A stretch of 64,000 nucleotides of DNA from Maribacter sp. (lineage in GTDB: Bacteria; Bacteroidota; Bacteroidia; Flavobacteriales; Flavobacteriaceae): contig JAHENB010000008.1 of the NCBI GenBank assembly GCA_024643345.1, forward strand, positions 10,949 to 74,948. The letters are read 5' to 3'. The position numbers and the translations under genes were made by a program. How positions within the stretch are numbered: the stretch's first letter is position 1; each line of letters begins with the position of its first letter. Under the pieces are notes generated by a model that saw only the letters and a program-made list of their open reading frames with translations, was not told the origin of the DNA and searched no databases. Of this stretch, positions 1-64,000 are shown one piece after another.

Positions 1-158
1 TTTCCCTGCCCTTGAATGCCATGTACCCTGCCTTTCGTGGGCAAAAATTGCCTCAACCCAATTATGATGGTACAATCGTATCGGAAATCGCCTTTTTGAT
101 CGGGAACAAAAAGGCAGAACCTTTTCGTCTGGAAATCGATTGGATTCAACTGCAGTAA
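1..158 (+). CDS. CIA30 family protein, C-terminal end (partial)
   Basis: An open frame enters from the left edge and stops at TAA 156-158; about 51 residues are visible. The text (AMYPAFRGQKL, then SEIAFLIGNKKAEPFRLEIDWI) matches the last strands of the CIA30 (complex I intermediate-associated protein 30) jelly-roll fold as found in small flavobacterial proteins of about 160-190 residues. Those bacterial members have no established role; the fold resembles carbohydrate-binding modules. The start and N-terminal half lie outside the window. Confidence 0.7.
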   Translation, partial: SLPLNAMYPAFRGQKLPQPNYDGTIVSEIAFLIGNKKAEPFRLEIDWIQLQ

Positions 159-226
159 GGTTTCTTTAAAGCAAAAAGACCATCCTTGACAGGAATGGAC
201 TTTGCCAACTTAACAAGAAAATTTTT

Positions 227-454
227 TCAACTGTCCTTCAACGATTTCATAGCGATGACGAATCGGTATTTCATATCGGCCTTGATGAGCTGGTCATAGG
301 CCTTGTTGATGTTTTGGATATCGATCATTTCAACATCGGAAACAATCTTGTGTTTTCCACAAAAATCGAGCATTTCCTGGGTTTCCTCGATACCGCCGAT
401 CAATGATCCGGCAATGCGTTTACGGCCCGTGATCATACTGCCCCACAACATCAA
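227..454 (-). pseudogene. Remnant of a zinc-dependent alcohol dehydrogenase (C-terminal scrap)
   Basis: The 75-codon frame carries the last strands of a YahK/cinnamyl-alcohol-type NAD(P)-dependent alcohol dehydrogenase: [20 protein letters not shown] followed by [16 protein letters not shown] and [11 protein letters not shown]. Full-length relatives are about 350 residues with a zinc-binding GroES-like half and a Rossmann domain; both are absent. Homology starts about nine codons after the frame's first Met, and the DNA upstream (455-565) shows no further dehydrogenase text. It is therefore probably a deletion product. A short expressed protein cannot be excluded but would lack all catalytic residues. 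Confidence 0.7.
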
Positions 455-604
455 ATATTCTTACTCAAAAGCTGAAAAAAGCATCAAAACAGGTCGATTG
501 AAAGACTTTTTGTTGAATGTTTCAAAGTCAATAAAATTCATATTTATTTTAATATACCGCTAAATATGAGTAACTTAACATGTAATATCTCTAATTTCAA
601 AATC

Positions 605-1027
605 ATGGCTACGATCAAATCATTAAACAAATGGGCCAATGCCCATACCTATTACCCCTTGGATCTTGTAAGGGTTGCCCTAGGCGTTTTTCTGTTTATG
701 AAAGGCGTCGATTTTATGTCGAACCAGGCACAAATGATCGCAATGATCAGGCCTTTTGAAGATTTGCCCGGGGGGATGCTCATCTTGCATTACATCGTTC
801 CGGCCCATTTTGTTGGTGGCTTTCTAATTGTCATCGGGCTTTTCACCCGATGGGCCATGTTGATACAGCTGCCCATCTTGATCGGTGCGATATTGGTGAA
901 TTTCCTGGGCGATATGAACACGACCAATCTCATTTTGGCATCGGCAACTTTCTTGGTTTGCGTATTCTTTTTGTTCTATGGTTCGGGCAAGCATTCTGCC
1001 GACTATTACCTGAAAATGCAAAAATAA
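605..1027 (+). CDS. DoxX family membrane protein
   Basis: Small integral membrane protein of about 140 residues with four hydrophobic segments: around LVRVALGVFLFMKG, LILHYIVPAHFVGGFLIVIG, AMLIQLPILIGAILVNF and LILASATFLVCVFFLFYG. This is the DoxX/SURF4-like four-helix arrangement; family members have been linked to quinone-coupled redox reactions and thiol stress, but this one's substrate is unknown. The ORF opens at 566, giving 13 extra residues without homology to the usual DoxX start, so the in-frame ATG at 605 (MATIKSLNKW) is preferred. It stands alone, between a dehydrogenase remnant and the oxyR region. Confidence 0.8.
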   Translation: MATIKSLNKWANAHTYYPLDLVRVALGVFLFMKGVDFMSNQAQMIAMIRPFEDLPGGMLILHYIVPAHFVGGFLIVIGLFTRWAMLIQLPILIGAILVNFLGDMNTTNLILASATFLVCVFFLFYGSGKHSADYYLKMQK

Positions 1028-1099
1028 CGGAACCCTTACATGGTTGGATGCACTTTTTTTCGCTTGGTGCGAAATAATTGCGCCTCAATATTGTACGCG

Positions 1100-1225
1100 T
1101 TAAATCTCTTCCGCCAACCAGGCCTTCATCATGGGCTTCTGTCGAAGCATCCAATATAAGGCGTTCAGATCGGCGCTTATCGCTTTTGATTTTTTAGGAT
1201 GAAATCCTATACTGTTCATATCCAT
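1100..1225 (-). pseudogene. 41-codon ORF resembling a collapsed Dps gene
   Basis: Not in the ORF track. From ATG 1225 to TAA 1100 the minus strand reads MDMNSIGFHPKKSKAISADL, then NALYWMLRQKPMMKAWLAEEI. The first half resembles Dps N-termini in flavobacteria (short lead, IGL, KKSKxIxxxLNxLL). The second half loosely resembles the Dps C-terminal helix, which ends around WML-AWL. The ferritin-like core of about 110 residues is missing. Read as an internal deletion of dps, next to and divergent from oxyR, the regulator that commonly controls dps in other bacteria. The match is short and judged by eye; it may instead be a chance ORF. Confidence 0.35.
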
Positions 1226-1325
1226 GATTCTTGCCTTCAATCCATCATAAATTTATAAAATATATATATGCTTCGTCATAGGTTTTATTGATGGTTTTAT
1301 TAATTTTACACATTCAAACCGAAAC

Positions 1326-2267
1326 ATGACCATTACCCAATTGCAATACGTTTTGGCGGTCGCGGAATACCAAAACTTTACTTTGGCCGCCGAGAAAAGT
1401 TTCGTTACCCAACCTACCTTGAGCATGCAGGTACAGAAGTTGGAGGATGAACTTGATGTCCTTATTTTCGACCGTGGCAAAAAACCGATCGGCATCACCG
1501 AGGTGGGCAAAAAAATTGTTGCCCAGGCGAAGAACATTGTCAATGAAGCCGAGCGCATCAAAGACATCGTCGATCAAGAAAAAGGATTTATTGGCGGGGA
1601 TTTTACCTTGGGCATCATCCCGACCGTAATGCCCACCTTGTTGCCCATGTTCCTGAAAACGTTCATCAATAAATATCCCAAGGTGAACCTGATCATCAAG
1701 GAACAGAGTACCGAGCAAATGATCAGGAACATCCAGGATGGCCATCTCGATGCCGCCATAGCCGCCACTCCCTTGGAAATTGAATTCATCAAGGAACGCC
1801 CATTGTATTACGAGCCTTTTGTAGGGTATGTGCCAAGAAACCACCGCCTGGCAAACGCCTCCCAAATAACCCCTTCCGACCTTGACATTAACGATATCTT
1901 ACTGTTACAGGACGGGCATTGTTTCCGTGATGGGGTGATCAATCTTTGCAAGGCCCCCAGAAATTTGAACGAAGAACATTTTAAGCTTCAGAGCGGAAGT
2001 TTTGAGACCTTGGTGAACCTTGCCAATGAGGGACTGGGCATGACCCTGCTTCCATACTTGAACACCTTGGAACTCGACGATGAAAAAAGAAAGAATTTAA
2101 AATATTTTCAAGAACCGTCGCCGGCCAGGGAGGTAAGTCTCATCTACCATAAAAGTGAACTCAAAATACAGATTACCGAAGCCTTAAAAGATGTCATTTC
2201 CAGTGTGGTCAGGGGCGCAATAACCTTTCAGGACGTGAAGATCATCAGTCCCTTGAACAAAAAATAA
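1326..2267 (+). CDS. oxyR: OxyR hydrogen-peroxide sensor, LysR family
   Basis: 313-residue LysR-type regulator: winged HTH at residues 1-60 (MTITQLQYVLAVAEYQNFTL, then TQPTLSMQVQKLEDEL) and a periplasmic-binding-like effector domain from about 90. The redox motif LLLQDGHCFRDGVINLC places cysteines at residues 199 and 208, with the same spacing and even the same numbering as the peroxide-sensing pair of E. coli OxyR. In the family, peroxide oxidises these to a disulfide, activating catalase, peroxiredoxin and dps genes. No catalase gene adjoins it here; the only possible target nearby is the Dps-like scrap at 1100-1225. The gene ends in a clear terminator. Confidence 0.93.
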   Translation: MTITQLQYVLAVAEYQNFTLAAEKSFVTQPTLSMQVQKLEDELDVLIFDRGKKPIGITEVGKKIVAQAKNIVNEAERIKDIVDQEKGFIGGDFTLGIIPTVMPTLLPMFLKTFINKYPKVNLIIKEQSTEQMIRNIQDGHLDAAIAATPLEIEFIKERPLYYEPFVGYVPRNHRLANASQITPSDLDINDILLLQDGHCFRDGVINLCKAPRNLNEEHFKLQSGSFETLVNLANEGLGMTLLPYLNTLELDDEKRKNLKYFQEPSPAREVSLIYHKSELKIQITEALKDVISSVVRGAITFQDVKIISPLNKK

Positions 2268-2293
2268 AAAGCCACTTGGAAGTGGCTTTTTGT
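2266..2293. terminator. Bidirectional rho-independent terminator
   Basis: AAAAAGCCACTT-GG-AAGTGGCTTTTT forms a perfect stem with A-rich and T-rich flanks. It begins at the oxyR stop and ends at the stop of the small minus-strand gene, so it can serve both converging transcripts. Confidence 0.9.
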
Positions 2294-2490
2294 TATGCTC
2301 TTAAATAAATTAAACTTTCCTGTAGTTCCGGTTTATCGTTCAGGAACTGCCTCAACCAGAGTTTCAGTTCCTCAATTTCTTCCGGTAGCAGTCGCTCGAC
2401 CGCTTTTTTCACCTCTTTGCAAAACAATTTTACGTCAAAACTAACTTTTTGGAGTACCGTTTTGGTATACTCCAGCATAGCTCTAGCCAT
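2293..2490 (-). CDS. Conserved small flavobacterial protein of unknown function
   Basis: 65 residues, MARAMLEYTKTVLQKVSFDV..., with charged amphipathic helices and a conserved-looking LPEEIEELKLWLRQFL segment. I recall near-identical short proteins across Flavobacteriaceae, all hypothetical; no fold or role is known to me. No signal peptide or membrane segment. It shares a terminator with oxyR and is divergent from the dacB-type gene. The frame is closed neatly by the terminator, which supports a real gene. Confidence 0.75.
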   Translation of the reverse strand: MARAMLEYTKTVLQKVSFDVKLFCKEVKKAVERLLPEEIEELKLWLRQFLNDKPELQESLIYLRA

Positions 2491-2647
2491 ATGTCAAAGT
2501 GTTTAATTTTAATTAGGTTGTTGCTACTAAGTTAACCAATAATTCTATGTTTTTATTGTAACCAAGAAGTTAAAAATTAACTAAATTCGTTTGAGCCCTT
2601 TGGCCACGGGGGAATTGGGCTCCAGAAAAATAATTTTTTCTCCTTTT

Positions 2648-3919
2648 ATGAAGAATCCTATTGTGGTGCTCATTTTTATCGCCCTAATCGGTTGTACCGC
2701 AACAAAACATCGACGAACGGTAAAAGACGTCAAAACCGTTTTACATACCGAACCCTTTCAGAACCAGTTTGCAGGCCTATTTATCATAGAAGCGGATACC
2801 CATGACACGATTTATGATTACAATAGCGAAAAATACTTCACCCCGGCCAGCAATGCCAAAATTTTTACGCTCTATACGGGCATCAGCCTGTTGCCCAAAA
2901 AAATCCCTGCCCTGAAGTATTTGAAGCAAAATGACACGATGTATATTCAAGGTACTGGCGATCCGACCTTGTTACATCCTTACTTTCAAGACAGCAGCGC
3001 CATAAACTTCTTAAAGGGGAATCAAAATATTGCATGGTACCATGCCAACTTCCAAGCCGAGAAATATGGGTCTGGATGGGCCTGGGACGATTATGGCTAT
3101 TACTATCAGGCAGAGCGAAGTGGATTGCCTTTGTATGGAAACGTGCTAACACTGTACCGCAACGATTCCCTTGTGTTGATGCCCTCTATTTTTAAGGATC
3201 GGGTAGGCGAGCCAGACGTTGCGACGATCAACCGTGAGGCAGAAAGCAATGTTTTCTATTATCCCGCAAGCAAGACCGACACCCTTGAAATTCCCTTCAA
3301 GACCGATACTACCTTGACCCGGGAATTGCTCGAGGCGGCGTTGGGCCAAAAGGTTTCCGGGACCGATCGTTTTCCTGGAGGGGAAAAAAGCACGTTGTAC
3401 AGTATTGCCACCGATTCGGTCTATAAAAGAATGATGCGGGAAAGCGATAATTTTCTGGCGGAACAATTATTGATCCTGGCTTCCTCCACCCTCTCGGATA
3501 CGCTCGATGGTACCAAGGCGCAGGCCCATATGCTACAGAACCGATTGGCCGACCTAAGGCAGCCCCCACGCTGGGTCGACGGTTCGGGACTATCGCGATA
3601 CAATCTGTTCACGCCCCAATCAATGGTACATGTTCTCTATAAAATGTATCGGGAGGTTCCCCTTGAGCGCTTGTTCGAACTTTTTCCGGCAGGAGGGGCG
3701 AATGGTACCTTGAAAGACTGGTACGGCGCTAAGGACGCGCCCTATATCTTTGCCAAATCAGGCAGTTTGGGCAACAATTATTGTTTGAGCGGTTACCTTC
3801 GGGCGAAATCGGGCAAAATCTTGATCTTCAGTTTTATGAACAACCACTTCATTGGACCTTCGAGCGAAATAAAAACCAAGATGCAGCTCATTTTTGAAAG
3901 CATTCGGGACCGTTATTGA
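2648..3919 (+). CDS. dacB: D-alanyl-D-alanine carboxypeptidase/endopeptidase, DacB (PBP4) type lipoprotein
   Basis: About 423 residues, peptidase S13 family. These enzymes trim or cleave peptidoglycan stem peptides in the periplasm. The three penicillin-binding motifs are present: SxxK as SNAK (68-71), SxN as SDN (266-268) and KSG (370-372). The N-terminus MKNPIVVLIFIALIGC is a lipoprotein signal with the lipidated Cys at 16, so membrane anchoring is predicted. The ORF track opens at a TTG at 2591; the ATG at 2648, directly before the signal peptide, is the better start. Its 3' end overlaps the convergent msrA gene by 7 bp. Confidence 0.88.
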   Translation: MKNPIVVLIFIALIGCTATKHRRTVKDVKTVLHTEPFQNQFAGLFIIEADTHDTIYDYNSEKYFTPASNAKIFTLYTGISLLPKKIPALKYLKQNDTMYIQGTGDPTLLHPYFQDSSAINFLKGNQNIAWYHANFQAEKYGSGWAWDDYGYYYQAERSGLPLYGNVLTLYRNDSLVLMPSIFKDRVGEPDVATINREAESNVFYYPASKTDTLEIPFKTDTTLTRELLEAALGQKVSGTDRFPGGEKSTLYSIATDSVYKRMMRESDNFLAEQLLILASSTLSDTLDGTKAQAHMLQNRLADLRQPPRWVDGSGLSRYNLFTPQSMVHVLYKMYREVPLERLFELFPAGGANGTLKDWYGAKDAPYIFAKSGSLGNNYCLSGYLRAKSGKILIFSFMNNHFIGPSSEIKTKMQLIFESIRDRY

Positions 3920-4422
3920 GCCTTCGTAGATGAGGTAACCATGTGTTTAGCAAATTTTTGTCGGAGTACCTGCAATTTTGGATCGATGTACCTTTTACAA
4001 AAAGGCCTTTCGGGATCGGTGCGGTAATAGTTCTCGAACATGGCGCCGGAAGGCCGGAAAGCCTTAAAAGGAAGGATCGTTGTGATCAAGGGCGCATTAA
4101 ATTCAGCTTGTAGCCCATCCCACATTTGTTTCAATGCCTCTTCGTCCTCGGGGTCTAGGGTATAAATGGCAGAACGGTATTTTTGGCGCATGCTATGCCA
4201 GGCAGTACTTTCATGGGTCATTACATGGATCCGAACCAGATCGTGCAGCGCAATTTCCCCGGGGTCATAGGAGACCATGACCGCTTCCGAAAAAGCATCA
4301 TGCTGTCCTTCCGAGGCCACAAAACCCTGTTTTACCTCCAACACTCCCTTTAGCGATTGAAAGACCGCCTCGGTACACCAATGGCATCCCCCACCAAAAC
4401 CGATTTTCTTAATTTCTCCCAT
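3913..4422 (-). CDS. msrA: Peptide-methionine (S)-S-oxide reductase MsrA
   Basis: 169 residues. MsrA reduces methionine-S-sulfoxide in proteins and free methionine, using thioredoxin for recycling. The catalytic motif GGGCHWC places the nucleophilic Cys at 13 (GCFWC in most homologues; Phe to His here). YRTDPERPFCKRYIDPKL near the C-terminus supplies another conserved stretch with a candidate resolving Cys. No signal peptide, so cytosolic. The 20-bp gap to the upstream Nudix gene suggests co-transcription. A thioredoxin reductase gene is at 32.9 kb, and oxyR lies about 2 kb away. Confidence 0.9.
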   Translation of the reverse strand: MGEIKKIGFGGGCHWCTEAVFQSLKGVLEVKQGFVASEGQHDAFSEAVMVSYDPGEIALHDLVRIHVMTHESTAWHSMRQKYRSAIYTLDPEDEEALKQMWDGLQAEFNAPLITTILPFKAFRPSGAMFENYYRTDPERPFCKRYIDPKLQVLRQKFAKHMVTSSTKAQ

Positions 4423-4443
4423 GCTGCTTTGGTCGCAAAAACT

Positions 4444-5037
4444 TCATTTGAATAACTTATGCAATTGCGCATATTGCAAAAGGATCACCGTTTTGGCATC
4501 ATTGATATCGCCTTTTTCCATCATATGCAATGCCTCTTCAAAGGGATATTCCAATACCTCGATATTTTCGGTCTCGGATTCGGCGCCTCCGCCTTCACCT
4601 ACTTTCATTAGGTCTTCATAGGTCCCGATAAAGAGATGGAGTATTTCGGTGACCGACCCAGGGGACATGTACACCTCGAAGACCTTATGAACATCACGGA
4701 TGCGGTACCCGGTCTCCTCCTCCACTTCTTTTCGGATGCAGTCCTCAGGATTGTCGCCATCCAAGAGGCCGGCACAGACTTCGATCATCATCCCGTCTTC
4801 ATTGCCGTTCACATAGGTGGGCATACGGAACTGCCGGGTGAGCACCACAGTGCCCTTGTCCCTGTTGTACAAAAGGATGGCCGCCCCATTGCCTCTGTCG
4901 TAGGCTTCCCGTTGTTGGGTTTCCCAACTGCCATCGGATTTTTGATAATCGAAGGTAAATTTGTTGAGGGTGTACCAGTTGTCGGACAACAATTCCTTTT
5001 TGATGTTTCTAATTGGTTTGTTTTTCAAGTGCTGCAT
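4444..5037 (-). CDS. Nudix hydrolase, NudK-like (GDP-mannose pyrophosphatase family)
   Basis: 197 residues. NudK-type enzymes hydrolyse GDP-mannose and related nucleotide sugars to NMP and sugar-1-phosphate. The N-terminal beta layer ([35 protein letters not shown]) and the Nudix helix [22 protein letters not shown] fit NudK. The first Glu of the Nudix signature is replaced by Asn, while the metal-binding REUxEE core is kept as KEVEEE. ADP-ribose or another nucleotide sugar is an alternative substrate. It heads a probable two-gene unit with msrA. Confidence 0.82.
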
Positions 5038-5113
5038 TTTTTTATGAAGTCCTAAAGATATTGATTTATCAATCTCACTTTTGAGCTAAAATTTATTCTT
5101 GGACAAATCATAG

Positions 5114-5638
5114 GAAACCAATATCACCAATCTCGAAAGGGATATTAAGATACAGACCGAAAGTATCAGGTATTTTGAACTTATCATCGACCTGACAGAC
5201 CATTACAGACCTTATAACGACTCCCTTCCCGTGTACTTACAAAGGGCAGCTTTTGCACCGGATGTTGTTTTGTCTTCCTCGGCCTTTGAAACCATGAAAT
5301 CATCTGGTTTGGACATCATTCGATCCGATAGTTTGAGACAGGAAATATTAGCCTTGTTCGATGTAGAATATCCGACCCTGATGCAGAATACGAGAAGACT
5401 GGAAGACCAGCTTTCGCCCGCAGTGGTAGTGCCCCTGCACCAAAAGCATTTTAGAAATTATAATGGTACCAGGGTTCCGAACGATTATGACAACTGGGTA
5501 AATGACAAAGCGTTCTTCAATATGTTAAGCTTTAGGCTTGCCCTCAGGCAAAGTTCAACAAGGCACAAAAAAAAGACCTCAAAAAAAACTGAGGATGTGA
5601 TTCAAGCCATTGACCAAGAATTGAATAAAAGGAAGTAA
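5114..5638 (+). pseudogene. DUF6090 family protein remnant lacking its membrane N-terminus
   Basis: The frame is open from just after a TAG at 5111 to TAA 5638. The track starts it at GTG 5231, but coding-like text runs upstream (TNLERDIKIQTESIRYFELI). DUF6090 proteins are about 240-260 residues, begin with a conserved transmembrane segment followed by an INNWNE-like motif, then a coiled region and a helical C-terminal half with SSGLDIIRSDSLRQEILALF-like text. Only the second half is here; no ATG or TM segment precedes it. Best read as an N-terminally deleted gene. DUF6090 has no known function. Confidence 0.6.
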
Positions 5639-5981
5639 AAAATGTCAAGTGACCATCCACAAATGATCTACTATTTCAAAAAATCCTCTATTGACATTAC
5701 GGAGCGGACTTTTTGTAAAATACAGGGCCATAACAGTGGCTCAGCAAATTTAAATATCGATATATTCATTCTACACTTTTGGAAAAATCATTTAGGCAGA
5801 CTTTGGTAATGGAATCACCATACCGATCAACCATAAAAACGAGGCCGATATATGAGAACCAAGGGATTGATAGGGTTGAGCGAAATGAAATAGTACGGCA
5901 AAAAGTATTTTACGATGTCGTACCAATTCAAAAGATTTCAATCTTGAACCATTTGCTTCCTAAACTGCGGTTTAACAAACA
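5639..5981. other. Intergenic stretch without a convincing gene
   Basis: About 340 bp between the DUF6090 remnant and the end of cysN. A 95-codon frame at 5779-6066 overlaps cysN antisense, has no recognisable domain and is probably spurious. No terminator, RNA gene or repeat is obvious. Given the remnant beside it, this may be decayed coding sequence. Confidence 0.5.
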
Positions 5982-7238
5982 TTACAAAATCATGCCCGCC
6001 GCGACCGTTTCATTGGTACTATCATCAATTAAGATAATACTACCGGTGGTCCTGTTCTCGCGATAGCAATCGTACATCAGTGGTTTTGTGGTTCTTAGGG
6101 TCACTTTACATATATCGTTCATATTCAGGCTGTCATCATCGGTTTTGCTTTTAAGGGTATTGATATCAATTTTGTACAATACTTCCTTGATCATGGCCTT
6201 TTGTTCATTTGAAGTATGCATAATGGTATACTTCGCCCTCGGTCTCGCCGGGTTGTTGTGCAGCCAGCACAGCATCACTTCCATATCCTGTGAAGTTTCC
6301 GGTTTGTTGTTGGAGCGAACGATCATGTCTCCCCTTCCGATATCGATATCATCTTCCAAGGTAATCGCAATTGACATAGGCGCATGTGCCTCCTCCAGCT
6401 CCCCATCGAAGGTATCAATCGATTTTATCTTGGACGTAAAACCGGAAGGCATCACCGTTATCTCATCGCCCAATCTAAAAATACCACTAGCGACCCGTCC
6501 GGCATAGCCCCTATAGTCGAGAAAACCTTCCCTTTGTGGCCTTAATACGGTTTGCACTGGAAATCTGGCGTCTACCTTGTTCAAATCGCTGCTAATGTGC
6601 ATGGTCTCCAAGGTATGCAATAAGGGGGCTCCCTGGTACCAATCCATATTTTCAGATCTATTCACCACATTGTCTCCCAACAAAGCGCTAATGGGGATAA
6701 AGCGAATGTCTTTGATCAAAAATTTTGAAGAAAATTCCTCGAACTGGGAAATGACGTTGTTGTAGGCATCTTCGGTAAAATCTACCAAATCCATCTTGTT
6801 CACGCACACGATGATATGCGGAATTTGCAACAATGAAGCGATAAAGGCATGTCGCTTGGTCTGTTCGATTACCCCGTGCCTTGCATCGACCAAAATAATG
6901 GCCACATTGGCCGTGGAAGCCCCGGTCACCATGTTTCTGGTATATTGAACATGACCTGGGGTATCGGCAATAATAAATTTCCGTTTAGGGGTCGTAAAAT
7001 ATCTATAGGCAACATCAATGGTGATTCCCTGTTCCCGTTCATCGCGCAAACCATCGGTGAACAGGGCCAGGTCGATGCCTTCGTGGCCTCTTCTTTTACT
7101 GGTGTTTTCTATGGAAATCAGCTGATCTTCAAAAATTGATTTGGAATCATATAATAAACGTCCGATGAGCGTGCTTTTTCCGTCATCCACGCTGCCAGCA
7201 GTCGTAAATCGCAAAAGTTGGTTATTATCTATTTTCAT
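5982..7238 (-). CDS. cysN: Sulfate adenylyltransferase subunit 1 (GTPase) CysN
   Basis: 418 residues, EF-Tu-like GTPase that drives ATP sulfurylase: ATP + sulfate to APS + PPi, together with CysD. GTP-binding motifs are clear: GSVDDGKS (15-22), DTPGH and NKMD, followed by beta-barrel domains (GYAGRVASGIFRLGDEITV). The length matches stand-alone CysN, with no fused CysC kinase domain. Last gene of the cysQ-DUF2061-cysC-cysD-cysN operon, 52 bp after cysD. In a setting with sulfotransferases and without cysH or cysIJ, its likely job here is PAPS supply for sulfation. Confidence 0.95.
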   Translation of the reverse strand: MKIDNNQLLRFTTAGSVDDGKSTLIGRLLYDSKSIFEDQLISIENTSKRRGHEGIDLALFTDGLRDEREQGITIDVAYRYFTTPKRKFIIADTPGHVQYTRNMVTGASTANVAIILVDARHGVIEQTKRHAFIASLLQIPHIIVCVNKMDLVDFTEDAYNNVISQFEEFSSKFLIKDIRFIPISALLGDNVVNRSENMDWYQGAPLLHTLETMHISSDLNKVDARFPVQTVLRPQREGFLDYRGYAGRVASGIFRLGDEITVMPSGFTSKIKSIDTFDGELEEAHAPMSIAITLEDDIDIGRGDMIVRSNNKPETSQDMEVMLCWLHNNPARPRAKYTIMHTSNEQKAMIKEVLYKIDINTLKSKTDDDSLNMNDICKVTLRTTKPLMYDCYRENRTTGSIILIDDSTNETVAAGMIL

Positions 7239-7290
7239 ACTTGAAATATTGTAATGTAAAGATCCGTAAACTTAAGAAAGAAAGGCCCCG

Positions 7291-8196
7291 CTAAAAATAA
7301 CCTTGCCTCTTCCTGTCTTCCATGGCAGATTCCGACCGTTTGTCATCAGACCGATTGCCCCGCTCCGTGTTGCGCATAGCGGACACCTCGTCGACAATTT
7401 TTTCCAGGGTATCGGCTTCCGACTCGATACCTCCCGTAATCGTGATATCGCCCAAAGTCCTAAAGCGTATTTTCTTGGACAAAACGGCCTCATTTTCTTC
7501 CAAAACCGTAAATTCGGAATAAGGAATCCAAGAGTTGCTTCTCCAGACCACTTCCCTGATATGGGCATAGTACAATGATGGAATTTCAATTTTTTCCCGT
7601 TTGATGTAGTTCCAAACATCCATTTCCGTCCAGTTACTTATGGGAAAGACCCTAAAATGTTCCCCTTCGAAGTACTTTCCATTAAAAATGTTCCACAATT
7701 CAGGGCGTTGATTTTTGGGGTCCCATTGCCCAAATTCATCACGATGCGAGAAAAATCGTTCTTTGGCCCTGGCCTTTTCTTCATCACGTCTGCCACCTCC
7801 AATGGCACAATCTATCTTGTTATTTTCGATCGCATCCAAAAGTGTGGTTATTTGCAGCGCATTGCGCGTGGCATGCTTTCCCCTTTCTTCCGCCACACGA
7901 CCCTGATCGATGGAATCCTGCACAGAGCCCACCAGAAGTTCAACGCCCAAACTATTGATCAGGTCGTCCCTGAATTTTATGGTTTCCGGGAAATTGTGGC
8001 CCGTATCAACATGCATTAAGGGAAATGGGATCTTGGATGGATAAAACGCCTTTTGTGCCAGATGGGTGACCACGATGGAATCCTTGCCACCCGAAAACAA
8101 AATGACCGGTTTTTGAAATTGTGCCCATACTTCACGTAGAACATAAATGGCTTCAGCCTCCAATTCGTCTAAATAATTTAAATAGTATTTGCTCAT
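7291..8196 (-). CDS. cysD: Sulfate adenylyltransferase subunit 2 CysD
   Basis: 301 residues, PP-loop ATP pyrophosphatase fold that adenylates sulfate in complex with CysN. The PP-loop SGGKDS is at 35-40; MHVDTGHNFPET and GGRRDEEKARAKERFFSHRD are the other signature blocks of the CysD family. The C-terminal tail ERGNRSDDKRSESAMEDRKRQGYF is typical. Its ATG overlaps the cysC stop by 4 bp (ATGA), pointing to translational coupling. PAPS reductase (CysH) shares the PP-loop but lacks the GGRRDEE block, so CysD is secure. Confidence 0.95.
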   Translation of the reverse strand: MSKYYLNYLDELEAEAIYVLREVWAQFQKPVILFSGGKDSIVVTHLAQKAFYPSKIPFPLMHVDTGHNFPETIKFRDDLINSLGVELLVGSVQDSIDQGRVAEERGKHATRNALQITTLLDAIENNKIDCAIGGGRRDEEKARAKERFFSHRDEFGQWDPKNQRPELWNIFNGKYFEGEHFRVFPISNWTEMDVWNYIKREKIEIPSLYYAHIREVVWRSNSWIPYSEFTVLEENEAVLSKKIRFRTLGDITITGGIESEADTLEKIVDEVSAMRNTERGNRSDDKRSESAMEDRKRQGYF

Positions 8197-8789
8197 TTTC
8201 CTACTTGTAGTTTATTCTTGATTTTAGCGTAAATGATTTCCACGGCCTCGCTTACTGAACTTTCCGGTTTGACTTCAACATCAGGGTCTATGGGGGCCTC
8301 GTAGGGCGCCGATATCCCGGTCATGTTCTTTATTTCTCCACGACGGGCCTTTTGGTACAATCCCTTGACATCCCTTCTTTCGCACTCCTCCAAACTGGTA
8401 TTTACGAATATTTCGAAATAGTTATCCGGTTGTACCGTGTTTTTTATAAAATCCCGGTCTTTTTTATATGGGGCAACGAACGCGGCCAAAACCACTAGTC
8501 CTGCATCAATGAATAGTTTGGCTATTTCACCGATTCTTCGGTTATTTTCAGATCTGTCATCTGGTGAAAAACCCAAGTTTCTGTTGATGCCCCTGCGTAC
8601 ATTGTCGCCATCCAAGATATAAGTCTTAATGCCTTCTTCATATAATTTCTCCTCAAGGGCATTGGCTATAGTCGACTTTCCAGAACCAGACAAGCCCGTG
8701 AAAAATATTAAAAAAGAACCATGCCCATTGGCAACGCTTCTTTCCTTTCTGGTTATCTTATAATCATGTTGAACTATATTTTTTTTCAT
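8193..8789 (-). CDS. cysC: Adenylylsulfate (APS) kinase CysC
   Basis: 198 residues. Phosphorylates APS at the 3' position to give PAPS, the universal sulfuryl donor. P-loop GLSGSGKST (32-40), DGDNVRRGINRNLGFSPDDR and the lid region VKGLYQKARRGEIKNMTGI are all present. Stand-alone form rather than a CysNC fusion. It overlaps its neighbours on both sides by 4 bp. Because PAPS is made here with no reductase nearby, and a PAPS-type sulfotransferase lies 5 kb away, it probably feeds sulfation. Confidence 0.95.
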   Translation of the reverse strand: MKKNIVQHDYKITRKERSVANGHGSFLIFFTGLSGSGKSTIANALEEKLYEEGIKTYILDGDNVRRGINRNLGFSPDDRSENNRRIGEIAKLFIDAGLVVLAAFVAPYKKDRDFIKNTVQPDNYFEIFVNTSLEECERRDVKGLYQKARRGEIKNMTGISAPYEAPIDPDVEVKPESSVSEAVEIIYAKIKNKLQVGK

Positions 8790-9202
8790 CCCTTAAATCT
8801 GTGACTTTTTTCCAAACCAAAATCAAATAAATACCATAATCTTTCATGAAAATAATACAATATCATTTTTGTAAGCACTTCCGCCGCTCCTATTTTTAGT
8901 CCCGTGAACGGGTCGCCCGAAATTATCGAAGCCAAAATAAAAGTGTCCAAACTGCCAATAACCCTCCAACTTAATGTTTTCAGCAAATGTCTTTTTTGGC
9001 TATTGGGCAAATTGATCCTAAACCATAAACGCTCATGGAGGTAGTACAGTACCATTTTGGTTGCCACCTCAGAAACTCCAATTTTTAGACCTACCAATGG
9101 ATCTCCGGAAATGATCCATGATAAGATCATGGTATCCAAGGTTCCGATAAATCTCCAGCTTATCGCTTTGGCAACATGTCGTTTACGGGAACGGTCGGAC
9201 AT
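8786..9202 (-). CDS. Tandem-duplicated DUF2061 membrane protein
   Basis: 138 residues made of two near-copies of the DUF2061 unit: KRHVAKAISWRFIGTLDTMI... and KRHLLKTLSWRVIGSLDTFI..., each followed by SGDPxxGLKIGxxEVxTKMxLYYxHERLW. Each repeat holds two hydrophobic helices, so four membrane segments are expected. Function unknown. The gene overlaps cysC by 4 bp and touches cysQ by 1 bp, so it is co-translated with PAPS genes. This association recurs, as far as I recall, in Bacteroidota and suggests a role in sulfate uptake or PAPS metabolism; that is inference. Confidence 0.88.
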   Translation of the reverse strand: MSDRSRKRHVAKAISWRFIGTLDTMILSWIISGDPLVGLKIGVSEVATKMVLYYLHERLWFRINLPNSQKRHLLKTLSWRVIGSLDTFILASIISGDPFTGLKIGAAEVLTKMILYYFHERLWYLFDFGLEKSHRFKG

Positions 9203-9996
9203 TATTTATGGACTAAGAAATAACTGTTCAATAAATTGTTTTTGTTGTACAACAATTCCTTGTTGGTTTCTTTTGATATTACCGAAAGCCCGACCGCTTT
9301 GCAAATAGCATGTCCTGCCGCCGTGTCCCATTCCATGGTAGGGGCAAACCTCGGATAAATGTCCGCTTTGCCTTCTGCCACCAGACAAAATTTCAAGGAA
9401 CTGCCTTTTGAAACAATATCTATTTCCTTATAATTTGATTTTTGATCTTCTATAAAATTCAAAGTATGGTCATTCATATGTGATCGGCTTCCAACCACCC
9501 TCAGCAGATCTTTATGGTCTTCTGTTGGTGAAATCTTATCATGAACGGCGAAAAAGGACCCGTTTGCAAGATGATCGGAGTCCAGCACCGTTTTGTAGGC
9601 ATTTCCCGATGCGACCTCGGCATAGTAAAGTTCCCGGGTCACCGGGACATAAATTACGCCCATTATGGGAACGCCATGTTCGACCATGGCGATGTTTACT
9701 GTGAATTCTCCATTTCTTTTAATAAATTCCTTGGTCCCGTCCAATGGATCCACGATCCAACAAGTTTTCCACTTCTTGCGTTCCGTAAATTCCAGGTTCC
9801 TGTTTTCCTCACTGATGATGGGGATTTCGGTGGCCTGCAAATAATGATTGATGATAGTGTTCGAAGCGGTGTCCGCTTCCGTTAAAGGGGAGTTGTCTTC
9901 TTTAATATCTATTTCAAAATCTTTCTCATAGATTTTAAGAATTTCCTTTCCGGCCTCAATGGCACTTTTAATACTGATAATCAAATGATCGTGCAC
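9202..9996 (-). CDS. cysQ: 3'(2'),5'-bisphosphate nucleotidase CysQ
   Basis: 264 residues, inositol-monophosphatase superfamily. Hydrolyses PAP, the by-product of PAPS-using sulfotransferases, to AMP, relieving product inhibition. Metal-site motifs: EENRN around 64, DPLDGTKEF (83-91), and WDTAAGHAI near the C-terminus. First gene of the minus-strand sulfate-activation operon. Its place here matters because PAP arises both in assimilation and in sulfation, and no reductase genes are beside it. Confidence 0.93.
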   Translation of the reverse strand: MHDHLIISIKSAIEAGKEILKIYEKDFEIDIKEDNSPLTEADTASNTIINHYLQATEIPIISEENRNLEFTERKKWKTCWIVDPLDGTKEFIKRNGEFTVNIAMVEHGVPIMGVIYVPVTRELYYAEVASGNAYKTVLDSDHLANGSFFAVHDKISPTEDHKDLLRVVGSRSHMNDHTLNFIEDQKSNYKEIDIVSKGSSLKFCLVAEGKADIYPRFAPTMEWDTAAGHAICKAVGLSVISKETNKELLYNKNNLLNSYFLVHK

Positions 9997-10359
9997 AGGG
10001 AACTGATTTAGTAGTTGGATGCTGGATTATTCCTTAATACTCTTGAAAACTAATAAAAACTCTTTAAATAACTGACCAAAACCGATGATTTCTTTTTTTG
10101 ATTGTCTTTCAGCGGAGCCAATTTTGTTCAATTAAAAACCAAAACCAAAACGACAGCTTTAAAATAAATTACGGCGATGCCAAGTGTGGGATCCAAGATC
10201 AGTTTTGCCTCGTAAAATTAATCAACATTTATTTAAGTGATTCTATTCAATGTATCGGCAAAAGTATTAACTTGCTATATGTTAAAAGAACTACCGTTCT
10301 TTTATACCTGTTCTCCCCCCTACCTTAAAAAACAAAACCAACCTTTAAAACGCATTGAC
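9997..10359. promoter_or_regulatory. Divergent control region between PAPS operon and ASST genes
   Basis: 363 bp between the cysQ start and the first arylsulfate sulfotransferase start. It must hold promoters for both directions, but I could not fix a convincing -33/-7 pair. A 76-codon frame at 10098-10328 has no recognisable content and is treated as spurious. The region is A/T rich, with no strong hairpin. Confidence 0.5.
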
Positions 10360-12033
10360 ATGAAAAGCCATGTACTTTTTTCTTTAGCCATTATTTTGTT
10401 CCTATCCGTTGCTTGTAAAAATGATAAGCCCGCACAGCAAGAAGCCGAAACCACCGAAATCAGGCAATGGAAGCCCGAAGATACCCGAGCCATTGCCGGC
10501 AACAGGGCTGAACGGGGCTTGATTTCAAAATCAGGATCGGCAACTCCCGGATACGTTTTATTTTCACCCTATACGGGCACCAAAACATTTTTAATGGATA
10601 AAGACGGTAAGATCGTTCATGAATGGAACGGTGAATTGAGCGCCACGCTCAATGGCTACCTTCTTGAAAACGGGCATTTGATCCGGATGGAACGCGATGT
10701 CGATTTTCCAACTTTTGCCGCAGGTGGCGCTGCGGGCAGGTTAAGGGAATATGATTGGGACGGCAATATGGTTTGGGATTTTGAGTATGCCAATGAAAAG
10801 GAATTGATGCATCATGATCTGGAAGTGCTTCCCAATGGTAACATCCTTGCCATTTCATATGAGTTAAAGACGCCAGAAGAGGCCGCGGCTGCCGGTAAAG
10901 ATCCAAATACAATTGCGAAAGCCGGCATTTGGCCCGATAAGATCATCGAAATTAAACCTACTAAACCGTTTGGTGGGGAAATTGTTTGGGAATGGCATAT
11001 GTGGGATCATTTAATCCAGGATTACGACGATTCAAAACCAAATTTCGGGGTGGTGTCGGAACATCCGGAACGGATTGATGTAAATATTAAAAATGATCTT
11101 GATTTTCCGCCAATGCCACCGGAACAGGTGGAAGGAATGAAAAAAGCAGGTATTTTTACATCAAATTTCACTACCGATAACCTTGCTTCCGATATTACCC
11201 ATGTAAATGCGGTAGCTTATCAACCGGAATTAGATCAAATTTCATTCAGCATTAAACATTTTGGAGAGGTATTCATCATAGACCATAGTACTACAACCGA
11301 AGAAGCCAAAGGGAGTGTTGGTGGCAAATGGGGCCATGGAGGCGATTTGTTGTACCGTTGGGGAAATCCTGCAAATTATGGCAGGGGGTCGGAAGCGGAC
11401 CGAAAGCTTTTTAACCAACATGATCTTAAATGGATCCCCAAAGATTACCCCGGTGGCAATAACTTTATAGTATTCAATAATGACATTGCCGATCCGAATA
11501 ACAAGATGCCATCCCCCCTGGGAGCAATGATGGCTACAAGATCGGCAGATCCTGAAGTTTCCATTGCCGATATTGGCAATTATAGCGCTGTTTTTGAAAT
11601 CGCGCTGCCAATGAAAGAGTACGGTGTCTATGATATTCCAAATGCCGGCACCATAGGGCCCTCCGGCCTAGCTTGGGAATATACCTCACCAGATAAATAC
11701 TCGTTTTATTCCCCTATAATGTCTTGTGCCCAGCGCTTGAAAAATGGTAACACCTTAGTTACACAAGGCATCAATGGTCGCATCTTCGAACTTACTCCCG
11801 AAAAGGAAATCGTTTGGGAATATTGGAATCCCTATAAATTTGATTATAAGTTACCAGATGGTGGTGTTGCACAGCCTGGAGGTGCAATTACCCAATATGG
11901 ATTGTTTCGAGCCTTACAATATGATGCGGATTATTCGGCATTCATAGGTAAAAATTTGAAACCCATTGATCCACAACCGGAGCCATTTATCTTTAAAATG
12001 CCACCTCCGCCCTCACAGGATGGTGCACAATAG
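10360..12033 (+). CDS. Arylsulfate sulfotransferase-like lipoprotein (copy 1)
   Basis: 557 residues, ASST-type beta-propeller. Family members move sulfate from one aryl sulfate to another acceptor without PAPS, in the periplasm. The ATG at 10360 (MKSHVLFSLAIILFLSVAC) gives a lipoprotein signal with Cys19; the track's 598-aa start adds a non-coding-looking leader. HHDLEVLPNGN (151-161), THVNAVAY (H281, N283) and NQHDLKWIP (H354) resemble the histidine and His-x-Asn active-site blocks of E. coli-type ASST. The Arg that follows in that enzyme is not evident (SIKHFGEVF). Another periplasmic beta-propeller role remains possible. The next gene is a paralogue of equal length. Confidence 0.78.
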   Translation: MKSHVLFSLAIILFLSVACKNDKPAQQEAETTEIRQWKPEDTRAIAGNRAERGLISKSGSATPGYVLFSPYTGTKTFLMDKDGKIVHEWNGELSATLNGYLLENGHLIRMERDVDFPTFAAGGAAGRLREYDWDGNMVWDFEYANEKELMHHDLEVLPNGNILAISYELKTPEEAAAAGKDPNTIAKAGIWPDKIIEIKPTKPFGGEIVWEWHMWDHLIQDYDDSKPNFGVVSEHPERIDVNIKNDLDFPPMPPEQVEGMKKAGIFTSNFTTDNLASDITHVNAVAYQPELDQISFSIKHFGEVFIIDHSTTTEEAKGSVGGKWGHGGDLLYRWGNPANYGRGSEADRKLFNQHDLKWIPKDYPGGNNFIVFNNDIADPNNKMPSPLGAMMATRSADPEVSIADIGNYSAVFEIALPMKEYGVYDIPNAGTIGPSGLAWEYTSPDKYSFYSPIMSCAQRLKNGNTLVTQGINGRIFELTPEKEIVWEYWNPYKFDYKLPDGGVAQPGGAITQYGLFRALQYDADYSAFIGKNLKPIDPQPEPFIFKMPPPPSQDGAQ

Positions 12034-12060
12034 AAGGGCCTTGTTTTTAAATGGATTTGT

Positions 12061-12083
12061 TGGGTTACCGTAACGGTAACCCA
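12061..12083. terminator. Perfect 10-bp inverted repeat between the ASST paralogues
   Basis: TGGGTTACCG-TAA-CGGTAACCCA lies 27 bp after the first ASST stop. The 3-nt loop and G/C content suit a hairpin, but no T-run follows (CATATTAAATCG), so it may be a transcript-stabilising stem or an operator for the second gene rather than a classical terminator. Confidence 0.45.
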
Positions 12084-12255
12084 TATTAAATCGTATTGTG
12101 CCAAACAGCAAGAAATTGGAATGCTTTTAATAAAAAAGTCCTGAGGGTAAGCGATATGAAACTTATTTTTAATAAATTCAGCATTGAAAAAATCGAACAA
12201 TTAGACCGATCATCAAAAAAAAGTCTATCCAAACACCTTATTCTGACCAACCAAA

Positions 12256-13929
12256 ATGATAAAAATTAAAAATTTATTTCTTTTAGGGCTGCTCATTGGG
12301 AGCCTCTATTCTTGCAAACAGGAGCCTAAACCCGAACCGGTGGCAGCAGCTACCGAAATCAGGCAATGGAAGCCCGAAGATACGCGAAGTTTGTCGGGCA
12401 TAACCGCCAAAAGGGGCCTTATCCTCAACTCCGAAAAGGGCACTCCAGGGTATGTACTTTATGAGCCTGCCAATGGCACTTACACCTATTTGTTGAACAA
12501 GAACGGTGAGGTAGTGCACGTCTGGAACTCCGATCTTAATTCCATGGATTCCTATCTACTGCCCAATGGGCACTTGATCCGTCTTGAACGTGATGAAAAC
12601 TTTCCCACTTTTGCAGCGGGAGGCCAAGCGGGCCGCATCAAAGAATACGATTGGGATGGAAATGTGGTATGGAACTTCAAATACTATAGTGAGAAAGAAT
12701 TGATCCATCACGATATTGAGATCATGCCAAACGGGAACATCTTGGCGATTTCCTATGAAGCATTGACCCCCGAAGAAGCCATTGCCTTGGGCAAAGACCC
12801 TCAACATATTCCCAAAGCGGGTATTTGGCTAGATAAGATCATAGAGGTCCAACCCACCAAACCCGAAGGGGGAAAGATTGTTTGGGAATGGCACATGAAA
12901 GACCATCTTGTGCAGGATTTTGATGAAACCAAAGCCAACTATGGGGTGGTGGCCGAAAATCCAAGAAAGATAAACATCAATACCCCAAGTGGGGAAGCCG
13001 GGCCGCCCATGACGCAAGAACAGATCGACCATATGAAGCGAACAGGCATGACGACCTCCAATGCCACCGTAGACAACCAGGGATCGGATCTTACCCATAC
13101 CAACGCCATATCTTACAACCCAGACTTAGATCAAATTGTGATCAGCGTGCCCGGATTCAGCGAAATATTCGTGGTGGACCATAGCACCTCCACAGCAGAA
13201 GCCAAGGGCAGTTCGGGAGGCCATGCAAAACTTGGGGGAGATTTGCTTTACCGTTGGGGCCATTCAGTGAATTATGGACGGGGCACCGGAGAAAATCAGA
13301 AACTTTTCGGTCAACATGACGTGAAATGGATACCCAAAGGTTATCCCGGGGAAGGAAATCTGATGGTATTCAATAATGATATCCGCAACCCTGATAATAA
13401 ATTGCCATCAATGTGGGCCGCCCTTGGAAAAGCGGGCTCACCCGAAATGAACGTTGCCATCGGCGATATTGGTAATTATAGTGCCATCTATGAATGGGCC
13501 ATTCCCAAAGATGGTGAGGGCAACTATCCCATCATGGAAGGAGGGGCGTTCGGCCCCGATCAACCCGACTGGTCCTACACGGCTCCGGACAAGTATTCTT
13601 TTTATTCAGCCTTTATTTCCGGGGCACATCGTTTAAAAAATGGCCATACCCTGATCACCTCGGGCATGCAAGGGCGCTTTTTTGAAATAGACCAGAACAA
13701 AGAAGTGGTATGGGAATATTGGAACCCCTATAAATACGATTATAAATTGCCGGATGGATCGGTATCACAGCCCGTGGGGCCATTTGTATACGGAATTTTC
13801 AGAAGTACTTTATATCCGGCCGATTTCGAAGCCTTTAAGGGCAAAACCCTGGCCCCGATATCGCCCCAACCCAAACCCTTTATTTTTAAAATGCCACCAC
13901 CACCTGCAGTACAGGATAGTGTTCAATAA
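12256..13929 (+). CDS. Arylsulfate sulfotransferase-like lipoprotein (copy 2)
   Basis: 557 residues, same length as the preceding gene and clearly its paralogue: both have TEIRQWKPEDTR after the signal, the tail PFIFKMPPPP, and matching propeller blades. Lipobox LIGSLYSC. Putative active-site blocks are HHDIEIMPNGN, THTNAISY and GQHDVKWIPKGY, with GAHRLKNGHTLITSGMQGR near the end. Divergence is spread along the protein, so this is an old duplication. It is 35 bp upstream of a cytosolic PAPS-type sulfotransferase gene, suggesting a functional pair: cytosolic donor synthesis and periplasmic transfer. Confidence 0.78.
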   Translation: MIKIKNLFLLGLLIGSLYSCKQEPKPEPVAAATEIRQWKPEDTRSLSGITAKRGLILNSEKGTPGYVLYEPANGTYTYLLNKNGEVVHVWNSDLNSMDSYLLPNGHLIRLERDENFPTFAAGGQAGRIKEYDWDGNVVWNFKYYSEKELIHHDIEIMPNGNILAISYEALTPEEAIALGKDPQHIPKAGIWLDKIIEVQPTKPEGGKIVWEWHMKDHLVQDFDETKANYGVVAENPRKININTPSGEAGPPMTQEQIDHMKRTGMTTSNATVDNQGSDLTHTNAISYNPDLDQIVISVPGFSEIFVVDHSTSTAEAKGSSGGHAKLGGDLLYRWGHSVNYGRGTGENQKLFGQHDVKWIPKGYPGEGNLMVFNNDIRNPDNKLPSMWAALGKAGSPEMNVAIGDIGNYSAIYEWAIPKDGEGNYPIMEGGAFGPDQPDWSYTAPDKYSFYSAFISGAHRLKNGHTLITSGMQGRFFEIDQNKEVVWEYWNPYKYDYKLPDGSVSQPVGPFVYGIFRSTLYPADFEAFKGKTLAPISPQPKPFIFKMPPPPAVQDSVQ

Positions 13930-13964
13930 AGCAATACAAATAAACCAACTTAAAATCGTTTCAC

Positions 13965-14645
13965 ATGTCTATTAAAATCATTGGTGCAGGATTTCCAAGA
14001 ACCGGTACCACCACCTTAAAAGAATCTTTGGAAACCTTAGGGTACAACCATGTTTACCATATGAAAGAACTTTTGGTAAACCCAGAAAAACTGCATTACT
14101 GGCAAACCTTGTCAGAAACCGGACAAACCGATTGGGAAGCCCTGTATAAGGGTTATGACGCCACGGTCGATTTTCCCGGCTATCCTTGGTATAAGGAACA
14201 TATGGTAAAATATCCCGACGCAAAAGTGATCTTGACCGTGAGGGACTTTGAAGCTTGGTATAAGAGCGTCGATAGCACCGTTTTCAGGGCCGGCCCTCAA
14301 ACCCCTGCCGAAAAAATAAAAATGATGGGCAAGCTGCTGGCCAGTGCCAGGGCGCGAAGGGTAGTCAAATGCATCAAATTCTTTAAAAAGACATTTTTCG
14401 CCAACGAGCTGCAGGGCAAGTTTGAGGATAAGGAATTTGCAAAAAAAATGTGGGAACAGCATATCGCCGATGTGAAAGCCCATGTACCCAAAGACAAATT
14501 ACTGGTCTATGACGTGCGCGACGGTTGGGCGCCCCTTTGCAAGTTTTTGGGAGTAGCGGAACCCGCCGAACCCCTGCCCCATTTGAACAAGAAGGAGAAC
14601 TTTAAGGAAATGCTGCCAAAACTGATGAAAGGAAAAATGGTTTAA
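13965..14645 (+). CDS. PAPS-dependent sulfotransferase (Sulfotransfer_4-like)
   Basis: 226 residues, P-loop sulfotransferase. Transfers the sulfuryl group from PAPS to a hydroxyl or amine, releasing PAP. The 5'-phosphosulfate loop is FPRTGTTTLKESL (residues 10-22), and the 3'-phosphate region is VILTVRDFEAWYKSV with the expected Arg and Ser. No signal peptide, so cytosolic. The acceptor cannot be read from sequence; small phenols, lipids or sugars are all possible in this family. A terminator hairpin follows before the MFS gene. PAP released here would be cleared by CysQ, encoded 4 kb away. Confidence 0.85.
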   Translation: MSIKIIGAGFPRTGTTTLKESLETLGYNHVYHMKELLVNPEKLHYWQTLSETGQTDWEALYKGYDATVDFPGYPWYKEHMVKYPDAKVILTVRDFEAWYKSVDSTVFRAGPQTPAEKIKMMGKLLASARARRVVKCIKFFKKTFFANELQGKFEDKEFAKKMWEQHIADVKAHVPKDKLLVYDVRDGWAPLCKFLGVAEPAEPLPHLNKKENFKEMLPKLMKGKMV

Positions 14646-14676
14646 GTAACCCAATAAAACCTTCTATTAATAATAA

Positions 14677-14710
14677 AATGCCCCCATTGGTCAGCATCGG
14701 TGGGGGCATT
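14677..14710 (+). terminator. Terminator after the sulfotransferase gene
   Basis: AATGCCCCCA ... TGGGGGCATT, a 10-bp perfect stem with a 14-nt loop followed by GATTTT. It sits 31 bp after the sulfotransferase stop and upstream of the preferred MFS start. The track's MFS start at 14678 lies inside the left arm, which argues against that start. Confidence 0.75.
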
Positions 14711-14731
14711 GATTTTAAAAACCAACCTCCT

Positions 14732-15889
14732 ATGAATACCGAAAGCTGGCAAGTAAAAGCGACCTTGTTGTTGGTAAGTAGTCTTACCATTATGTCGATG
14801 ATCACGATCTCGGCCTCCCTTCCCGACATGACCAAAACCTTTTCAGGACTACCCAACGGGCCTGCCCTGGTGAAGCTATCCTTATCTTTTCCCGCACTTT
14901 TTATCGCCATCAGTGCCATGGTGGCCGGTATGGTGATCGATAAATTTGGCCGACTTAAATTGTTGGGGGTCGCATTGATACTCTATGCGGTTGGGGGAAG
15001 TTCGGGGTATTGGCTGAACAATCTCTACCTCATCCTGGCAGGAAGGGCCCTCCTGGGAATTTGTGTCGGTATTACCATGACCATTGTGACCACCCTTGTT
15101 GCGGATTATTATCAGGGAAAATCAAGGCAAAAATTTGCAGGTTTACAAATTGCGGTAATGTCTATTGGGGGTATTATTTTTATTACCCTTGGTGGCTTCT
15201 TGGCCGACATCAATTGGCGGGTACCCTTTTTACTGTATTTTTTTTCCATACTTGTTTTACCGGCAACCTATCTGTATCTAAAGGAACCTAAAGAAAGTGT
15301 CAGCGCCCAACGTAAGGATGCCGTCATAAAATCACCTTCCGTCATTTGGGTGGTGTTCTTTAATATTATGTTGATGTGGGTCATGTTTTTTATTATTCCG
15401 GTGCAAATTCCCTTCTATTTGAAAACCATCGGCGTAGAAAAAAATGCCCTGATTGGAATCGCCATTGCTTCAACAACTTTGTTTTCAGCGATTTCCTCCT
15501 TCTCCTTTTCTAGGATCAAAGATAAGTTCAGCTTTCAGCAGATTTTTGGCATCGGCTATCTTTTGATGGCCCTTGGCTTTGGGAGCATTGCCATTGGCAA
15601 CACCTATGCCATGGTCATGTTAGGGATGCTAATGTCCGGTTTGGGAATGGGGCTCATGATCCCCAATGCCAATGTATGGGTAATGCAATTGGCCCCACCT
15701 GAAATAAGGGGCAAGGAAATTGGCCGTTTGACCACTTTTTGGTTCATGGGGCAGTTTATTTCGCCCATTGTGCTGTTACCATTTTTAGAAACCTTTTCAC
15801 ATTCCCAGCTATTTTATTTGCTGGCCGGTATTTTGATGGTATTAAGTGTTTTATTTTTTGGCACCCATTTCTGGTCATCAAAAAAGTAA
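14732..15889 (+). CDS. Major facilitator superfamily transporter
   Basis: About 385 residues with roughly twelve hydrophobic segments. Typical MFS text: the loop 2-3 motif VIDKFGRLKLLG, the motif-C-like run AGRALLGICVGITMTIVTTL in the N-half, and LGMLMSGLGMGLMIPNANVW in the C-half. Start ATG 14732 (MNTESWQVKATLLLVSSLTI) is chosen because upstream codons fall in a terminator hairpin. Substrate unknown; multidrug or small-acid transport is the default for this subfamily. In context it could move a sulfated or desulfated small molecule across the inner membrane. Confidence 0.85.
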   Translation: MNTESWQVKATLLLVSSLTIMSMITISASLPDMTKTFSGLPNGPALVKLSLSFPALFIAISAMVAGMVIDKFGRLKLLGVALILYAVGGSSGYWLNNLYLILAGRALLGICVGITMTIVTTLVADYYQGKSRQKFAGLQIAVMSIGGIIFITLGGFLADINWRVPFLLYFFSILVLPATYLYLKEPKESVSAQRKDAVIKSPSVIWVVFFNIMLMWVMFFIIPVQIPFYLKTIGVEKNALIGIAIASTTLFSAISSFSFSRIKDKFSFQQIFGIGYLLMALGFGSIAIGNTYAMVMLGMLMSGLGMGLMIPNANVWVMQLAPPEIRGKEIGRLTTFWFMGQFISPIVLLPFLETFSHSQLFYLLAGILMVLSVLFFGTHFWSSKK

Positions 15890-16016
15890 AAAAACCGTTG
15901 GGTCGATCAATATTTTTGACGGTTATGTTGATTAAAGAATGATCGGATTAGTCATGGCTTCGTAGCCTATCGATTGGGGTCATTATTAATGGAATATTGT
16001 TAATTGTGTACATTTT

Positions 16017-16547
16017 ATGGATCAAAGGCGCTTACATACAAGTACATTGGAAGAATTATACGGTCAAATCGAGGCCGATATCATAAGACAAGATGAACAT
16101 TTTAGAATTGTTCGCCTAAAAGACCATCAAAGCAAAACGAGAACCTTGGGTGTGGTAAGTTTCTTTGATGTTGATGATGCTGCACTTAAAATTGCCCATC
16201 CAAAAATACTGGCTGGCGGTATGTTGGGCAAAACACTTTTTGATGCATCGGTCGCGTTCGACAAGCAATTAATTGGATCATTTATGGTTAAATTGCCCCT
16301 TTGGGCCAAAAAAGAATTCAAAACGCAAAATGAATTGAGCTTGGTCATTTATTCCAAAATATTGGTTCAAGACAGTACCTCTTTGACCGATCAATTCCTA
16401 TATGCCGAATTAATCGAAATCATTCCTCCCGATTTAACCGCTAAATTTGCAAATAAAACCCAACCATTGCCTATCATCGGTGACGAGTTACTTCGATTGG
16501 TCGATGCCGTTGATTTAAGCATAATCAACCAAATAAAAAAAACATGA
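16017..16547 (+). CDS. Unknown protein coupled to the FMO gene
   Basis: 176 residues, not recognised. No signal peptide or membrane helix. Predicted mixed alpha/beta with a notable stretch HPKILAGGMLGKTLFDASVAF and a later strand-rich half (ELSLVIYSKILVQ, FLYAELIEIIPPDL). The ATG at 16017 is the only reasonable start. Its stop overlaps the FMO start by 4 bp (ATGA), so the two proteins are probably made together and may act together. A small acid-binding or lyase-like fold is conceivable, but I have no firm match. Confidence 0.7.
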   Translation: MDQRRLHTSTLEELYGQIEADIIRQDEHFRIVRLKDHQSKTRTLGVVSFFDVDDAALKIAHPKILAGGMLGKTLFDASVAFDKQLIGSFMVKLPLWAKKEFKTQNELSLVIYSKILVQDSTSLTDQFLYAELIEIIPPDLTAKFANKTQPLPIIGDELLRLVDAVDLSIINQIKKT

Positions 16548-18076
16548 TCAGTTGTATCGTAATAGGAGCAGGACCTGGCGGCATTGTTGCTACCAAAGAA
16601 CTTTTGGAAATAGGGTTCGATGATGTTTTATGTTTAGAACAAGCCAACGGTCTGGGCGGGGTTTTCGCCAAAGGTTATGACAATCTGCAACTGACTTCTT
16701 CGGTAACCTTTAGCATGTTTTCAGATTTTTGGGTCGGAGAAGGCAAAAACCATCATTTCTGGACCAAAGAAGAAGCGGTCGCCTATTGGACCGACTATGC
16801 GATGCATTACGGTGTCCCGGACCATATTCGGTTTGGCGCCAAGGTAACAGCCGTTTCCTCCATTGAAAGCGGTGCTTGGCAAATTGGTCTAGATTCTGGG
16901 GATCAACTGCAGTGCAGGCGCCTGGTTTTGGCGATCGGTAACAACAATGTCCCAAGATTTCCCGATTGGTGCGACAAGCTGACCGATGTTTCTTATTCCC
17001 ATTCCAGGGATTACAAAAATTCCGACCGCTTTAAAGGAAAACGGGTGCTTGTCGTCGGTGGTGGTGAATCGGGTTCGGATGTCGCCTATGAAATTTCGCA
17101 AGTGGCCGAACAGTCCTGGGTAAGTTTAAGGGAATCTACCGGCTGGGTGGTTCCGCGTAAACGTGGCGGTCATGCGGCGGATGTTTCAACTCACCGCGGA
17201 ATTTGGGATTTGCCCCGGGAATATGGGGCCTATTTGAGTCCATTTGTCCTAAAGCTTGAACGTGGCAGAAAGGATCCGGTCTTCGATGCCCTGGCCGATC
17301 TCAACGATAAGGTCCGCGCACGTAATGGCATATGGGGCATTTACGGTACCAAAACCCTGGCTTTGCCCAAGGCCATCGCCAATCACGGATGTAAGGTGGT
17401 GGGAGATATTGTGGATGTAGCGGATGGCGGGCGAAAGCTGAAGACTTCAGATGGTGAAATGTTAAACGACATCGATGCGGTCGTATTCTGCACGGGCTAT
17501 CGCAATAGGGCAGAATTTATGCCGGAAGAACTTCGAGCCTGTGATCCGCGAAAACTTTATAAGCATATGTTCCATCCCGATTATGGTGATCGTATCGCTT
17601 GGATAGGATGGGCCAGACCAGGGTTCGGGAGTCAGTTCCCCATAATGGAAATGCAATCGCGCTATTGCGCCCTTATCTTTAAAGAGGTATTGGCGTTGCC
17701 GGAAACTGGCCAAATGGTACAAATTGCCAAGCAAGATATGGAGGCTTATCAATCGCAATTCGAAGAAAATGCGAATAGGATCCGAAGCTTGGTCGACTAC
17801 CACCGTTTTATGGACGGCCTGGCCAGGATCATCGGGTGCAGGCCCCCTTTGTTCATGTATTTTCTTCGCTATCCAAAACTTTGGTTACACCTTATGTACG
17901 GCCCTACCCAAGCTACACAGTTTAGGTTAAAGGGGCCCGGTAAGAAGTTGGCCTTATCCCATGAAATCATATACAGGTTGCCCATCAGTACTTTCAATCA
18001 TATTGTAAAAGCGGGTTTGCGGGGAAGGGTACGCTATGCCTTTAGGGGCCTATGGCCATCAAGAAATACGATATGA
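16544..18076 (+). CDS. FMO-like flavin monooxygenase / NAD(P)-binding oxidoreductase
   Basis: 510 residues. FAD-binding GAGPGG at 8-13, then SHSRDY and a second nucleotide-binding loop GGGESG at 172-177, and FCTGYRN near the end of the catalytic core: the layout of class B flavin monooxygenases (FMO/BVMO). The FMO signature FxGxxxHxxxY is degenerate here (VSYSHSRDY). These enzymes insert oxygen into N, S or carbonyl substrates using NADPH. An extra C-terminal region of about 80 residues, rich in aromatic and basic residues (FMYFLRYPKLWLHLMYGP), suggests membrane contact. Located between the unknown coupled gene and a sulfatase. Confidence 0.8.
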   Translation: MISCIVIGAGPGGIVATKELLEIGFDDVLCLEQANGLGGVFAKGYDNLQLTSSVTFSMFSDFWVGEGKNHHFWTKEEAVAYWTDYAMHYGVPDHIRFGAKVTAVSSIESGAWQIGLDSGDQLQCRRLVLAIGNNNVPRFPDWCDKLTDVSYSHSRDYKNSDRFKGKRVLVVGGGESGSDVAYEISQVAEQSWVSLRESTGWVVPRKRGGHAADVSTHRGIWDLPREYGAYLSPFVLKLERGRKDPVFDALADLNDKVRARNGIWGIYGTKTLALPKAIANHGCKVVGDIVDVADGGRKLKTSDGEMLNDIDAVVFCTGYRNRAEFMPEELRACDPRKLYKHMFHPDYGDRIAWIGWARPGFGSQFPIMEMQSRYCALIFKEVLALPETGQMVQIAKQDMEAYQSQFEENANRIRSLVDYHRFMDGLARIIGCRPPLFMYFLRYPKLWLHLMYGPTQATQFRLKGPGKKLALSHEIIYRLPISTFNHIVKAGLRGRVRYAFRGLWPSRNTI

Positions 18077-18125
18077 CCTCCCTATTGAAAATCAAATACT
18101 CGTGGAAAAACCAACAGCCTTTCAA

Positions 18126-19754
18126 ATGAAGACACAATTTGTTCCGAAAGCGCTACTATCATTATTGGTGCTTGGCTTTGCGGGCTGTTCCGGAGCTGCC
18201 TCACCGTCGGCAGATGACCCAAGGCCCAATATCCTGATCTTGGTCGCGGATGATCTCGGTTATGCAGACTTAGGCTGTTATGGTGGCGATATTGCCACGC
18301 CCAATATTGATGCCTTGGCGGCCCGGGGGATCAGATTCAGTAGGTTTCATACCGCACCTATGTGTGCGCCCACAAGGGCAATGCTTTTGACCGGTAATGA
18401 CAACCATATTGCCGGGATGGGTAGACAAAACCTGTCGACTTCCGTATTTGGTTACGAAGGACACTTGACCAATAGGGTGGCCACCATACCGACCTTGCTC
18501 AAACAGGTCGGATATCATACCTATATGGCGGGAAAATGGCACCTTGGCAACCGACCGGAGGACAACCCGCATCACAAAGGTTTTGAAAACTCCTTTGTCT
18601 TGCTCGAAGGGGTTGGAAATCATTACAGCGAACACGAAATTTTTAAGAATGCCCCTGCCTCAATATATACGGAAGATGGGAAAAACACACAATGGCCTGA
18701 AGGCAGTTATTCGACCAACTTCTACACCGATAAACTCATCGCCTATATCGATCAAAATAAGAAAGACCACCAACCTTTTTTTGCCTATGCGGCCTATACC
18801 TCGCCCCATTGGCCGCTGCAGGTCGATAGAAAATATTGGGAGAAATATGAGGGGCGCTTTGACGATGGCTACGACAAACTAAAAGAACAAAGGCTGGAAA
18901 GCCTTAAGAAGGCAGGAATGATACCCTTAGGTGCCACGCTACCTCCAAACCACCCTTCCGTTAGACCATGGGATTCCCTTTCTATTGCCGAAAAGAAAAA
19001 AGAATCGAGAAAAATGGAACTCTATGCGGGGATGGTAGACAATCTGGACGAGAACATCGGTCGAATCATACAGCATTTAAAAGACATCGGCGCCTATGAA
19101 AACACTTTGATCGTCTTTATGTCCGACAATGGGGCGGCGGGAGAGGATTATTACAACGACCCCGATACCAGGGAATCGATTAGCGATTATTATACCGAAG
19201 ATTACAGCATGATGGGGGAAGCCAATTCAATGATTTCCTATGGTTCTGCCTGGGCAGAAGCCGGAACTTCCCCTTTCCGCTATTTCAAAGAGTTTACCAC
19301 CAACGGGGGCATTTTGGCCCCAATGATCATGGCTGGTCCCATGATCACAAGAATAAACGAAGTACATGATGATTTTGTGACCGTGATGGACATTGCCCCA
19401 ACCCTATATGAAGTGGGCAGGGCGAACTACCCCAAAAAACTTGAAGGCAGTACCCTTTATCCCCTAATGGGGACCTCTTTGCTCGCCTTTGCCTCTGGCG
19501 GAACATCGGAAATTCATCATCCTGATTACGTGTTCGGCCTAGAACACTCGGGCTATACCATGCTCAAGAAAGGGCAATGGAAAATAACCAATACCAGCTA
19601 TCCGTTCTCAGAAGCGAATTTCGAGCTCTACGATCTTTCCGATGACCTCGCAGAGCGGCACGATCTAAAAGAACGCGCGCCGGAAAAGTACTTGGAACTT
19701 TTAAAGGAATGGTCGGCTTACTCAGATAACATGCGGTTGCAACTTCCTAGATAG
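18126..19754 (+). CDS. Arylsulfatase-family lipoprotein (S1 sulfatase)
   Basis: About 542 residues. S1 sulfatases hydrolyse sulfate esters using a Cys converted to formylglycine. The motif C-A-P-T-R at 80-84 (MCAPTRAMLLTG) and the metal site LVADDLGYADLG are intact, with SDNG in the C-half. The ATG at 18126 starts a lipoprotein signal (LVLGFAGC, Cys21); the track's 18036 start overlaps the FMO gene. It ends with NMRLQLPR. Substrate class cannot be assigned by eye. It could reverse the sulfation done by the upstream genes or scavenge aryl sulfates. A candidate maturase is encoded at 36-37 kb. Confidence 0.9.
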   Translation: MKTQFVPKALLSLLVLGFAGCSGAASPSADDPRPNILILVADDLGYADLGCYGGDIATPNIDALAARGIRFSRFHTAPMCAPTRAMLLTGNDNHIAGMGRQNLSTSVFGYEGHLTNRVATIPTLLKQVGYHTYMAGKWHLGNRPEDNPHHKGFENSFVLLEGVGNHYSEHEIFKNAPASIYTEDGKNTQWPEGSYSTNFYTDKLIAYIDQNKKDHQPFFAYAAYTSPHWPLQVDRKYWEKYEGRFDDGYDKLKEQRLESLKKAGMIPLGATLPPNHPSVRPWDSLSIAEKKKESRKMELYAGMVDNLDENIGRIIQHLKDIGAYENTLIVFMSDNGAAGEDYYNDPDTRESISDYYTEDYSMMGEANSMISYGSAWAEAGTSPFRYFKEFTTNGGILAPMIMAGPMITRINEVHDDFVTVMDIAPTLYEVGRANYPKKLEGSTLYPLMGTSLLAFASGGTSEIHHPDYVFGLEHSGYTMLKKGQWKITNTSYPFSEANFELYDLSDDLAERHDLKERAPEKYLELLKEWSAYSDNMRLQLPR

Positions 19755-19860
19755 ACCCATGAAAACGACCAAAAGCCTAATTCTTAAGTTACGGGAAACC
19801 CCGCCAAAATAAACGAAACGGAACCCATAGAAAAAGCTTTGAAAAGTTAAAATAAATGGC

Positions 19861-19989
19861 ATGAACGGATTCGATATTGTAATGGTCATCGCGGTGATCC
19901 TTTTCGCAAGATTAGGGGTACGCTTGGTCACACGTTATATAAATATGAAAAAGAACAATAAAGATCAGGACGATGCTCAAGATTTTTAG
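19861..19989 (+). CDS. Small predicted membrane protein (42 aa)
   Basis: Too short for the track. ATG 19861 to TAG 19989: MNGFDIVMVIAVILFARLGV, then a basic turn RLVTRYIN and an acidic tail KKNNKDQDDAQDF. One transmembrane helix followed by a positive cluster and a charged cytosolic tail is a plausible single-pass micro-protein. No recognised family. It lies 106 bp after the sulfatase and overlaps the start of another tiny ORF. Confidence 0.4.
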   Translation: MNGFDIVMVIAVILFARLGVRLVTRYINMKKNNKDQDDAQDF

Positions 19990-20089
19990 GAAAATCGGAC
20001 AGGTTTTGATCTCATCGGGCAAAACGGGCAAATATCTGAAGTATGCCATTGGTATGTTTTTGGCACGGATCGAATGGTCGGCACGCTAA
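19973..20089 (+). CDS. Small ORF overlapping the 42-aa gene (38 aa)
   Basis: ATG 19973 to TAA 20089, in a different frame: MLKIFRKIGQVLISSGKTGK, then YLKYAIGMFLARIEWSAR. Basic, amphipathic, no cysteine. It overlaps the previous ORF by 17 bp and the convergent DUF2461 gene by 4 bp, a packing that suggests a real coupled pair, but evidence is only coding-like composition. Confidence 0.35.
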   Translation: MLKIFRKIGQVLISSGKTGKYLKYAIGMFLARIEWSAR

Positions 20090-20739
20090 ACCATGACCGC
20101 CCTGTTCAGATACCGCCTGAACGGCAGCATTTCAAGATAAACCTGAATCACCTTCTCCTTAAAATCGGATTGCAATATTTCCGCTTTCGTCAAAGGATGC
20201 ACCACCGCAAAGGTTTTGTGTCGCAACAGATCGATATGGAGATGGTCATTGGAAAATCCCTTTGGGGCATTGGTCAGTTTTTCATCTTCATAAAGGGTCC
20301 CAAAGGTTTTTTGGAAAGCCGGTCTATTGAGGATCTTTTCCAATGCCTCCCCGTCATAGTCAATGGCCTCCCGAATATTCTTTAGGGTCTTGGATCCTGG
20401 CCGCCATAGTCCACCGGCCAAAAGCGATTCTTTAATTCCAATTTGGATATAGAAATCCCCGGTATTCGGCCTTTTGTCGACCCCTGCCCCAAAATGGTCC
20501 TTATAGGTGGGTTTATGGGGGTGGAACATCAAATTATTGTTGATACGGTTGACGCCCTTTTTCCCTGGGGTGGGATAGTATTCCTTATCCAAATGGGACA
20601 ATTCCACGTCCAGATCGTCCAACCAGCTTATGAAACCTTCCCGTACCTCTTGGTACCATTTCCGGTTTTGGTCCATCCACGCCTTGGAATTGTTTTGATC
20701 CAGGGCTTCAAGAAATTGAAAGAGGTTTTTAAAATCCAT
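20086..20739 (-). CDS. DUF2461 family protein
   Basis: 217 residues from ATG 20739 (MDFKNLFQFLEALDQNNSKAW). The TIGR02453/DUF2461 family shows NNxxWxxxNRxxY near the start, NNLMFHPHKPTYKDHFGA in the middle and GGGxWxP-like text (AGGLWRPGSKTLKNIREAI). Function unknown. The track's longer frame reads back into the preceding gene and is rejected. The start is one base after the AIM24-family stop, so the two are co-transcribed. Confidence 0.85.
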   Translation of the reverse strand: MDFKNLFQFLEALDQNNSKAWMDQNRKWYQEVREGFISWLDDLDVELSHLDKEYYPTPGKKGVNRINNNLMFHPHKPTYKDHFGAGVDKRPNTGDFYIQIGIKESLLAGGLWRPGSKTLKNIREAIDYDGEALEKILNRPAFQKTFGTLYEDEKLTNAPKGFSNDHLHIDLLRHKTFAVVHPLTKAEILQSDFKEKVIQVYLEMLPFRRYLNRAVMV

Positions 20740-20740
20740 A

Positions 20741-21547
20741 TTAAAAGCGATTGTCGCCATCCAAAAGATCGCCCAAACCGCCCAAAATACTTCCTTCCCC
20801 CTTGTCCTTGCCGCCGCCTTTGGGCGCCGCGGCCCATACCCGGCCAGCCAAACGACTGAATGGCAAGGACTGGATATATACAGTTCCCGGTCCCCGGAGG
20901 GTCGCAAAAAAGAGGCCTTCCCCTCCAAAAATGGTATTCTTGATCCCTCCTATGAATTCGATATCATAATCCACATCTTTGGTGAAACCCACGATACAGC
21001 CGGTATCGACCTTGAGCACTTCCCCTGGGGCCAAGACTTTCTTGGCCAGGGTACCGCCGGCATGTACAAAGGCCATGCCGTCTCCTTCAAGTTTTTCCAT
21101 GATAAATCCTTCCCCTCCGAAAAGGCCCCTGCCCAAACGCTTGGAGAATTCGATACCTATGGACACCCCTTTGGCCGCACAGAGAAAAGCATCTTTTTGA
21201 CAAATGAACCTGCCCTGGGTTTCCGATAGGTCAATCGGTAAAATTTTTCCGGGATAGGGCGAGGCGAAACTTACTTTCTTTTTACCATGACCGGTATTTA
21301 AAAAGGCGGTCATAAAAAGGCTTTCGCCGGTAAGCACCCTTTTGCCCGCCGAAAATATTTTCCCCAGCACGCTGTTGTCCTGGTTCGATCCGTCGCCGAA
21401 GATGGTGTCCATTTTGATGTCATTGTCCATCATCATAAAACTGCCGGCTTCCGCTACAACGGCCTCCTGGGGATCCAGTTCAATTTCGACATACTGCATT
21501 TCTTCCCCGTAAATATGATAGTCAATTTCGTGATTTGTGTTACCCAT
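20741..21547 (-). CDS. AIM24 / TIGR00266 family protein
   Basis: 268 residues, all-beta AIM24 fold: VEIELDPQEAVVAEAGSFMM, FGGEGFIMEKLEGDGMAFVHAGG, then FGGEGLFFATLRGPGTVYIQSLPFSRLAGR, the usual signature. A Gly/Lys-rich C-terminal tail (PKGGGKDKGEGSILGGLGDLL) follows. Known members form trimers or larger rings; bacterial function is unclear. A degraded second copy of its first 55 residues lies at 23717-23887. Confidence 0.88.
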   Translation of the reverse strand: MGNTNHEIDYHIYGEEMQYVEIELDPQEAVVAEAGSFMMMDNDIKMDTIFGDGSNQDNSVLGKIFSAGKRVLTGESLFMTAFLNTGHGKKKVSFASPYPGKILPIDLSETQGRFICQKDAFLCAAKGVSIGIEFSKRLGRGLFGGEGFIMEKLEGDGMAFVHAGGTLAKKVLAPGEVLKVDTGCIVGFTKDVDYDIEFIGGIKNTIFGGEGLFFATLRGPGTVYIQSLPFSRLAGRVWAAAPKGGGKDKGEGSILGGLGDLLDGDNRF

Positions 21548-21610
21548 ACTGAATCGATTTGTTTTTAATCTTATGCGTGTACATTATTTAGGTTCTGGCT
21601 TCTTCATCTA

Positions 21611-21817
21611 TCAACAACATGTATTGTTTTGCTGTATAGGTGGACATTTGACACTACCGTAGCTGCAAAATACACAACAGTCACCATGTCGTGGTTTTAA
21701 TACTTGCTTACAGTTTTTACACTCATAAAAATATTGGCAAGCATCTGTTGGCATAGTTTCTTCTTTTCTATGTCCGCAATTGGGGCAAGTAATCGTTGAA
21801 TTCAATATCACGTCCAT
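21611..21817 (-). CDS. GDCCVxC-motif small cysteine-rich protein
   Basis: 68 residues with a CPNCGH zinc-finger-like pair, CKNCK, then the hallmark GDCCVFCSYGSVKCPPIQ. This family is sometimes a selenoprotein elsewhere, and is often encoded beside MerT-type transporters; the encoded residues here are all Cys. Probably cytosolic metal or thiol binding. Its start is 1 bp from the merTP stop, so the two form an operon. Exact role unknown. Confidence 0.85.
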   Translation of the reverse strand: MDVILNSTITCPNCGHRKEETMPTDACQYFYECKNCKQVLKPRHGDCCVFCSYGSVKCPPIQQNNTCC

Positions 21818-21818
21818 C

Positions 21819-22418
21819 TTATCTTGCCTTTTTATTTGTTACTGAATATCCTGTGCCGTTAATTGCTTTCTGAATTTGAGCAATGTTTATTTTTGAGTTG
21901 TCAAACACTACTATTGCGTTTTTCTTCTTATATGAGGCAGTTGATTTCAATATTCCTGAAAGTTTGTTCACTTCGTGGTTTAGGAGTTCTTCACAACCTG
22001 TACATGTCATTCCACTTATTGAAAATTCGACGGTCTGGACAATGGATTTGTCCACCACAATAATTTGCTTTTCTGTTTTTGGATAGAAAATGGAGGCATA
22101 GTATGGAAAGACAAGCATCAAAGCTGCCAAAAGGGTTATTATACTTAAAAACTTTTTGCTTTGAATAAATTTTGTTTTTTCTTCCCCCTCACAGTTGCAA
22201 TCAGTTTCCTTTTTTGGTTTGAGTTGCCGATACCAAGCAAAACCAAGTGCCAAAATTGTTAAACCGATAAAATAGGGCCTGAATTGTTCTAACCAGGAAA
22301 AGGTCGAAGCAATTCCGCTAGTTCCCACTATAAGAGCCATAACAGGGGTTATGCAACACAAGGAGGCAGCAATCGCTGTTAACAGGCCCCCACCGATAAA
22401 CTTGTTTCCCATCTTCAT
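21819..22418 (-). CDS. merTP: Mercuric transport protein MerTP (MerT-MerP fusion)
   Basis: 199 residues. MerT half: three membrane helices with a vicinal cysteine pair in helix 1 (LLTAIAASLCCITPVMAL), as in mercury importers. A linker with CNCEGE follows, then a fourth hydrophobic segment and an HMA metal-binding domain with GMTCTGCE in place of separate MerP. In mer systems these move Hg(II) across the inner membrane to MerA. No merA or mer regulator is present here, so the metal may not be mercury. Operon with the GDCCVxC gene. Confidence 0.85.
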   Translation of the reverse strand: MKMGNKFIGGGLLTAIAASLCCITPVMALIVGTSGIASTFSWLEQFRPYFIGLTILALGFAWYRQLKPKKETDCNCEGEEKTKFIQSKKFLSIITLLAALMLVFPYYASIFYPKTEKQIIVVDKSIVQTVEFSISGMTCTGCEELLNHEVNKLSGILKSTASYKKKNAIVVFDNSKINIAQIQKAINGTGYSVTNKKAR

Positions 22419-22886
22419 TTGTTTACAAAATTACATTTTCCACTATTCAAATCAGACTGAAGCACAGGATATTAAATTTTCAATTTTGTGTACGTTCCTT
22501 AGATTCTGTTTTGATCTTAATGTTTTCCTATACATATCATAAGTATGGATCGCTTAATCATTGTTACAAAAATAAGGGCCCTATTTAAAAATAGTCCCCC
22601 GTACCATCCTTAAAATCCTTCGGAAATGGTGCTTCAGGCTTCGATGTTCCTAGGTCATAGGGTATTCAAACTTGTTTATCCTTGGCATGAACGATGTATT
22701 TGTTGGAAAGAAATTTTTGACAAATGAAATAGTGAAAAAAATAAAGCCATAATCACGAGTGACGGCCTGCCCGATTCTTGTTAAGTCTTAAGAGATAAGG
22801 TTTTATGTTCAAACTTCTAGAGCAATTTCAAATTTTGGATCATAATTATCGTACCTTATAAAGATTAATCCTAAACCAATCACATT
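22419..22886. other. 468-bp stretch with no assigned gene
   Basis: Between the divergent merTP and secreted-protein genes. It must hold promoters for both. MerTP in related genomes often has an ArsR-type regulator here; none is seen. On the minus strand a short coding-like run (DLGTSKPEAPFPKDFKDGTG) ends in TAA near 22590 but is closed upstream by a stop, so it may be a scrap of an unidentified gene. Confidence 0.45.
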
Positions 22887-23594
22887 ATGAAAAAATTAGT
22901 ATTCTTATTTAGCCTGCTGGTTGCCTGTGCGGTGAATGCCCAGGACAACTATTTTACGACGTATCGGTTTATCGTTGAACCACAGAACGTTGCCACCGTT
23001 CAGAAACTTGTGGAAGACTATTATTCAAAGAATAAACCCGAAGGCGTTTTTGTTCGCCTATTTGAAAACCATTTTCATGATGGGGGGAACATGGCCACCC
23101 ACGCCCTCGTTTTTACAGGCACACAGGAAGCGGTGGGCAATATGTATGCAGGCGGGCCCAATGATTCCTTTGCCCTCTTTTTGACCCGTCTCAACCAGCA
23201 TATCAAAGACGGTGCCGGTGCTATCATGGGGCGCGACCTTGCGGTTCATGGTGTCACAAACAACGAACGCTATCCCTTTCAGCGCTATTATATGTTGGAT
23301 GTGAAGGATACCGAGGCTTTTGACGCCGCCCACAACAAGTTACATGCCCAGCACACGCCCCCGGGGGTCATTGTGGATATGGGTAACATTATCTCAGGTC
23401 AGGCGCCAAACGGGCCCAACCGCTGGGTTATTGTAGGTTTCAAGGATATGAAGTCGGCCATGGGCGGAGTAAATTCCCTGCTCACCGGGAAAACCCTTGC
23501 AGACCGAGAGAAGGCATGGGATGAGTTCGTTGCCAGTAACGGTGGCGTGGAAGTATTGCGCACGGGGATGCGCATACTATTGGGTGCCTGGTAA
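22887..23594 (+). CDS. Secreted protein of unknown function
   Basis: 235 residues. N-terminal signal peptide MKKLVFLFSLLVACAVNAQ with likely SPI cleavage after AQ. The mature part has two similar halves: (TTYRFIVEPQNVATVQKLVEDYY ... FHDGGNMATHALVFTG) and (RYYMLDVKDTEAFDAAHNKL ... NRWVIVGFKDMKSAM). This hints at a duplicated ferredoxin-like (dimeric alpha-beta barrel) fold. Not recognised further. It is monocistronic with its own terminator. Confidence 0.75.
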   Translation: MKKLVFLFSLLVACAVNAQDNYFTTYRFIVEPQNVATVQKLVEDYYSKNKPEGVFVRLFENHFHDGGNMATHALVFTGTQEAVGNMYAGGPNDSFALFLTRLNQHIKDGAGAIMGRDLAVHGVTNNERYPFQRYYMLDVKDTEAFDAAHNKLHAQHTPPGVIVDMGNIISGQAPNGPNRWVIVGFKDMKSAMGGVNSLLTGKTLADREKAWDEFVASNGGVEVLRTGMRILLGAW

Positions 23595-23648
23595 CCCAAG
23601 GCTGGCGGCCTGATTCAAAAGCACAAAACTTTTGGTACATTAAATATG

Positions 23649-23682
23649 AAAGCCTATCAAAGAATCCTTTGGCAGGCTTTTT
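23649..23682 (+). terminator. Rho-independent terminator
   Basis: AAAGCCT-AT-CAAAG-AATC-CTTTG-GC-AGGCTTTTT: a long stem with a symmetrical internal loop followed by a T-run, 55 bp after the secreted-protein stop. Confidence 0.85.
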
Positions 23683-23716
23683 CTATGTGTAGATGTAATT
23701 TGCAAAAAACTTCGGA

Positions 23717-23887
23717 TCAGCTGTCCCGGCTCGATCCATCCCGGAAGATGGTGTCCATTGTAATCTCATTGTTCATCATCGTATTACTGCCCGCCTCGAC
23801 CACAATGGCTTCCAGGCCATCCGTTTCAATTTCGAAATGTTGCCTTTTTCCCTTATAAAAGTGACAGTCCAATTCGTGCGCGTTCAT
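23717..23887 (-). pseudogene. AIM24/TIGR00266 N-terminal fragment
   Basis: A 56-codon frame reads MNAHELDCHFYKGKRQHFEI... EAIVVEAGSNTMMNNEITMD... and stops at RDGSSRDS. It lines up with residues 6-60 of the intact AIM24 gene at 20.7-21.5 kb (HEIDYHIYGEEMQYVEIELD...). The rest of the roughly 270-residue fold is missing, so it should not fold alone. The similarity is moderate, so it is an old truncated duplicate or the relic of a paralogue. The track's longer frame (to 24004) reads back into the CDF gene. Confidence 0.75.
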
Positions 23888-23907
23888 TAGATTCAATTTT
23901 GATTTCA

Positions 23908-24702
23908 CTATTTTCCGAGTTTTAAAATCCTTGTTGCCCCTTGGATCACCAAAATAAAAACTATGGTTCCAATAATCAAATCGGGCTTGTTCGAGTTCAA
24001 CCAATGAACCAAAAGTGCGGCCATTATGACCCCCAGATTGATGATCACATCATTGGAAGTGAAAATCATGCTTGCTTTCATATGTGCTTCCTCTTTGCTT
24101 TTTGATTTTTGAAGTAAGTAAAGGCAGATTCCGTTGGCAATTAAGGCAAAAACCGAAACAATGATCATGGTAGAGAAGTCAGGAAGTTTTTCCACTCCAA
24201 AAAAGCGTCGTAATACTTCACCAAACCCGATGACAGCAAGTATGATTTGAAAATATCCCGCGAGTCTGGCGATTCTCTTTTTCCTTATCAATGTGCCACC
24301 GACCGCAAAAAGACTGATTCCATAGACAAACGAATCCGCAAGCATATCCAAACTATCGGCAACCAGTCCCATTGATTTGGCAATCAAACCGGTGGTCATT
24401 TCAATGATAAAAAAGACAAAGTTGATAGCGAGAACGGTAAGAAGTAGCTTTTTTTGATTAGAATTTTCTTCAAATTCTACTTGGTCGGTTTCTTCGGTTA
24501 TTAATTTATGTCCGCCTAAACCCAATGCAAGGATTGATTGCTCAATTGGATCCGTTGGACCAACATGAAAAACGGCCAATTTTCGATTCGGAATGTCAAA
24601 GTCAAGATGTTTTATGCTTGAAACTCCATCCAATGCCGTTCGGAGGAGGTTTTCCTCCGAAGGACAATCCATTTTCGGTATTTCAAATACCGTTTTTTTC
24701 AT
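23908..24702 (-). CDS. CDF-type cation transporter with N-terminal metal-binding domain
   Basis: About 264 residues. An HMA-like N-terminal domain (KKTVFEIPKMDCPSEENLLR) precedes a cation diffusion facilitator-like membrane part with five or six helices; the metal-site helices carry SLGLVADSLDMLADSF-like text (here GLVADSLDMLADSFVYG) and FTSNDVIINLGV. CDF proteins export Zn, Co or similar ions by proton exchange. The usual cytosolic C-terminal domain is missing. Start: ATG 24702 fits homologues (MKKT...); the track's GTG at 24717 would add five residues. With merTP nearby, a role in heavy-metal handling is likely. Confidence 0.8.
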   Translation of the reverse strand: MKKTVFEIPKMDCPSEENLLRTALDGVSSIKHLDFDIPNRKLAVFHVGPTDPIEQSILALGLGGHKLITEETDQVEFEENSNQKKLLLTVLAINFVFFIIEMTTGLIAKSMGLVADSLDMLADSFVYGISLFAVGGTLIRKKRIARLAGYFQIILAVIGFGEVLRRFFGVEKLPDFSTMIIVSVFALIANGICLYLLQKSKSKEEAHMKASMIFTSNDVIINLGVIMAALLVHWLNSNKPDLIIGTIVFILVIQGATRILKLGK

Positions 24703-24848
24703 TAGCACATTGGCCACCGCCCTTAAAAATTATAATTTAGTTTCAAAATACATTTTATGGATTAGTCTATTTCGTGTGCTTTCGTTTCTTTTTTGTCCTT
24801 TATGGTTTTGATGTGAGTTGCGCAAAGGCCTCAAGTGGTTACAAAGCA

Positions 24849-25328
24849 TTATAAAAAAGAAGCAAGCGCTTTCTTGAGTTCCTCCGGTTTTTGGGTTCCG
24901 ATAAGGTACTTGCCCCCATCTTTTAAATGTAGTGCCAATCCCTGGTTTCCTTTGATATTATATACCGTCCCATATTTGAAGCTGAGCCTGATCCCGTAGC
25001 CCACAAAGCGATATTTAATGATTTCGACCCTTTCGATGTCGTCCCATTTAAACTGTTTGCTAAAGAGGGGGATATATCGAATCGAGATGGTTTTTTCATC
25101 TATTTTGGTAATCAGGGTCATCGACCAAAAGAAAATACAGAACGCCAGCATACCAAAGGCAAAGACAATCAAGCCGATGTTCGACATGGGATGGTTTCCA
25201 AAAGGTTTTTTAAATAGGATCTGTTGAATGATCCCAAAAAGCGGGATGCTCATCGCAAAGAGCGATAGTAGCCAGAGGAAGGCCCTGCCAAACTGTTGTC
25301 TTTCCTTAAATAGCACAGATTTTTCCAT
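24849..25328 (-). CDS. Membrane protein with PH-like domain, unknown
   Basis: 159 residues: two hydrophobic helices (FLWLLSLFAMSIPLFGII and IGLIVFAFGMLAFCIFFWSM) followed by a beta-rich C-terminal half (KIDEKTISIRYIPLFSKQFKWDDIERVEI, then KYLIGTQKPEELKKAL). This layout matches bacterial PH-like membrane proteins of unknown role. No partner gene is obvious. The ATG at 25328 is the natural start. Confidence 0.75.
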   Translation of the reverse strand: MEKSVLFKERQQFGRAFLWLLSLFAMSIPLFGIIQQILFKKPFGNHPMSNIGLIVFAFGMLAFCIFFWSMTLITKIDEKTISIRYIPLFSKQFKWDDIERVEIIKYRFVGYGIRLSFKYGTVYNIKGNQGLALHLKDGGKYLIGTQKPEELKKALASFL

Positions 25329-25373
25329 CTCAATTATAACTGGCCCATCGGGGCAAATTTAGTAATATGGTCT

Positions 25374-25835
25374 TTATCCCTTCAATTTTACAGCCCACTC
25401 AAAATTGAAAGTGGAGACCACGATCCCGTCTTCATTGAGGCCAACCGAACGCATCCAGCAGGTTTGCCCCTCCCCCGTGGCAACGGTTTTAACAATGGCT
25501 TCTTTGATCAAATGGCCTTCTTCACAAGTGAAGGTGATCTTCCCTGTGGCCTTTTTCGAAAAATTGGCGTTGTTATTGGCCACCAACATGGATATGGACT
25601 TCCCGCTTTCCTGGATATGGTAGGTAGCCAAGGCACCTGTGCACAACTCTGCAGCCATGCCCTGAACCGCCCAAAACATCGATCTGAACGGATTTTGGTT
25701 GATCCATCGGTGGCGAACGGTCGATATGGCACAGTGAGAATCAATGGATTTTAGACGAACCCCGCACCACCAGGCGGCCGGTAATTTAAAAAAAGCAAAA
25801 GTATTGAACTTACCCGCAGTTATTGACATTTCCAA
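25374..25835 (-). CDS. DUF4442 hot-dog fold protein (putative thioesterase)
   Basis: 153 residues, single hot-dog domain: PAAWWCGVRLKSIDSHCAIST, then HRWINQNPFRSMFWAVQGMAAELCTG, the family's most conserved block, and SMLVANNNANFSKKATGKITFTC. DUF4442 proteins are presumed acyl-CoA thioesterases; catalytic residues and substrate are not established. Cytosolic. No operon partner is evident. Confidence 0.85.
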   Translation of the reverse strand: MEMSITAGKFNTFAFFKLPAAWWCGVRLKSIDSHCAISTVRHRWINQNPFRSMFWAVQGMAAELCTGALATYHIQESGKSISMLVANNNANFSKKATGKITFTCEEGHLIKEAIVKTVATGEGQTCWMRSVGLNEDGIVVSTFNFEWAVKLKG

Positions 25836-25901
25836 GCATATTTGACTTAAAAGTATTGAAAATAATCGAATATTGAATTGTTAATTATTTGTTAATTATT
25901 A

Positions 25902-25943
25902 GTACTATGTGTTGCATAGTACCTTCTTTTGGATATATATTTG
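25902..25943 (+). promoter_or_regulatory. Promoter with overlapping palindrome upstream of the DUF4870/PadR cluster
   Basis: A -7 element TATATTTG (25936-25943) matches the Bacteroidota TAnnTTTG consensus. A TTG at 25912-25914 lies 21 bp upstream, as the -33 element. The TTG is in the centre of a perfect palindrome GTACTATG-TGTTG-CATAGTAC (25902-25922), placed so that a bound regulator would block the polymerase. PadR, encoded 1.2 kb downstream, is the obvious candidate, since PadR operators commonly contain ATGT/ACAT-like dyads. Confidence 0.6.
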
Positions 25944-25962
25944 TATAAGAAAATAACATGCC

Positions 25963-26445
25963 ATGACTAATACCTTATCAAAACACGAGCGAAACTTATC
26001 GGCCCTGATCCATGCCTCCACTTTTTCAAAGTTCTTTATCCCGTTTGGAAATTTTATTATTCCGTTGGTGCTATGGACCGCCAACAAAAAGGAATACGAA
26101 TTTGTGGATTACAATGGCAAGCAGGCGCTGAACTTCCAAATCAGTATGTTGTTGTATTCCATAGCATTGGGCATTATCAGTATTCCATTTATTATCGGCT
26201 TCTTTCCGGACCTTTTCGACTGGAATCATTTTGGCCTTAACGGTTTGAGCCATTATAATAATTTCAACCTGCATTTTGACCGCGAGGATTTTCATTTTGG
26301 CAAGTGGATGTTACCCATCGGTTTCGCTGGATTGGCCCAAGGGGCGCTGTGGATAGTGAATATCGTATATACGATTTTGGCTACGGTTAGAACCAATGAG
26401 GGACAGACCTTTCAATATCCCATCACCATAAACTTTATAAAATAA
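25963..26445 (+). CDS. DUF4870 membrane protein
   Basis: 160 residues, DUF4870: first helix after LSALIHASTFSKFFIPFGNFIIPLVLW, then the hallmark KKEYEFVDYNGKQALNFQIS, and two more helices ending in NEGQTFQYPITINFI. Function unknown; the family recurs in envelope-stress type clusters. First gene of the run that includes PadR, PspC and GIN-domain genes; its stop overlaps the next start by 1 bp. Confidence 0.88.
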   Translation: MTNTLSKHERNLSALIHASTFSKFFIPFGNFIIPLVLWTANKKEYEFVDYNGKQALNFQISMLLYSIALGIISIPFIIGFFPDLFDWNHFGLNGLSHYNNFNLHFDREDFHFGKWMLPIGFAGLAQGALWIVNIVYTILATVRTNEGQTFQYPITINFIK

Positions 26446-26942
26446 TGAAACGCCTTACCATCATAAAAAACTTCGCTTTCGTTCTATCGATCTTGGCCAT
26501 GGCCCTTACAATAAGTTCCTTTGTGGAAATAGATAAGGGAGCGAACCACCGGCAAAATGAAGATAAGGACTTATTTGAAACCATTTCCAAAATGGACAGC
26601 CTCTATTTCTCGGCCTATAACCATTGTGATCTTGCCACCCAGGCCTCAATGTTATCGGACAGTGTTGAGTTTTATCATGACCAAGGCGGTCTCTCCACTT
26701 CCAAAAAGGATATTTTGGAGAAGACCAAAGAAAATATATGCGGGAAGATCACCAGGGAAGTAGTCGCGGGCAGTATCGAGGTATATCCCATTAAAGACTA
26801 CGGCGCGGTGGAAATTGGAATGCACAAATTCCATAACAATCAGGAACCCACGGGGACCCCGTCACGTGCAAGCAAGTTTATCGTGATATGGCAACAGCAA
26901 AACAACAGTTGGCAAATGGCAAGGGTCATCAGCCTACATTAA
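26445..26942 (+). CDS. Secreted DUF4440 / NTF2-like protein
   Basis: 165 residues. N-terminal hydrophobic signal (FAFVLSILAMALTISSFVEI) then an NTF2-like cone fold: DLFETISKMDSLYFSAYNHCDLATQASMLSDSVEFYHDQGGLS and a C-terminal strand RASKFIVIWQQQNNSWQMARVISLH. The family binds or converts small ligands; no catalytic residues are evident. Transcribed with DUF4870 (1-bp overlap). Confidence 0.8.
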   Translation: MKRLTIIKNFAFVLSILAMALTISSFVEIDKGANHRQNEDKDLFETISKMDSLYFSAYNHCDLATQASMLSDSVEFYHDQGGLSTSKKDILEKTKENICGKITREVVAGSIEVYPIKDYGAVEIGMHKFHNNQEPTGTPSRASKFIVIWQQQNNSWQMARVISLH

Positions 26943-27017
26943 AAATGTGTCGATACAAAAATGGGTACTCATCACACCCGGTAATAGGAGTTTAACCATC
27001 AATCAAAATCAAACGGA

Positions 27018-27134
27018 ATGTTTATTCATCGATCAGAAAACGAACAGTTAACCCAAGCAGACGATCAGTTCAGAGGCATTGACAAAATCCCCCACATGAG
27101 TCGGTACTGCACCAAAATCAAAATGAAGTTATGA
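27018..27134 (+). CDS. Possible leader peptide overlapping padR (38 aa)
   Basis: Too short for the track. ATG 27018 opens a frame (MFIHRSENEQLTQADDQFRG...) that ends in TGA overlapping the padR ATG (ATGA). The overlap would couple translation of padR to this ORF. No family; composition alone does not prove coding. Confidence 0.25.
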   Translation: MFIHRSENEQLTQADDQFRGIDKIPHMSRYCTKIKMKL

Positions 27135-27472
27135 ATGTAGAAAACACAAAAGCACAGATGCGCAAGGGGGTTTTGGAGTATTGCATTCTTTCCGTACTCA
27201 ATGGAAAGGACAAGTATGCCTCCGAAATTCTAGATACCCTGAAAGACGCAAAAATGCTCGTGGTAGAGGGTACGATCTATCCACTGCTCACTAGGTTAAA
27301 GAATGCGGGCTTGCTCAACTACCGTTGGGAAGAATCGACTTCAGGACCCCCAAGAAAGTACTATACTTTAACAGAGACCGGTAAACTGTTCCTTAAGGAA
27401 TTGGATACCACTTGGGATGAACTCAGAAATGCCACGAATCTGGTAACCAACACTAAAAAAAGTAAAAAATGA
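27131..27472 (+). CDS. PadR family transcriptional regulator
   Basis: 113 residues, winged-helix PadR-S1 type: AQMRKGVLEYCILSVLNGKDKYASEILDTL, then VVEGTIYPLLTRLKNAGLLNYRWEESTSGPPRKYYTLTETGK, the highly conserved recognition region. Such repressors respond to ligands or membrane stress. It overlaps the PspC gene by 4 bp, and the trio PadR-PspC-GIN is common in flavobacteria, where PadR probably controls its own operon. Candidate operator: palindrome at 25902-25922. Confidence 0.93.
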   Translation: MNVENTKAQMRKGVLEYCILSVLNGKDKYASEILDTLKDAKMLVVEGTIYPLLTRLKNAGLLNYRWEESTSGPPRKYYTLTETGKLFLKELDTTWDELRNATNLVTNTKKSKK

Positions 27473-29217
27473 ACAAGACAGTAAACATAAATCTCGCCAA
27501 TATCCTTTTTCATATTGATGAAGATGCGTACAATAAAATGAGACGTTACCTGGAGGCCGTAAAACGATCCTTCACCAATACACCGGGGAGCGATGAAATA
27601 TTGGCAGACATAGAGGCACGCATCGCTGAACTTTTCCATGAAAAGTTACAGGACGAACGACAGGTCATTACCCAAAAAGAGGTAGATGAGGTCATCGCCA
27701 TTATGGGGCAACCCGAAGATTATATGGTCGATGAAGACATCTTTGAAGATGAGCCCAGGTCCGCAACGGGCCAAGAGACAAAAAGGGTCAAAAAACTGTA
27801 TCGCGACACCGAGAACAAATATGTGGCCGGCGTATCCGCAGGCTTGGCGCACTATTTCAATGTGGAGCCCGTATGGATACGCCTCGCCTGGATCTTGCTC
27901 ACCGTTGGTTCCAGCGGAGGGTTTATTTTGATCTACGGGTTGCTTTGGATTTTGATACCGGAAGCGGTGACCACCTCCCAAAAACTCGATATGCGCGGTG
28001 AAGCCGTTAATATCAGCAATATAGAGCGAAAGGTAAAGGAAGGTTTTGAAGAGATGGCCGATAAGATCAAAAGTGTCGACTATGATAAGGTAGGGAACAA
28101 AGTGAAGGATAGCGGTAAGACCTTTTTCGATACCGTTGGCGATATCATAATGTTCCTCTTCAAAATTGTTGGTAAATTTATCGGTATCATCCTTATCATT
28201 ATAGGTGCAGCAACCATTATCGGGCTATTCATCGGTATGCTCACCGTAGGGGCGCTCGACTGGATCCATTTGCCGGGCGTTGATTTTTATGACATGGTCA
28301 ATGCCACCAATACCCCGGTCTGGATCGTTTCGTTAATGGCCTTTTTTGCGATTGGCATTCCCTTTTTCTTTCTGCTTTACCTAGGCCTGAAAATCTTGGT
28401 GACCAACTTAAAATCCATCGGGAACATCGCCAAATTTTCCTTATTGGGCCTTTGGTTGATCTCGATCATCGCCTTGATCGTCATGGGCGTTCGGCAGGCC
28501 GCTGCACATGCCTATACGGGCAGTGTTACCCAAGGTGAGGAACTCTATATGGAAAACCTTCAAGATACCCTGAACATTGAATTGGTGTCTTCATCGTTCG
28601 AATATGCCGACCATAGGAACGTGAGCGTGGATGGGATGACCATCAGTACGGATGAAAATGGGGCTGAAGTCTTCGTTTCCAAGGATGTAAGGTTCAATAT
28701 CAAAAAATCGAAGGACTCACTGGTCAGGATCGAAGTGCGCAAAGAAGCAAACGGCCCCTCGTTCAACGAGGCCAAGGCCACTTCGGAGAAGATCGTCTAT
28801 GGTTATGAAATGGAAGGTAATACGCTGCTTTTAGACGACTTCCTGACCACGGCAAGGGAAAACAAGTTCATGGACCAAGAGGTGCGCGCCAATCTTTATT
28901 TACCCGCCGGTACCCTCTTTGGCCTCACCGTCGGAAACAGCAACCGATGCTGGTCGATACGTTCGGAAAACGATCAGGACATGGACGGGTGCGAAGTGTC
29001 CAAATACCTTTGGAAAATGGGTTCCGACGGCGAAATGGACTGCCTCAACTGTCCGGAAAGCAATGACAACGGGGAAAATCAAAATGAAAATAACCGTGTG
29101 ATCATCAACGAAGATGGAATAGACATCAACATCAGGGATAATGGGGAATCCTTTAAAATGAAAATAGATGAAAACGGTGTTGACATCAAGGCCAAGGACA
29201 GTGAAAACAATCGATAA
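27469..29217 (+). CDS. PspC domain membrane protein
   Basis: 582 residues. The N-terminal 90 residues (KTVNINLANILFHIDEDAYNKM ... ADIEARIAELFHEKL) form a conserved cytosolic domain, followed by the PspC domain (RVKKLYRDTENKYVAGVSAGLAHYFNVEPVWIRL), several membrane helices (28.1-28.5 kb) and a beta-rich C-terminal region with acidic, Asn-rich end. PspC in enterobacteria senses envelope stress and regulates the phage-shock response. This larger flavobacterial type is uncharacterised. Its context with PadR and a GIN-domain lipoprotein suggests a membrane-integrity system. Confidence 0.88.
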   Translation: MNKTVNINLANILFHIDEDAYNKMRRYLEAVKRSFTNTPGSDEILADIEARIAELFHEKLQDERQVITQKEVDEVIAIMGQPEDYMVDEDIFEDEPRSATGQETKRVKKLYRDTENKYVAGVSAGLAHYFNVEPVWIRLAWILLTVGSSGGFILIYGLLWILIPEAVTTSQKLDMRGEAVNISNIERKVKEGFEEMADKIKSVDYDKVGNKVKDSGKTFFDTVGDIIMFLFKIVGKFIGIILIIIGAATIIGLFIGMLTVGALDWIHLPGVDFYDMVNATNTPVWIVSLMAFFAIGIPFFFLLYLGLKILVTNLKSIGNIAKFSLLGLWLISIIALIVMGVRQAAAHAYTGSVTQGEELYMENLQDTLNIELVSSSFEYADHRNVSVDGMTISTDENGAEVFVSKDVRFNIKKSKDSLVRIEVRKEANGPSFNEAKATSEKIVYGYEMEGNTLLLDDFLTTARENKFMDQEVRANLYLPAGTLFGLTVGNSNRCWSIRSENDQDMDGCEVSKYLWKMGSDGEMDCLNCPESNDNGENQNENNRVIINEDGIDINIRDNGESFKMKIDENGVDIKAKDSENNR

Positions 29218-29361
29218 TTACGGTTGGGACACGTATTTCAACAATTCGGTAAACCAAAGTGGCATACCACACAATGAAACATGAATTTTACATCAATCAA
29301 TAATCAATTGCCGTATGCCATGTCTTTCACAAACAGGGCCACGGCAGCTAAAACTATAACC

Positions 29362-30105
29362 ATGACAGCACTAGTAAAAATTACCATCGCATTATTGCTC
29401 ACCCTCCTTTTGGCCTCCTGTGGCTTTGATATCCAAATTGGCGACATGGATGGGTTCGGATCCGGAAAAAAAGGCAACGGAATCGTCACCAAAGAAATCC
29501 GTAAAGTAAACCAAGAATTTACTGAAATTACCGCTTCTGAAGGTTTGACGGTCTATGTGACCCAGGCCGAGGATTTTGAGATCACAGTGGAGGCCGATGA
29601 AAATATCATCGATCTGATAGGAACAGATGTCAATAATGGTAAATTAAAGGTGCATGCCATTAAAAATATTGGCAGGGCCACGAAAAACGTGTACATATCG
29701 CTTCCCAATGTGGCCGCCCTGAGAGGCTCGAGCGGTGCCCAACTCACTACAAGGAATAGGGTCAAAAGCGATAAGATGGAAATCGACGGCAGCAGCGGTG
29801 CCATCGTAAACATTGAAATCGATGCGGAAGAATTATATATTGAAGCCAGCAGTGGGGCCAATCTTGACATTTCCGGGGCTACCGATTCCGCAGAGGTGGA
29901 AGTAAGCAGTGGCGGCAATATTGATGCCGACGATTTGCAGGCTAAAGATTGCCGGGCCGAGGCCAGTAGTGGGGGCAATGTAACGATCAACGTCTCAGAA
30001 TCCCTTGTAGCGGAGGCCAGCAGTGGGGGTAATATTTCCTATACTGGGCAACCCAAAGTAAGCACAAAGAAAAGTTTTTCGGGAAGCGTTACCCAAAGCA
30101 ACTAA
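29362..30105 (+). CDS. GIN-domain (DUF2807) lipoprotein
   Basis: About 247 residues from ATG 29362 (MTALVKITIALLLTLLLASC), a lipoprotein signal; the track's 29281 start adds 27 residues before it. The mature part is a right-handed beta-helix-like DUF2807 domain with repeated SSGA/SSGG turns: RGSSGAQL, DGSSGAIV, EASSGANL, EVSSGGNI, EASSGGNV, EASSGGNI. Likely periplasmic or surface, attached by lipid. Last gene of the PadR-PspC unit, ending in a terminator. Molecular role unknown. Confidence 0.88.
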   Translation: MTALVKITIALLLTLLLASCGFDIQIGDMDGFGSGKKGNGIVTKEIRKVNQEFTEITASEGLTVYVTQAEDFEITVEADENIIDLIGTDVNNGKLKVHAIKNIGRATKNVYISLPNVAALRGSSGAQLTTRNRVKSDKMEIDGSSGAIVNIEIDAEELYIEASSGANLDISGATDSAEVEVSSGGNIDADDLQAKDCRAEASSGGNVTINVSESLVAEASSGGNISYTGQPKVSTKKSFSGSVTQSN

Positions 30106-30128
30106 ATTCGATCAAAACCAGCTATTCC

Positions 30129-30172
30129 AAACCTTGTTGACCCACTCCCATGGGCCGACAAGGTTTTTTTTT
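30129..30172 (+). terminator. Rho-independent terminator after the GIN-domain gene
   Basis: AAACCTTGT ... ACAAGGTTTTTTTTT: a 9-bp stem with a 20-nt loop that is itself partly paired (CCCA/TGGG), followed by a run of nine T. Confidence 0.88.
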
Positions 30173-30215
30173 GTGATGCTCAGGGTTTGTTTATATTAGT
30201 GCAAATATTCAGCAG

Positions 30216-31229
30216 ATGCAGTTGGTCCTTAAAAAATATGTGCTCCCGTTAAAACATACCTTCAGTATTTCAAGAGAGTCCCATGACGAGCAGGATTCGC
30301 TGATCGTGGCGATTTCCCTTGATGGGAAAACTGGGTACGGCGAATCAACCTCCAATCCTTATTATCGCATTACCGTTGCAAGTATGATCGCAGAAATCGA
30401 AGCGGTGCGCAAAGAATTGGAATCGTACCCTTTCAGTACACCGGAAGACCTGCATGCCTTTCTCGTTTCGAAGGGCCTTAGCAATTTTGCGATCTGTGCG
30501 CTAGATCTTGCCGCCCACGATCTTTATGGAAAACGCTTGGGGAAACCACTTTACGAAATTTGGGGTACCCGTATGGACAGATACCCCATCACCAATTATA
30601 CCATAGGTATCGACACCGTTGAAAAAATGGTCGCCAAAATAAAGGAAATGCCCTGGCCTATTTACAAGATCAAATTGGGCACCAAGGACGACATCGACCT
30701 CGTTAAGGCACTGCGCCAACATACCGATGCCATATTTCGGATCGATGCCAACTGTTCATGGTCGGCCAGGGAAACCATAACCAATGCTCCTCAGCTGAAG
30801 GCTTTGGGCGTCGAGTTTTTAGAGCAGCCCCTAAAAGCATCAGACTGGCAAGGGATGGAACGGGTGGCGCACCATAGCGTCTTGCCCGTAATCGCAGATG
30901 AAAGCTGTATCGTGGAAGGGGATGTGAATAAATGTGGGCTCCATTTCAATGGAATCAATATAAAACTTACGAAATGCGGGGGGCTCACCCCTGCCCTGCG
31001 CATGATCAAGGAAGCCAAACAATTGGGGTTAAAGGTCATGGTAGGCTGTATGACAGAATCTACAGTGGGCATTTCAGCCATTGCACAGCTATTGCCACAG
31101 CTCGACTATGTGGACATGGATGGCCCGTTGCTGCTGAGGGAGGATATCGCGGAAGGAGTGAAAATACTGCCCGGCGGAAAATTGCGCTTCCCTGTACAAG
31201 GGGGTAGCGGCATTACCATGCTCAAATGA
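30216..31229 (+). CDS. Dipeptide epimerase (L-Ala-D/L-Glu type), enolase superfamily
   Basis: 337 residues. Epimerises dipeptides released from peptidoglycan (L-Ala-D-Glu to L-Ala-L-Glu) or related dipeptides. Capping domain, then barrel motifs: KIKLGT (catalytic Lys), DANCSW, FLEQPL, IADESC and KLTKCGG (second catalytic Lys). C-terminal MVGCMTESTVGISA is typical of the Ala-Glu epimerase branch. No signal peptide; cytosolic. It overlaps the next gene by 4 bp. Precise dipeptide specificity cannot be read by eye. Confidence 0.88.
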   Translation: MQLVLKKYVLPLKHTFSISRESHDEQDSLIVAISLDGKTGYGESTSNPYYRITVASMIAEIEAVRKELESYPFSTPEDLHAFLVSKGLSNFAICALDLAAHDLYGKRLGKPLYEIWGTRMDRYPITNYTIGIDTVEKMVAKIKEMPWPIYKIKLGTKDDIDLVKALRQHTDAIFRIDANCSWSARETITNAPQLKALGVEFLEQPLKASDWQGMERVAHHSVLPVIADESCIVEGDVNKCGLHFNGINIKLTKCGGLTPALRMIKEAKQLGLKVMVGCMTESTVGISAIAQLLPQLDYVDMDGPLLLREDIAEGVKILPGGKLRFPVQGGSGITMLK

Positions 31230-32275
31230 TCCATTTTATCGATTCATTTCCGGGAAGGGAAATAATAATTGGCGAAAAACCATTCCTTTACTTTGGTGGC
31301 ACGGCCTATTTGGGCGTTCAGACCCACAACGACTTTCAGCAAACTTTGATCAAGAACATCAAAACCTACGGCACGGGCTATGGGGCCTCACGAAAATCGA
31401 ACGTTCGGTTTTCAATTTTTGATCAAGCGGAACAAACACTGGCCTCATGGGCCGGAAGTGAAGCCTGTACCACGCTATCCTCTGGGTTTTTAGCGGGCCA
31501 ACTTGTCGCACAACATTTTGATCTTCCACAATACAAACGCTTCTATGCGCCCCATTGCCATTCGGCCCTATATATTTCGAAAACTGATAGTTACACTACC
31601 TTCATCGCTATGGACATGGCGATAAGGAAGCACTTGACCACCCATAAAAAAAGTATTCCAGTTGTTTTCATGGACAGTATTGATTTTTCAGGTGGGAATT
31701 ATCCTGGTTTTGAAGGGTTAAGAGCCTTGCCCCTGCAACAGTTGGTCTTAGTGGTCGACGATTCCCATGGTATCGGTATCGTAGGGGATCAAGGTGCCGG
31801 TGTTTACCGTAGCCTTAAAAAATTGCATCCAAAAGATTTGGTGGTATGCTGCTCCTTGGGCAAAGGATTTGGACTGCAGGCCGGGGCGATCTTTGGGAGT
31901 CAAAACAGGATCGATCTATTGACCGCCACCGATTTTTTCGGTGGGGCGAGTCCGTCGGCCCCTGCAGCCATGGCAACATTTTTACAGAGCCAAAGTCTTT
32001 TACATGGCCAAAGGGCCCTTTTGCAAAAGAACATCGATTTTTTCCTAGCGGCACTTCGTAATCCCGGGCATTTCAAATATATGCCCAACCATCCCACCTT
32101 TGGTTATGACGATGCCCATTTGACCCAATACCTGTACGATCATGGGATCATAACAACGAACTTCCAATATCCAAATGAATCGGCATCGGTAATGAGCCGC
32201 ATCGTGCTCAGTGCGGCACATCGGCAGGAAGATCTCTTTAAATTGGCAGCCTCGGTCAATGACTTCATCGGTTGA
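31226..32275 (+). CDS. PLP-dependent aminotransferase class I/II (KBL/AONS-like)
   Basis: 349 residues, fold type I. Motifs: YFGGTAYLGVQTH and GYGASRKSNVRFSIF near the N-terminus, VVDDSHGIG (PLP-contacting Asp), and SLGKGFGLQAG with the Schiff-base Lys. The text resembles alpha-oxoamine synthases (8-amino-7-oxononanoate synthase, 2-amino-3-ketobutyrate ligase) but is shorter than their 380-400 residues. The Gly-rich GTxxNxG block is replaced. Coupled by ATGA to the dipeptide epimerase, so it may act on amino acids released downstream of it; this is inference. Confidence 0.8.
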   Translation: MIHFIDSFPGREIIIGEKPFLYFGGTAYLGVQTHNDFQQTLIKNIKTYGTGYGASRKSNVRFSIFDQAEQTLASWAGSEACTTLSSGFLAGQLVAQHFDLPQYKRFYAPHCHSALYISKTDSYTTFIAMDMAIRKHLTTHKKSIPVVFMDSIDFSGGNYPGFEGLRALPLQQLVLVVDDSHGIGIVGDQGAGVYRSLKKLHPKDLVVCCSLGKGFGLQAGAIFGSQNRIDLLTATDFFGGASPSAPAAMATFLQSQSLLHGQRALLQKNIDFFLAALRNPGHFKYMPNHPTFGYDDAHLTQYLYDHGIITTNFQYPNESASVMSRIVLSAAHRQEDLFKLAASVNDFIG

Positions 32276-32327
32276 GATTTTTCCAAGGGTCCTACAATCG
32301 GCAGATCCGTAATATTTCCAACTTCTT

Positions 32328-32361
32328 TTTGTTAAATTAAAAAATAATAATTGTATCTTTT
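32328..32361 (+). promoter_or_regulatory. Predicted Bacteroidota-type promoter
   Basis: A TTTTTG (-33) and, 22 bp further, TATCTTTT (-7, one mismatch to TAnnTTTG) lie 38 bp before the start of the secreted 148-aa protein. Spacing is at the long end of the usual range. Confidence 0.4.
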
Positions 32362-32398
32362 AGGTATTGCAATAGCCACTAACTAAAAGAACACGATT

Positions 32399-32845
32399 AT
32401 GAAAAAAATATTAGGATTGGTTTTCCTCCTATTGATTCTGGTTTCAGCTACCGAATTAACCAAACCAACACAGCAAACCCCACTCACTTTGGAGGGCAGT
32501 TGGGAACTTATCAATCGCTTTAATTACGACGGTCTAAACGTATCCGACACCATCCCCAATTTAAATGGGTACCGACAAGTGAAAATATATAGTAAAGGAA
32601 AGGTAATGTGGACCAGATATGCCCCGGACGACCCTGCAGATTGGTTCGGATATGGCACTTATACCAATACCGATAATCGCTTGGAAGAACGATTGGAATA
32701 TGGTTCAAAACCCATGATGCAAGCCATTGATACCATACAGACCTTCGTTTTTGAACTGGTGCTCTATAAGGACAGTTACAGCCAGATTACTTTGGATGAA
32801 GACGGAAACCGAACCTTTTCCGAAAACTACAAGCGCATCGACTAA
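32399..32845 (+). CDS. Secreted lipocalin-like protein, unknown
   Basis: 148 residues, with a hydrophobic signal (MKKILGLVFLLLILVSATEL). The mature protein opens with LEGSWELINRFNYDG, followed by strands YRQVKIYSKGKVMWTRYAPD, GYGTYTNTDNRLEERLEYGS and FVFELVLYKDSYSQITLDED: the GxW start and beta pattern of small lipocalin-like domains common in Bacteroidota. Ligand unknown. Confidence 0.78.
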   Translation: MKKILGLVFLLLILVSATELTKPTQQTPLTLEGSWELINRFNYDGLNVSDTIPNLNGYRQVKIYSKGKVMWTRYAPDDPADWFGYGTYTNTDNRLEERLEYGSKPMMQAIDTIQTFVFELVLYKDSYSQITLDEDGNRTFSENYKRID

Positions 32846-32854
32846 AACCTAAAC

Positions 32855-33826
32855 CTACTGCTGTGCCACTTCATGTGGTGACTCCACAGTGGCCAAGTAA
32901 CGTTCTGCATCCAAGGCGGCCATACATCCGGTGCCTGCGGCGGTTACCGCCTGTCGATATTCTTTGTCCTGGGCATCCCCACTGGCAAATACGCCGGGTT
33001 TGTTGGTTTTGGTGCTTTTCCCTTTGGTTATGATATAGCCGGTTTCATCCATATCCAACTGCCCTTTGAAGATGTCGGTATTCGGTTTGTGGCCGATGGC
33101 GATGAACAGTCCGGTAATGGTTATTTCCTCTTTTTTTCCGGTCTGGTTGTTCACCATGCGAAGTCCTTCCACTACTTGATCCCCCAGAACCTCGTCTATT
33201 TCGGTATTGTACTTTATCTCAATATTTTTCAAGCTGCTTAACCGATGTTGCATGGCCTTTGAAGCCCGCATAAAATCTTTACGTACCAACATCGTCACTT
33301 TGTTGCAAATATTCGCCAAATAAGAGGCCTCCTCGGCAGCCGTGTCACCAGCTCCCACGATGGCTACGTCCTGGCCTTTGTAGAAGAAGCCGTCACATAC
33401 GGCACAGGCAGATACGCCCCCGCCCCTAAGCCGTTGCTCACTTGGGATATTAAGATATTTGGCTGTGGCGCCCGTTGCTATAATAATGGTCTCCGCTTCG
33501 ATCTGCTTTTCATAATCCACGGTAACCTTATGAATACCACCAACCTCATCGTTCAATTCCACAGCAGTCACCATCCCGATACGAACCTCAGTACCGAAAC
33601 GTTCAGCTTGTTGTTGCAATTGCACCATCATGGTAGGCCCATCCACCCCGTCCGGATACCCTGGAAAGTTATCCACTTCAGTGGTCGTGGTCAATTGCCC
33701 ACCCGGTTCCATCCCGGTATATACGACAGGTTTTAAGTCGGCCCTTGCCGCATAGATGGCAGCGGTATAACCCGCCGGACCAGATCCGATAATCAATGTT
33801 TTAATTCTTTCAATTTGCTCAGACAT
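32855..33826 (-). CDS. trxB: Thioredoxin-disulfide reductase TrxB
   Basis: 323 residues from ATG 33826 (MSEQIERIKTLIIGSGPAGY); the track's TTG at 33841 adds five. FAD loop GSGPAGYTAAIYAARA, redox pair CAVC in VSACAVCDGFFYKG, NADPH loop GAGDTAAEEA and C-terminal FASGDAQDKEYRQAVTAAGTG are all intact. Reduces thioredoxin with NADPH, which in turn serves MsrA (encoded at 4 kb) and ribonucleotide reductase. Cytosolic. Confidence 0.95.
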   Translation of the reverse strand: MSEQIERIKTLIIGSGPAGYTAAIYAARADLKPVVYTGMEPGGQLTTTTEVDNFPGYPDGVDGPTMMVQLQQQAERFGTEVRIGMVTAVELNDEVGGIHKVTVDYEKQIEAETIIIATGATAKYLNIPSEQRLRGGGVSACAVCDGFFYKGQDVAIVGAGDTAAEEASYLANICNKVTMLVRKDFMRASKAMQHRLSSLKNIEIKYNTEIDEVLGDQVVEGLRMVNNQTGKKEEITITGLFIAIGHKPNTDIFKGQLDMDETGYIITKGKSTKTNKPGVFASGDAQDKEYRQAVTAAGTGCMAALDAERYLATVESPHEVAQQ

Positions 33827-34168
33827 AATCAATCGATTCAATTATACACTTTTGACAAAAGTAAGTTTTTTGAAAAAAAACTTTGCGGTTAGTTATTAAA
33901 AGTTATTAGGCTTTTAGGCAAAAAATATGCCTTTAGACCTTCCAATAACTTCTTCCCTGTTTAGCCGTAATTCCCTGCCGAAACTTACGATGTACCGCTT
34001 AGCGAAATATATTCTTATCTTTGTTGATTCCCCTACTTGAAATGAACATCATTGGAAATTGAATTTTAAGACTTTCTCCCATCGGGCCAAAGAAATGCTA
34101 AAGCTGACCTGTGTCAGTTATATAGAGCGGTGGAGTCTGTAAATTTGCAATGCAGAAAAAGAAACGCC
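33827..34168. promoter_or_regulatory. Divergent intergenic region between trxB and the LytTR regulator
   Basis: 342 bp without a gene. TATCTTTG at 34016-34023 matches the -7 consensus TAnnTTTG and faces the LytTR gene; no clear -33 partner was found. The inner segment has A/T-rich runs but no strong hairpin. Confidence 0.4.
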
Positions 34169-34870
34169 ATGGTAAATAAAATATTGAGAACCGTAGTGGT
34201 CGACGACTCCGAACTACAATTAAAAGTTTTATCTAAATTGATAGAAAAACATCCTAGCCTGATACTTGATGGGGTGTATGGAAGTGGGATGGCGGCCCAA
34301 AAAGGATTGAAGGACCGCGAGGTAGATTTGATTTTTCTAGATGTGGAAATGCCGATCATCAACGGTTTCGATTTTTTGGACAGTTTTGAAAATCGCCCAC
34401 AAATCATTTTGATTTCCGGCAAGTCTGAATACGCCCTAAAGGCATTTGATTACGATGTCACCGATTATTTACAGAAACCCATAGGACAACCGCGTTTTAA
34501 TGTCGCCGTTCAAAGGGCGGTAAACAACCATGTACAACTTTCCGATGAGGCCCAAGAGCAGGAATATATTTTCGTAAATAGCAACCTTCAAAAGAAAAAA
34601 GTATATCTCGACGACATTAAATGGATCGAGGCGCTGGGCGATTACATCAAGCTCATTACCGAAAACGGTATGTTAATGGTGCTTTCCACCATGAAATCAT
34701 TTTTGAAGAAACTGCCCGAAGAACAGTTTATCCGTATCCATAAATCCTATGCCGTCAACGTGGGCCGCATCGACAAGTTCAACAGCACCGGTGTGGAAAT
34801 CGGCGGGGTACAGATTCCCATGAGCCGCCTACATAAAGACCAATTGGAAAAAGCCCTTTTGCACGATTAG
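34169..34870 (+). CDS. LytTR-type response regulator
   Basis: About 233 residues from ATG 34169 (MVNKILRTVVVDDSELQLKV). Receiver domain with phospho-acceptor Asp in LIFLDVEMP, Thr/Ser in ILISGKSEYA and Lys in YLQKPIG; C-terminal LytTR DNA-binding domain (QEYIFVNSNLQKKKVYLDDIKWIEALGDYIKLI, then FIRIHKSYAVN). No histidine kinase is adjacent, so it is an orphan in this window. The track's start at 34130 adds 13 residues unlike other receivers. Confidence 0.92.
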   Translation: MVNKILRTVVVDDSELQLKVLSKLIEKHPSLILDGVYGSGMAAQKGLKDREVDLIFLDVEMPIINGFDFLDSFENRPQIILISGKSEYALKAFDYDVTDYLQKPIGQPRFNVAVQRAVNNHVQLSDEAQEQEYIFVNSNLQKKKVYLDDIKWIEALGDYIKLITENGMLMVLSTMKSFLKKLPEEQFIRIHKSYAVNVGRIDKFNSTGVEIGGVQIPMSRLHKDQLEKALLHD

Positions 34871-34905
34871 CCGTTCGATTTACCTAAATCCCGGTATTCT
34901 TGTTT

Positions 34906-36048
34906 CTAATTCTGCACCATGCTACACGAGGTTCCTTGACTTGGCAGCACTTCATAGGCTTCCAAATCGATTGTATAGGCCTCTTGATATGAAAGGGTTG
35001 CCATAGCGATAAACTCATCCACAAAAGATCCATGTACCAAATTCAAGGTGCAGCCCCCAAATCCGCCACCGGTTTGCCGGGCACCCAAAATCTCGGGTAA
35101 ATCTTTTGTGAAATCGACCAAAAAATCGGATTCAACACAACTTACCTCATAGTCTTTCCGAATGCCTTCATGGGCCTCGTACAATAATTGACCTACTTTT
35201 TGGAGATTGTTTTGCTTTAAGGCCTCTGCCATTTGAAGCACCCTTTCGTTTTCCTTTAAGACGAAGTCACAACGCCTATAGGTGATGTCTCCCATGATTG
35301 CCTTACAGCTATCCAACATGGAACCTGTGACCTCCCGCAATGATTTTAAGGTAGGGTATCGCCGTCTCAAAACGGCCAAGCCCTCCTCACATTGGCGTTT
35401 GCGAACGTTATATTCGCTGCTCGCCAAATTATGGACCACCTTGGTGTTGAGCAATATAATTTTGTAGGGATTCAAATTGATCGGAATCATTTCATAGTCC
35501 AGCGATCTACAGTCGAGCAGGATGGCATGCCCTGCCTTGCCCATCACCGAAGCGAATTGATCCATAATACCGCATTGTGTGCCCACATAGGTATGTTCGG
35601 CCGCTTGGGAAAGCTTGACCATTTCCAGTTTGTCGAGCCCTAAGTTGAAAAGTTGGTTCAGCCCATATGCCATTCCGCACTCCAGGGCTGCAGAGGAACT
35701 GAGACCTGATCCGATTGGTAAATCACTTTCCAATACACAGTCAAATCCGCCCAAGCGATCACCCCGTTTTACGATTTCATGAACCACCCCCAAAATATAA
35801 TTCTCCCATGTCACTTGGCTGGGCGCTAAAAGTGATAGATCGAATTCGAAACCGGTATTGAAATTTTTGCTAAAGACTCGGCAGTTCTTTTGGGAACCGT
35901 TTCGCTGAAATTGCAAGCTTATTTTTTTTTCGATAGCGGCCGGAAGCACATAGCCCATGTTATAATCGGTATGTTCCCCTATCAAATTGATCCTTCCGGG
36001 AGATGCCACCACCAATTCAGGAGTAAAATATGTTGGAAACCCTTTCAT
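34906..36048 (-). CDS. galK: Galactokinase
   Basis: 380 residues, GHMP kinase: galactose + ATP to galactose-1-phosphate. Signature VASPGRINLIGEHTDYNMGY near the N-terminus, the ATP loop DLPIGSGLSSSAALE and the C-terminal RQTGGGFGGCTLNLV. Start ATG 36048 leaves a rather short lead before the signature. The track's 426-aa version runs back through the FGE gene in another frame. It starts 2 bp after the FGE stop, so it is the last gene of the oxidoreductase-sulfatase-FGE-galK operon; a sulfated galactan or galactoside is a likely substrate. Confidence 0.93.
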   Translation of the reverse strand: MKGFPTYFTPELVVASPGRINLIGEHTDYNMGYVLPAAIEKKISLQFQRNGSQKNCRVFSKNFNTGFEFDLSLLAPSQVTWENYILGVVHEIVKRGDRLGGFDCVLESDLPIGSGLSSSAALECGMAYGLNQLFNLGLDKLEMVKLSQAAEHTYVGTQCGIMDQFASVMGKAGHAILLDCRSLDYEMIPINLNPYKIILLNTKVVHNLASSEYNVRKRQCEEGLAVLRRRYPTLKSLREVTGSMLDSCKAIMGDITYRRCDFVLKENERVLQMAEALKQNNLQKVGQLLYEAHEGIRKDYEVSCVESDFLVDFTKDLPEILGARQTGGGFGGCTLNLVHGSFVDEFIAMATLSYQEAYTIDLEAYEVLPSQGTSCSMVQN

Positions 36049-36050
36049 AC

Positions 36051-37202
36051 TTATGGTCGGGGTTTTTGCGAACGAGCCATATCCACAGTAGCAACGGTTC
36101 GAAATCCGAGATGCTCCTGCGAAGAATCCAAACTGGTAGCCATTCTTGCGGAGATACGGTAACTGGCACAATAGGAGGCACTGCACAAATAAGAACCCCC
36201 TTTGACCACCTTTTCCCTTGCATAGGGATCTCTTTCATTAAATGGAGCCTCTGGACCCATCGGATTGTAAACAGGTACCTGACGCATGGCCATGGTATCA
36301 TAATAATTGGTATTGTACCAATCACTGGTCCACTCCCAAACATTGCCCGCCATATCGTAAAGGCCCAGGCGATTTGGTGGAAAAGTCTTTACGGGGGCTC
36401 TGTTTTCAAAACCATCTTCCCTGGAATTGCTTACAGGAAATTGGCCGTTCCAGGTATTGGCCATTTCGGGAAGGACATTGGGGTCGTTGCCCCAAGTAAA
36501 TACCGATGCCAAATCTGCCCCTCTTGCCGCAAGTTCCCACTCTGCCTCGGTTGGAAGCCTTCTGCCCGCCCAATTGCAGTAGGCCAGGGCATCATCGTAA
36601 GCGATATGCACCACCGGCTCGTTATCCTTGCCTTCGATGTCGCTTCCGGGACCGTTCGGATGCTTCCAGTTCGCCCCAATGGTCCATCGCCACCATTGTG
36701 AAAAATCGTAAAGGTTGGTGACTGGCTCTTTGGTTTTTTTAAAGGTCAAAGAACCCGGTTGCATGATGCTGTCATGGGGTTTTGGGGTCCCTTCAGGAAG
36801 TTGTTTTTTTAATTCCTCCCAATCTATTTCCTGCTCGGCCACGGTTTTATATCCGGTTGCGGCGACAAATATTTTAAATTGGGCATTGGTTACTTCGGTC
36901 TCATCCATAAAAAAACCGTCCACAATAACACCGTGTGCAGGTTTTTCATGCGACATTGCCATTTGATCTTGGGGTACCGCTCCTTGTTCGAATGCCCCGC
37001 CCGGTATCCAGACCATCCCTTTGGGGGTTGTTACATCCTCGGGCCGCTCGAACAATAACGTTATATTTTTAGTGAGCTTGGGCTCGTTGGCAATATTGGT
37101 CGAAGCGTTCTTCTCTATTGATTGGCCTGGTTTTTCCTGTTTGCAGCCCAAAAGGAAAACACTGCTTAAAAACAGAAAAAACATATAAGGTTGAAGGCGC
37201 AT
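36051..37202 (-). CDS. Formylglycine-generating enzyme (FGE) lipoprotein
   Basis: 383 residues, FGE-sulfatase (SUMF1-type) domain: MVWIPGGAFEQGA at the start, DETEVTNAQFKIFVAATGYKT, RRLPTEAEWELAARG, GLYDMAGNVWEWTSDWY and KGGSYLCSASYCASYRISAR at the end. Cys340 and Cys345 match the two copper-binding, catalytic cysteines of true FGEs, so it should convert sulfatase Cys to formylglycine with O2. The lipoprotein signal (FLLGC, Cys20) implies action outside the cytoplasm, unusual for a maturase thought to act on unfolded substrates. The sulfatase gene lies 30 bp upstream. Confidence 0.9.
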   Translation of the reverse strand: MRLQPYMFFLFLSSVFLLGCKQEKPGQSIEKNASTNIANEPKLTKNITLLFERPEDVTTPKGMVWIPGGAFEQGAVPQDQMAMSHEKPAHGVIVDGFFMDETEVTNAQFKIFVAATGYKTVAEQEIDWEELKKQLPEGTPKPHDSIMQPGSLTFKKTKEPVTNLYDFSQWWRWTIGANWKHPNGPGSDIEGKDNEPVVHIAYDDALAYCNWAGRRLPTEAEWELAARGADLASVFTWGNDPNVLPEMANTWNGQFPVSNSREDGFENRAPVKTFPPNRLGLYDMAGNVWEWTSDWYNTNYYDTMAMRQVPVYNPMGPEAPFNERDPYAREKVVKGGSYLCSASYCASYRISARMATSLDSSQEHLGFRTVATVDMARSQKPRP

Positions 37203-37232
37203 GATGTAAACAATTCGATTCGAAGGTCAAAG

Positions 37233-38816
37233 TTAATCCAATTTTTCGGCTAGGAGGCCATCGTCGATGAGCGGTATCTGGAAGTCTTGCATTTCTGGAC
37301 GGTCGCGTTCCCTCTCGAATATTTTAGCAGCGTTTTTCAATATTTCGGGATGCATTAGCGCAACATTGCGGGTTTCTGTGGAATCTTCTTTCAGGTTATA
37401 TAGTTCGAGCGTCGGATCCTCCTTATTCATGAGGTTCCGTCGAATGAGTTTCCAATCGCCCATGCGCAAGGCTACCTGACCACCATAACTAGGAAATTCC
37501 CAATACAGGAAGTCATGTATTTTTTGATCTCCTTTCTTCAAGAGGGTGGGCAACATACTGATGCCATCGTTATCTGATGGTACAGGGTAGCCGGTCACCT
37601 CGGCTAAGGTGGCCAGGATGTCGTATTGTGCAGAGATCAGATCGGATCGGCTGCCAGCCCCTATCTTTCCAGGCCAGGAAGCGATCATTGGCACCCGGAT
37701 GCCCCCTTCATATAAAAAGCCTTTGGCCCTGCCGTATCTGCCATCGAAGGGGTGTGCACTATCGAACCATTCTGGATCGGCGCCCCCTGCATAGCTCGGG
37801 CCATTGTCGGACGTAAATATGATCAAAGTATTTTCATAGATCTTCTCGGCCTTTAATTGTTGTACCAACTTGCCAATGTTCTCATCCAAATAGGAAATCA
37901 TTGCCGCATATGCCGCATGCGGATTTTTATGTGGAAAATAACCCCCGGGGTTCCCTGCCAGATAAGGCTCCTCGTCTCCGAATTTTTCGATATAATAATC
38001 TACCCATCGCTGTGGTGCCTGCAGTGCGACATGCGGAATGGGACTGGCCCAATACAAAAAGAAAGGTTCTTTTTTATGCTGGTCCACAAAATCGGTCAAA
38101 GCCTTGAACATTAGATCTGGGGCATAATCCTTAAGTGTGAAATCGGCATAATTGGCAGGGTCCTTTGGATCGGCGCCCATTGGAAAAGCCGTATTCGGGG
38201 CAATGGTATCATTTCTTAGATGTACCCTGCTCCTATTATGGTAGAGATGCAAAGGATAATAGGTATGGGCCTGCCGCTGGCAGTTGAAACCGTAAAAAAA
38301 ATCAAAACCCATTTCGTTGGGAATGGAAGCCGTGTGGGGAGCGCCCAGGCCCCATTTGCCTACCATGCCAGTGGCATAGCCTACTTTCTTAAGCCGGTGC
38401 GCCATGGTAACCGTACTGTCGGGCATGGGCCCCTGCCCCTCCAAAGTTGAATCTTTGGCCATCGCGCGATAATTCCAAACATCGCCCCGTTCGCCCCATT
38501 CAAAATTGCTTCGGATGAAGGCGTGGCCCGCGTGCCTTCCCGTCAACAGCATATGTCGTGCCGGGGCACATACCGGGGCACTGCTGTAGTGTTGGGTAAA
38601 GAGCATGCCTGATCTGGCCAGGGCATCGATGTTTGGCGTCTCGATCTTTTGCTGGCCATAGGCCCCTATATCGGCATACCCAAGGTCATCGGCCAAAATA
38701 TAGATGATATTGGGCTTTGGCGAATGCTCCTCCAAAGGCACATCGGTATTTCTGTTACAGGACAAAAATATTGTCCCCGCCAAGAGCAGGGACAAAGAAA
38801 AATTATCAATTTGCAT
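37233..38816 (-). CDS. Arylsulfatase-family lipoprotein (S1 sulfatase)
   Basis: 527 residues. Metal and catalytic motifs: IYILADDLGYADIG, the formylglycine site C83-A-P-A-R (PVCAPARHMLLTGRHAGH), MVGKWGLG, and TSDNGPS. Lipobox TIFLSC (Cys20), so surface or periplasmic. The overall text resembles the marine Bacteroidota S1 group acting on polysaccharide sulfates; I cannot fix the subfamily. Between a Gfo/Idh/MocA gene (17 bp) and its probable maturase (30 bp), so all are co-expressed. Confidence 0.93.
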   Translation of the reverse strand: MQIDNFSLSLLLAGTIFLSCNRNTDVPLEEHSPKPNIIYILADDLGYADIGAYGQQKIETPNIDALARSGMLFTQHYSSAPVCAPARHMLLTGRHAGHAFIRSNFEWGERGDVWNYRAMAKDSTLEGQGPMPDSTVTMAHRLKKVGYATGMVGKWGLGAPHTASIPNEMGFDFFYGFNCQRQAHTYYPLHLYHNRSRVHLRNDTIAPNTAFPMGADPKDPANYADFTLKDYAPDLMFKALTDFVDQHKKEPFFLYWASPIPHVALQAPQRWVDYYIEKFGDEEPYLAGNPGGYFPHKNPHAAYAAMISYLDENIGKLVQQLKAEKIYENTLIIFTSDNGPSYAGGADPEWFDSAHPFDGRYGRAKGFLYEGGIRVPMIASWPGKIGAGSRSDLISAQYDILATLAEVTGYPVPSDNDGISMLPTLLKKGDQKIHDFLYWEFPSYGGQVALRMGDWKLIRRNLMNKEDPTLELYNLKEDSTETRNVALMHPEILKNAAKIFERERDRPEMQDFQIPLIDDGLLAEKLD

Positions 38817-38833
38817 TCGTGTAAGTTTCGAAG

Positions 38834-40183
38834 TTACATCACAATGGTCTTTCCTGGTATAGGGATGTTATATGTTCCATCTGCATTCGGTTGTACCGGT
38901 GCCGGGGAGTCCCATGTGAGCTGATCTGGCGCCAAATCGAGATTCGATTGCATGGCCTCGTCCCATTTGATCACCTGTCCGGAATAGGTGGCCATTCTTC
39001 CAATAATTGCGCTCATGGTGCTTTTTGCCCCGTTTTCGGCATCGGAAATGACCCCTCCGTTCCGAATGGATTCAAATAATTTAATATGTTCTACCTGATA
39101 GGGATTCGGGTCGTCCTTGCCCCTGTGTTCGAACAGTGTATTGCCGCTCCAGTCTTTTAAAGTGGCATTATCGCCTTCAGTTGAAACCGTGCCCTTGGTG
39201 CCCTGAAAGAATTCCGAGACCCTGCTCATGGTATCGGGCTGGTGCCTGCATTGGCTGGCAATGACCGCCCCACTTGGATAGGTATACTCAACAAAGTGAT
39301 GGTCGAAGATCTCACCATGGTCTTTGCCCATGCGAACCTGTCTGCCACCCATACCTTGGGCAGAGATGGGATATTCGCCCACAAACCAGTTGGCCACATC
39401 GATATTATGGATGTGCTGCTCCAAAATATGATCCCCACACAACCAGTTGAAATAATACCAGTTTCTCATCTGGTATTCAAGCTCACTCTGCCCGGGTTTT
39501 CGCTCCCGTACCCATACTCCGGCCCCATCCCAATAGACTTGTCCGGAAACGATTTTTCCTATAGCATCCTTTTTCAATTGATCCATCGCCGCTAGGTAGC
39601 TATCCTGATAATGGCGTTGCAGCCCTACCACCACATTGAGTTTTTTGTCTTTGGCCATTTGTGCAGCGGCCAACACTTTTCGAACGCCGGGCACATCGGT
39701 GGCGACGGGTTTTTCCATGAACACGTGCTTGCCATTATTGATCGCATACTCGAAGTGCTGCGGACGAAAACCCGGAGGTGTTGCCAAAATGACCACGTCG
39801 GCCAGGTCGATCGCCTTTTCTGCCGCATCAAAACCAACGAATTGGTTGGCTTCCTTCACGTTTACCTTCTTGCTTCCGCCCATCTCCTTGGAGATGTTCA
39901 TAAGGCTACTTTTCAAATTATCCTCAAAGGCATCGGCCATGGCCACCAGTTCAACATTGTCGTCGGCCTTCAAGGCCTGTACGGCGGCGCCGGTTCCGCG
40001 GCCCCCACAACCGACCAAGGCGATTTTTAATTTCTTATCATTGAATACGTTCACCATGGCGTTCATCTGCATATTGGGCAACAACATGGCTCCTCCCGTA
40101 AATAGGGCGGTACTTTTCACAAAATTCCTTCGGGTATTTTTGTTGTCGGTCTTTTGGGATTGATCCGGATTTAATTTATTCAT
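38834..40183 (-). CDS. Gfo/Idh/MocA family oxidoreductase with Tat signal
   Basis: 449 residues. Twin-arginine signal NTRRNFVKSTALFTGGAMLL, then a Rossmann domain (KIALVGCGGRGTGAAVQAL) and the EKP motif (HVFMEKPVATDVPGVRK). Family members oxidise or epimerise sugars with NAD(P), and some exported ones are NAD-dependent glycosidases (GH109 type), which could fit a glycan-degrading operon. The signal predicts export folded with its cofactor. First gene of the operon with sulfatase, FGE and galactokinase. Confidence 0.88.
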   Translation of the reverse strand: MNKLNPDQSQKTDNKNTRRNFVKSTALFTGGAMLLPNMQMNAMVNVFNDKKLKIALVGCGGRGTGAAVQALKADDNVELVAMADAFEDNLKSSLMNISKEMGGSKKVNVKEANQFVGFDAAEKAIDLADVVILATPPGFRPQHFEYAINNGKHVFMEKPVATDVPGVRKVLAAAQMAKDKKLNVVVGLQRHYQDSYLAAMDQLKKDAIGKIVSGQVYWDGAGVWVRERKPGQSELEYQMRNWYYFNWLCGDHILEQHIHNIDVANWFVGEYPISAQGMGGRQVRMGKDHGEIFDHHFVEYTYPSGAVIASQCRHQPDTMSRVSEFFQGTKGTVSTEGDNATLKDWSGNTLFEHRGKDDPNPYQVEHIKLFESIRNGGVISDAENGAKSTMSAIIGRMATYSGQVIKWDEAMQSNLDLAPDQLTWDSPAPVQPNADGTYNIPIPGKTIVM

Positions 40184-40236
40184 CGTTGTTTTATTTGGTT
40201 GACATTTTAAAAAGGTGCGACGGTTAAGATAGAACT

Positions 40237-40428
40237 TTATTTTAAGATAAACAATGGCGCTTCAGCTACTTCTTCGGCCGATAGGGCGACACGCTTATAT
40301 TCGTTGTCACTTTCGGCCGCAACAAGCCTGCCTTAGCTATCCAAGGACTTCGGTCCGTTTACATTGCCATGGGCTTTTGACAAGTATTCCTTTTCAAAGT
40401 TATGGGTGTCGAATACGGCAACTTTCAT
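40237..40428 (-). pseudogene. Degraded N-terminal fragment of a D-lactate dehydrogenase-like gene
   Basis: From ATG 40428 the frame reads MKVAVFDTHNFEKEYLSKAH, the classic opening of D-2-hydroxyacid (D-lactate, LdhA-type) dehydrogenases, then a stop (TAA 40333) and, in the same frame, GRLVAAESDNEYKRVALSAE... to TAA 40237. The catalytic and NAD domains are missing. The second half could belong to another lost gene. Located in the 276-bp gap between ppsA and the Gfo/Idh/MocA gene. Confidence 0.55.
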
Positions 40429-40459
40429 GAGAATTCATGATCATCCATGGAAACCTTAA

Positions 40460-42865
40460 TTACTGCGCGGCCATTCCCAGGCTTACCCTGTTCGCTTCTG
40501 CCATATTGATGTTCTCGATACCCGTAATGAGTGCATCGGGATTGAAGCTGATCGAGTTGATTCCATTTTCAACCAAAAACTGTGCGAACTCGGGATAATC
40601 ACTGGGAGCTTGGCCGCACAATCCTATTTTGGTATGGGTCTTGTGGGCCGAGGCGATGACCATGGAAATCATTTTTTTAATGCCAGGATCATTGATGTCA
40701 AAGATGTCACTGAGCAATTCGGAATCCCTATCCACGCCCAATGTCAATTGGGTCAGATCATTGGAGCCAATCGAGAAACCATCGAAGAATTGGGCAAATT
40801 CCTCCGCCAAAATAACGTTGTTGGGTATTTCAGTCATCATGTACAATTGCAGTCCATTTTCGCCCCGCTTCAATCCATACCCGTGCATGAGATCTACCAC
40901 TTTCCTGGCTTCTTTCAAGGTGCGACAAAACGGAATCATGATTTTTACATTTTCCAAGCCCATGGCTTCACGCACCATTTTCATGGCCCTGCACTCCAAT
41001 TCGAAAGCCTCTTGATATTTGGGATGGTAGTAGCGCGAAGCGCCGCGAAACCCGATCATGGGATTTGATTCGATAGGTTCGAACTGCTGTCCACCGATCA
41101 GATTGGCATATTCATTGGATTTAAAATCGCTCATACGAACGATGACGTTTTTTGGATGGAACGCCGCTGCAATCGTGGCCACGCCTTCCGCCAGCTTTTG
41201 TACAAAATAATCGGCTTTGTTCGGAAAGTGATGGGTAAGCTTTTGAATCTTTTCCCTGACCTTTTCATCTTCGATAAGGTCAAAATGTTTTAAGGCCATT
41301 GGGTGTATCTGGATGGCGTTGTTGATGACAAATTCCAACCGCATCAGGCCTACCCCTGCGGTGGGATAAAACGAAAGCAGAAAGGCTTGGTCGGGATCGG
41401 CCAAAATAAGCATCGGCTCGGTTTTGGGCGTTTTTAAGGTCGAGATATCCACTTCCTTTTCCTCCCATTTTAAAATACCTTCATAAACATTACCGGTATC
41501 GCCCTCAGCGCAAGAAATGGTTATTTCCTGGCCGTCATGTATCATTTTGGTAGCGTTCTCGGTTCCCACAATGGCCGCGGCCCCGACCTCGCGTGCCACG
41601 ATCGCGGCATGGCTGGTACGTCCGCCTTGGTCTGTGATGATGCCCCCTGCTTTTTTTAAGATGGGATCCCAATCGGGATTGGTCTTTTCCGTCACCAAGA
41701 TTTCCCCTTCCCTGAGTTTATGGGCTTCTGTGGGCGAATGTAAGATTCTTGCCTTTCCGGCGGATATTTTATTGCCGAGCCCCATTCCATTGGTGATCAC
41801 CTTTCCTTTTTCCAATAGTTTGTACGTGACAATGCGCAGCCTGTTCTCATTGCTGCCATAAATCGTCTCCGGGCGTGCCTGAACTATAAAAAGCTCGTTC
41901 AGCAAGCCATCCTTTGCCCATTCAAGATCCATAGGCCTTCCATAATGTTCTTCAATGATCATGGACCATTCCGCCAATTTAAGGACTTCCGTATCGGTCA
42001 GCACGAATTGTTCCTGTTTGTCAAGAGCGGTATTAAGGTTCAAGGTACCGCTGCCCGAGCTGTCATAAACCATTGTTTTTTCCTTACTACCCAGCTTTCT
42101 TGAAATAATGGGTTGTTTGACGCCTTTTCTCATACTGGGCTTAAAGACGAAAAACTCATCGGGATTGATGCTGCCCTGCACAATATTTTCCCCAAGGCCC
42201 CAAACCCCGGAAACCAATACCACTTTGTCAAAACCGGAATCAGGATCTAAGGTGAAATTGACGCCCGAGCTTGCCAGATCTGAACGTACCATTAACTGAA
42301 CCCCAATGGAAAGGGCCACCTTCTGGTGATCGAACCCGTTGTCTTCGCGATATTTTATGGCGCGATCCGTAAAGAGGGAGGCATAGCACTTTTGGCAAGC
42401 TTCCAACAATTCGTTTACTCCCTTAACGTTGAGATAGCTTTCCTGCTGCCCGGCAAAACTCGCCTTCGGAAGGTCCTCAGCAGTGGCACTGCTCCGAACG
42501 GCCAGTGAAATGGCACTGCCATATGTTTTTTGTAAATCTTCATATCCTAACCGAATGGCCTCCTTAATGGCCGATGGCAGGGGAACTTTCGCAAAGCTAT
42601 TCCGGATATGGCCGCCCACTTGCCTTAAATTCGAAAAATCCTTTTTGTCCAGTTTATCGAGTTCGTTGAATATGGCTTCCTTCAGGCCCAATTGCGCAAG
42701 GTAATGCCAATAGGCAGCTGAGGTAACGGCAAATCCGTCGGGAATTTTCACCCCCTTGGAACCCAGTTTTTGGAACATTTCGCCCAATGAGGCATTTTTG
42801 CCCCCGACCTCGGGAATGTCGGTCAGCGCAATCTCATTAAATTTTTTGATAAAATTTTTCATCAT
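40460..42865 (-). CDS. ppsA: Phosphoenolpyruvate synthase
   Basis: 801 residues. Pyruvate + ATP + H2O to PEP + AMP + Pi, a gluconeogenic entry step. N-terminal ATP-grasp domain (IPEVGGKNASLGEMFQKLG, then AVRSSATAEDLPKASFAGQQESYLNV), the phosphohistidine domain (GGRTSHAAIVAREVG) and C-terminal TIM barrel with GLCGQAPSDYPEFAQFLVENGI containing the catalytic Cys. Length and order match PpsA rather than pyruvate phosphate dikinase. It has no close operon partner; 396 bp separate it from the gene upstream. Confidence 0.95.
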   Translation of the reverse strand: MMKNFIKKFNEIALTDIPEVGGKNASLGEMFQKLGSKGVKIPDGFAVTSAAYWHYLAQLGLKEAIFNELDKLDKKDFSNLRQVGGHIRNSFAKVPLPSAIKEAIRLGYEDLQKTYGSAISLAVRSSATAEDLPKASFAGQQESYLNVKGVNELLEACQKCYASLFTDRAIKYREDNGFDHQKVALSIGVQLMVRSDLASSGVNFTLDPDSGFDKVVLVSGVWGLGENIVQGSINPDEFFVFKPSMRKGVKQPIISRKLGSKEKTMVYDSSGSGTLNLNTALDKQEQFVLTDTEVLKLAEWSMIIEEHYGRPMDLEWAKDGLLNELFIVQARPETIYGSNENRLRIVTYKLLEKGKVITNGMGLGNKISAGKARILHSPTEAHKLREGEILVTEKTNPDWDPILKKAGGIITDQGGRTSHAAIVAREVGAAAIVGTENATKMIHDGQEITISCAEGDTGNVYEGILKWEEKEVDISTLKTPKTEPMLILADPDQAFLLSFYPTAGVGLMRLEFVINNAIQIHPMALKHFDLIEDEKVREKIQKLTHHFPNKADYFVQKLAEGVATIAAAFHPKNVIVRMSDFKSNEYANLIGGQQFEPIESNPMIGFRGASRYYHPKYQEAFELECRAMKMVREAMGLENVKIMIPFCRTLKEARKVVDLMHGYGLKRGENGLQLYMMTEIPNNVILAEEFAQFFDGFSIGSNDLTQLTLGVDRDSELLSDIFDINDPGIKKMISMVIASAHKTHTKIGLCGQAPSDYPEFAQFLVENGINSISFNPDALITGIENINMAEANRVSLGMAAQ

Positions 42866-43261
42866 GGCGGTATTTTAAGATGGCAACGGCAATCTTTGGA
42901 AACACAAATATCAATTGGTTTATGTGATTTTGAAATGACTTTTATCATTGGTGAAAGTCTTGCAGGGGAGAATTGCGCTTGGCATCAGGTTTGGAAGCGT
43001 TGAAATAGTGCAAACCAAGCACTCAGTATTAAGGGAGTTACCCTATCATAAAGATATTGGATCTAAAGGCGCTGATACGCTAAAAAACAATCAGACAAGA
43101 AAAAAGCTAATGGCAACATTCATTTTTCCAAAAGATCTACTCCAAAAAAGGTCTTTTTTTTAATGACCAATAGGCATGTACCGGGCGTCTGTAAATTTTC
43201 GGGATGCCTACAGGTAGTTGCAATCGAAAATACGGGGACCATTGATGGGTCTATTTTCATT
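42866..43261. other. Intergenic region upstream of ppsA
   Basis: 396 bp without a supported gene; a 71-codon plus-strand frame (42948-43163) has no recognisable content. It should hold the ppsA promoter. A T-run of eight follows a weak AAAAGA/TCTTTT pairing at about 43130-43160, too weak to call a terminator. Confidence 0.45.
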
Positions 43262-43714
43262 TTAGGTCTCTTTTCGTTTCCCTTTGATATGCCGTATTTT
43301 GATTCGATAAACGACCGGAACTCCCCCTGAATAAGTCTTGCTCGAGAATTCGCTAATAAACTCGGGATGCTTGTGCTCCTTCACGTTCAAGATATTTTTT
43401 ACCCCTTCGGCAAATAGATGCAATAGGTGCTTGGCATTGCTGCCTTTGATTTCCTCATAAGTACCGTGAACCAATACCGATTGCCAGTTACTGTTCGAAA
43501 CTATTTCCTCCACCTGCAATGAAACCGATCCGTTTTTGCGCATGGCATTTATTTTATGCCCTTCTTCGGAATAGCTGATAATCGTATTGTCGGATGGATT
43601 GTAATAATAGGTAATGGGGATGACATACGGTTCGCTTTGTGAAATGTAGCCCAAGTGGCCAATATAATTGTTCTTGAGAATTCGGATGCTTTCGTTTGAT
43701 GTTAGATCGGTCAT
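43262..43714 (-). CDS. Pyridoxamine 5'-phosphate oxidase-like protein
   Basis: 150 residues, split-barrel flavin-binding fold: NESIRILKNNYIGHLGYISQSEPYVIPITYYYN, then HKINAMRKNGSVSLQVEEI and WQSVLVHGTYEEI, the layout of small FMN- or haem-binding PNPOx-like proteins (putative FMN-binding, nitroreductase-like or general stress types). The specific substrate is unknown. Transcribed alone, downstream of glgP. Confidence 0.85.
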   Translation of the reverse strand: MTDLTSNESIRILKNNYIGHLGYISQSEPYVIPITYYYNPSDNTIISYSEEGHKINAMRKNGSVSLQVEEIVSNSNWQSVLVHGTYEEIKGSNAKHLLHLFAEGVKNILNVKEHKHPEFISEFSSKTYSGGVPVVYRIKIRHIKGKRKET

Positions 43715-43826
43715 GGATACTTCAATTTTGTAATTATTGATTCCTATATTTCAATGGATTTCCCTTTCAAAAATACCAATACAAATGTATAACCCTCAAA
43801 TGAGATTGGCGTTTATTGTTTTGAAA

Positions 43827-46364
43827 TCAGTGCTGCCAACTGATCATATTGTCTTCCAAAGGCACCGAAATACCCTCATAATTGGGTATGGCCCTGGCGG
43901 TAAAATCCGTGGCCGGCCTTGGGGTCATCAATTGGGCGTGGTACATATAGTCCCCTTTTTTTTGTTGGGCCTCGTTCTTCATTTCCACAATTTCGGGATC
44001 GCCCCCTTCAATGCCATCTGCAAATAGTTGTACCAATATGGTTTCGGGTTTTATGCTGCCCAATGAAACGGGTAATTGGAACCGATACCCCCCCACATCC
44101 TCAGTGATCTGTGATTCCCCAAAATGTATTTGTCCCCAATTACTTCTATGTTCCTGCCGTACGGCCACAATTTTTTTTCCAAGCAATCCTTTATTCTCTG
44201 CCCTTTTTTTGAAGTTGGTGGCAGCAGGCAGATAATAGTGATCTGTATATTCCCGAACCGTCCTATTGGATGAAAATTGGGGCGTAAGCAATTTCATGCT
44301 GTGCCTCATTTTTGTTGTCCACTGCTGGGGTATCCCATCTGCATCACGATCATAAAATGCGGGAATCACTTCTTGTTCCAATAAACTATATAACCTTTCT
44401 GCCTCGGCATGGTCCCAGGAAGGGTCATTGTCATGTTCTTGCCCGTCACCCAAGGCCCAGCCTACTTCGGGGGCATAAGCTTCGGCCCACCATCCGTCCA
44501 ATTCCGACAAATTGATGCCCCCGTTGACAAGAACCTTCATGCCACTTGTCCCGCAGGCTTCCCAAGGCCTTCTCGGGGTATTGATCCAAAGATCCGCACC
44601 TTGTACCAACTGTTCCGTGAGCAACATATCGCAATCACTTAAAAAAACGACATGTCGGTATACATTATATTGTTGAATGAATTGTACCCATTGCCGAATC
44701 AGGTCTTTGCTTGCCTCATCATATGGAGGTGCCTTTCCCGCAACCACCAATTGTACCGGGTGCTCTGGATTCGTTAAAAGGCGCACCAAACGTTCCTTGT
44801 CATATAAAAGCAAATTCGGACGTTTGTAGGGCACAAAACGCCGTGCGAATCCCAACGTCAACGTATTGGGATCAAAGACATCTTTTGCCATTGCCATAAG
44901 ATTGGATCCCTCGGTTGAGACCAATGATTGGTTTTCAAATCGCTGACGGACATAATTCACCAATTGGTTCCTTGAATCGTTTCGAAGTTGCCAAAGGTCT
45001 GCATCGGATACTCCGAAAATATGTTTCTCAACATGGGTCAGATCACCTCGCCATCGTTCTTTACCGCATGCCTTTGTCCAGATCCTGTCCGCAAATTCCG
45101 AATCCCAAGCGGGCATATGTACCCCGTTGGTCACATGGCCGACGGGCACTTCTGCAATGGGCCATCTTGGAAATAGATTTCTGAAAAGTTGGCGGCTTAC
45201 GGTTCCGTGCAGTCGACTTACCCCATTTACGGCCCCACTGCCATGAATGGCCAATAAAGCCATATTGAAACCTTCCGAGAAATTTAAGGGATTCTCCCTT
45301 CCAAGGGCCATCAGTTCATCAAAATGAAGATCCAGTTCATTTTTTGCATATTCTGCAAAGAACCGCCACATCAAAGAAGGGTCAAAGCAATCGAATCCAG
45401 CGGATACGGCAGTGTGGGTGGTAAATATATTTCCCGCTCTTGTAACCGACAGGGCAGATTCAAAGGTAACCCCCGTTTCTTTCATAAAATCTTTCGCACG
45501 TTCCAATATCAGAAAAGCCGCATGGCCCTCGTTCAGGTGACAAACTTCAGGCTTGATGTTCAAGGCGCTTAATAATTTCCATCCACCGATACCTAGGATA
45601 ATCTCTTGTTGGATCCGCAGATCCTGTCCGCCGCCATACACCTCGCTCGTGATACCCCGGTCGATCGGTAAATTTGAAGGGTCGTTGCTGTCCAATAGAT
45701 ATAGTTTTACGCGCCCGACCTGGACCTGCCAAGTTCGGAGCCAAACGGTATGATCGGAAATTTTGATCTTTAAACGCAACCACTCGCCATTGGGAAGCCG
45801 CAAAGGGGTTACCGGAAGTTGCCCGGGGTCGTTATATGGAAAATAGGCCTGTTGCGTTCCATTTCGATCGATCACTTGCCTAAAATAACCTTGCTGATAC
45901 AATATTCCGATGGCCACTACAGGCACGCCCAGGTCGCTTGCCGATTTCATCTGATCGCCGGCCACGTTTCCCAAGCCGCCTACATAAATGGGCAATGCTT
46001 CGCTCAACATAAATTCCATACTGAAATAGGCGACACAGCTCAGATCACAATTGGGACGGTTCTCTTGAAACCAGGTGGGTTCTGAAAAAGATCTTGCTTT
46101 CAATGCCAACAATGTGTCTACCTTTTCACGAAATGAAGGATTCGCCAACTGAGAAATCAAGCGATCATGGGATACATTTTGAAGTACGATCCAAGGATTA
46201 TGGGTTTCCATCCACAGATCTGGATCGAGACGATACCATAGTTCATCCACGGCATGGTTCCAAGACCAATACAAATCCAGCGCCAACTCGGCCAAGGATT
46301 CAACACCTTCAATATCCAATGGCAAAAAACCATATAGCGGGTTGGTGTTCATTGGTTTTTCCAT
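43827..46364 (-). CDS. glgP: Alpha-glucan phosphorylase (GT35)
   Basis: 845 residues. Cleaves terminal alpha-1,4-glucosyl units of glycogen or maltodextrin with phosphate to give glucose-1-phosphate. The N-terminal DUF3417-type segment (PLDIEGVESLAELALDLYWSWNHAVDELW), then the phosphorylase core (VAYFSMEFMLSEALPIYVGGLG) and the PLP site ACGTSGMKVLVNGGINLSELDGWW with its Lys. It has the short TIGR02094 form of bacteria. Located near PEP synthase, consistent with storage and gluconeogenic carbon flow. Confidence 0.93.
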   Translation of the reverse strand: MEKPMNTNPLYGFLPLDIEGVESLAELALDLYWSWNHAVDELWYRLDPDLWMETHNPWIVLQNVSHDRLISQLANPSFREKVDTLLALKARSFSEPTWFQENRPNCDLSCVAYFSMEFMLSEALPIYVGGLGNVAGDQMKSASDLGVPVVAIGILYQQGYFRQVIDRNGTQQAYFPYNDPGQLPVTPLRLPNGEWLRLKIKISDHTVWLRTWQVQVGRVKLYLLDSNDPSNLPIDRGITSEVYGGGQDLRIQQEIILGIGGWKLLSALNIKPEVCHLNEGHAAFLILERAKDFMKETGVTFESALSVTRAGNIFTTHTAVSAGFDCFDPSLMWRFFAEYAKNELDLHFDELMALGRENPLNFSEGFNMALLAIHGSGAVNGVSRLHGTVSRQLFRNLFPRWPIAEVPVGHVTNGVHMPAWDSEFADRIWTKACGKERWRGDLTHVEKHIFGVSDADLWQLRNDSRNQLVNYVRQRFENQSLVSTEGSNLMAMAKDVFDPNTLTLGFARRFVPYKRPNLLLYDKERLVRLLTNPEHPVQLVVAGKAPPYDEASKDLIRQWVQFIQQYNVYRHVVFLSDCDMLLTEQLVQGADLWINTPRRPWEACGTSGMKVLVNGGINLSELDGWWAEAYAPEVGWALGDGQEHDNDPSWDHAEAERLYSLLEQEVIPAFYDRDADGIPQQWTTKMRHSMKLLTPQFSSNRTVREYTDHYYLPAATNFKKRAENKGLLGKKIVAVRQEHRSNWGQIHFGESQITEDVGGYRFQLPVSLGSIKPETILVQLFADGIEGGDPEIVEMKNEAQQKKGDYMYHAQLMTPRPATDFTARAIPNYEGISVPLEDNMISWQH

Positions 46365-46588
46365 ATTTCTTTTTAGCCCATAACGATTTTGGTTCAGGCA
46401 ACATCTGAATTACACTGAACTCAAACATCCATGGCCGTTAAAGGTAAAAAGAAGCAATGCCTTCGCTAATGACCAATATCATTTGTACAGAAAATGGTCC
46501 TTTATTTTCATGATGAAAACGAACCGAAATATCCAGTAAATGCAGAAGGATATTGGAAGATGGGCAACCTAACCCAAGAACATGTTCC

Positions 46589-47149
46589 TTATTGCTGGGC
46601 CATTTCCAAATTAATGGTCATCGCAACCTCATCTCCCACAGGGGCTCTGTCTGCGCCAACGTTAAAATCTTGACGGTTTAGCGTTCCGGTCAGCTTTAAT
46701 CCTGCTTTCAGCTTTTGGCTCCGCTGATCCGTGATGATCCCGTTTAGTTTACCCTCGAGCATAACAGACTTGGTAACTCCATGCAGATTGAGGTCACCTT
46801 TTAATATAAAGGTTTTGTCTCCCGTTTTTTCATAGGAGGTAGTAGTGAATGTCATGGTAGGATAGGCGGCCACTTCAAAAAAACGGTCACTTCTTAAATC
46901 ATCGTCCCTTCTTGCATTGTCTGTATCTACACTTGTAGTTTGAATACTTACTTTGAAAGAAGGCGAATCGAAAGCATCACTGGCCGTCGCTTCGATATCG
47001 AAATCAGCAAATTTTCCCTGCACTTCTGAGATCATCAGGTGCGTGATGCTAAAATTGATGCTCGAATGGGCCTTATCTGCCTTCCATGTACTCTGCGCCG
47101 AAAGGGTGGCACCAATCATTAAGATTGAAACTAAAATCGATTTTCCCAT
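46589..47149 (-). CDS. YceI family periplasmic protein
   Basis: 186 residues. Signal peptide MGKSILVSILMIGATLSAQ, then the lipocalin-like YceI domain: WKADKAHSSINFSITHLMISEVQGKFADFD, RDDDLRSDRFFEVAAYPTMTF, DLNLHGVTKSVMLE. YceI proteins bind isoprenoids such as polyprenyl chains; the role here is unknown. Standalone transcription unit, 79 bp upstream of the haem-binding gene. Confidence 0.93.
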   Translation of the reverse strand: MGKSILVSILMIGATLSAQSTWKADKAHSSINFSITHLMISEVQGKFADFDIEATASDAFDSPSFKVSIQTTSVDTDNARRDDDLRSDRFFEVAAYPTMTFTTTSYEKTGDKTFILKGDLNLHGVTKSVMLEGKLNGIITDQRSQKLKAGLKLTGTLNRQDFNVGADRAPVGDEVAMTINLEMAQQ

Positions 47150-47228
47150 GATGTATGAAATTGATTATTAATGAATCCTCTTTTGTTTTTTTCTTGTCCA
47201 ATGCCTTTCACCTCCTGTCCAAAGGTTT

Positions 47229-47741
47229 TCATTCCGATGGCGGGGGACCTTGTCTTTTTGGCATGACAAGGCTATCCGCCGGATAGCTATTTTTCAGATA
47301 GGTCATTTGGGCCTTGGCCCAATCAGTGATTTTTTCGCGTTGATCGTCGGTGAGCTTCGCTTCCGAATGAAGGCCTAAATACGTATAGTCGGCTAAGGGC
47401 ATCTCCTTTTTCTCCACCATTTCAATGGTCTCTTCGAACTTATGGTTTTGGATGGCAATGGGCATTTTGGTAAAGGTGGAAAAATTCAAGTGTCTTTTCC
47501 CATCCACAACATGATCGTTGAGCCACCACGCCACAGGTTGAACATTGGCGTACCAAGGGTATTCTGTTTTGTTTGAATGGCAGTCATTACAGGAAACCTG
47601 TAGAAGTTGAGCAACATCTTCCGAAACTGGATATTTGGTGGCAATATCATAGGTTAAATCGTTCGACTCATTTCTGTCGGGACGGATAAATTGGATAATT
47701 ATCAAAACGATTCCCAATCCTATTAAAATTTTTTTCAGCAT
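47229..47741 (-). CDS. Haem-binding domain protein with CxxCH motif
   Basis: 170 residues with an N-terminal membrane anchor (ILIGLGIVLIIIQFI). The sequence LQVSCNDCHSNKTEYPWYANVQPVAWW carries a CxxCH haem c site (C51, C54, H55), followed by KMPIAIQNHKFEET and a C-terminal helix. Matches the Haem_bd family of Bacteroidota. Periplasmic, function unknown; an electron-transfer role is possible but unproven. Confidence 0.88.
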   Translation of the reverse strand: MLKKILIGLGIVLIIIQFIRPDRNESNDLTYDIATKYPVSEDVAQLLQVSCNDCHSNKTEYPWYANVQPVAWWLNDHVVDGKRHLNFSTFTKMPIAIQNHKFEETIEMVEKKEMPLADYTYLGLHSEAKLTDDQREKITDWAKAQMTYLKNSYPADSLVMPKRQGPPPSE

Positions 47742-47820
47742 CTCAAACGGAATTTTGTTATAACACTTAAACCTTTATGCTATGACATCAGATTTATCAA
47801 AAGGTTTAATCCATATTTAA

Positions 47821-50130
47821 TTATTTGTATTTGGATACCCGGGCGTCATCAATTACCCCTTTCCAGTTCAACCCAAAGGCAAAATCGTAGGAGCTACCCT
47901 CAGAATCGACATATGGTCTCATATCCCTGGGTACGTCTTCGAATTGTTCTTCCACCGTTTTCATATCGGCAGGCATTTGGAAGGGCAGTAAGGCCGAGGG
48001 CTCGGCAGCACCGGAAATAATGTCCATCAAAGCCTGGTCCTGAACTCCCATATGCACTACAATAGCCGATGCATTGACCTCGACTTCAGAAAAAACCATG
48101 GGTTTTGAAATATTCACGATCACGATGACCGGTTTGGTCCCCATTTCCTTTTTGGTGTCGTTCACCATTTTCATATCGGTTACATTCGAAGACGTTATGG
48201 TTTTGTCCTTGTATGAGCGGTTTGTAAAATCTTCCAACGGGCTTCCTCCCGCCAAACTGGTCGCCCGGGCATCCATTGCGGAATAGGGTGCATATTGCAG
48301 GCTGATGGGCACATAACCATTGCCGCCCTTGGCCAGATCTTCCCTATCGTAGCCTACGCCACCATCCGGACTTTGAATGCCCACCAAAGCGAAGTCGGCA
48401 TCTTTTGGATTATAGACCACCTCAAAATATTTGGCCAAAACCTCCATATTAAAAGGATATTCTGTTTTTTCCGGAGTTTCCATGCCGAACCAGTTCTTAC
48501 TGGCAGCAATATACCTTTGGGGTACATATACCTTTTGTCTCGTTTTTATTGGCAGGGTATTTTTTTGGTTCTTGAGCATCACAATAGAGCGAAGTTGCGC
48601 ATCATAACCCGCCTTCATGAACTCGGGATTGCCGACAATTTTTTCGGTTTCCGCCACTTCCAGGTAGGGGTTTTCGAAAAGGCCCACCCTAAAAATATTT
48701 TTCAGCAGTCGAACCGCCGAGGTTTCATAACGTTGGCGCATAAATAGCTCCCCATGGTCTGCAACGCCCAACCGATAGGCCTCGAGAACTGGTCCCATAT
48801 CGTTGTTGCCGCCAAATTGGTCAACTCCCGCCTCGATGACCTTATAATGGCGTTCGGCAACGGTCATGGTCTCCACGCCCCAACTTTTGCCTTCGAACAA
48901 ATCAACGGCGGTCACATCGCGTGTAACGCCCCAATCGGTGCATACTACGCCATCATAACCATATTGGCCCCTTAAAAGATCCGTGATAAGGTATTGGTTG
49001 AACGCATTACCTACATTGTCACCGTTTTTTTTGTCCCGACCAAAGGAAATCGTATAATAGGGCATCACTGCAGAAGCCATTTTCGTGCTACCTTCCAATT
49101 TAAAGGCACCTTCCGTAAAGGGTTTTAAATGATCCATTAAATTATTTCCAGGATAAACGGCATAGGCCCCATAGCCAAAATGCCCGTCCCTACCCCCTTC
49201 TTCGGGGCCTCCGCCCGGCCAATGCTTGACCATAGCGTTCACACTTTGATAGCCCCAACCCTGATCTTTCCCAGAGGATTGGAATCCATCGACATAAGCC
49301 CGTGCCATATCGGTAGCTAAATCGGGGTCTTCGCCCATGGTTCCACTAAATCGGCTCCAGCGCGGTTCGGTTCCAAGGTCGATCTGAGGCGACAATGCGG
49401 TTGAAATCCCCAGAGCCCTGTATTCTTCTGATGCAATTTCACCAAATTGGCGCATCAGCCCTGGATCAAAAGAAGCGGCTATTCCCAGGGTACCCGGCCA
49501 CATTGAAATATCACCACCCGCACCTGCATTGAATTCGGCGTAGGAATCACTCCCATGCCTTGGATCTGAGCTGGTATTGACCGGAATACCCAGACCAAGG
49601 CCCTCCACATAAGCCTGTGCATTATTGTTCCATTGGGCAGCAACACTGGGGTTTTCAACACTTGTGACCAAAACATGCCTTACATGGTCTTCATTAAGGA
49701 ACTGCTTTTGCCCATCCGAGAGATCACTGGCCATGGCGCCACTTTCTTCAAAAGGTTTACCGTTATAGGTAACTGGGCCAAATCTACTTCCTCTGGCTGG
49801 AATGGATTGATGTGAACTATATAACATCAGGCCGGCAATATCTTCCAAAGACATTTTGTGGGCCAGGTCAATGGCGCGATCATCGGCCGATAAACGCCAA
49901 TCTTCATAGGCATCCAGTTTTCCATCCTTGTTCAAATCCTTGAAGGCATATTGATCTACCGTAAGAAGTTTAACCCCGGAAGTTTTGTTATAACCAAGGG
50001 TCTTGCCACCTATATTGTTCACCAGGGTATGGTCTCCCTTATCTTCTTCGGTGAATTTTGGGCTGCAGCTTGTGGCCAAAACAGCAATGCCCATAACCCA
50101 TACCGAACTTGTTCTTTTAAAAATTTTCAT
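47821..50130 (-). CDS. Glycoside hydrolase family 3 lipoprotein
   Basis: 769 residues. Lipobox VLATSC, an unusual EF-hand-like lead (FKDLNKDGKLDAYEDWRLSAD) and then the GH3 barrel: IDLAHKMSLEDIAGLMLY, STALSPQIDLGTEPRWSRFSGTMGEDPDLATDMARAYVDGFQ, and the catalytic nucleophile region YGYDGVVCTDWG. GH3 enzymes are beta-glucosidases, beta-xylosidases or N-acetylhexosaminidases; the C-terminal domain is present. Exo-acting and surface or periplasmic. Last gene of the regulator-esterase-GH3 arm. Confidence 0.9.
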   Translation of the reverse strand: MKIFKRTSSVWVMGIAVLATSCSPKFTEEDKGDHTLVNNIGGKTLGYNKTSGVKLLTVDQYAFKDLNKDGKLDAYEDWRLSADDRAIDLAHKMSLEDIAGLMLYSSHQSIPARGSRFGPVTYNGKPFEESGAMASDLSDGQKQFLNEDHVRHVLVTSVENPSVAAQWNNNAQAYVEGLGLGIPVNTSSDPRHGSDSYAEFNAGAGGDISMWPGTLGIAASFDPGLMRQFGEIASEEYRALGISTALSPQIDLGTEPRWSRFSGTMGEDPDLATDMARAYVDGFQSSGKDQGWGYQSVNAMVKHWPGGGPEEGGRDGHFGYGAYAVYPGNNLMDHLKPFTEGAFKLEGSTKMASAVMPYYTISFGRDKKNGDNVGNAFNQYLITDLLRGQYGYDGVVCTDWGVTRDVTAVDLFEGKSWGVETMTVAERHYKVIEAGVDQFGGNNDMGPVLEAYRLGVADHGELFMRQRYETSAVRLLKNIFRVGLFENPYLEVAETEKIVGNPEFMKAGYDAQLRSIVMLKNQKNTLPIKTRQKVYVPQRYIAASKNWFGMETPEKTEYPFNMEVLAKYFEVVYNPKDADFALVGIQSPDGGVGYDREDLAKGGNGYVPISLQYAPYSAMDARATSLAGGSPLEDFTNRSYKDKTITSSNVTDMKMVNDTKKEMGTKPVIVIVNISKPMVFSEVEVNASAIVVHMGVQDQALMDIISGAAEPSALLPFQMPADMKTVEEQFEDVPRDMRPYVDSEGSSYDFAFGLNWKGVIDDARVSKYK

Positions 50131-50151
50131 TGTTGATCTATGATTTTAAAA

Positions 50152-51771
50152 TTATTGGTTGGCGATTAAAGCAAACAACTCCTTATCCAACTGCGGTTTC
50201 ACCTCACAGGTTATGTCAAAATGCATCGTTGCGGTATTGGTGCTATTATACATAGGCCATTCGGGAATTCCACTATGGTTGGGATTTCCGGTTTTTGCAA
50301 AATTGATCCATGACTGGCTTACCTTGGCCGCAAGTTCATGTGCTGCCCGACCACCTCCGGTCATCTGGTTGGCCAAGGCGATATTATCAAAGACAAAGGG
50401 CAGTTCCATGCAGTGCAGGGCCTTGTATTTTCCGTCAAAAACAGGCGATTGCCATGTAAAAAGATACATGAATACCGGGGCTCCGCCCTTCAAATCAGAT
50501 TTGGTATTGGCCTGCACCACTGCCCCGGGCCTGAAGGTGGTGTCGACATCCAAAAGATCTTTGGGTTGGGTATCATTGGGATATGCCTTCTTCACGGCTG
50601 CAATGTATGCCTCGGCTTTATCTTTGTACTGTTCCTTGATATGCGCCATAATCTGATCCTGGGTCGCCCCCATAAATCGCATATTGGCAAAGGGGGCAAA
50701 CTCATTCTTTACGGTTCCGATCATTAAAGGAACTTCTTTTGATAGGGCATAAGCTTCTTCGGAAGAAGTCTGAAAAGGTATATCTTGCCCATCCACACTG
50801 GGGCCCCAGTTCAATCCAAAGCCAAAGATGGGCTTCCCTTCGGCCTTCATCTTCGCTTCAATGCTTTTTAAGGCCTTGCTACTGGCCTCGGCCAATTGCT
50901 CAAAGGGAATGGTTTGTAAGCTATCCACTTGGGAGGCGGTGAGACCCAAAATATTTAAAGTTTCCGCGGCGATTCTTTGGGTATCTTCTTTGGTCGAAAC
51001 CCCGCCCCTAAAGGCCCCACTTTGATTGATGGCCTTATGGAACAAGCCATTTGCTTTGGGCATGGCCATAAGGGTATTTACTTTGGCCCCCCCACCCGAT
51101 TGGCCAAAGATGGTCACATTGTTCGGGTCGCCGCCGAAGTTGGCAATATTGGTTTTCACCCACTCCAATGCCGATACGATATCAAGCATACTGTTATTCG
51201 CCGAATGTTGATATTTCTCACCATAGGCCGACAGATCCAAAAAGCCCAGAACATTCAAACGATGGTTGATGGAAACCACCACAACATCACCTTTTTTACT
51301 CAGGTTTTCCCCATCCGTGGAAGGCAGTTCCTGACTCGACCCCGCAGTGTAGCCTCCACCATGGATCCAAAATAAGACGGGTCTCTTTTTGCCGTCGGTG
51401 ATACTTGGGGTCCAAACATTGATTCTTAAACAATCTTCGTTGGTGTAGCCCCAGTCGTGATCGAAAACAAATTCGGGTTCGTCTTGAACCATCGTGGTAG
51501 GGGTCAATAGTGGGGCAACCGGGCCATAGGAGGTTGAACTACGAATCCCATCCCAGGGTGAAGGTTTTTCCGGGGCTTCAAAACGTTTGGCCTGGGCATA
51601 GGGAATACCTTTATAGGTGAAGGTACCGTCATGGATATAACCCCGTACTTTTCCTGATTCGGTTTGGGTTACAGCCACGTTTTCCCCAGTTTTAATTTCA
51701 CCCTGAGCCATTGCACCGAATGTGGAGGACACCATGGCCAATGCCATCAACAAACTTTTAATTTTTTTCAT
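50152..51771 (-). CDS. Carboxylesterase type B (secreted)
   Basis: 539 residues, alpha/beta-hydrolase COesterase family. Signal peptide MKKIKSLLMALAMVSSTFGAMAQ. The oxyanion region LFWIHGGGYTAGS, nucleophile FGQSGGGA (GxSxG), and C-terminal ALHCMELPFVFDN containing the catalytic His area. Hydrolyses carboxylic esters outside the cytoplasm; exact substrate unknown. It lies 21 bp upstream of the GH3 gene and 74 bp after the regulator, suggesting a single unit acting on an esterified glycoside. Confidence 0.9.
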   Translation of the reverse strand: MKKIKSLLMALAMVSSTFGAMAQGEIKTGENVAVTQTESGKVRGYIHDGTFTYKGIPYAQAKRFEAPEKPSPWDGIRSSTSYGPVAPLLTPTTMVQDEPEFVFDHDWGYTNEDCLRINVWTPSITDGKKRPVLFWIHGGGYTAGSSQELPSTDGENLSKKGDVVVVSINHRLNVLGFLDLSAYGEKYQHSANNSMLDIVSALEWVKTNIANFGGDPNNVTIFGQSGGGAKVNTLMAMPKANGLFHKAINQSGAFRGGVSTKEDTQRIAAETLNILGLTASQVDSLQTIPFEQLAEASSKALKSIEAKMKAEGKPIFGFGLNWGPSVDGQDIPFQTSSEEAYALSKEVPLMIGTVKNEFAPFANMRFMGATQDQIMAHIKEQYKDKAEAYIAAVKKAYPNDTQPKDLLDVDTTFRPGAVVQANTKSDLKGGAPVFMYLFTWQSPVFDGKYKALHCMELPFVFDNIALANQMTGGGRAAHELAAKVSQSWINFAKTGNPNHSGIPEWPMYNSTNTATMHFDITCEVKPQLDKELFALIANQ

Positions 51772-51845
51772 CTTCTTTAAATTGTGTTATTATTATGGTT
51801 GTTATGCTATTGATTTATCTTCAGTTTAAGTGTTCGAAACCGTTC

Positions 51846-52643
51846 TTAGGTTTGTGCCGGGTTCAATATCCCGGCTTTGTTTTTGACAAAACTGTAGAGA
51901 TAGGGCGCTTTATGGGCCTTACCCATAAAAAGTTTGTCATGTCTTATAAGGATATCCATCCCAAGGATTTTTCGCTGAAAGGAAGAACGGCGCAATTTTT
52001 CTCCCAAAACGGCCTCGTACACCTTTTGTAACTGCTTCATGGTGAACAAGGGCGGTAAAAGGTTCATGCCTACCAGTTTTGTCTCAAGATTATCCCTCAA
52101 GTTCTGCAAGGCTTTTTCGACGATCTGTTGATGGTCCATCATCAAAGGGGGCAAGGTATCAACAGCATACCAATTGATGGAATCGGAAAGCTGATCGGGA
52201 ACCGGTGTCACCTCATCGTAATTGATCAAGGCATAATAAGCGACTGAAATGAAACGATCTAATAACCAATTTCCCGCCTCTATTTCATAACCATTGGCTT
52301 CCAAAATGGTCTGCATCGCCTCGGGTACCATTCTGGAGACATCGCCAAAGGTGTGGAACTGTTCAAGGTAGATGTTGTCCAATCCGGTTCTCTCGTACAA
52401 CCCCCTTTTAACGGCATCATCCACACTTTCATTTCGCTTCACGAAACCGCCGGGAAGAGCAAATAAACCGGTATTATGATATTCCAGTATCAATATTCTA
52501 AGCTGCTCTCCATTGAATCCAAAGATGACCGAATCATACGCCAGATTAGGGATATACGTTTCAGTTGATGGTAGTTCTCTCCTATTTTTGTTTCTCAAAA
52601 AGATAATTTTAATCAAATAAATGATAAAATTTAAAGAAAACAA
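51846..52643 (-). CDS. NrtR/AraR-like transcriptional regulator (degenerate Nudix plus winged helix)
   Basis: 265 residues. Nudix domain with a broken catalytic box: GGFVKRNESVDDAVKRGLYERTGL, where the RE and EE metal ligands are RG and ER, so it probably binds rather than hydrolyses a ligand. C-terminal winged-helix domain with LPPLFTMKQLQKVYEAVLGEKLRRSSFQRKIL. In Bacteroidota such proteins (AraR, NrtR type) regulate sugar or cofactor genes. The start is uncertain; the track's ATG gives an odd hydrophobic lead (MFSLNFIIYLIKIIF), and a TTG 15 codons later is an alternative. Divergent from the esterase-CitM-AtuA arm. Confidence 0.85.
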   Translation of the reverse strand: MFSLNFIIYLIKIIFLRNKNRRELPSTETYIPNLAYDSVIFGFNGEQLRILILEYHNTGLFALPGGFVKRNESVDDAVKRGLYERTGLDNIYLEQFHTFGDVSRMVPEAMQTILEANGYEIEAGNWLLDRFISVAYYALINYDEVTPVPDQLSDSINWYAVDTLPPLMMDHQQIVEKALQNLRDNLETKLVGMNLLPPLFTMKQLQKVYEAVLGEKLRRSSFQRKILGMDILIRHDKLFMGKAHKAPYLYSFVKNKAGILNPAQT

Positions 52644-52647
52644 AGTA

Positions 52648-52672
52648 TTATTGTAACAAATTGAGACAATAA
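52648..52672. promoter_or_regulatory. Inverted repeat in the divergent promoter, candidate operator
   Basis: TTATTGT-AACAAATTGAG-ACAATAA: 7-bp perfect arms with an 11-bp spacer (one helical turn of centre spacing), in the 49-bp gap between the regulator and the esterase. Position fits an autoregulatory operator shared by both arms; assignment to this regulator is inference. Confidence 0.45.
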
Positions 52673-52692
52673 AGAACCTTTAACTATTTCCA

Positions 52693-54324
52693 ATGAAAAA
52701 TTTACTCCTTTTCACAGTTGCGATACTGATGGCAAGCCATACGGCAGTGGCCCAGAACAAAAACGCCTTTCCGGTACAAGTAAAACTTGAAAACGGGATC
52801 ATCGAGGGCAACTACGATACCCATACCGGTATCCAGACCTACTTTGGCGTGCCCTTTGCCAAACCGCCCGTTGGTGAATTACGATGGAAAGCACCCCAGC
52901 CTTTAGATACGTGGAGCGGTGTAAAAGAAACCAAATCCTTTGGTCCCAGACCGATGCAGACCATGGTTTTTGGGGATATGAAATCGCGTTCCGATGGGGT
53001 CAGCGAAGACTGCCTCTATTTGAACATTTGGACCCCCGCGAACAGAAATTTAAAAAATCTGCCTGTATTGGTCTATTTCTTCGGCGGTGGCAACGTGGCC
53101 GGAGATGCTTCGGAGTACCGATATGATGGTGAAAGCATGGCCAAAAAGGGAATGGTCGTGGTCACCACGAACTATCGTCTGAACATTTTTGGATTTTTCG
53201 CCCATCCTGAACTCAGTAAGGAAGCCTCCTATGGGGCATCCGGAAATTATGGACTCCTTGATCAAAATATGGCCTTACGATGGGTGCAAAAAAATATTGC
53301 GGCCTTTGGAGGCGATGCAACCAAAGTTACAATAGCCGGGGAATCTGCAGGTTCTATAGGGGTTAGTCAGCAAATGGCCTCTCCCCTTTCCAAAAATCTG
53401 ATCGCCGGGGCCATTGGGGAGAGCGGTGCGGGAATTAACCCAACCATGGCGCCCGTACCCTTAAAAGAGGCCGAAAAAATAGGATTGGAATTTTCGCAAA
53501 AAGCCGGTTATCCTAGCCTTTCCCAATTGAGGGCGTTGAGCACCCGTGAAATCTATGAAATCTACAACGAATCAAAGCGCTTTGGTTTTCCTGCGGTGAT
53601 CGACGGATATTTTTTGACCAAGACATTGCCGGAAACCTTCAGCCTAAAAGAGCAGGCCCAAGTGCCCCTCTTATTGGGGTGGAATTCAGCCGAAATCCCG
53701 GGCATGGCCTTTATGCAAGGTCAGCCCTATACCGAGGAAAACTATATCGCCAAGGTTAAGGAAACCTATCCGGAGAAATATGCCGAGGTGTTGAAGTTAT
53801 ATCCATATGGGTCTGAAAAAGAAATAGAACGCTCGGCCACAGATCTGGCTTCTGATCGATTTATAGCCTATAGCACTTGGAAATGGTTCGACCTGCACCG
53901 CCAAAACAGTGGCCAACCCGTGTATCGTTATCTTTACAGTAAACTTAGGCCCCCCTTGGTGAATCAAAATCTCGCTTCGGGACTTGCGGGAGGTACGGTC
54001 GAGAAAAACCCTGATGCGCCCCAGGCGCCTGGGCCCATAGGCGCACCCCATGCCTGTGAGATCGAATATTGTATGGGCAATCTTCATTTGGTCGATGACT
54101 ATGCTTGGACGGCCGATGATTACAAAACATCCCTTGACATGCAGAACTACTTTGCGAATTTCATCAAAACCGGCAATCCGAACCAAGCCGATCTTCCCGA
54201 ATGGACGGCGGCCAAAGCCAATGATCCAATGCCCCCGGTGATGGTCATCGATACCCAAAGCAAACTGATCAAGGCAGAAAACGATGCCAGATATCTATTT
54301 TTGGACAAGGTCTACCTTAAATAA
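52693..54324 (+). CDS. Carboxylesterase type B (secreted)
   Basis: 543 residues, COesterase family. Signal peptide MKNLLLFTVAILMASHTAVAQ. FGVPFAKPPVGELRWKAPQP, LVYFFGGGNVAGDA (oxyanion hole region with FGGG in place of HGG), and the nucleophile motif VTIAGESAGSIGV. HACEIEYCMGN carries the catalytic His region. Paralogue of the esterase on the other arm but only moderately alike. Its stop directly abuts the transporter ATG (no gap), so the two are translated together: esterase outside, transporter for the released acid. Confidence 0.9.
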   Translation: MKNLLLFTVAILMASHTAVAQNKNAFPVQVKLENGIIEGNYDTHTGIQTYFGVPFAKPPVGELRWKAPQPLDTWSGVKETKSFGPRPMQTMVFGDMKSRSDGVSEDCLYLNIWTPANRNLKNLPVLVYFFGGGNVAGDASEYRYDGESMAKKGMVVVTTNYRLNIFGFFAHPELSKEASYGASGNYGLLDQNMALRWVQKNIAAFGGDATKVTIAGESAGSIGVSQQMASPLSKNLIAGAIGESGAGINPTMAPVPLKEAEKIGLEFSQKAGYPSLSQLRALSTREIYEIYNESKRFGFPAVIDGYFLTKTLPETFSLKEQAQVPLLLGWNSAEIPGMAFMQGQPYTEENYIAKVKETYPEKYAEVLKLYPYGSEKEIERSATDLASDRFIAYSTWKWFDLHRQNSGQPVYRYLYSKLRPPLVNQNLASGLAGGTVEKNPDAPQAPGPIGAPHACEIEYCMGNLHLVDDYAWTADDYKTSLDMQNYFANFIKTGNPNQADLPEWTAAKANDPMPPVMVIDTQSKLIKAENDARYLFLDKVYLK

Positions 54325-55626
54325 ATGATCCTGCTAACCGGTATAACGATCACGATTGTTTTATTGGCTCTTATTCTTTCAAAGAAGGTAAGTGCTTTGT
54401 CGGCTCTCGTTTTGGTTCCCGTTTGCGGTGCGCTGCTGGCCGGTTTTGGAACCGAGACCGCTAAATTCGCCATAACGGGCATTCAAAACATTGCTCCCAT
54501 AGTGGCGATGTTCGTTTTTGCCATCCTATTTTTTGGGGTCTTGACCGATGCCGGTATGTTCGACCCAATCATCAACGCCATTCTTAAAGTGGTAGGGCTA
54601 AATCCTATTAGAATTACGATCGGTGCCGCAGTACTGGCGATGATCGTGCATTTGGATGGTTCGGGAGCCGTTACTTTTTTGATCGCCGTTCCGGCCATGT
54701 TGCCTTTATTTGACAAATTGGGGATGGACCGCCGGGTATTGGCATGCGTGGTCGCATTGGGTGCGGGCACCATGAATTTGGTACCTTGGGGCGGCCCCAC
54801 CTTAAGGGCCGCCACCGCACTCCAAGTGGGCATTACAGATCTTTATACCCCCGTGATGGTCCCGCAACTTTTCGGATTGCTTTTTGTGTTGCTGGTGGCA
54901 TGGTATTTGGGCAAGAAAGAAGCCAAAAGATTAGACCTTATCGATTCAGAACCAAAACATTCCAATTATTCAAGAGTACTGACCGAAGCTGAGGAAAAAC
55001 TTCGGAGGCCGAAATTATTTTGGTTCAATATTTTGTTGACCCTATTGGTAATCGCCACCTTAATATCGGGGATCATAGCCCCGGCCATCCTATTCATGTT
55101 GGGTGCCATTATAGCGCTCATGGTAAATTATCCAAGGCTTTCTGAACAAAAAAACAGAATTGATGCGCATGCCAGAGCTTCGTTGCTCATGGCGAGTATT
55201 TTATTGGCCGCAGGTGTGTTCACGGGAATTATGACCGAATCGGGCATGATTTCGGAAATGGCAAGTGCCGCCGCCACTGTAATTCCTACCCAGGCAGCCC
55301 AACACATTCCCGTCTTGATGGCGGTCAGCAGTATGCCTTTAAGCCTTGTTTTTGATCCTGATTCTTTTTATTTTGGGTTTTTACCGGTAATTGCAGAAGT
55401 GGGGAATCAAATGGGTGTTGCTCCCATAAGCGTGGGTCAAGCTGCCATACTGGGCCAAATGACCACAGGTTTTCCCCTTAGCCCGTTAACCGCTACCACC
55501 TTTCTATTGATCGGATTGGCCAAGGTGGATCTGGCGGAACACCAACGATTCACCTTTAAGTATGCCTTTGCCACGACCCTTGTGATGACCATGGTGGCCA
55601 TCTTGATCGGGACCATTCCGTTTTGA
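54325..55626 (+). CDS. CitMHS family transporter (citrate/organic acid:metal type)
   Basis: 433 residues with about eleven hydrophobic segments. The family core appears in the N-half as [35 protein letters not shown] and [21 protein letters not shown], and in the C-half as [26 protein letters not shown]. Members import citrate or related di/tricarboxylates with protons and divalent metals. In this operon it probably takes up a carboxylic acid set free by the neighbouring esterases. ATG begins right after the esterase TAA. Confidence 0.9.
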
Positions 55627-55648
55627 TTGCCGGGGTAAAAGAACATTT

Positions 55649-57001
55649 ATGTCAAAGCAAATAAAATCATCAATAAAAATTGGCTCTGGTGCGGGCTATT
55701 CGGGGGATCGATTGGATCCTGCCCTGGAATTGATGAAAAGAGGGGATTTGGATTATATCTGTTTTGAGGGTCTTGCTGAAAGGACCATAGCCCTGGCGCA
55801 GAAATCAAAAATGGCGGACCCATCGAAAGGCTATAATGAACTTCTCACATATAGAATGGAACAGCTGCTGCCTTTGGCCCACAAGAATAAAATAAAGGTG
55901 ATAACCAATATGGGTGCTGCAAATCCATCAGCGGCAAAAATGGCCGTAGCCGGCCAAGCTGAAAAACTGCGATTAAAAGGGTTGAAAATTGCGGCAGTTT
56001 TGGGCGATGACATCTATGGGAACATAAAAACCTATATGGATCTACCCATACTGGAAACGGGTCGACCCCTGGCTTCCCTCAAAGGCAAAATACTATCTGC
56101 CAATGCCTATTTGGGCTATGGTGGCATAGTCGAGGCCCTGGTCAATGAAGCGGATATCATAATTACAGGGAGGGTCGCGGACCCATCGATCTTCCTGGCC
56201 CCAATGGTATTCGAATTTGGATGGAATATGAACCAAATCGAAAAGTTGGGCATAGGAACCCTTGTTGGCCATCTATTGGAATGCGCCGGACAGGTTACGG
56301 GCGGTTATTTTGCCGACCCTGGGAAGAAGGAAGTACCCGAACTTTGGAATTTGGGCTTCCCATATGTACAAATTGATCGCAGTGGACAGGGTTATGTTTC
56401 CAAATTGGATGGTACAGGGGGTCTGGTGACGCGGGCCACCTGCACGGAGCAGCTGCTTTATGAAATCCACGACCCACGACATTATATAACGCCTGATTGC
56501 GTAGCGGATTTCTCCAATGTGGAATTCAACGAAATTGAAAAGGACAAAGTATCCTTTACAGGAGCAACGGCAAAACAACCTACAGACACCTATAAGGTCA
56601 GCGTGGGGTATCGAAATGGCTATCTGGGGGAAGGCCAGATGAGCTATGGGGGGACGAATGGTCTGCAAAGGGCATTGCTGGCCAAAGAAGTGGTGCAAAA
56701 AAGACTGGCTCGGCTACCTTTTCCCATTGAGGAACTTCGCTTTGATCTGATAGGTATCAACGCCCTTTTGGACCAGGGCCTCCCATCTGGTTCCCCGATC
56801 GAAGTACGATTGCGCGTGGCGGGCAAAACCGGAACCGCACAACAGGCACAGCGCCTTGCCAATGAGGTGGAAACCCTTTATACCAATGGTCCGGCCGGAG
56901 GGGGAGGTGCCTCAAAAAATGTTGAGGAAATCATTTCCATTGCCTCTATCTTGGTGCCAAAAAAAGACATAGACATCTCCATTGAATATCTAAACATTTG
57001 A
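55649..57001 (+). CDS. AtuA family protein (DUF1446)
   Basis: 450 residues, DUF1446/AtuA: KIGSGAGYSGDRLDPALELMKRGDLDYICFEGLAERT at the start, VITNMGAANPSAAKMAV, then GRVADPSIFLAPMVFEFGW and LVGHLLECAGQVTGGYF, all family signatures. AtuA belongs to acyclic terpene utilisation gene sets in Pseudomonas, where its reaction is not clearly defined. In many genomes the same chain continues into a C-terminal ferredoxin-like domain; here that part is a separate gene, 2 bp away. Confidence 0.88.
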   Translation: MSKQIKSSIKIGSGAGYSGDRLDPALELMKRGDLDYICFEGLAERTIALAQKSKMADPSKGYNELLTYRMEQLLPLAHKNKIKVITNMGAANPSAAKMAVAGQAEKLRLKGLKIAAVLGDDIYGNIKTYMDLPILETGRPLASLKGKILSANAYLGYGGIVEALVNEADIIITGRVADPSIFLAPMVFEFGWNMNQIEKLGIGTLVGHLLECAGQVTGGYFADPGKKEVPELWNLGFPYVQIDRSGQGYVSKLDGTGGLVTRATCTEQLLYEIHDPRHYITPDCVADFSNVEFNEIEKDKVSFTGATAKQPTDTYKVSVGYRNGYLGEGQMSYGGTNGLQRALLAKEVVQKRLARLPFPIEELRFDLIGINALLDQGLPSGSPIEVRLRVAGKTGTAQQAQRLANEVETLYTNGPAGGGGASKNVEEIISIASILVPKKDIDISIEYLNI

Positions 57002-57003
57002 CC

Positions 57004-57303
57004 ATGAAACTATGGGACATTGCACATGCGAGAACAGGCGATAAGGGAAATATCAGCAATATTTCCCTTATTGTACATGACTTAAGGGACTTTGCGCTTA
57101 TTGAGGAAAAAGTGACCGCGGAAGCGGTAAAAAATTGGTACCAAGACCTTGTGAAAGGTCAGGTCATTCGATACGAACTCCCGCAACTTGGGGCGCTTAA
57201 TTTCGTAATGTACGATGCTTTGGGCGGTGGGGTAACCAGCTCAACCGCTCTTGATAAACATGGAAAAACCCTGGGTGCCTATTTATTGGAAATGCCCCTG
57301 TAA
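57004..57303 (+). CDS. AtuA-like C-terminal domain protein
   Basis: 99 residues, MKLWDIAHARTGDKGNISNI..., ending in GGVTSSTALDKHGKTLGAYLLEMPL. It matches the AtuA-like ferredoxin-fold domain that is fused to the C-terminus of longer AtuA proteins. The ATG at 57004 is preferred to the track's TTG two codons earlier. The gene follows AtuA by 2 bp, so the pair likely forms a two-subunit version of the fused protein. Confidence 0.88.
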   Translation: MKLWDIAHARTGDKGNISNISLIVHDLRDFALIEEKVTAEAVKNWYQDLVKGQVIRYELPQLGALNFVMYDALGGGVTSSTALDKHGKTLGAYLLEMPL

Positions 57304-57316
57304 TAATATTATCGCT

Positions 57317-58348
57317 ATGAAAAAAGTATGTGTATTTCTCTTGATCATTTGTTATGCCTCAACCCTTTCGGGTCAAAAAGGTTTAAAGGGTACCGTAGTG
57401 ACCGATGCTGTCTATTCCAAAAATCTTGAAAACAATTTTGGTGAAAACCCCACACGTTCGGTTTCGGTGTACTTACCCCCAAATTATGATGTTTCCGATA
57501 AAAAATATCCGGTCATCTACTTTCTCCATGGCTTTTTAACCGATGATAAATTGATGGGACAAATGAAAGACCTGCTCGATTATGCAATTGAAGCCCATAA
57601 AATTGACCCATTCATCATGGTGATACCTGATGAGAAAACGACTTATGACGGGAGTTTTTATTCCAACTCGGGCGTATTTGGAAATTGGGAAGATTTCACT
57701 GTTTTTGATCTGGTTTCTTACATGGATTCCCATTATCGCACCTTCGCCAAAAAAGAGAGTCGCGGTATTACCGGCCACAGCATGGGCGGCTATGGGGCAT
57801 TGAAACTCGCCATGAAACATCCGGATGTCTTTGGGGCCGTTTACGCCATAAGCCCGGGGGCATTGGCGATCGTTCGGGAATATGGCCCGAATAGCAATAC
57901 CTTCAAAGAGTTTTCAAAGGTTAAATCGATGGAAGATCTTGAAAAGACCTATTTTGGAAAAGTCATGGTTGCCTTTGGAAGGGCTTGGTCCCCCAATCCT
58001 AACAAGCCTCCCTTCTATTGTGATGTTCCATTTGAATATGTCAACGATGAATTGGCCGTAAACCAGGAGGTGTTGAAAAAATGGCATAGCAATATGCCGA
58101 CCTATATGATCGCAGACTACATTGATAATCTGAATAAGCTCAAGGCCATAAAGTTGGATTGGGGCCGAAATGCGGGCGAACGATTTACCATTCAATGCAA
58201 AATGTTTAGCCAACAGCTTGAAAATGCCGGCGTCACCCATTTTTCAGAGGAATATATAGGTACCCATGTCAGTGATATTTATACCAAAGAAGGACGTATC
58301 CCCCAACAGGTGCTGCCGTTCTTTGATTTATATCTGGACTTCGATTGA
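57317..58348 (+). CDS. Esterase-D family alpha/beta hydrolase (secreted)
   Basis: About 343 residues from ATG 57317 (MKKVCVFLLIICYASTLSGQ), a signal peptide; the longer track start lies inside the AtuA-like gene. PF00756 text: RSVSVYLPPNYDVSDKKYPVIYFLHGF, the nucleophile GHSMGGYGALKLAMKHPDVFGAVYAISPG, and a late His (THVSDIY). Related secreted enzymes include feruloyl and acetyl-xylan esterases. Fifth gene of the esterase-CitM-AtuA operon, adding a third esterase activity to the cluster. Confidence 0.88.
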   Translation: MKKVCVFLLIICYASTLSGQKGLKGTVVTDAVYSKNLENNFGENPTRSVSVYLPPNYDVSDKKYPVIYFLHGFLTDDKLMGQMKDLLDYAIEAHKIDPFIMVIPDEKTTYDGSFYSNSGVFGNWEDFTVFDLVSYMDSHYRTFAKKESRGITGHSMGGYGALKLAMKHPDVFGAVYAISPGALAIVREYGPNSNTFKEFSKVKSMEDLEKTYFGKVMVAFGRAWSPNPNKPPFYCDVPFEYVNDELAVNQEVLKKWHSNMPTYMIADYIDNLNKLKAIKLDWGRNAGERFTIQCKMFSQQLENAGVTHFSEEYIGTHVSDIYTKEGRIPQQVLPFFDLYLDFD

Positions 58349-58388
58349 TTTGAACGCAGGATTTACACGAATGGCATCAAGGATGCGT

Positions 58389-61300
58389 TCATTCGGTTAT
58401 TTTAAAATTGTAATGTCCTGAGACCAATTCCAGAACAACCTCATCCCCTTCTTTTTGATGAATTGTAATGTCCTTTGTTTTTTTTAATTTTTTGCCGTTC
58501 AGGGTAACCTTCGCAATTGAATTTGTCTTTAATCGTAAGGTTGCCGAGGTATTGGCCGGAACGGTGGTAGAATAGGTCCAGCCGGTATCTTCCCATTGCC
58601 ATGCACTTTGGATACGGCCATGCATGCTGTCGTAATAGCCTTTCGCCCAGGTCATTTTTTTATCCGGATCTGGGGTTGGCCGCAAAATAAAATGCTTGAA
58701 ACCTGGATGGTCAGGGTCACGTTGAATGCCCAGGGAGTAATTGTACATCCAGGCGGCCACGGCGCCAAAGGAATAATGGTTGAAGGAGTTCATACTATTG
58801 TTGCCGCCGAAACCATTCTCCAAGGTATATGAATTTAAGCGTTCCCAAATGGTCGTGGCCCCGTTCTCTACGGAATACAACCATGAAGGATAGGAAGTTT
58901 GCCGCAACAAACGATAGGCGATCGCATCCTGCCCGTTTTCGGACAAGGCTTGGTTCAGGGAAGCCGTACCGATAAACCCGGTCATCAGGGAATATTCAGG
59001 GCGCAATGCACCCAGCTCATCCTCATTCGATCGCTCTATGCTCCCCACTAGGTTCTGTACCAGCTTCGCTTTGTTTGTATCATCAACCACATTGAGATCC
59101 AAAGGAATCGCATAAGATGCCTGTGTATCCACAAAATCGCCTGCCTTTTTCCTTTTTTCTTCGGGTAGGGGTGGTCCAAAACGAAGGCTTTGATTCCCCA
59201 AATGAATCGTTTTTCCCGAAGCGCCATCTATATAGGTCTTATTGAAAAATGCCTTTCGATCTTGGTATTGTTTTTCAAAGTTCGTGGCCTCTCCGGTTTT
59301 ACCCAACAGACGGGCAGTCTTTGCCAAGATTTCAAGATCGTACAGATGGTAGGCCGCCCAAAGCCCAGTGTCCTCGTTTTTATAGCCTTCGGGACTCAGC
59401 CAATCGCCCAATGGTCCTTCATTTAAAACTCCTGTTTCAGGGTCGATTTTAGAATTCAAGAATTCCACATAGCGTTTCATGGCATCGTAATGCGCGCGCA
59501 ACAATTCCAAATCGCCGTATTGTTGATATACTTCCCAGGCAACTATGATACCGGCACTCCCCCAAAGCGTTCCTCCAAAACCACCGCCAACGGGAGCAAC
59601 ATCGGTAAAACGACCGTCTTCCCTTTGGATATCCCGCATGGCGAGCATCTGCCGATTTAGAAAAGGCCCCACATCGGCTAGATAGGTCGAGGCCTTTGAA
59701 AAGACATTGATGTCCCCGCTCCAGCCCATGCGTTCGTTTCGTGCAGGCGTATCGGTGGGGATCGATAAGAAATTGCCCCGGAGCGACCAGGTAATATTTT
59801 CCCAAAGCTTGTTCACCATTGCGTTAGAGGTTTCATAGCTTGAGGACAGTTCCTTAATGGAGCTTACCACCAAACCCTTCACATTTTCTAAGGGCAAGGC
59901 TTTGTCTATGCCCGTAATTTCCAAAAAGCGATAGCCATGAAAGGTAAATCGGGGCCGTATGGTTTCCACGCCCCCTTTTCGGATATAGAGGTCTTGGGCT
60001 AGGGCCGCCCTTATGTTTTCGAGCATCACCATCCCCGTGTTTTCTCCGTATTCCGATAAATCGGGATACTTTACTTCGGCGTACCGGAGCGTTATGGTAT
60101 CCCCTGCACTACCATTGGGGATTTGCAGCTGCGGAAACCCCACCATGTTCTGTCCCATGTCATAGACAAATACCCCTGGGCGCACTTGTTCGACACTCTT
60201 GGCGACAAGGGACTTTACTATTGTAGCGTTTTCCCCTATTTGCCCCATGAGCTTCAAATCACCATAATTGAATTTGTCGTTTTGAAAGGTCGTTCCCTCC
60301 AAAGGCACCTCTTTGGCCGATTTCCATTGACCATCATCATACTCTGCAGTTGCCCAGCCCGCTATATCTTTTTCCTTGGCAGCGTCATAAACTTCGCCCT
60401 GGAAAAAGCTGCCGTAACGTAGGGGACCGTCGGTAAACAATTCCCAATCGGTATCATTGGTGGTCATCACTTGCTCCGAGCCATCCGCATAGGTAATGAT
60501 CAATTGTGCCAGAAGGGATTGCCGATCACCAAAATAATTCCAGTTTTCACCACTATAGGTAATGTTGCCGCTCCACCAGCCTTCACTGAGCCAGGCCCCC
60601 AAAGCATTGTCGGCACCCGATAAAACCTTTTCGGTCACATCATAGGTCTGGTACATTTGGGTCTTGTTATATTGCGTTAGCCCGGGATTGAAATAATCAT
60701 TTCCGATGCGCTCTCCATTGATATACACTTCATAGATCCCCCTTGCGGTGGCATATAGCCTTGCTTTTGCCACTGGTTTGTTCTCGACCCTGAATTCGGT
60801 GCGCAACATGGGCGCGGCATTACGGCTCGGATCGGCCAGCACCAAATTGCCCTTGTCACCTCCGATGATTTCGTAGGCCCCGTCTTGTACCAAAAAGTTG
60901 TTCTTTTCCACTACCGCCTTCTTAAATAATCCCTGGTAATTGCCCTCGGCCCTTAGGTCTTCCGAATAGATAACGTTGGAAGGCGCCCTAAAATTCCGGA
61001 TGCGCAGATCCGAAAAACGGGCCTTTTGGCCCGCATCCGAATAAAAGCCGATATCGGCCAACATGGGAAAACTGATATAGTCGTTGCCCTTCCCGACGGG
61101 ATTCAGGTTGAATCCGATTTTGCCGCGAGGTGGGGGCATGGTATCATCGTTACCGGAAATTTTGTTCTCTTCTGAGGAACCATCCAGGTATACCTGGAAC
61201 AACCCAAAATTACATTCGGCAAAAAAAGTATGCGGTTCATACTTATTGTCCCTGTTGATAATATTTAATGGAATATCGTAGGTTCTAAAGGGCACGTCGG

Positions 61301-62033
61301 CATTATCTCCCGGGGCATAACCGATGCGATACACCTTAAATTTAGCCAAATTGGTTTCGGTGCCGTCCACTCCGGAAATATCCAATTCAAAGCGGATATA
61401 GCTTTGATCCTTTTGGGTTTCCACCCCTTGAATGTTCTTGTCACGATCTAGGAGCCTTTGGTCATTGCCGCCAAAAACAAAGGATGCTTTGGTGCTTTTC
61501 GATTTTTGATCGATCTGTAATGTGTATTCCATTTTAAAGACCGACAGGTAATGTGAATACAACACCATGTCTTCATCCCCGCCACCGATCCATTGGGCAT
61601 TGTGCCATTCTGCGGCATTGGGATCGGAATCGAGCATTCCGGTTTCGAACCAAGAAGATCCCGTACTCGATTTCCCCTCTTCGTCCCAAATGGTAACCAC
61701 CCAAACGTAGCGAGTAGTCGGCAAGAGTTTTTGACCCTTATACGAAATGCCCATTGCATCGGTTGAAAGCACCTTTCCCGAATCCCATACCAAATCTTTG
61801 GATTCATTGGTGACCTTGATTTGATAGGCTGTTTGGAACTGGCCCCTTTTCATGGGGCCGGTCACCATTTGCCAACTGAAACGGGGCGTGGCAACATCAA
61901 TGCCCAAAGGCGTTTCCCGGTATTCGACTTGCAATTGTTTTGGTGGGATTTGTGCCGTTAAGGTTTCCGGATGAAAAACCATGAGGAATAATAAGGATGC
62001 CACAATAAATTTTGCAAGAACGGTCGGTTTCAT
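58389..62033 (-). CDS. Alpha-L-rhamnosidase (GH78), large multidomain form
   Basis: About 1214 residues from ATG 62033 (MKPTVLAKFIVASLLFLMVF), with a signal peptide. Fibronectin-like N-domain (LQVEYRETPLGIDVATPRFSWQM), an inserted beta-rich concanavalin-like region around residues 160-390 (VYLDGSSEENKISG), the N-terminal rhamnosidase domain (RLYATARGIYEVYINGERIGNDYFNPGLTQYNK) and the catalytic (alpha/alpha)6 barrel with PARNERMGWSGDINVFSKAS, where the general acid region lies. The insert makes it longer than the common 900-1000 residues. Cleaves terminal alpha-L-rhamnose, e.g. from ulvan or plant glycans. Confidence 0.92.
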   Translation of the reverse strand: MKPTVLAKFIVASLLFLMVFHPETLTAQIPPKQLQVEYRETPLGIDVATPRFSWQMVTGPMKRGQFQTAYQIKVTNESKDLVWDSGKVLSTDAMGISYKGQKLLPTTRYVWVVTIWDEEGKSSTGSSWFETGMLDSDPNAAEWHNAQWIGGGDEDMVLYSHYLSVFKMEYTLQIDQKSKSTKASFVFGGNDQRLLDRDKNIQGVETQKDQSYIRFELDISGVDGTETNLAKFKVYRIGYAPGDNADVPFRTYDIPLNIINRDNKYEPHTFFAECNFGLFQVYLDGSSEENKISGNDDTMPPPRGKIGFNLNPVGKGNDYISFPMLADIGFYSDAGQKARFSDLRIRNFRAPSNVIYSEDLRAEGNYQGLFKKAVVEKNNFLVQDGAYEIIGGDKGNLVLADPSRNAAPMLRTEFRVENKPVAKARLYATARGIYEVYINGERIGNDYFNPGLTQYNKTQMYQTYDVTEKVLSGADNALGAWLSEGWWSGNITYSGENWNYFGDRQSLLAQLIITYADGSEQVMTTNDTDWELFTDGPLRYGSFFQGEVYDAAKEKDIAGWATAEYDDGQWKSAKEVPLEGTTFQNDKFNYGDLKLMGQIGENATIVKSLVAKSVEQVRPGVFVYDMGQNMVGFPQLQIPNGSAGDTITLRYAEVKYPDLSEYGENTGMVMLENIRAALAQDLYIRKGGVETIRPRFTFHGYRFLEITGIDKALPLENVKGLVVSSIKELSSSYETSNAMVNKLWENITWSLRGNFLSIPTDTPARNERMGWSGDINVFSKASTYLADVGPFLNRQMLAMRDIQREDGRFTDVAPVGGGFGGTLWGSAGIIVAWEVYQQYGDLELLRAHYDAMKRYVEFLNSKIDPETGVLNEGPLGDWLSPEGYKNEDTGLWAAYHLYDLEILAKTARLLGKTGEATNFEKQYQDRKAFFNKTYIDGASGKTIHLGNQSLRFGPPLPEEKRKKAGDFVDTQASYAIPLDLNVVDDTNKAKLVQNLVGSIERSNEDELGALRPEYSLMTGFIGTASLNQALSENGQDAIAYRLLRQTSYPSWLYSVENGATTIWERLNSYTLENGFGGNNSMNSFNHYSFGAVAAWMYNYSLGIQRDPDHPGFKHFILRPTPDPDKKMTWAKGYYDSMHGRIQSAWQWEDTGWTYSTTVPANTSATLRLKTNSIAKVTLNGKKLKKTKDITIHQKEGDEVVLELVSGHYNFKITE

Positions 62034-62475
62034 TTTAAATCGATTTAAAAATAGGTGGGATTGCATTGTTTACAAGATTACCCAATATACGTCATTATAC
62101 TGTTCTGTACTGTTAGGGAATGTTGAAAGAAGTGGGGACAGATGCATCGAAAACTTTCGACTGATCTCACAATGGCATCCAAATGGAATGGATCATTTAT
62201 GCAATAAAACCGTTTTGAAATGTTGGCAATTGGTGGTGAACCGATATCTTTTTGATCATGGCCCCAACCATTTACCGAACAGTACAGAACGCCCATTCCG
62301 AAAACGATGGTTACATTTGGATTCAATGGTGAAGTTAAAAAACAATTTGAAATCAGGACCTATTGCAGCATGGATTGTTCGCCTAAAATCAAAAAGCCGT
62401 CTTTCGGGCAAACCATCAAACAGAGATCAACGCATTGCCATAAGCGATATATACAGTTATACCAAATATTCTAAA
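62034..62475. promoter_or_regulatory. Divergent rhamnosidase control region with inverted CTGT motif
   Basis: 442 bp between divergent GH78 genes. GTTCTGTACTGTT (62102-62114) recurs as its exact reverse complement AACAGTACAGAAC (62278-62290). Each copy contains CTGT units at 5-bp steps, and the similarity continues outward on the downstream side (GAATGTTG versus AAATGGTTG). This symmetrical arrangement suggests two binding sites for one regulator, one facing each gene. The rest has no supported gene. Confidence 0.6.
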
Positions 62476-64000
62476 ATGCAAAAAACCATTAAACCCTTAA
62501 TGATTTCGATGGTCTTGCTCTGTTCCTTTACAAGCTTTGCCCAAGAAATAGCCCCAGAATTTTCCCAAAAAATGTGGCAGGCACAATGGGTGCAGGTGCC
62601 CGATACAGATGGGAAAGATTATGGGGTATATCTGTTCCGAAAGCAAATTGAAATCGAAAAGATACCGAGCGCATTGCCGGTTTATATCTCGGCCGATAAT
62701 AAGTATGAACTGTATGTCAACGAAGCCTTGGTTTCTCGAGGGCCGAATAAAGGGGACCTATCACATTGGAATTTCGAGATATTGGATCTTGCCGCTTTTC
62801 TCAAAAAGGGAAAAAATACGGTCGCGGCCAAGATCTGGAACGAGGGCAGTCATCGACAAGAGGCCCAACTTTCATTCAATACGGGTTTTATCCTTCAAGG
62901 GGCCAGCCCCGAAACAGCCGTGCTGAATACGGATAGCAGTTGGAAATGTGTTCAGGATACAAGCTACAGTCCTATTTTGATAAGCGATTATATGCCCAGA
63001 CCTGGTCTGTTGTTGTTGCCCGGCTATTACGTGGCGGGACCCGGTGAAAAAGTGGACATGTCCAAAAAATACGTGGGTTGGAAAACCGATTCCTTTGACG
63101 ACGGCAAATGGAAGAACGCACAATTCATATCGCCCGGAATTCCACGGAATACCGTGGGCCTCGATGCCGGAAATTCCTGGCGCCTGGTGCCCTCCACCTT
63201 GCCACCTATGGAAACTGTGGCCCAGCGATTCAAAAAATTGAGAAAGGCCGATGGGGTTACGATTTCTCCAGACTTTCCCGAGAAATCGGCAGCCATTGAA
63301 ATTCCCGCCAATATCTCCGCGTCCCTATTATTGGACCAGACGTATTTGACCAACGCCTATCCTACGCTTACCTTTAGTGGAGGCAAAAAAAGCATTATAT
63401 CCCTTACGTATGCCGAAGCCCTTTATGATGCCCAAAGTTCAAAAGGTGACAGGAACAAAATTGATGGCAAAACGATGATCGGAAGAACGGACAGTTTACT
63501 GTCAAGTGGGGCACAAAAGCAAGAGTTTACCCCAATTTCGTACCGCACTTACAGGTACTTGGAGGTAACCATAAAGACCGAAGACGACCCTCTTGTCATT
63601 GACGATATTTCCTCTGTGGCGGTCGGTTATCCCTTTAAAATGAACGCCACGCTCAAAACTTCCATTCCGGAAATGGATCAAATGATGGACATCGGCTGGC
63701 GCACCGCCAAGCTCTGTGCCATGGATACTTATATGGATTGCCCCTATTGGGAGCAATTGCAATATATTGGGGATACCCGAATCCAGGCCATGGTATCGCT
63801 TTACAACAGTGGGGACGATCAATTGGTTAAACATGCACTCGACCTGATCGATTTCTCGAGGCAACCGGAGGGCATTACCCTAAGCCGTTATCCGACCCAA
63901 AATGCGCAAATCATCACGCCCTTTTCCCTATGGTATATCGGGATGTTGTACGACTATATGATGTACGGCAACGATAGGGACTTCATCAAGAACAAACTCT
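62476..64000 (+). CDS. Alpha-L-rhamnosidase-related protein (partial, runs off the end)
   Basis: ATG 62476 opens a frame with no stop to the window end (508 codons); the track misses it for that reason. Signal peptide MQKTIKPLMISMVLLCSFTS. N-terminal beta domains (YISADNKYELYVNEALVSRGPNKGDLSHWNF) precede the catalytic barrel, which starts with MDTYMDCPYWEQLQYIGDTRIQ, the counterpart of the GH78 DxPxRExxGWxGD motif. The Gln replacing Arg/Gly positions suggests a divergent subgroup, so the substrate may not be rhamnose. Divergent partner of the preceding GH78 gene. Confidence 0.82.
   Translation, partial: MQKTIKPLMISMVLLCSFTSFAQEIAPEFSQKMWQAQWVQVPDTDGKDYGVYLFRKQIEIEKIPSALPVYISADNKYELYVNEALVSRGPNKGDLSHWNFEILDLAAFLKKGKNTVAAKIWNEGSHRQEAQLSFNTGFILQGASPETAVLNTDSSWKCVQDTSYSPILISDYMPRPGLLLLPGYYVAGPGEKVDMSKKYVGWKTDSFDDGKWKNAQFISPGIPRNTVGLDAGNSWRLVPSTLPPMETVAQRFKKLRKADGVTISPDFPEKSAAIEIPANISASLLLDQTYLTNAYPTLTFSGGKKSIISLTYAEALYDAQSSKGDRNKIDGKTMIGRTDSLLSSGAQKQEFTPISYRTYRYLEVTIKTEDDPLVIDDISSVAVGYPFKMNATLKTSIPEMDQMMDIGWRTAKLCAMDTYMDCPYWEQLQYIGDTRIQAMVSLYNSGDDQLVKHALDLIDFSRQPEGITLSRYPTQNAQIITPFSLWYIGMLYDYMMYGNDRDFIKNKL

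Follow-up and report, generated by a model that had tools for sequence, protein, structure and literature searches.

U176, a 176-aa protein of Maribacter sp., and the FMO-like enzyme encoded directly behind it form a dedicated two-gene unit, and the link of this pair to sulfation is well supported. The genes, their coupling, their conservation and their co-occurrence with a set of sulfotransferase, exporter and ASST genes were observed, and the fold of U176 was predicted. The preferred reading, which was given a probability of roughly 0.36, is that the pair makes a phenol that is sulfated inside the cell, exported, and used outside as the donor of the ASSTs. What is new here is the unassigned U176 family, the fact that it is strictly coupled to a single FMO subfamily, and its link to a flavobacterial two-step sulfation core. 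ASSTs, PAPS-dependent sulfotransferases, FMOs, the chorismate-lyase fold and two-step sulfation were already known. Coordinates are those of the window, the whole stretch of 64,000 nucleotides that was analysed (Table 1).

Table 1. Features of the sulfation locus and of the U176-FMO pair in the window.
Feature	Position	Strand	Basis and remarks
PAPS supply: CysN, CysD, CysC, DUF2061 membrane protein, CysQ-like phosphatase	5982..9996	-	Pfam
Second ASST, likely start 10360	10360..12033	+	PF05935 4.5e-22; N-terminal lipoprotein signal (LFLSVAC)
ASST	12256..13929	+	PF05935 7.7e-26; N-terminal lipoprotein-like signal (LIGSLYSC)
PAPS-dependent sulfotransferase (Sulfotransfer_4)	13965..14645	+	PF17784 7e-65; no apparent signal peptide
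MFS transporter, proposed exporter of sulfated small molecule	14678..15889	+	PF07690 3.5e-45
U176, cytosolic protein	16017..16547	+	176-aa ORF; predicted chorismate-lyase/UTRA (DUF98-like) fold
FMO-like class B flavin monooxygenase	16544..18076	+	510 aa; PF00743 3.4e-51, full length; ATGA-coupled to U176
S1-type sulfatase	18126..19754	+	PF00884 6.8e-60; lipoprotein-like signal (LGFAGC), CAPTR active-site motif

Genes on the plus strand follow in the order two ASSTs, sulfotransferase, MFS transporter, U176, FMO and sulfatase. With the PAPS-supply genes nearby, the surroundings of the pair are those of the sulfate-ester locus that an earlier note had described, and the ATGA overlap that it reported between the two ORFs (region 16544-16547) was found as described. 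A sulfatase of 62% identity also lies 3' of the FMO in Muriicola. Two listed starts are probably too early, 18036 for the sulfatase and 10237 for the second ASST; the starts used here give clear lipoprotein signals. The DUF2061 gene (8786-9202, minus strand) stands between cysC and cysQ, and occupies the same place in G070 (L075). Promoter and terminator scans gave results at or below shuffled expectation.

Nothing above the curated cut-offs of Pfam or NCBIfam was obtained for U176, and no match was accepted for the 14 family members; the protein, which the earlier note could not assign, continues to resist assignment by these libraries. Weak matches to DUF4704, YbaJ and YscK were discounted, each being confined to a single family member, and the sole PDB sequence match of the family profile (ParB, E 0.05) was taken as chance. 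U176 is more than a chance ORF, because relatives at 32-48% identity in other genera keep the gene order. Close relatives were found in ten contigs by a scan of an 84,980-genome collection, labelled as Muriicola, Eudoraea, Maribacter, other Flavobacteriaceae, Bacteroidetes and one Chlorobiota-labelled MAG; several of these contigs come from genomes that also gave a relative in a sample of 400 genomes of the family. No additional relative was found with the U176 family profile among 237 sampled genomes of the class. Residues invariant in the family alignment (14/14 sequences) include R42, G67, G71, K83 and E134, and an LHT motif is present in the FMO-coupled family.

Distant U176-like domains occur in proteins of 220-250 aa (L006, 9773-10441; L026, 9690-10400; L028, L029, L030), some with lipoprotein-like N-termini and in unrelated contexts. 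The two of these that were aligned retain R42, G67, G71 and E134. A U176-like protein of 26% identity is encoded without an FMO in L025 (9820-10314, G269), beside DNA-methylase-like, RadC-like, ITPase-like and mobile-element-like genes; this region may be a mobile or defence island.

The FMO gene stands directly after U176 in all 11 close loci (the ten contigs and the window), the two genes overlapping by 4-8 nt or lying 1-4 nt apart. The adjacent FMO orthologues are 72-75% identical where scored; the copy in L036 is cut (incomplete). In the 400-genome sample, U176 relatives (E <= 4.4e-36) and FMOs of the pair type (E <= 1e-100 and at least 72% identity) were found in an identical set of six genomes. 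The earlier note had reasoned that its proposal would fall if U176 were found mainly apart from the FMO, and every close locus was paired. One further FMO was returned by the family search, 54% identical and behind a different, unassigned ORF of 177 aa (L050, G027; ORF 8428-8961, FMO 8972-10489; also L087, G702). These two genes adjoin flippase-like and glycosyltransferase-like genes, in a genome without the sulfotransferase of the window type. By eye the 177-aa ORF has a RESS..IPFGKLL..RELFVP pattern that is UbiC-like around the Arg and Glu motifs. HHalign and shuffled local alignment detected no similarity between it and U176. Its model (pLDDT 35, from an alignment of only two sequences) was unusable, and the UbiC likeness was not counted.

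The FMO carries the dinucleotide motifs GAGPGG at 8 and GGGESG at 172, each of the GxGxxG type, and its closest solved structures are animal-type, reconstructed animal FMOs. In place of the fingerprint FxGxxxHxxx(Y/F) it has TDVSYSHSRDY (TxVxxxHxxxY), with His and Tyr retained and Phe and Gly replaced. An unusual aromatic and basic C-terminal extension had been ascribed to this enzyme. The final 80 residues do hold 17 basic, 1 acidic and 12 aromatic residues, but residues 5 to 468, including an FGPxxPxQxRLxGPGK stretch, align with ordinary animal-type FMOs. The special extension was therefore dismissed except for the last ~42 residues, which lie outside that alignment and are conserved in the subfamily (LPISTYNHIVKAGLRGR).

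The AlphaFold2 model of U176, built from a 14-sequence alignment, had a pLDDT of 90.1 and a pTM of 0.86. Foldseek against the PDB returned 2NWI (AF1396, DUF98) as the top match (E 1.6e-5, probability 1.00, TM 0.54/0.59); over the chains of this entry E went down to 1.6e-5 and TM ranged over 0.51-0.59. UTRA effector-binding domains of GntR/HutC regulators ranked next (2p19, PhnF, DasR, YvoA). UTRA domains and the chorismate lyase UbiC have a common fold (PMC4918961), and because of this and the DUF98 and UTRA matches U176 was placed, as a prediction, in the chorismate-lyase superfamily fold, nearest the DUF98 branch. The profiles PF04345 and PF01947 had no match in the whole genome or among the 14 family members, PF01947 was not found in 248 genomes of the phylum, and U176 scored at chance level against UbiC both with hhalign and in local alignment with shuffled controls. 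With sequence and profile tests against UbiC and DUF98 at chance, U176 was not filed under either family. A clear match to an unrelated housekeeping family, which would have told against the earlier note, was not found by sequence, and the fold resembles the chorismate-lyase family.

The product of UbiC is held by R76, on a strand that precedes two helices, and by E155, on the final strand. In the predicted U176 model R42 likewise lies on the strand ahead of two helices, and E134 is on the final strand, which suggests that these residues match R76 and E155 topologically, by the order of elements only. R42 and E134 are also conserved in the distant secreted-lipoprotein homologues, and the residue argument is weakened because such proteins, hardly able to meet chorismate, keep both.

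The same data bear on a different role for U176, doubtful in itself and yet nearly as likely as the carrier-making reading, namely that it is a non-enzymatic small-molecule-binding partner of the FMO. It would deliver the substrate, protect a reactive product or regulate the oxygenase, and the FMO alone would modify an aromatic that is later sulfated. UTRA domains, which have the same fold, bind ligands and are not enzymes (PMC4918961), the secreted homologues share invariant residues with U176, and U176 evolves fast beside a constant FMO, as is often so for binding or adaptor subunits. Against this, the nearest structure belongs to the DUF98, chorismate-lyase branch rather than to UTRA, and the invariant charged residues R42, K83 and E134, together with the LHT motif seen in the FMO-coupled proteins, point to a binding site for a particular ligand.

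Sulfotransferases of the window type (Sulfotransfer_4) were found in 18 of the 400 family genomes, and all six genomes with a complete pair, in five of five genera, were among them. Hypergeometric values for this co-occurrence were 3e-9 by genome and 3e-7 by genus, computed with shared descent ignored and to be read as a guide only. The order sulfotransferase-MFS-U176-FMO was seen in four further loci (L033, L034, L035, L036) as in the window; in MAR_2010_72 (L039) the order is ASST, ASST, U176, FMO, ASST, sulfotransferase, MFS. The genes for ASST, sulfotransferase and MFS remain together in Eudoraea and Muriicola, where the pair is found at another place in the genome. The ASST-sulfotransferase-MFS core was also present in further genomes without the pair, so the pair supplements this core without being a constant component of it. 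A decayed, truncated copy of U176 (MKYEDLHTYSVEKLFGSIRLNVLRQD..., followed by a stop codon) was found in G225 (L027, about 9236-9340, minus strand), directly beside the MFS and sulfotransferase genes, and no FMO of the pair type was found in that genome. This looks like a loss of both pair genes beside a retained sulfotransferase-MFS core.

Across L071-L080, ASST, Sulfotransfer_4 and MFS genes form a recurrent Flavobacteriaceae block, also without U176 and FMO. The blocks of L075 and L076 are linked to cysQ and cysC, and that of L076 also to cysD and cysN. In L079 and L080 a ~515 aa lipoprotein, weakly ASST-like, accompanies sulfotransferases of 52-56% identity.

The earlier note had proposed that the pair may make or modify the sulfation carrier or acceptor, and had advised a search for the pair with and without sulfotransferases. 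The strict pairing and the sulfotransferase present in every complete-pair genome of the 400-genome sample agree with that proposal. The association did not hold in reverse, with 12 of the 18 sulfotransferase genomes lacking the pair, so the pair cannot be the only source of a carrier. The 54% identical FMO with its coupled 177-aa partner, in a genome without the sulfotransferase, was also counted against the carrier reading.

From these data we infer the following scheme, which extends to catalysis by U176 and its substrate, to what the FMO does, to which way transport runs, and to which phenol is made and serves as ASST donor. U176, folded like chorismate lyase, would bind a small aromatic acid, whether derived from chorismate or not, and would most likely form a phenol of the 4-hydroxybenzoate type; the best-known member of the chorismate-lyase family makes 4-hydroxybenzoate, so the predicted fold would fit a protein that makes the carrier. 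The phenol would then be oxidised by the coupled FMO. None of the known enzymes that convert 4-hydroxybenzoate to hydroquinone is a class B FMO, so this step is without clear precedent. The PAPS-dependent sulfotransferase would sulfate the phenol in the cytosol. As this enzyme has no apparent signal peptide and the ASSTs are lipoprotein-like, a small sulfated molecule would need to cross the membrane, and the MFS protein, whose gene adjoins the sulfotransferase gene in most loci inspected, is the obvious exporter. Outside, the surface-anchored ASSTs would take the aryl sulfate as the sulfate donor for an external acceptor, with the sulfatase perhaps recycling or trimming the ester.

It is distinctly unlikely that the pair instead makes or oxidises the final product for sulfation, a secreted sulfated metabolite and not a reusable carrier, with the ASSTs and the sulfatase acting on this product or competing for it. 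Since the core also occurs without the pair, there must be another carrier, and a specific acceptor could be what the pair contributes; in addition, a sulfatase follows the FMO in two genera; however, the pair can be far from the ASSTs, as in Eudoraea, and it is accompanied by no other biosynthetic genes. Least probable is that the pair is an aromatic-metabolism or detoxification unit unrelated to sulfation, co-occurring with it through shared ancestry and marine habitat: the pair stands alone in Eudoraea, and the 54% identical FMO and its 177-aa gene lie near flippase and glycosyltransferase genes, but in several genera, and in two different arrangements, the pair adjoins genes for a sulfotransferase, an MFS protein or an ASST; it also co-occurs with the sulfotransferase in six of six genomes and appears to have been lost beside a retained sulfotransferase-MFS core in G225.

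That the pair is a dedicated module for a diffusible, chorismate-derived phenolic sulfate carrier is a tentative claim, put on the unlikely side. If it were true, the locus would encode a complete route from cytosolic PAPS to the transfer of sulfate at the surface of the cell, and a natural donor would be revealed for bacterial ASSTs that do not belong to antibiotic clusters. A 2026 review counts more than 40 years without an identified natural ASST substrate and credits caprazamycin Cpz4 with an established role (PMC13426309). Natural ASST donors being largely unknown (PMC13426309), the locus is worth an experiment. Its PAPS supply, cytosolic sulfotransferase, exporter, surface ASSTs and candidate carrier pair are a small gene set for a direct donor search, and a testable function is offered for a protein family without a Pfam or NCBIfam name.

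Among known systems, animal and bacterial class B FMOs (PF00743) share with the FMO of the pair the full-length match, both dinucleotide motifs and the GPGK stretch near the C-terminus; the present enzyme differs from them in its degenerate fingerprint and its subfamily-conserved basic tail. DUF98/Rv2949c-like proteins and UbiC (PF01947, PF04345) resemble U176 in predicted fold, in the order of strands and helices and in size, and appear to have an invariant Arg and Glu at corresponding topological places. Sequence or profile similarity to U176 was not detectable, and their contexts are ubiquinone, plastoquinone or phenolic glycolipid synthesis, whereas that of U176 is an FMO and sulfation. 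UTRA domains of GntR/HutC regulators belong to the same fold superfamily; unlike those regulators U176 is without a DNA-binding domain and is coupled to an enzyme, and the UTRA structural match is weaker than that to DUF98.

For the locus as a whole the comparison is with caprazamycin, in which the PAPS-dependent sulfotransferase Cpz8 sulfates a triketide pyrone and the ASST Cpz4 uses the resulting aryl sulfate as donor (PMC4257720, PMC6731281). The carrier of that system comes from a type III PKS, whereas no type III PKS and no antibiotic cluster were seen at the present locus. A PKS-made carrier was considered for the present system as well; a PKS-III-type model matched unlinked genes in four of five genomes, but in G032, where the full locus is present, its match was no more than weak. 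The U176-FMO pair is, by this analogy, a candidate replacement for carrier synthesis by a PKS. The present locus differs further in its MFS transporter, its lipoprotein ASSTs, its sulfatase, and its protein of predicted chorismate-lyase fold with an FMO. As in caprazamycin two-step sulfation, a PAPS-dependent sulfotransferase and an ASST are encoded together, and a phenolic carrier would link them.
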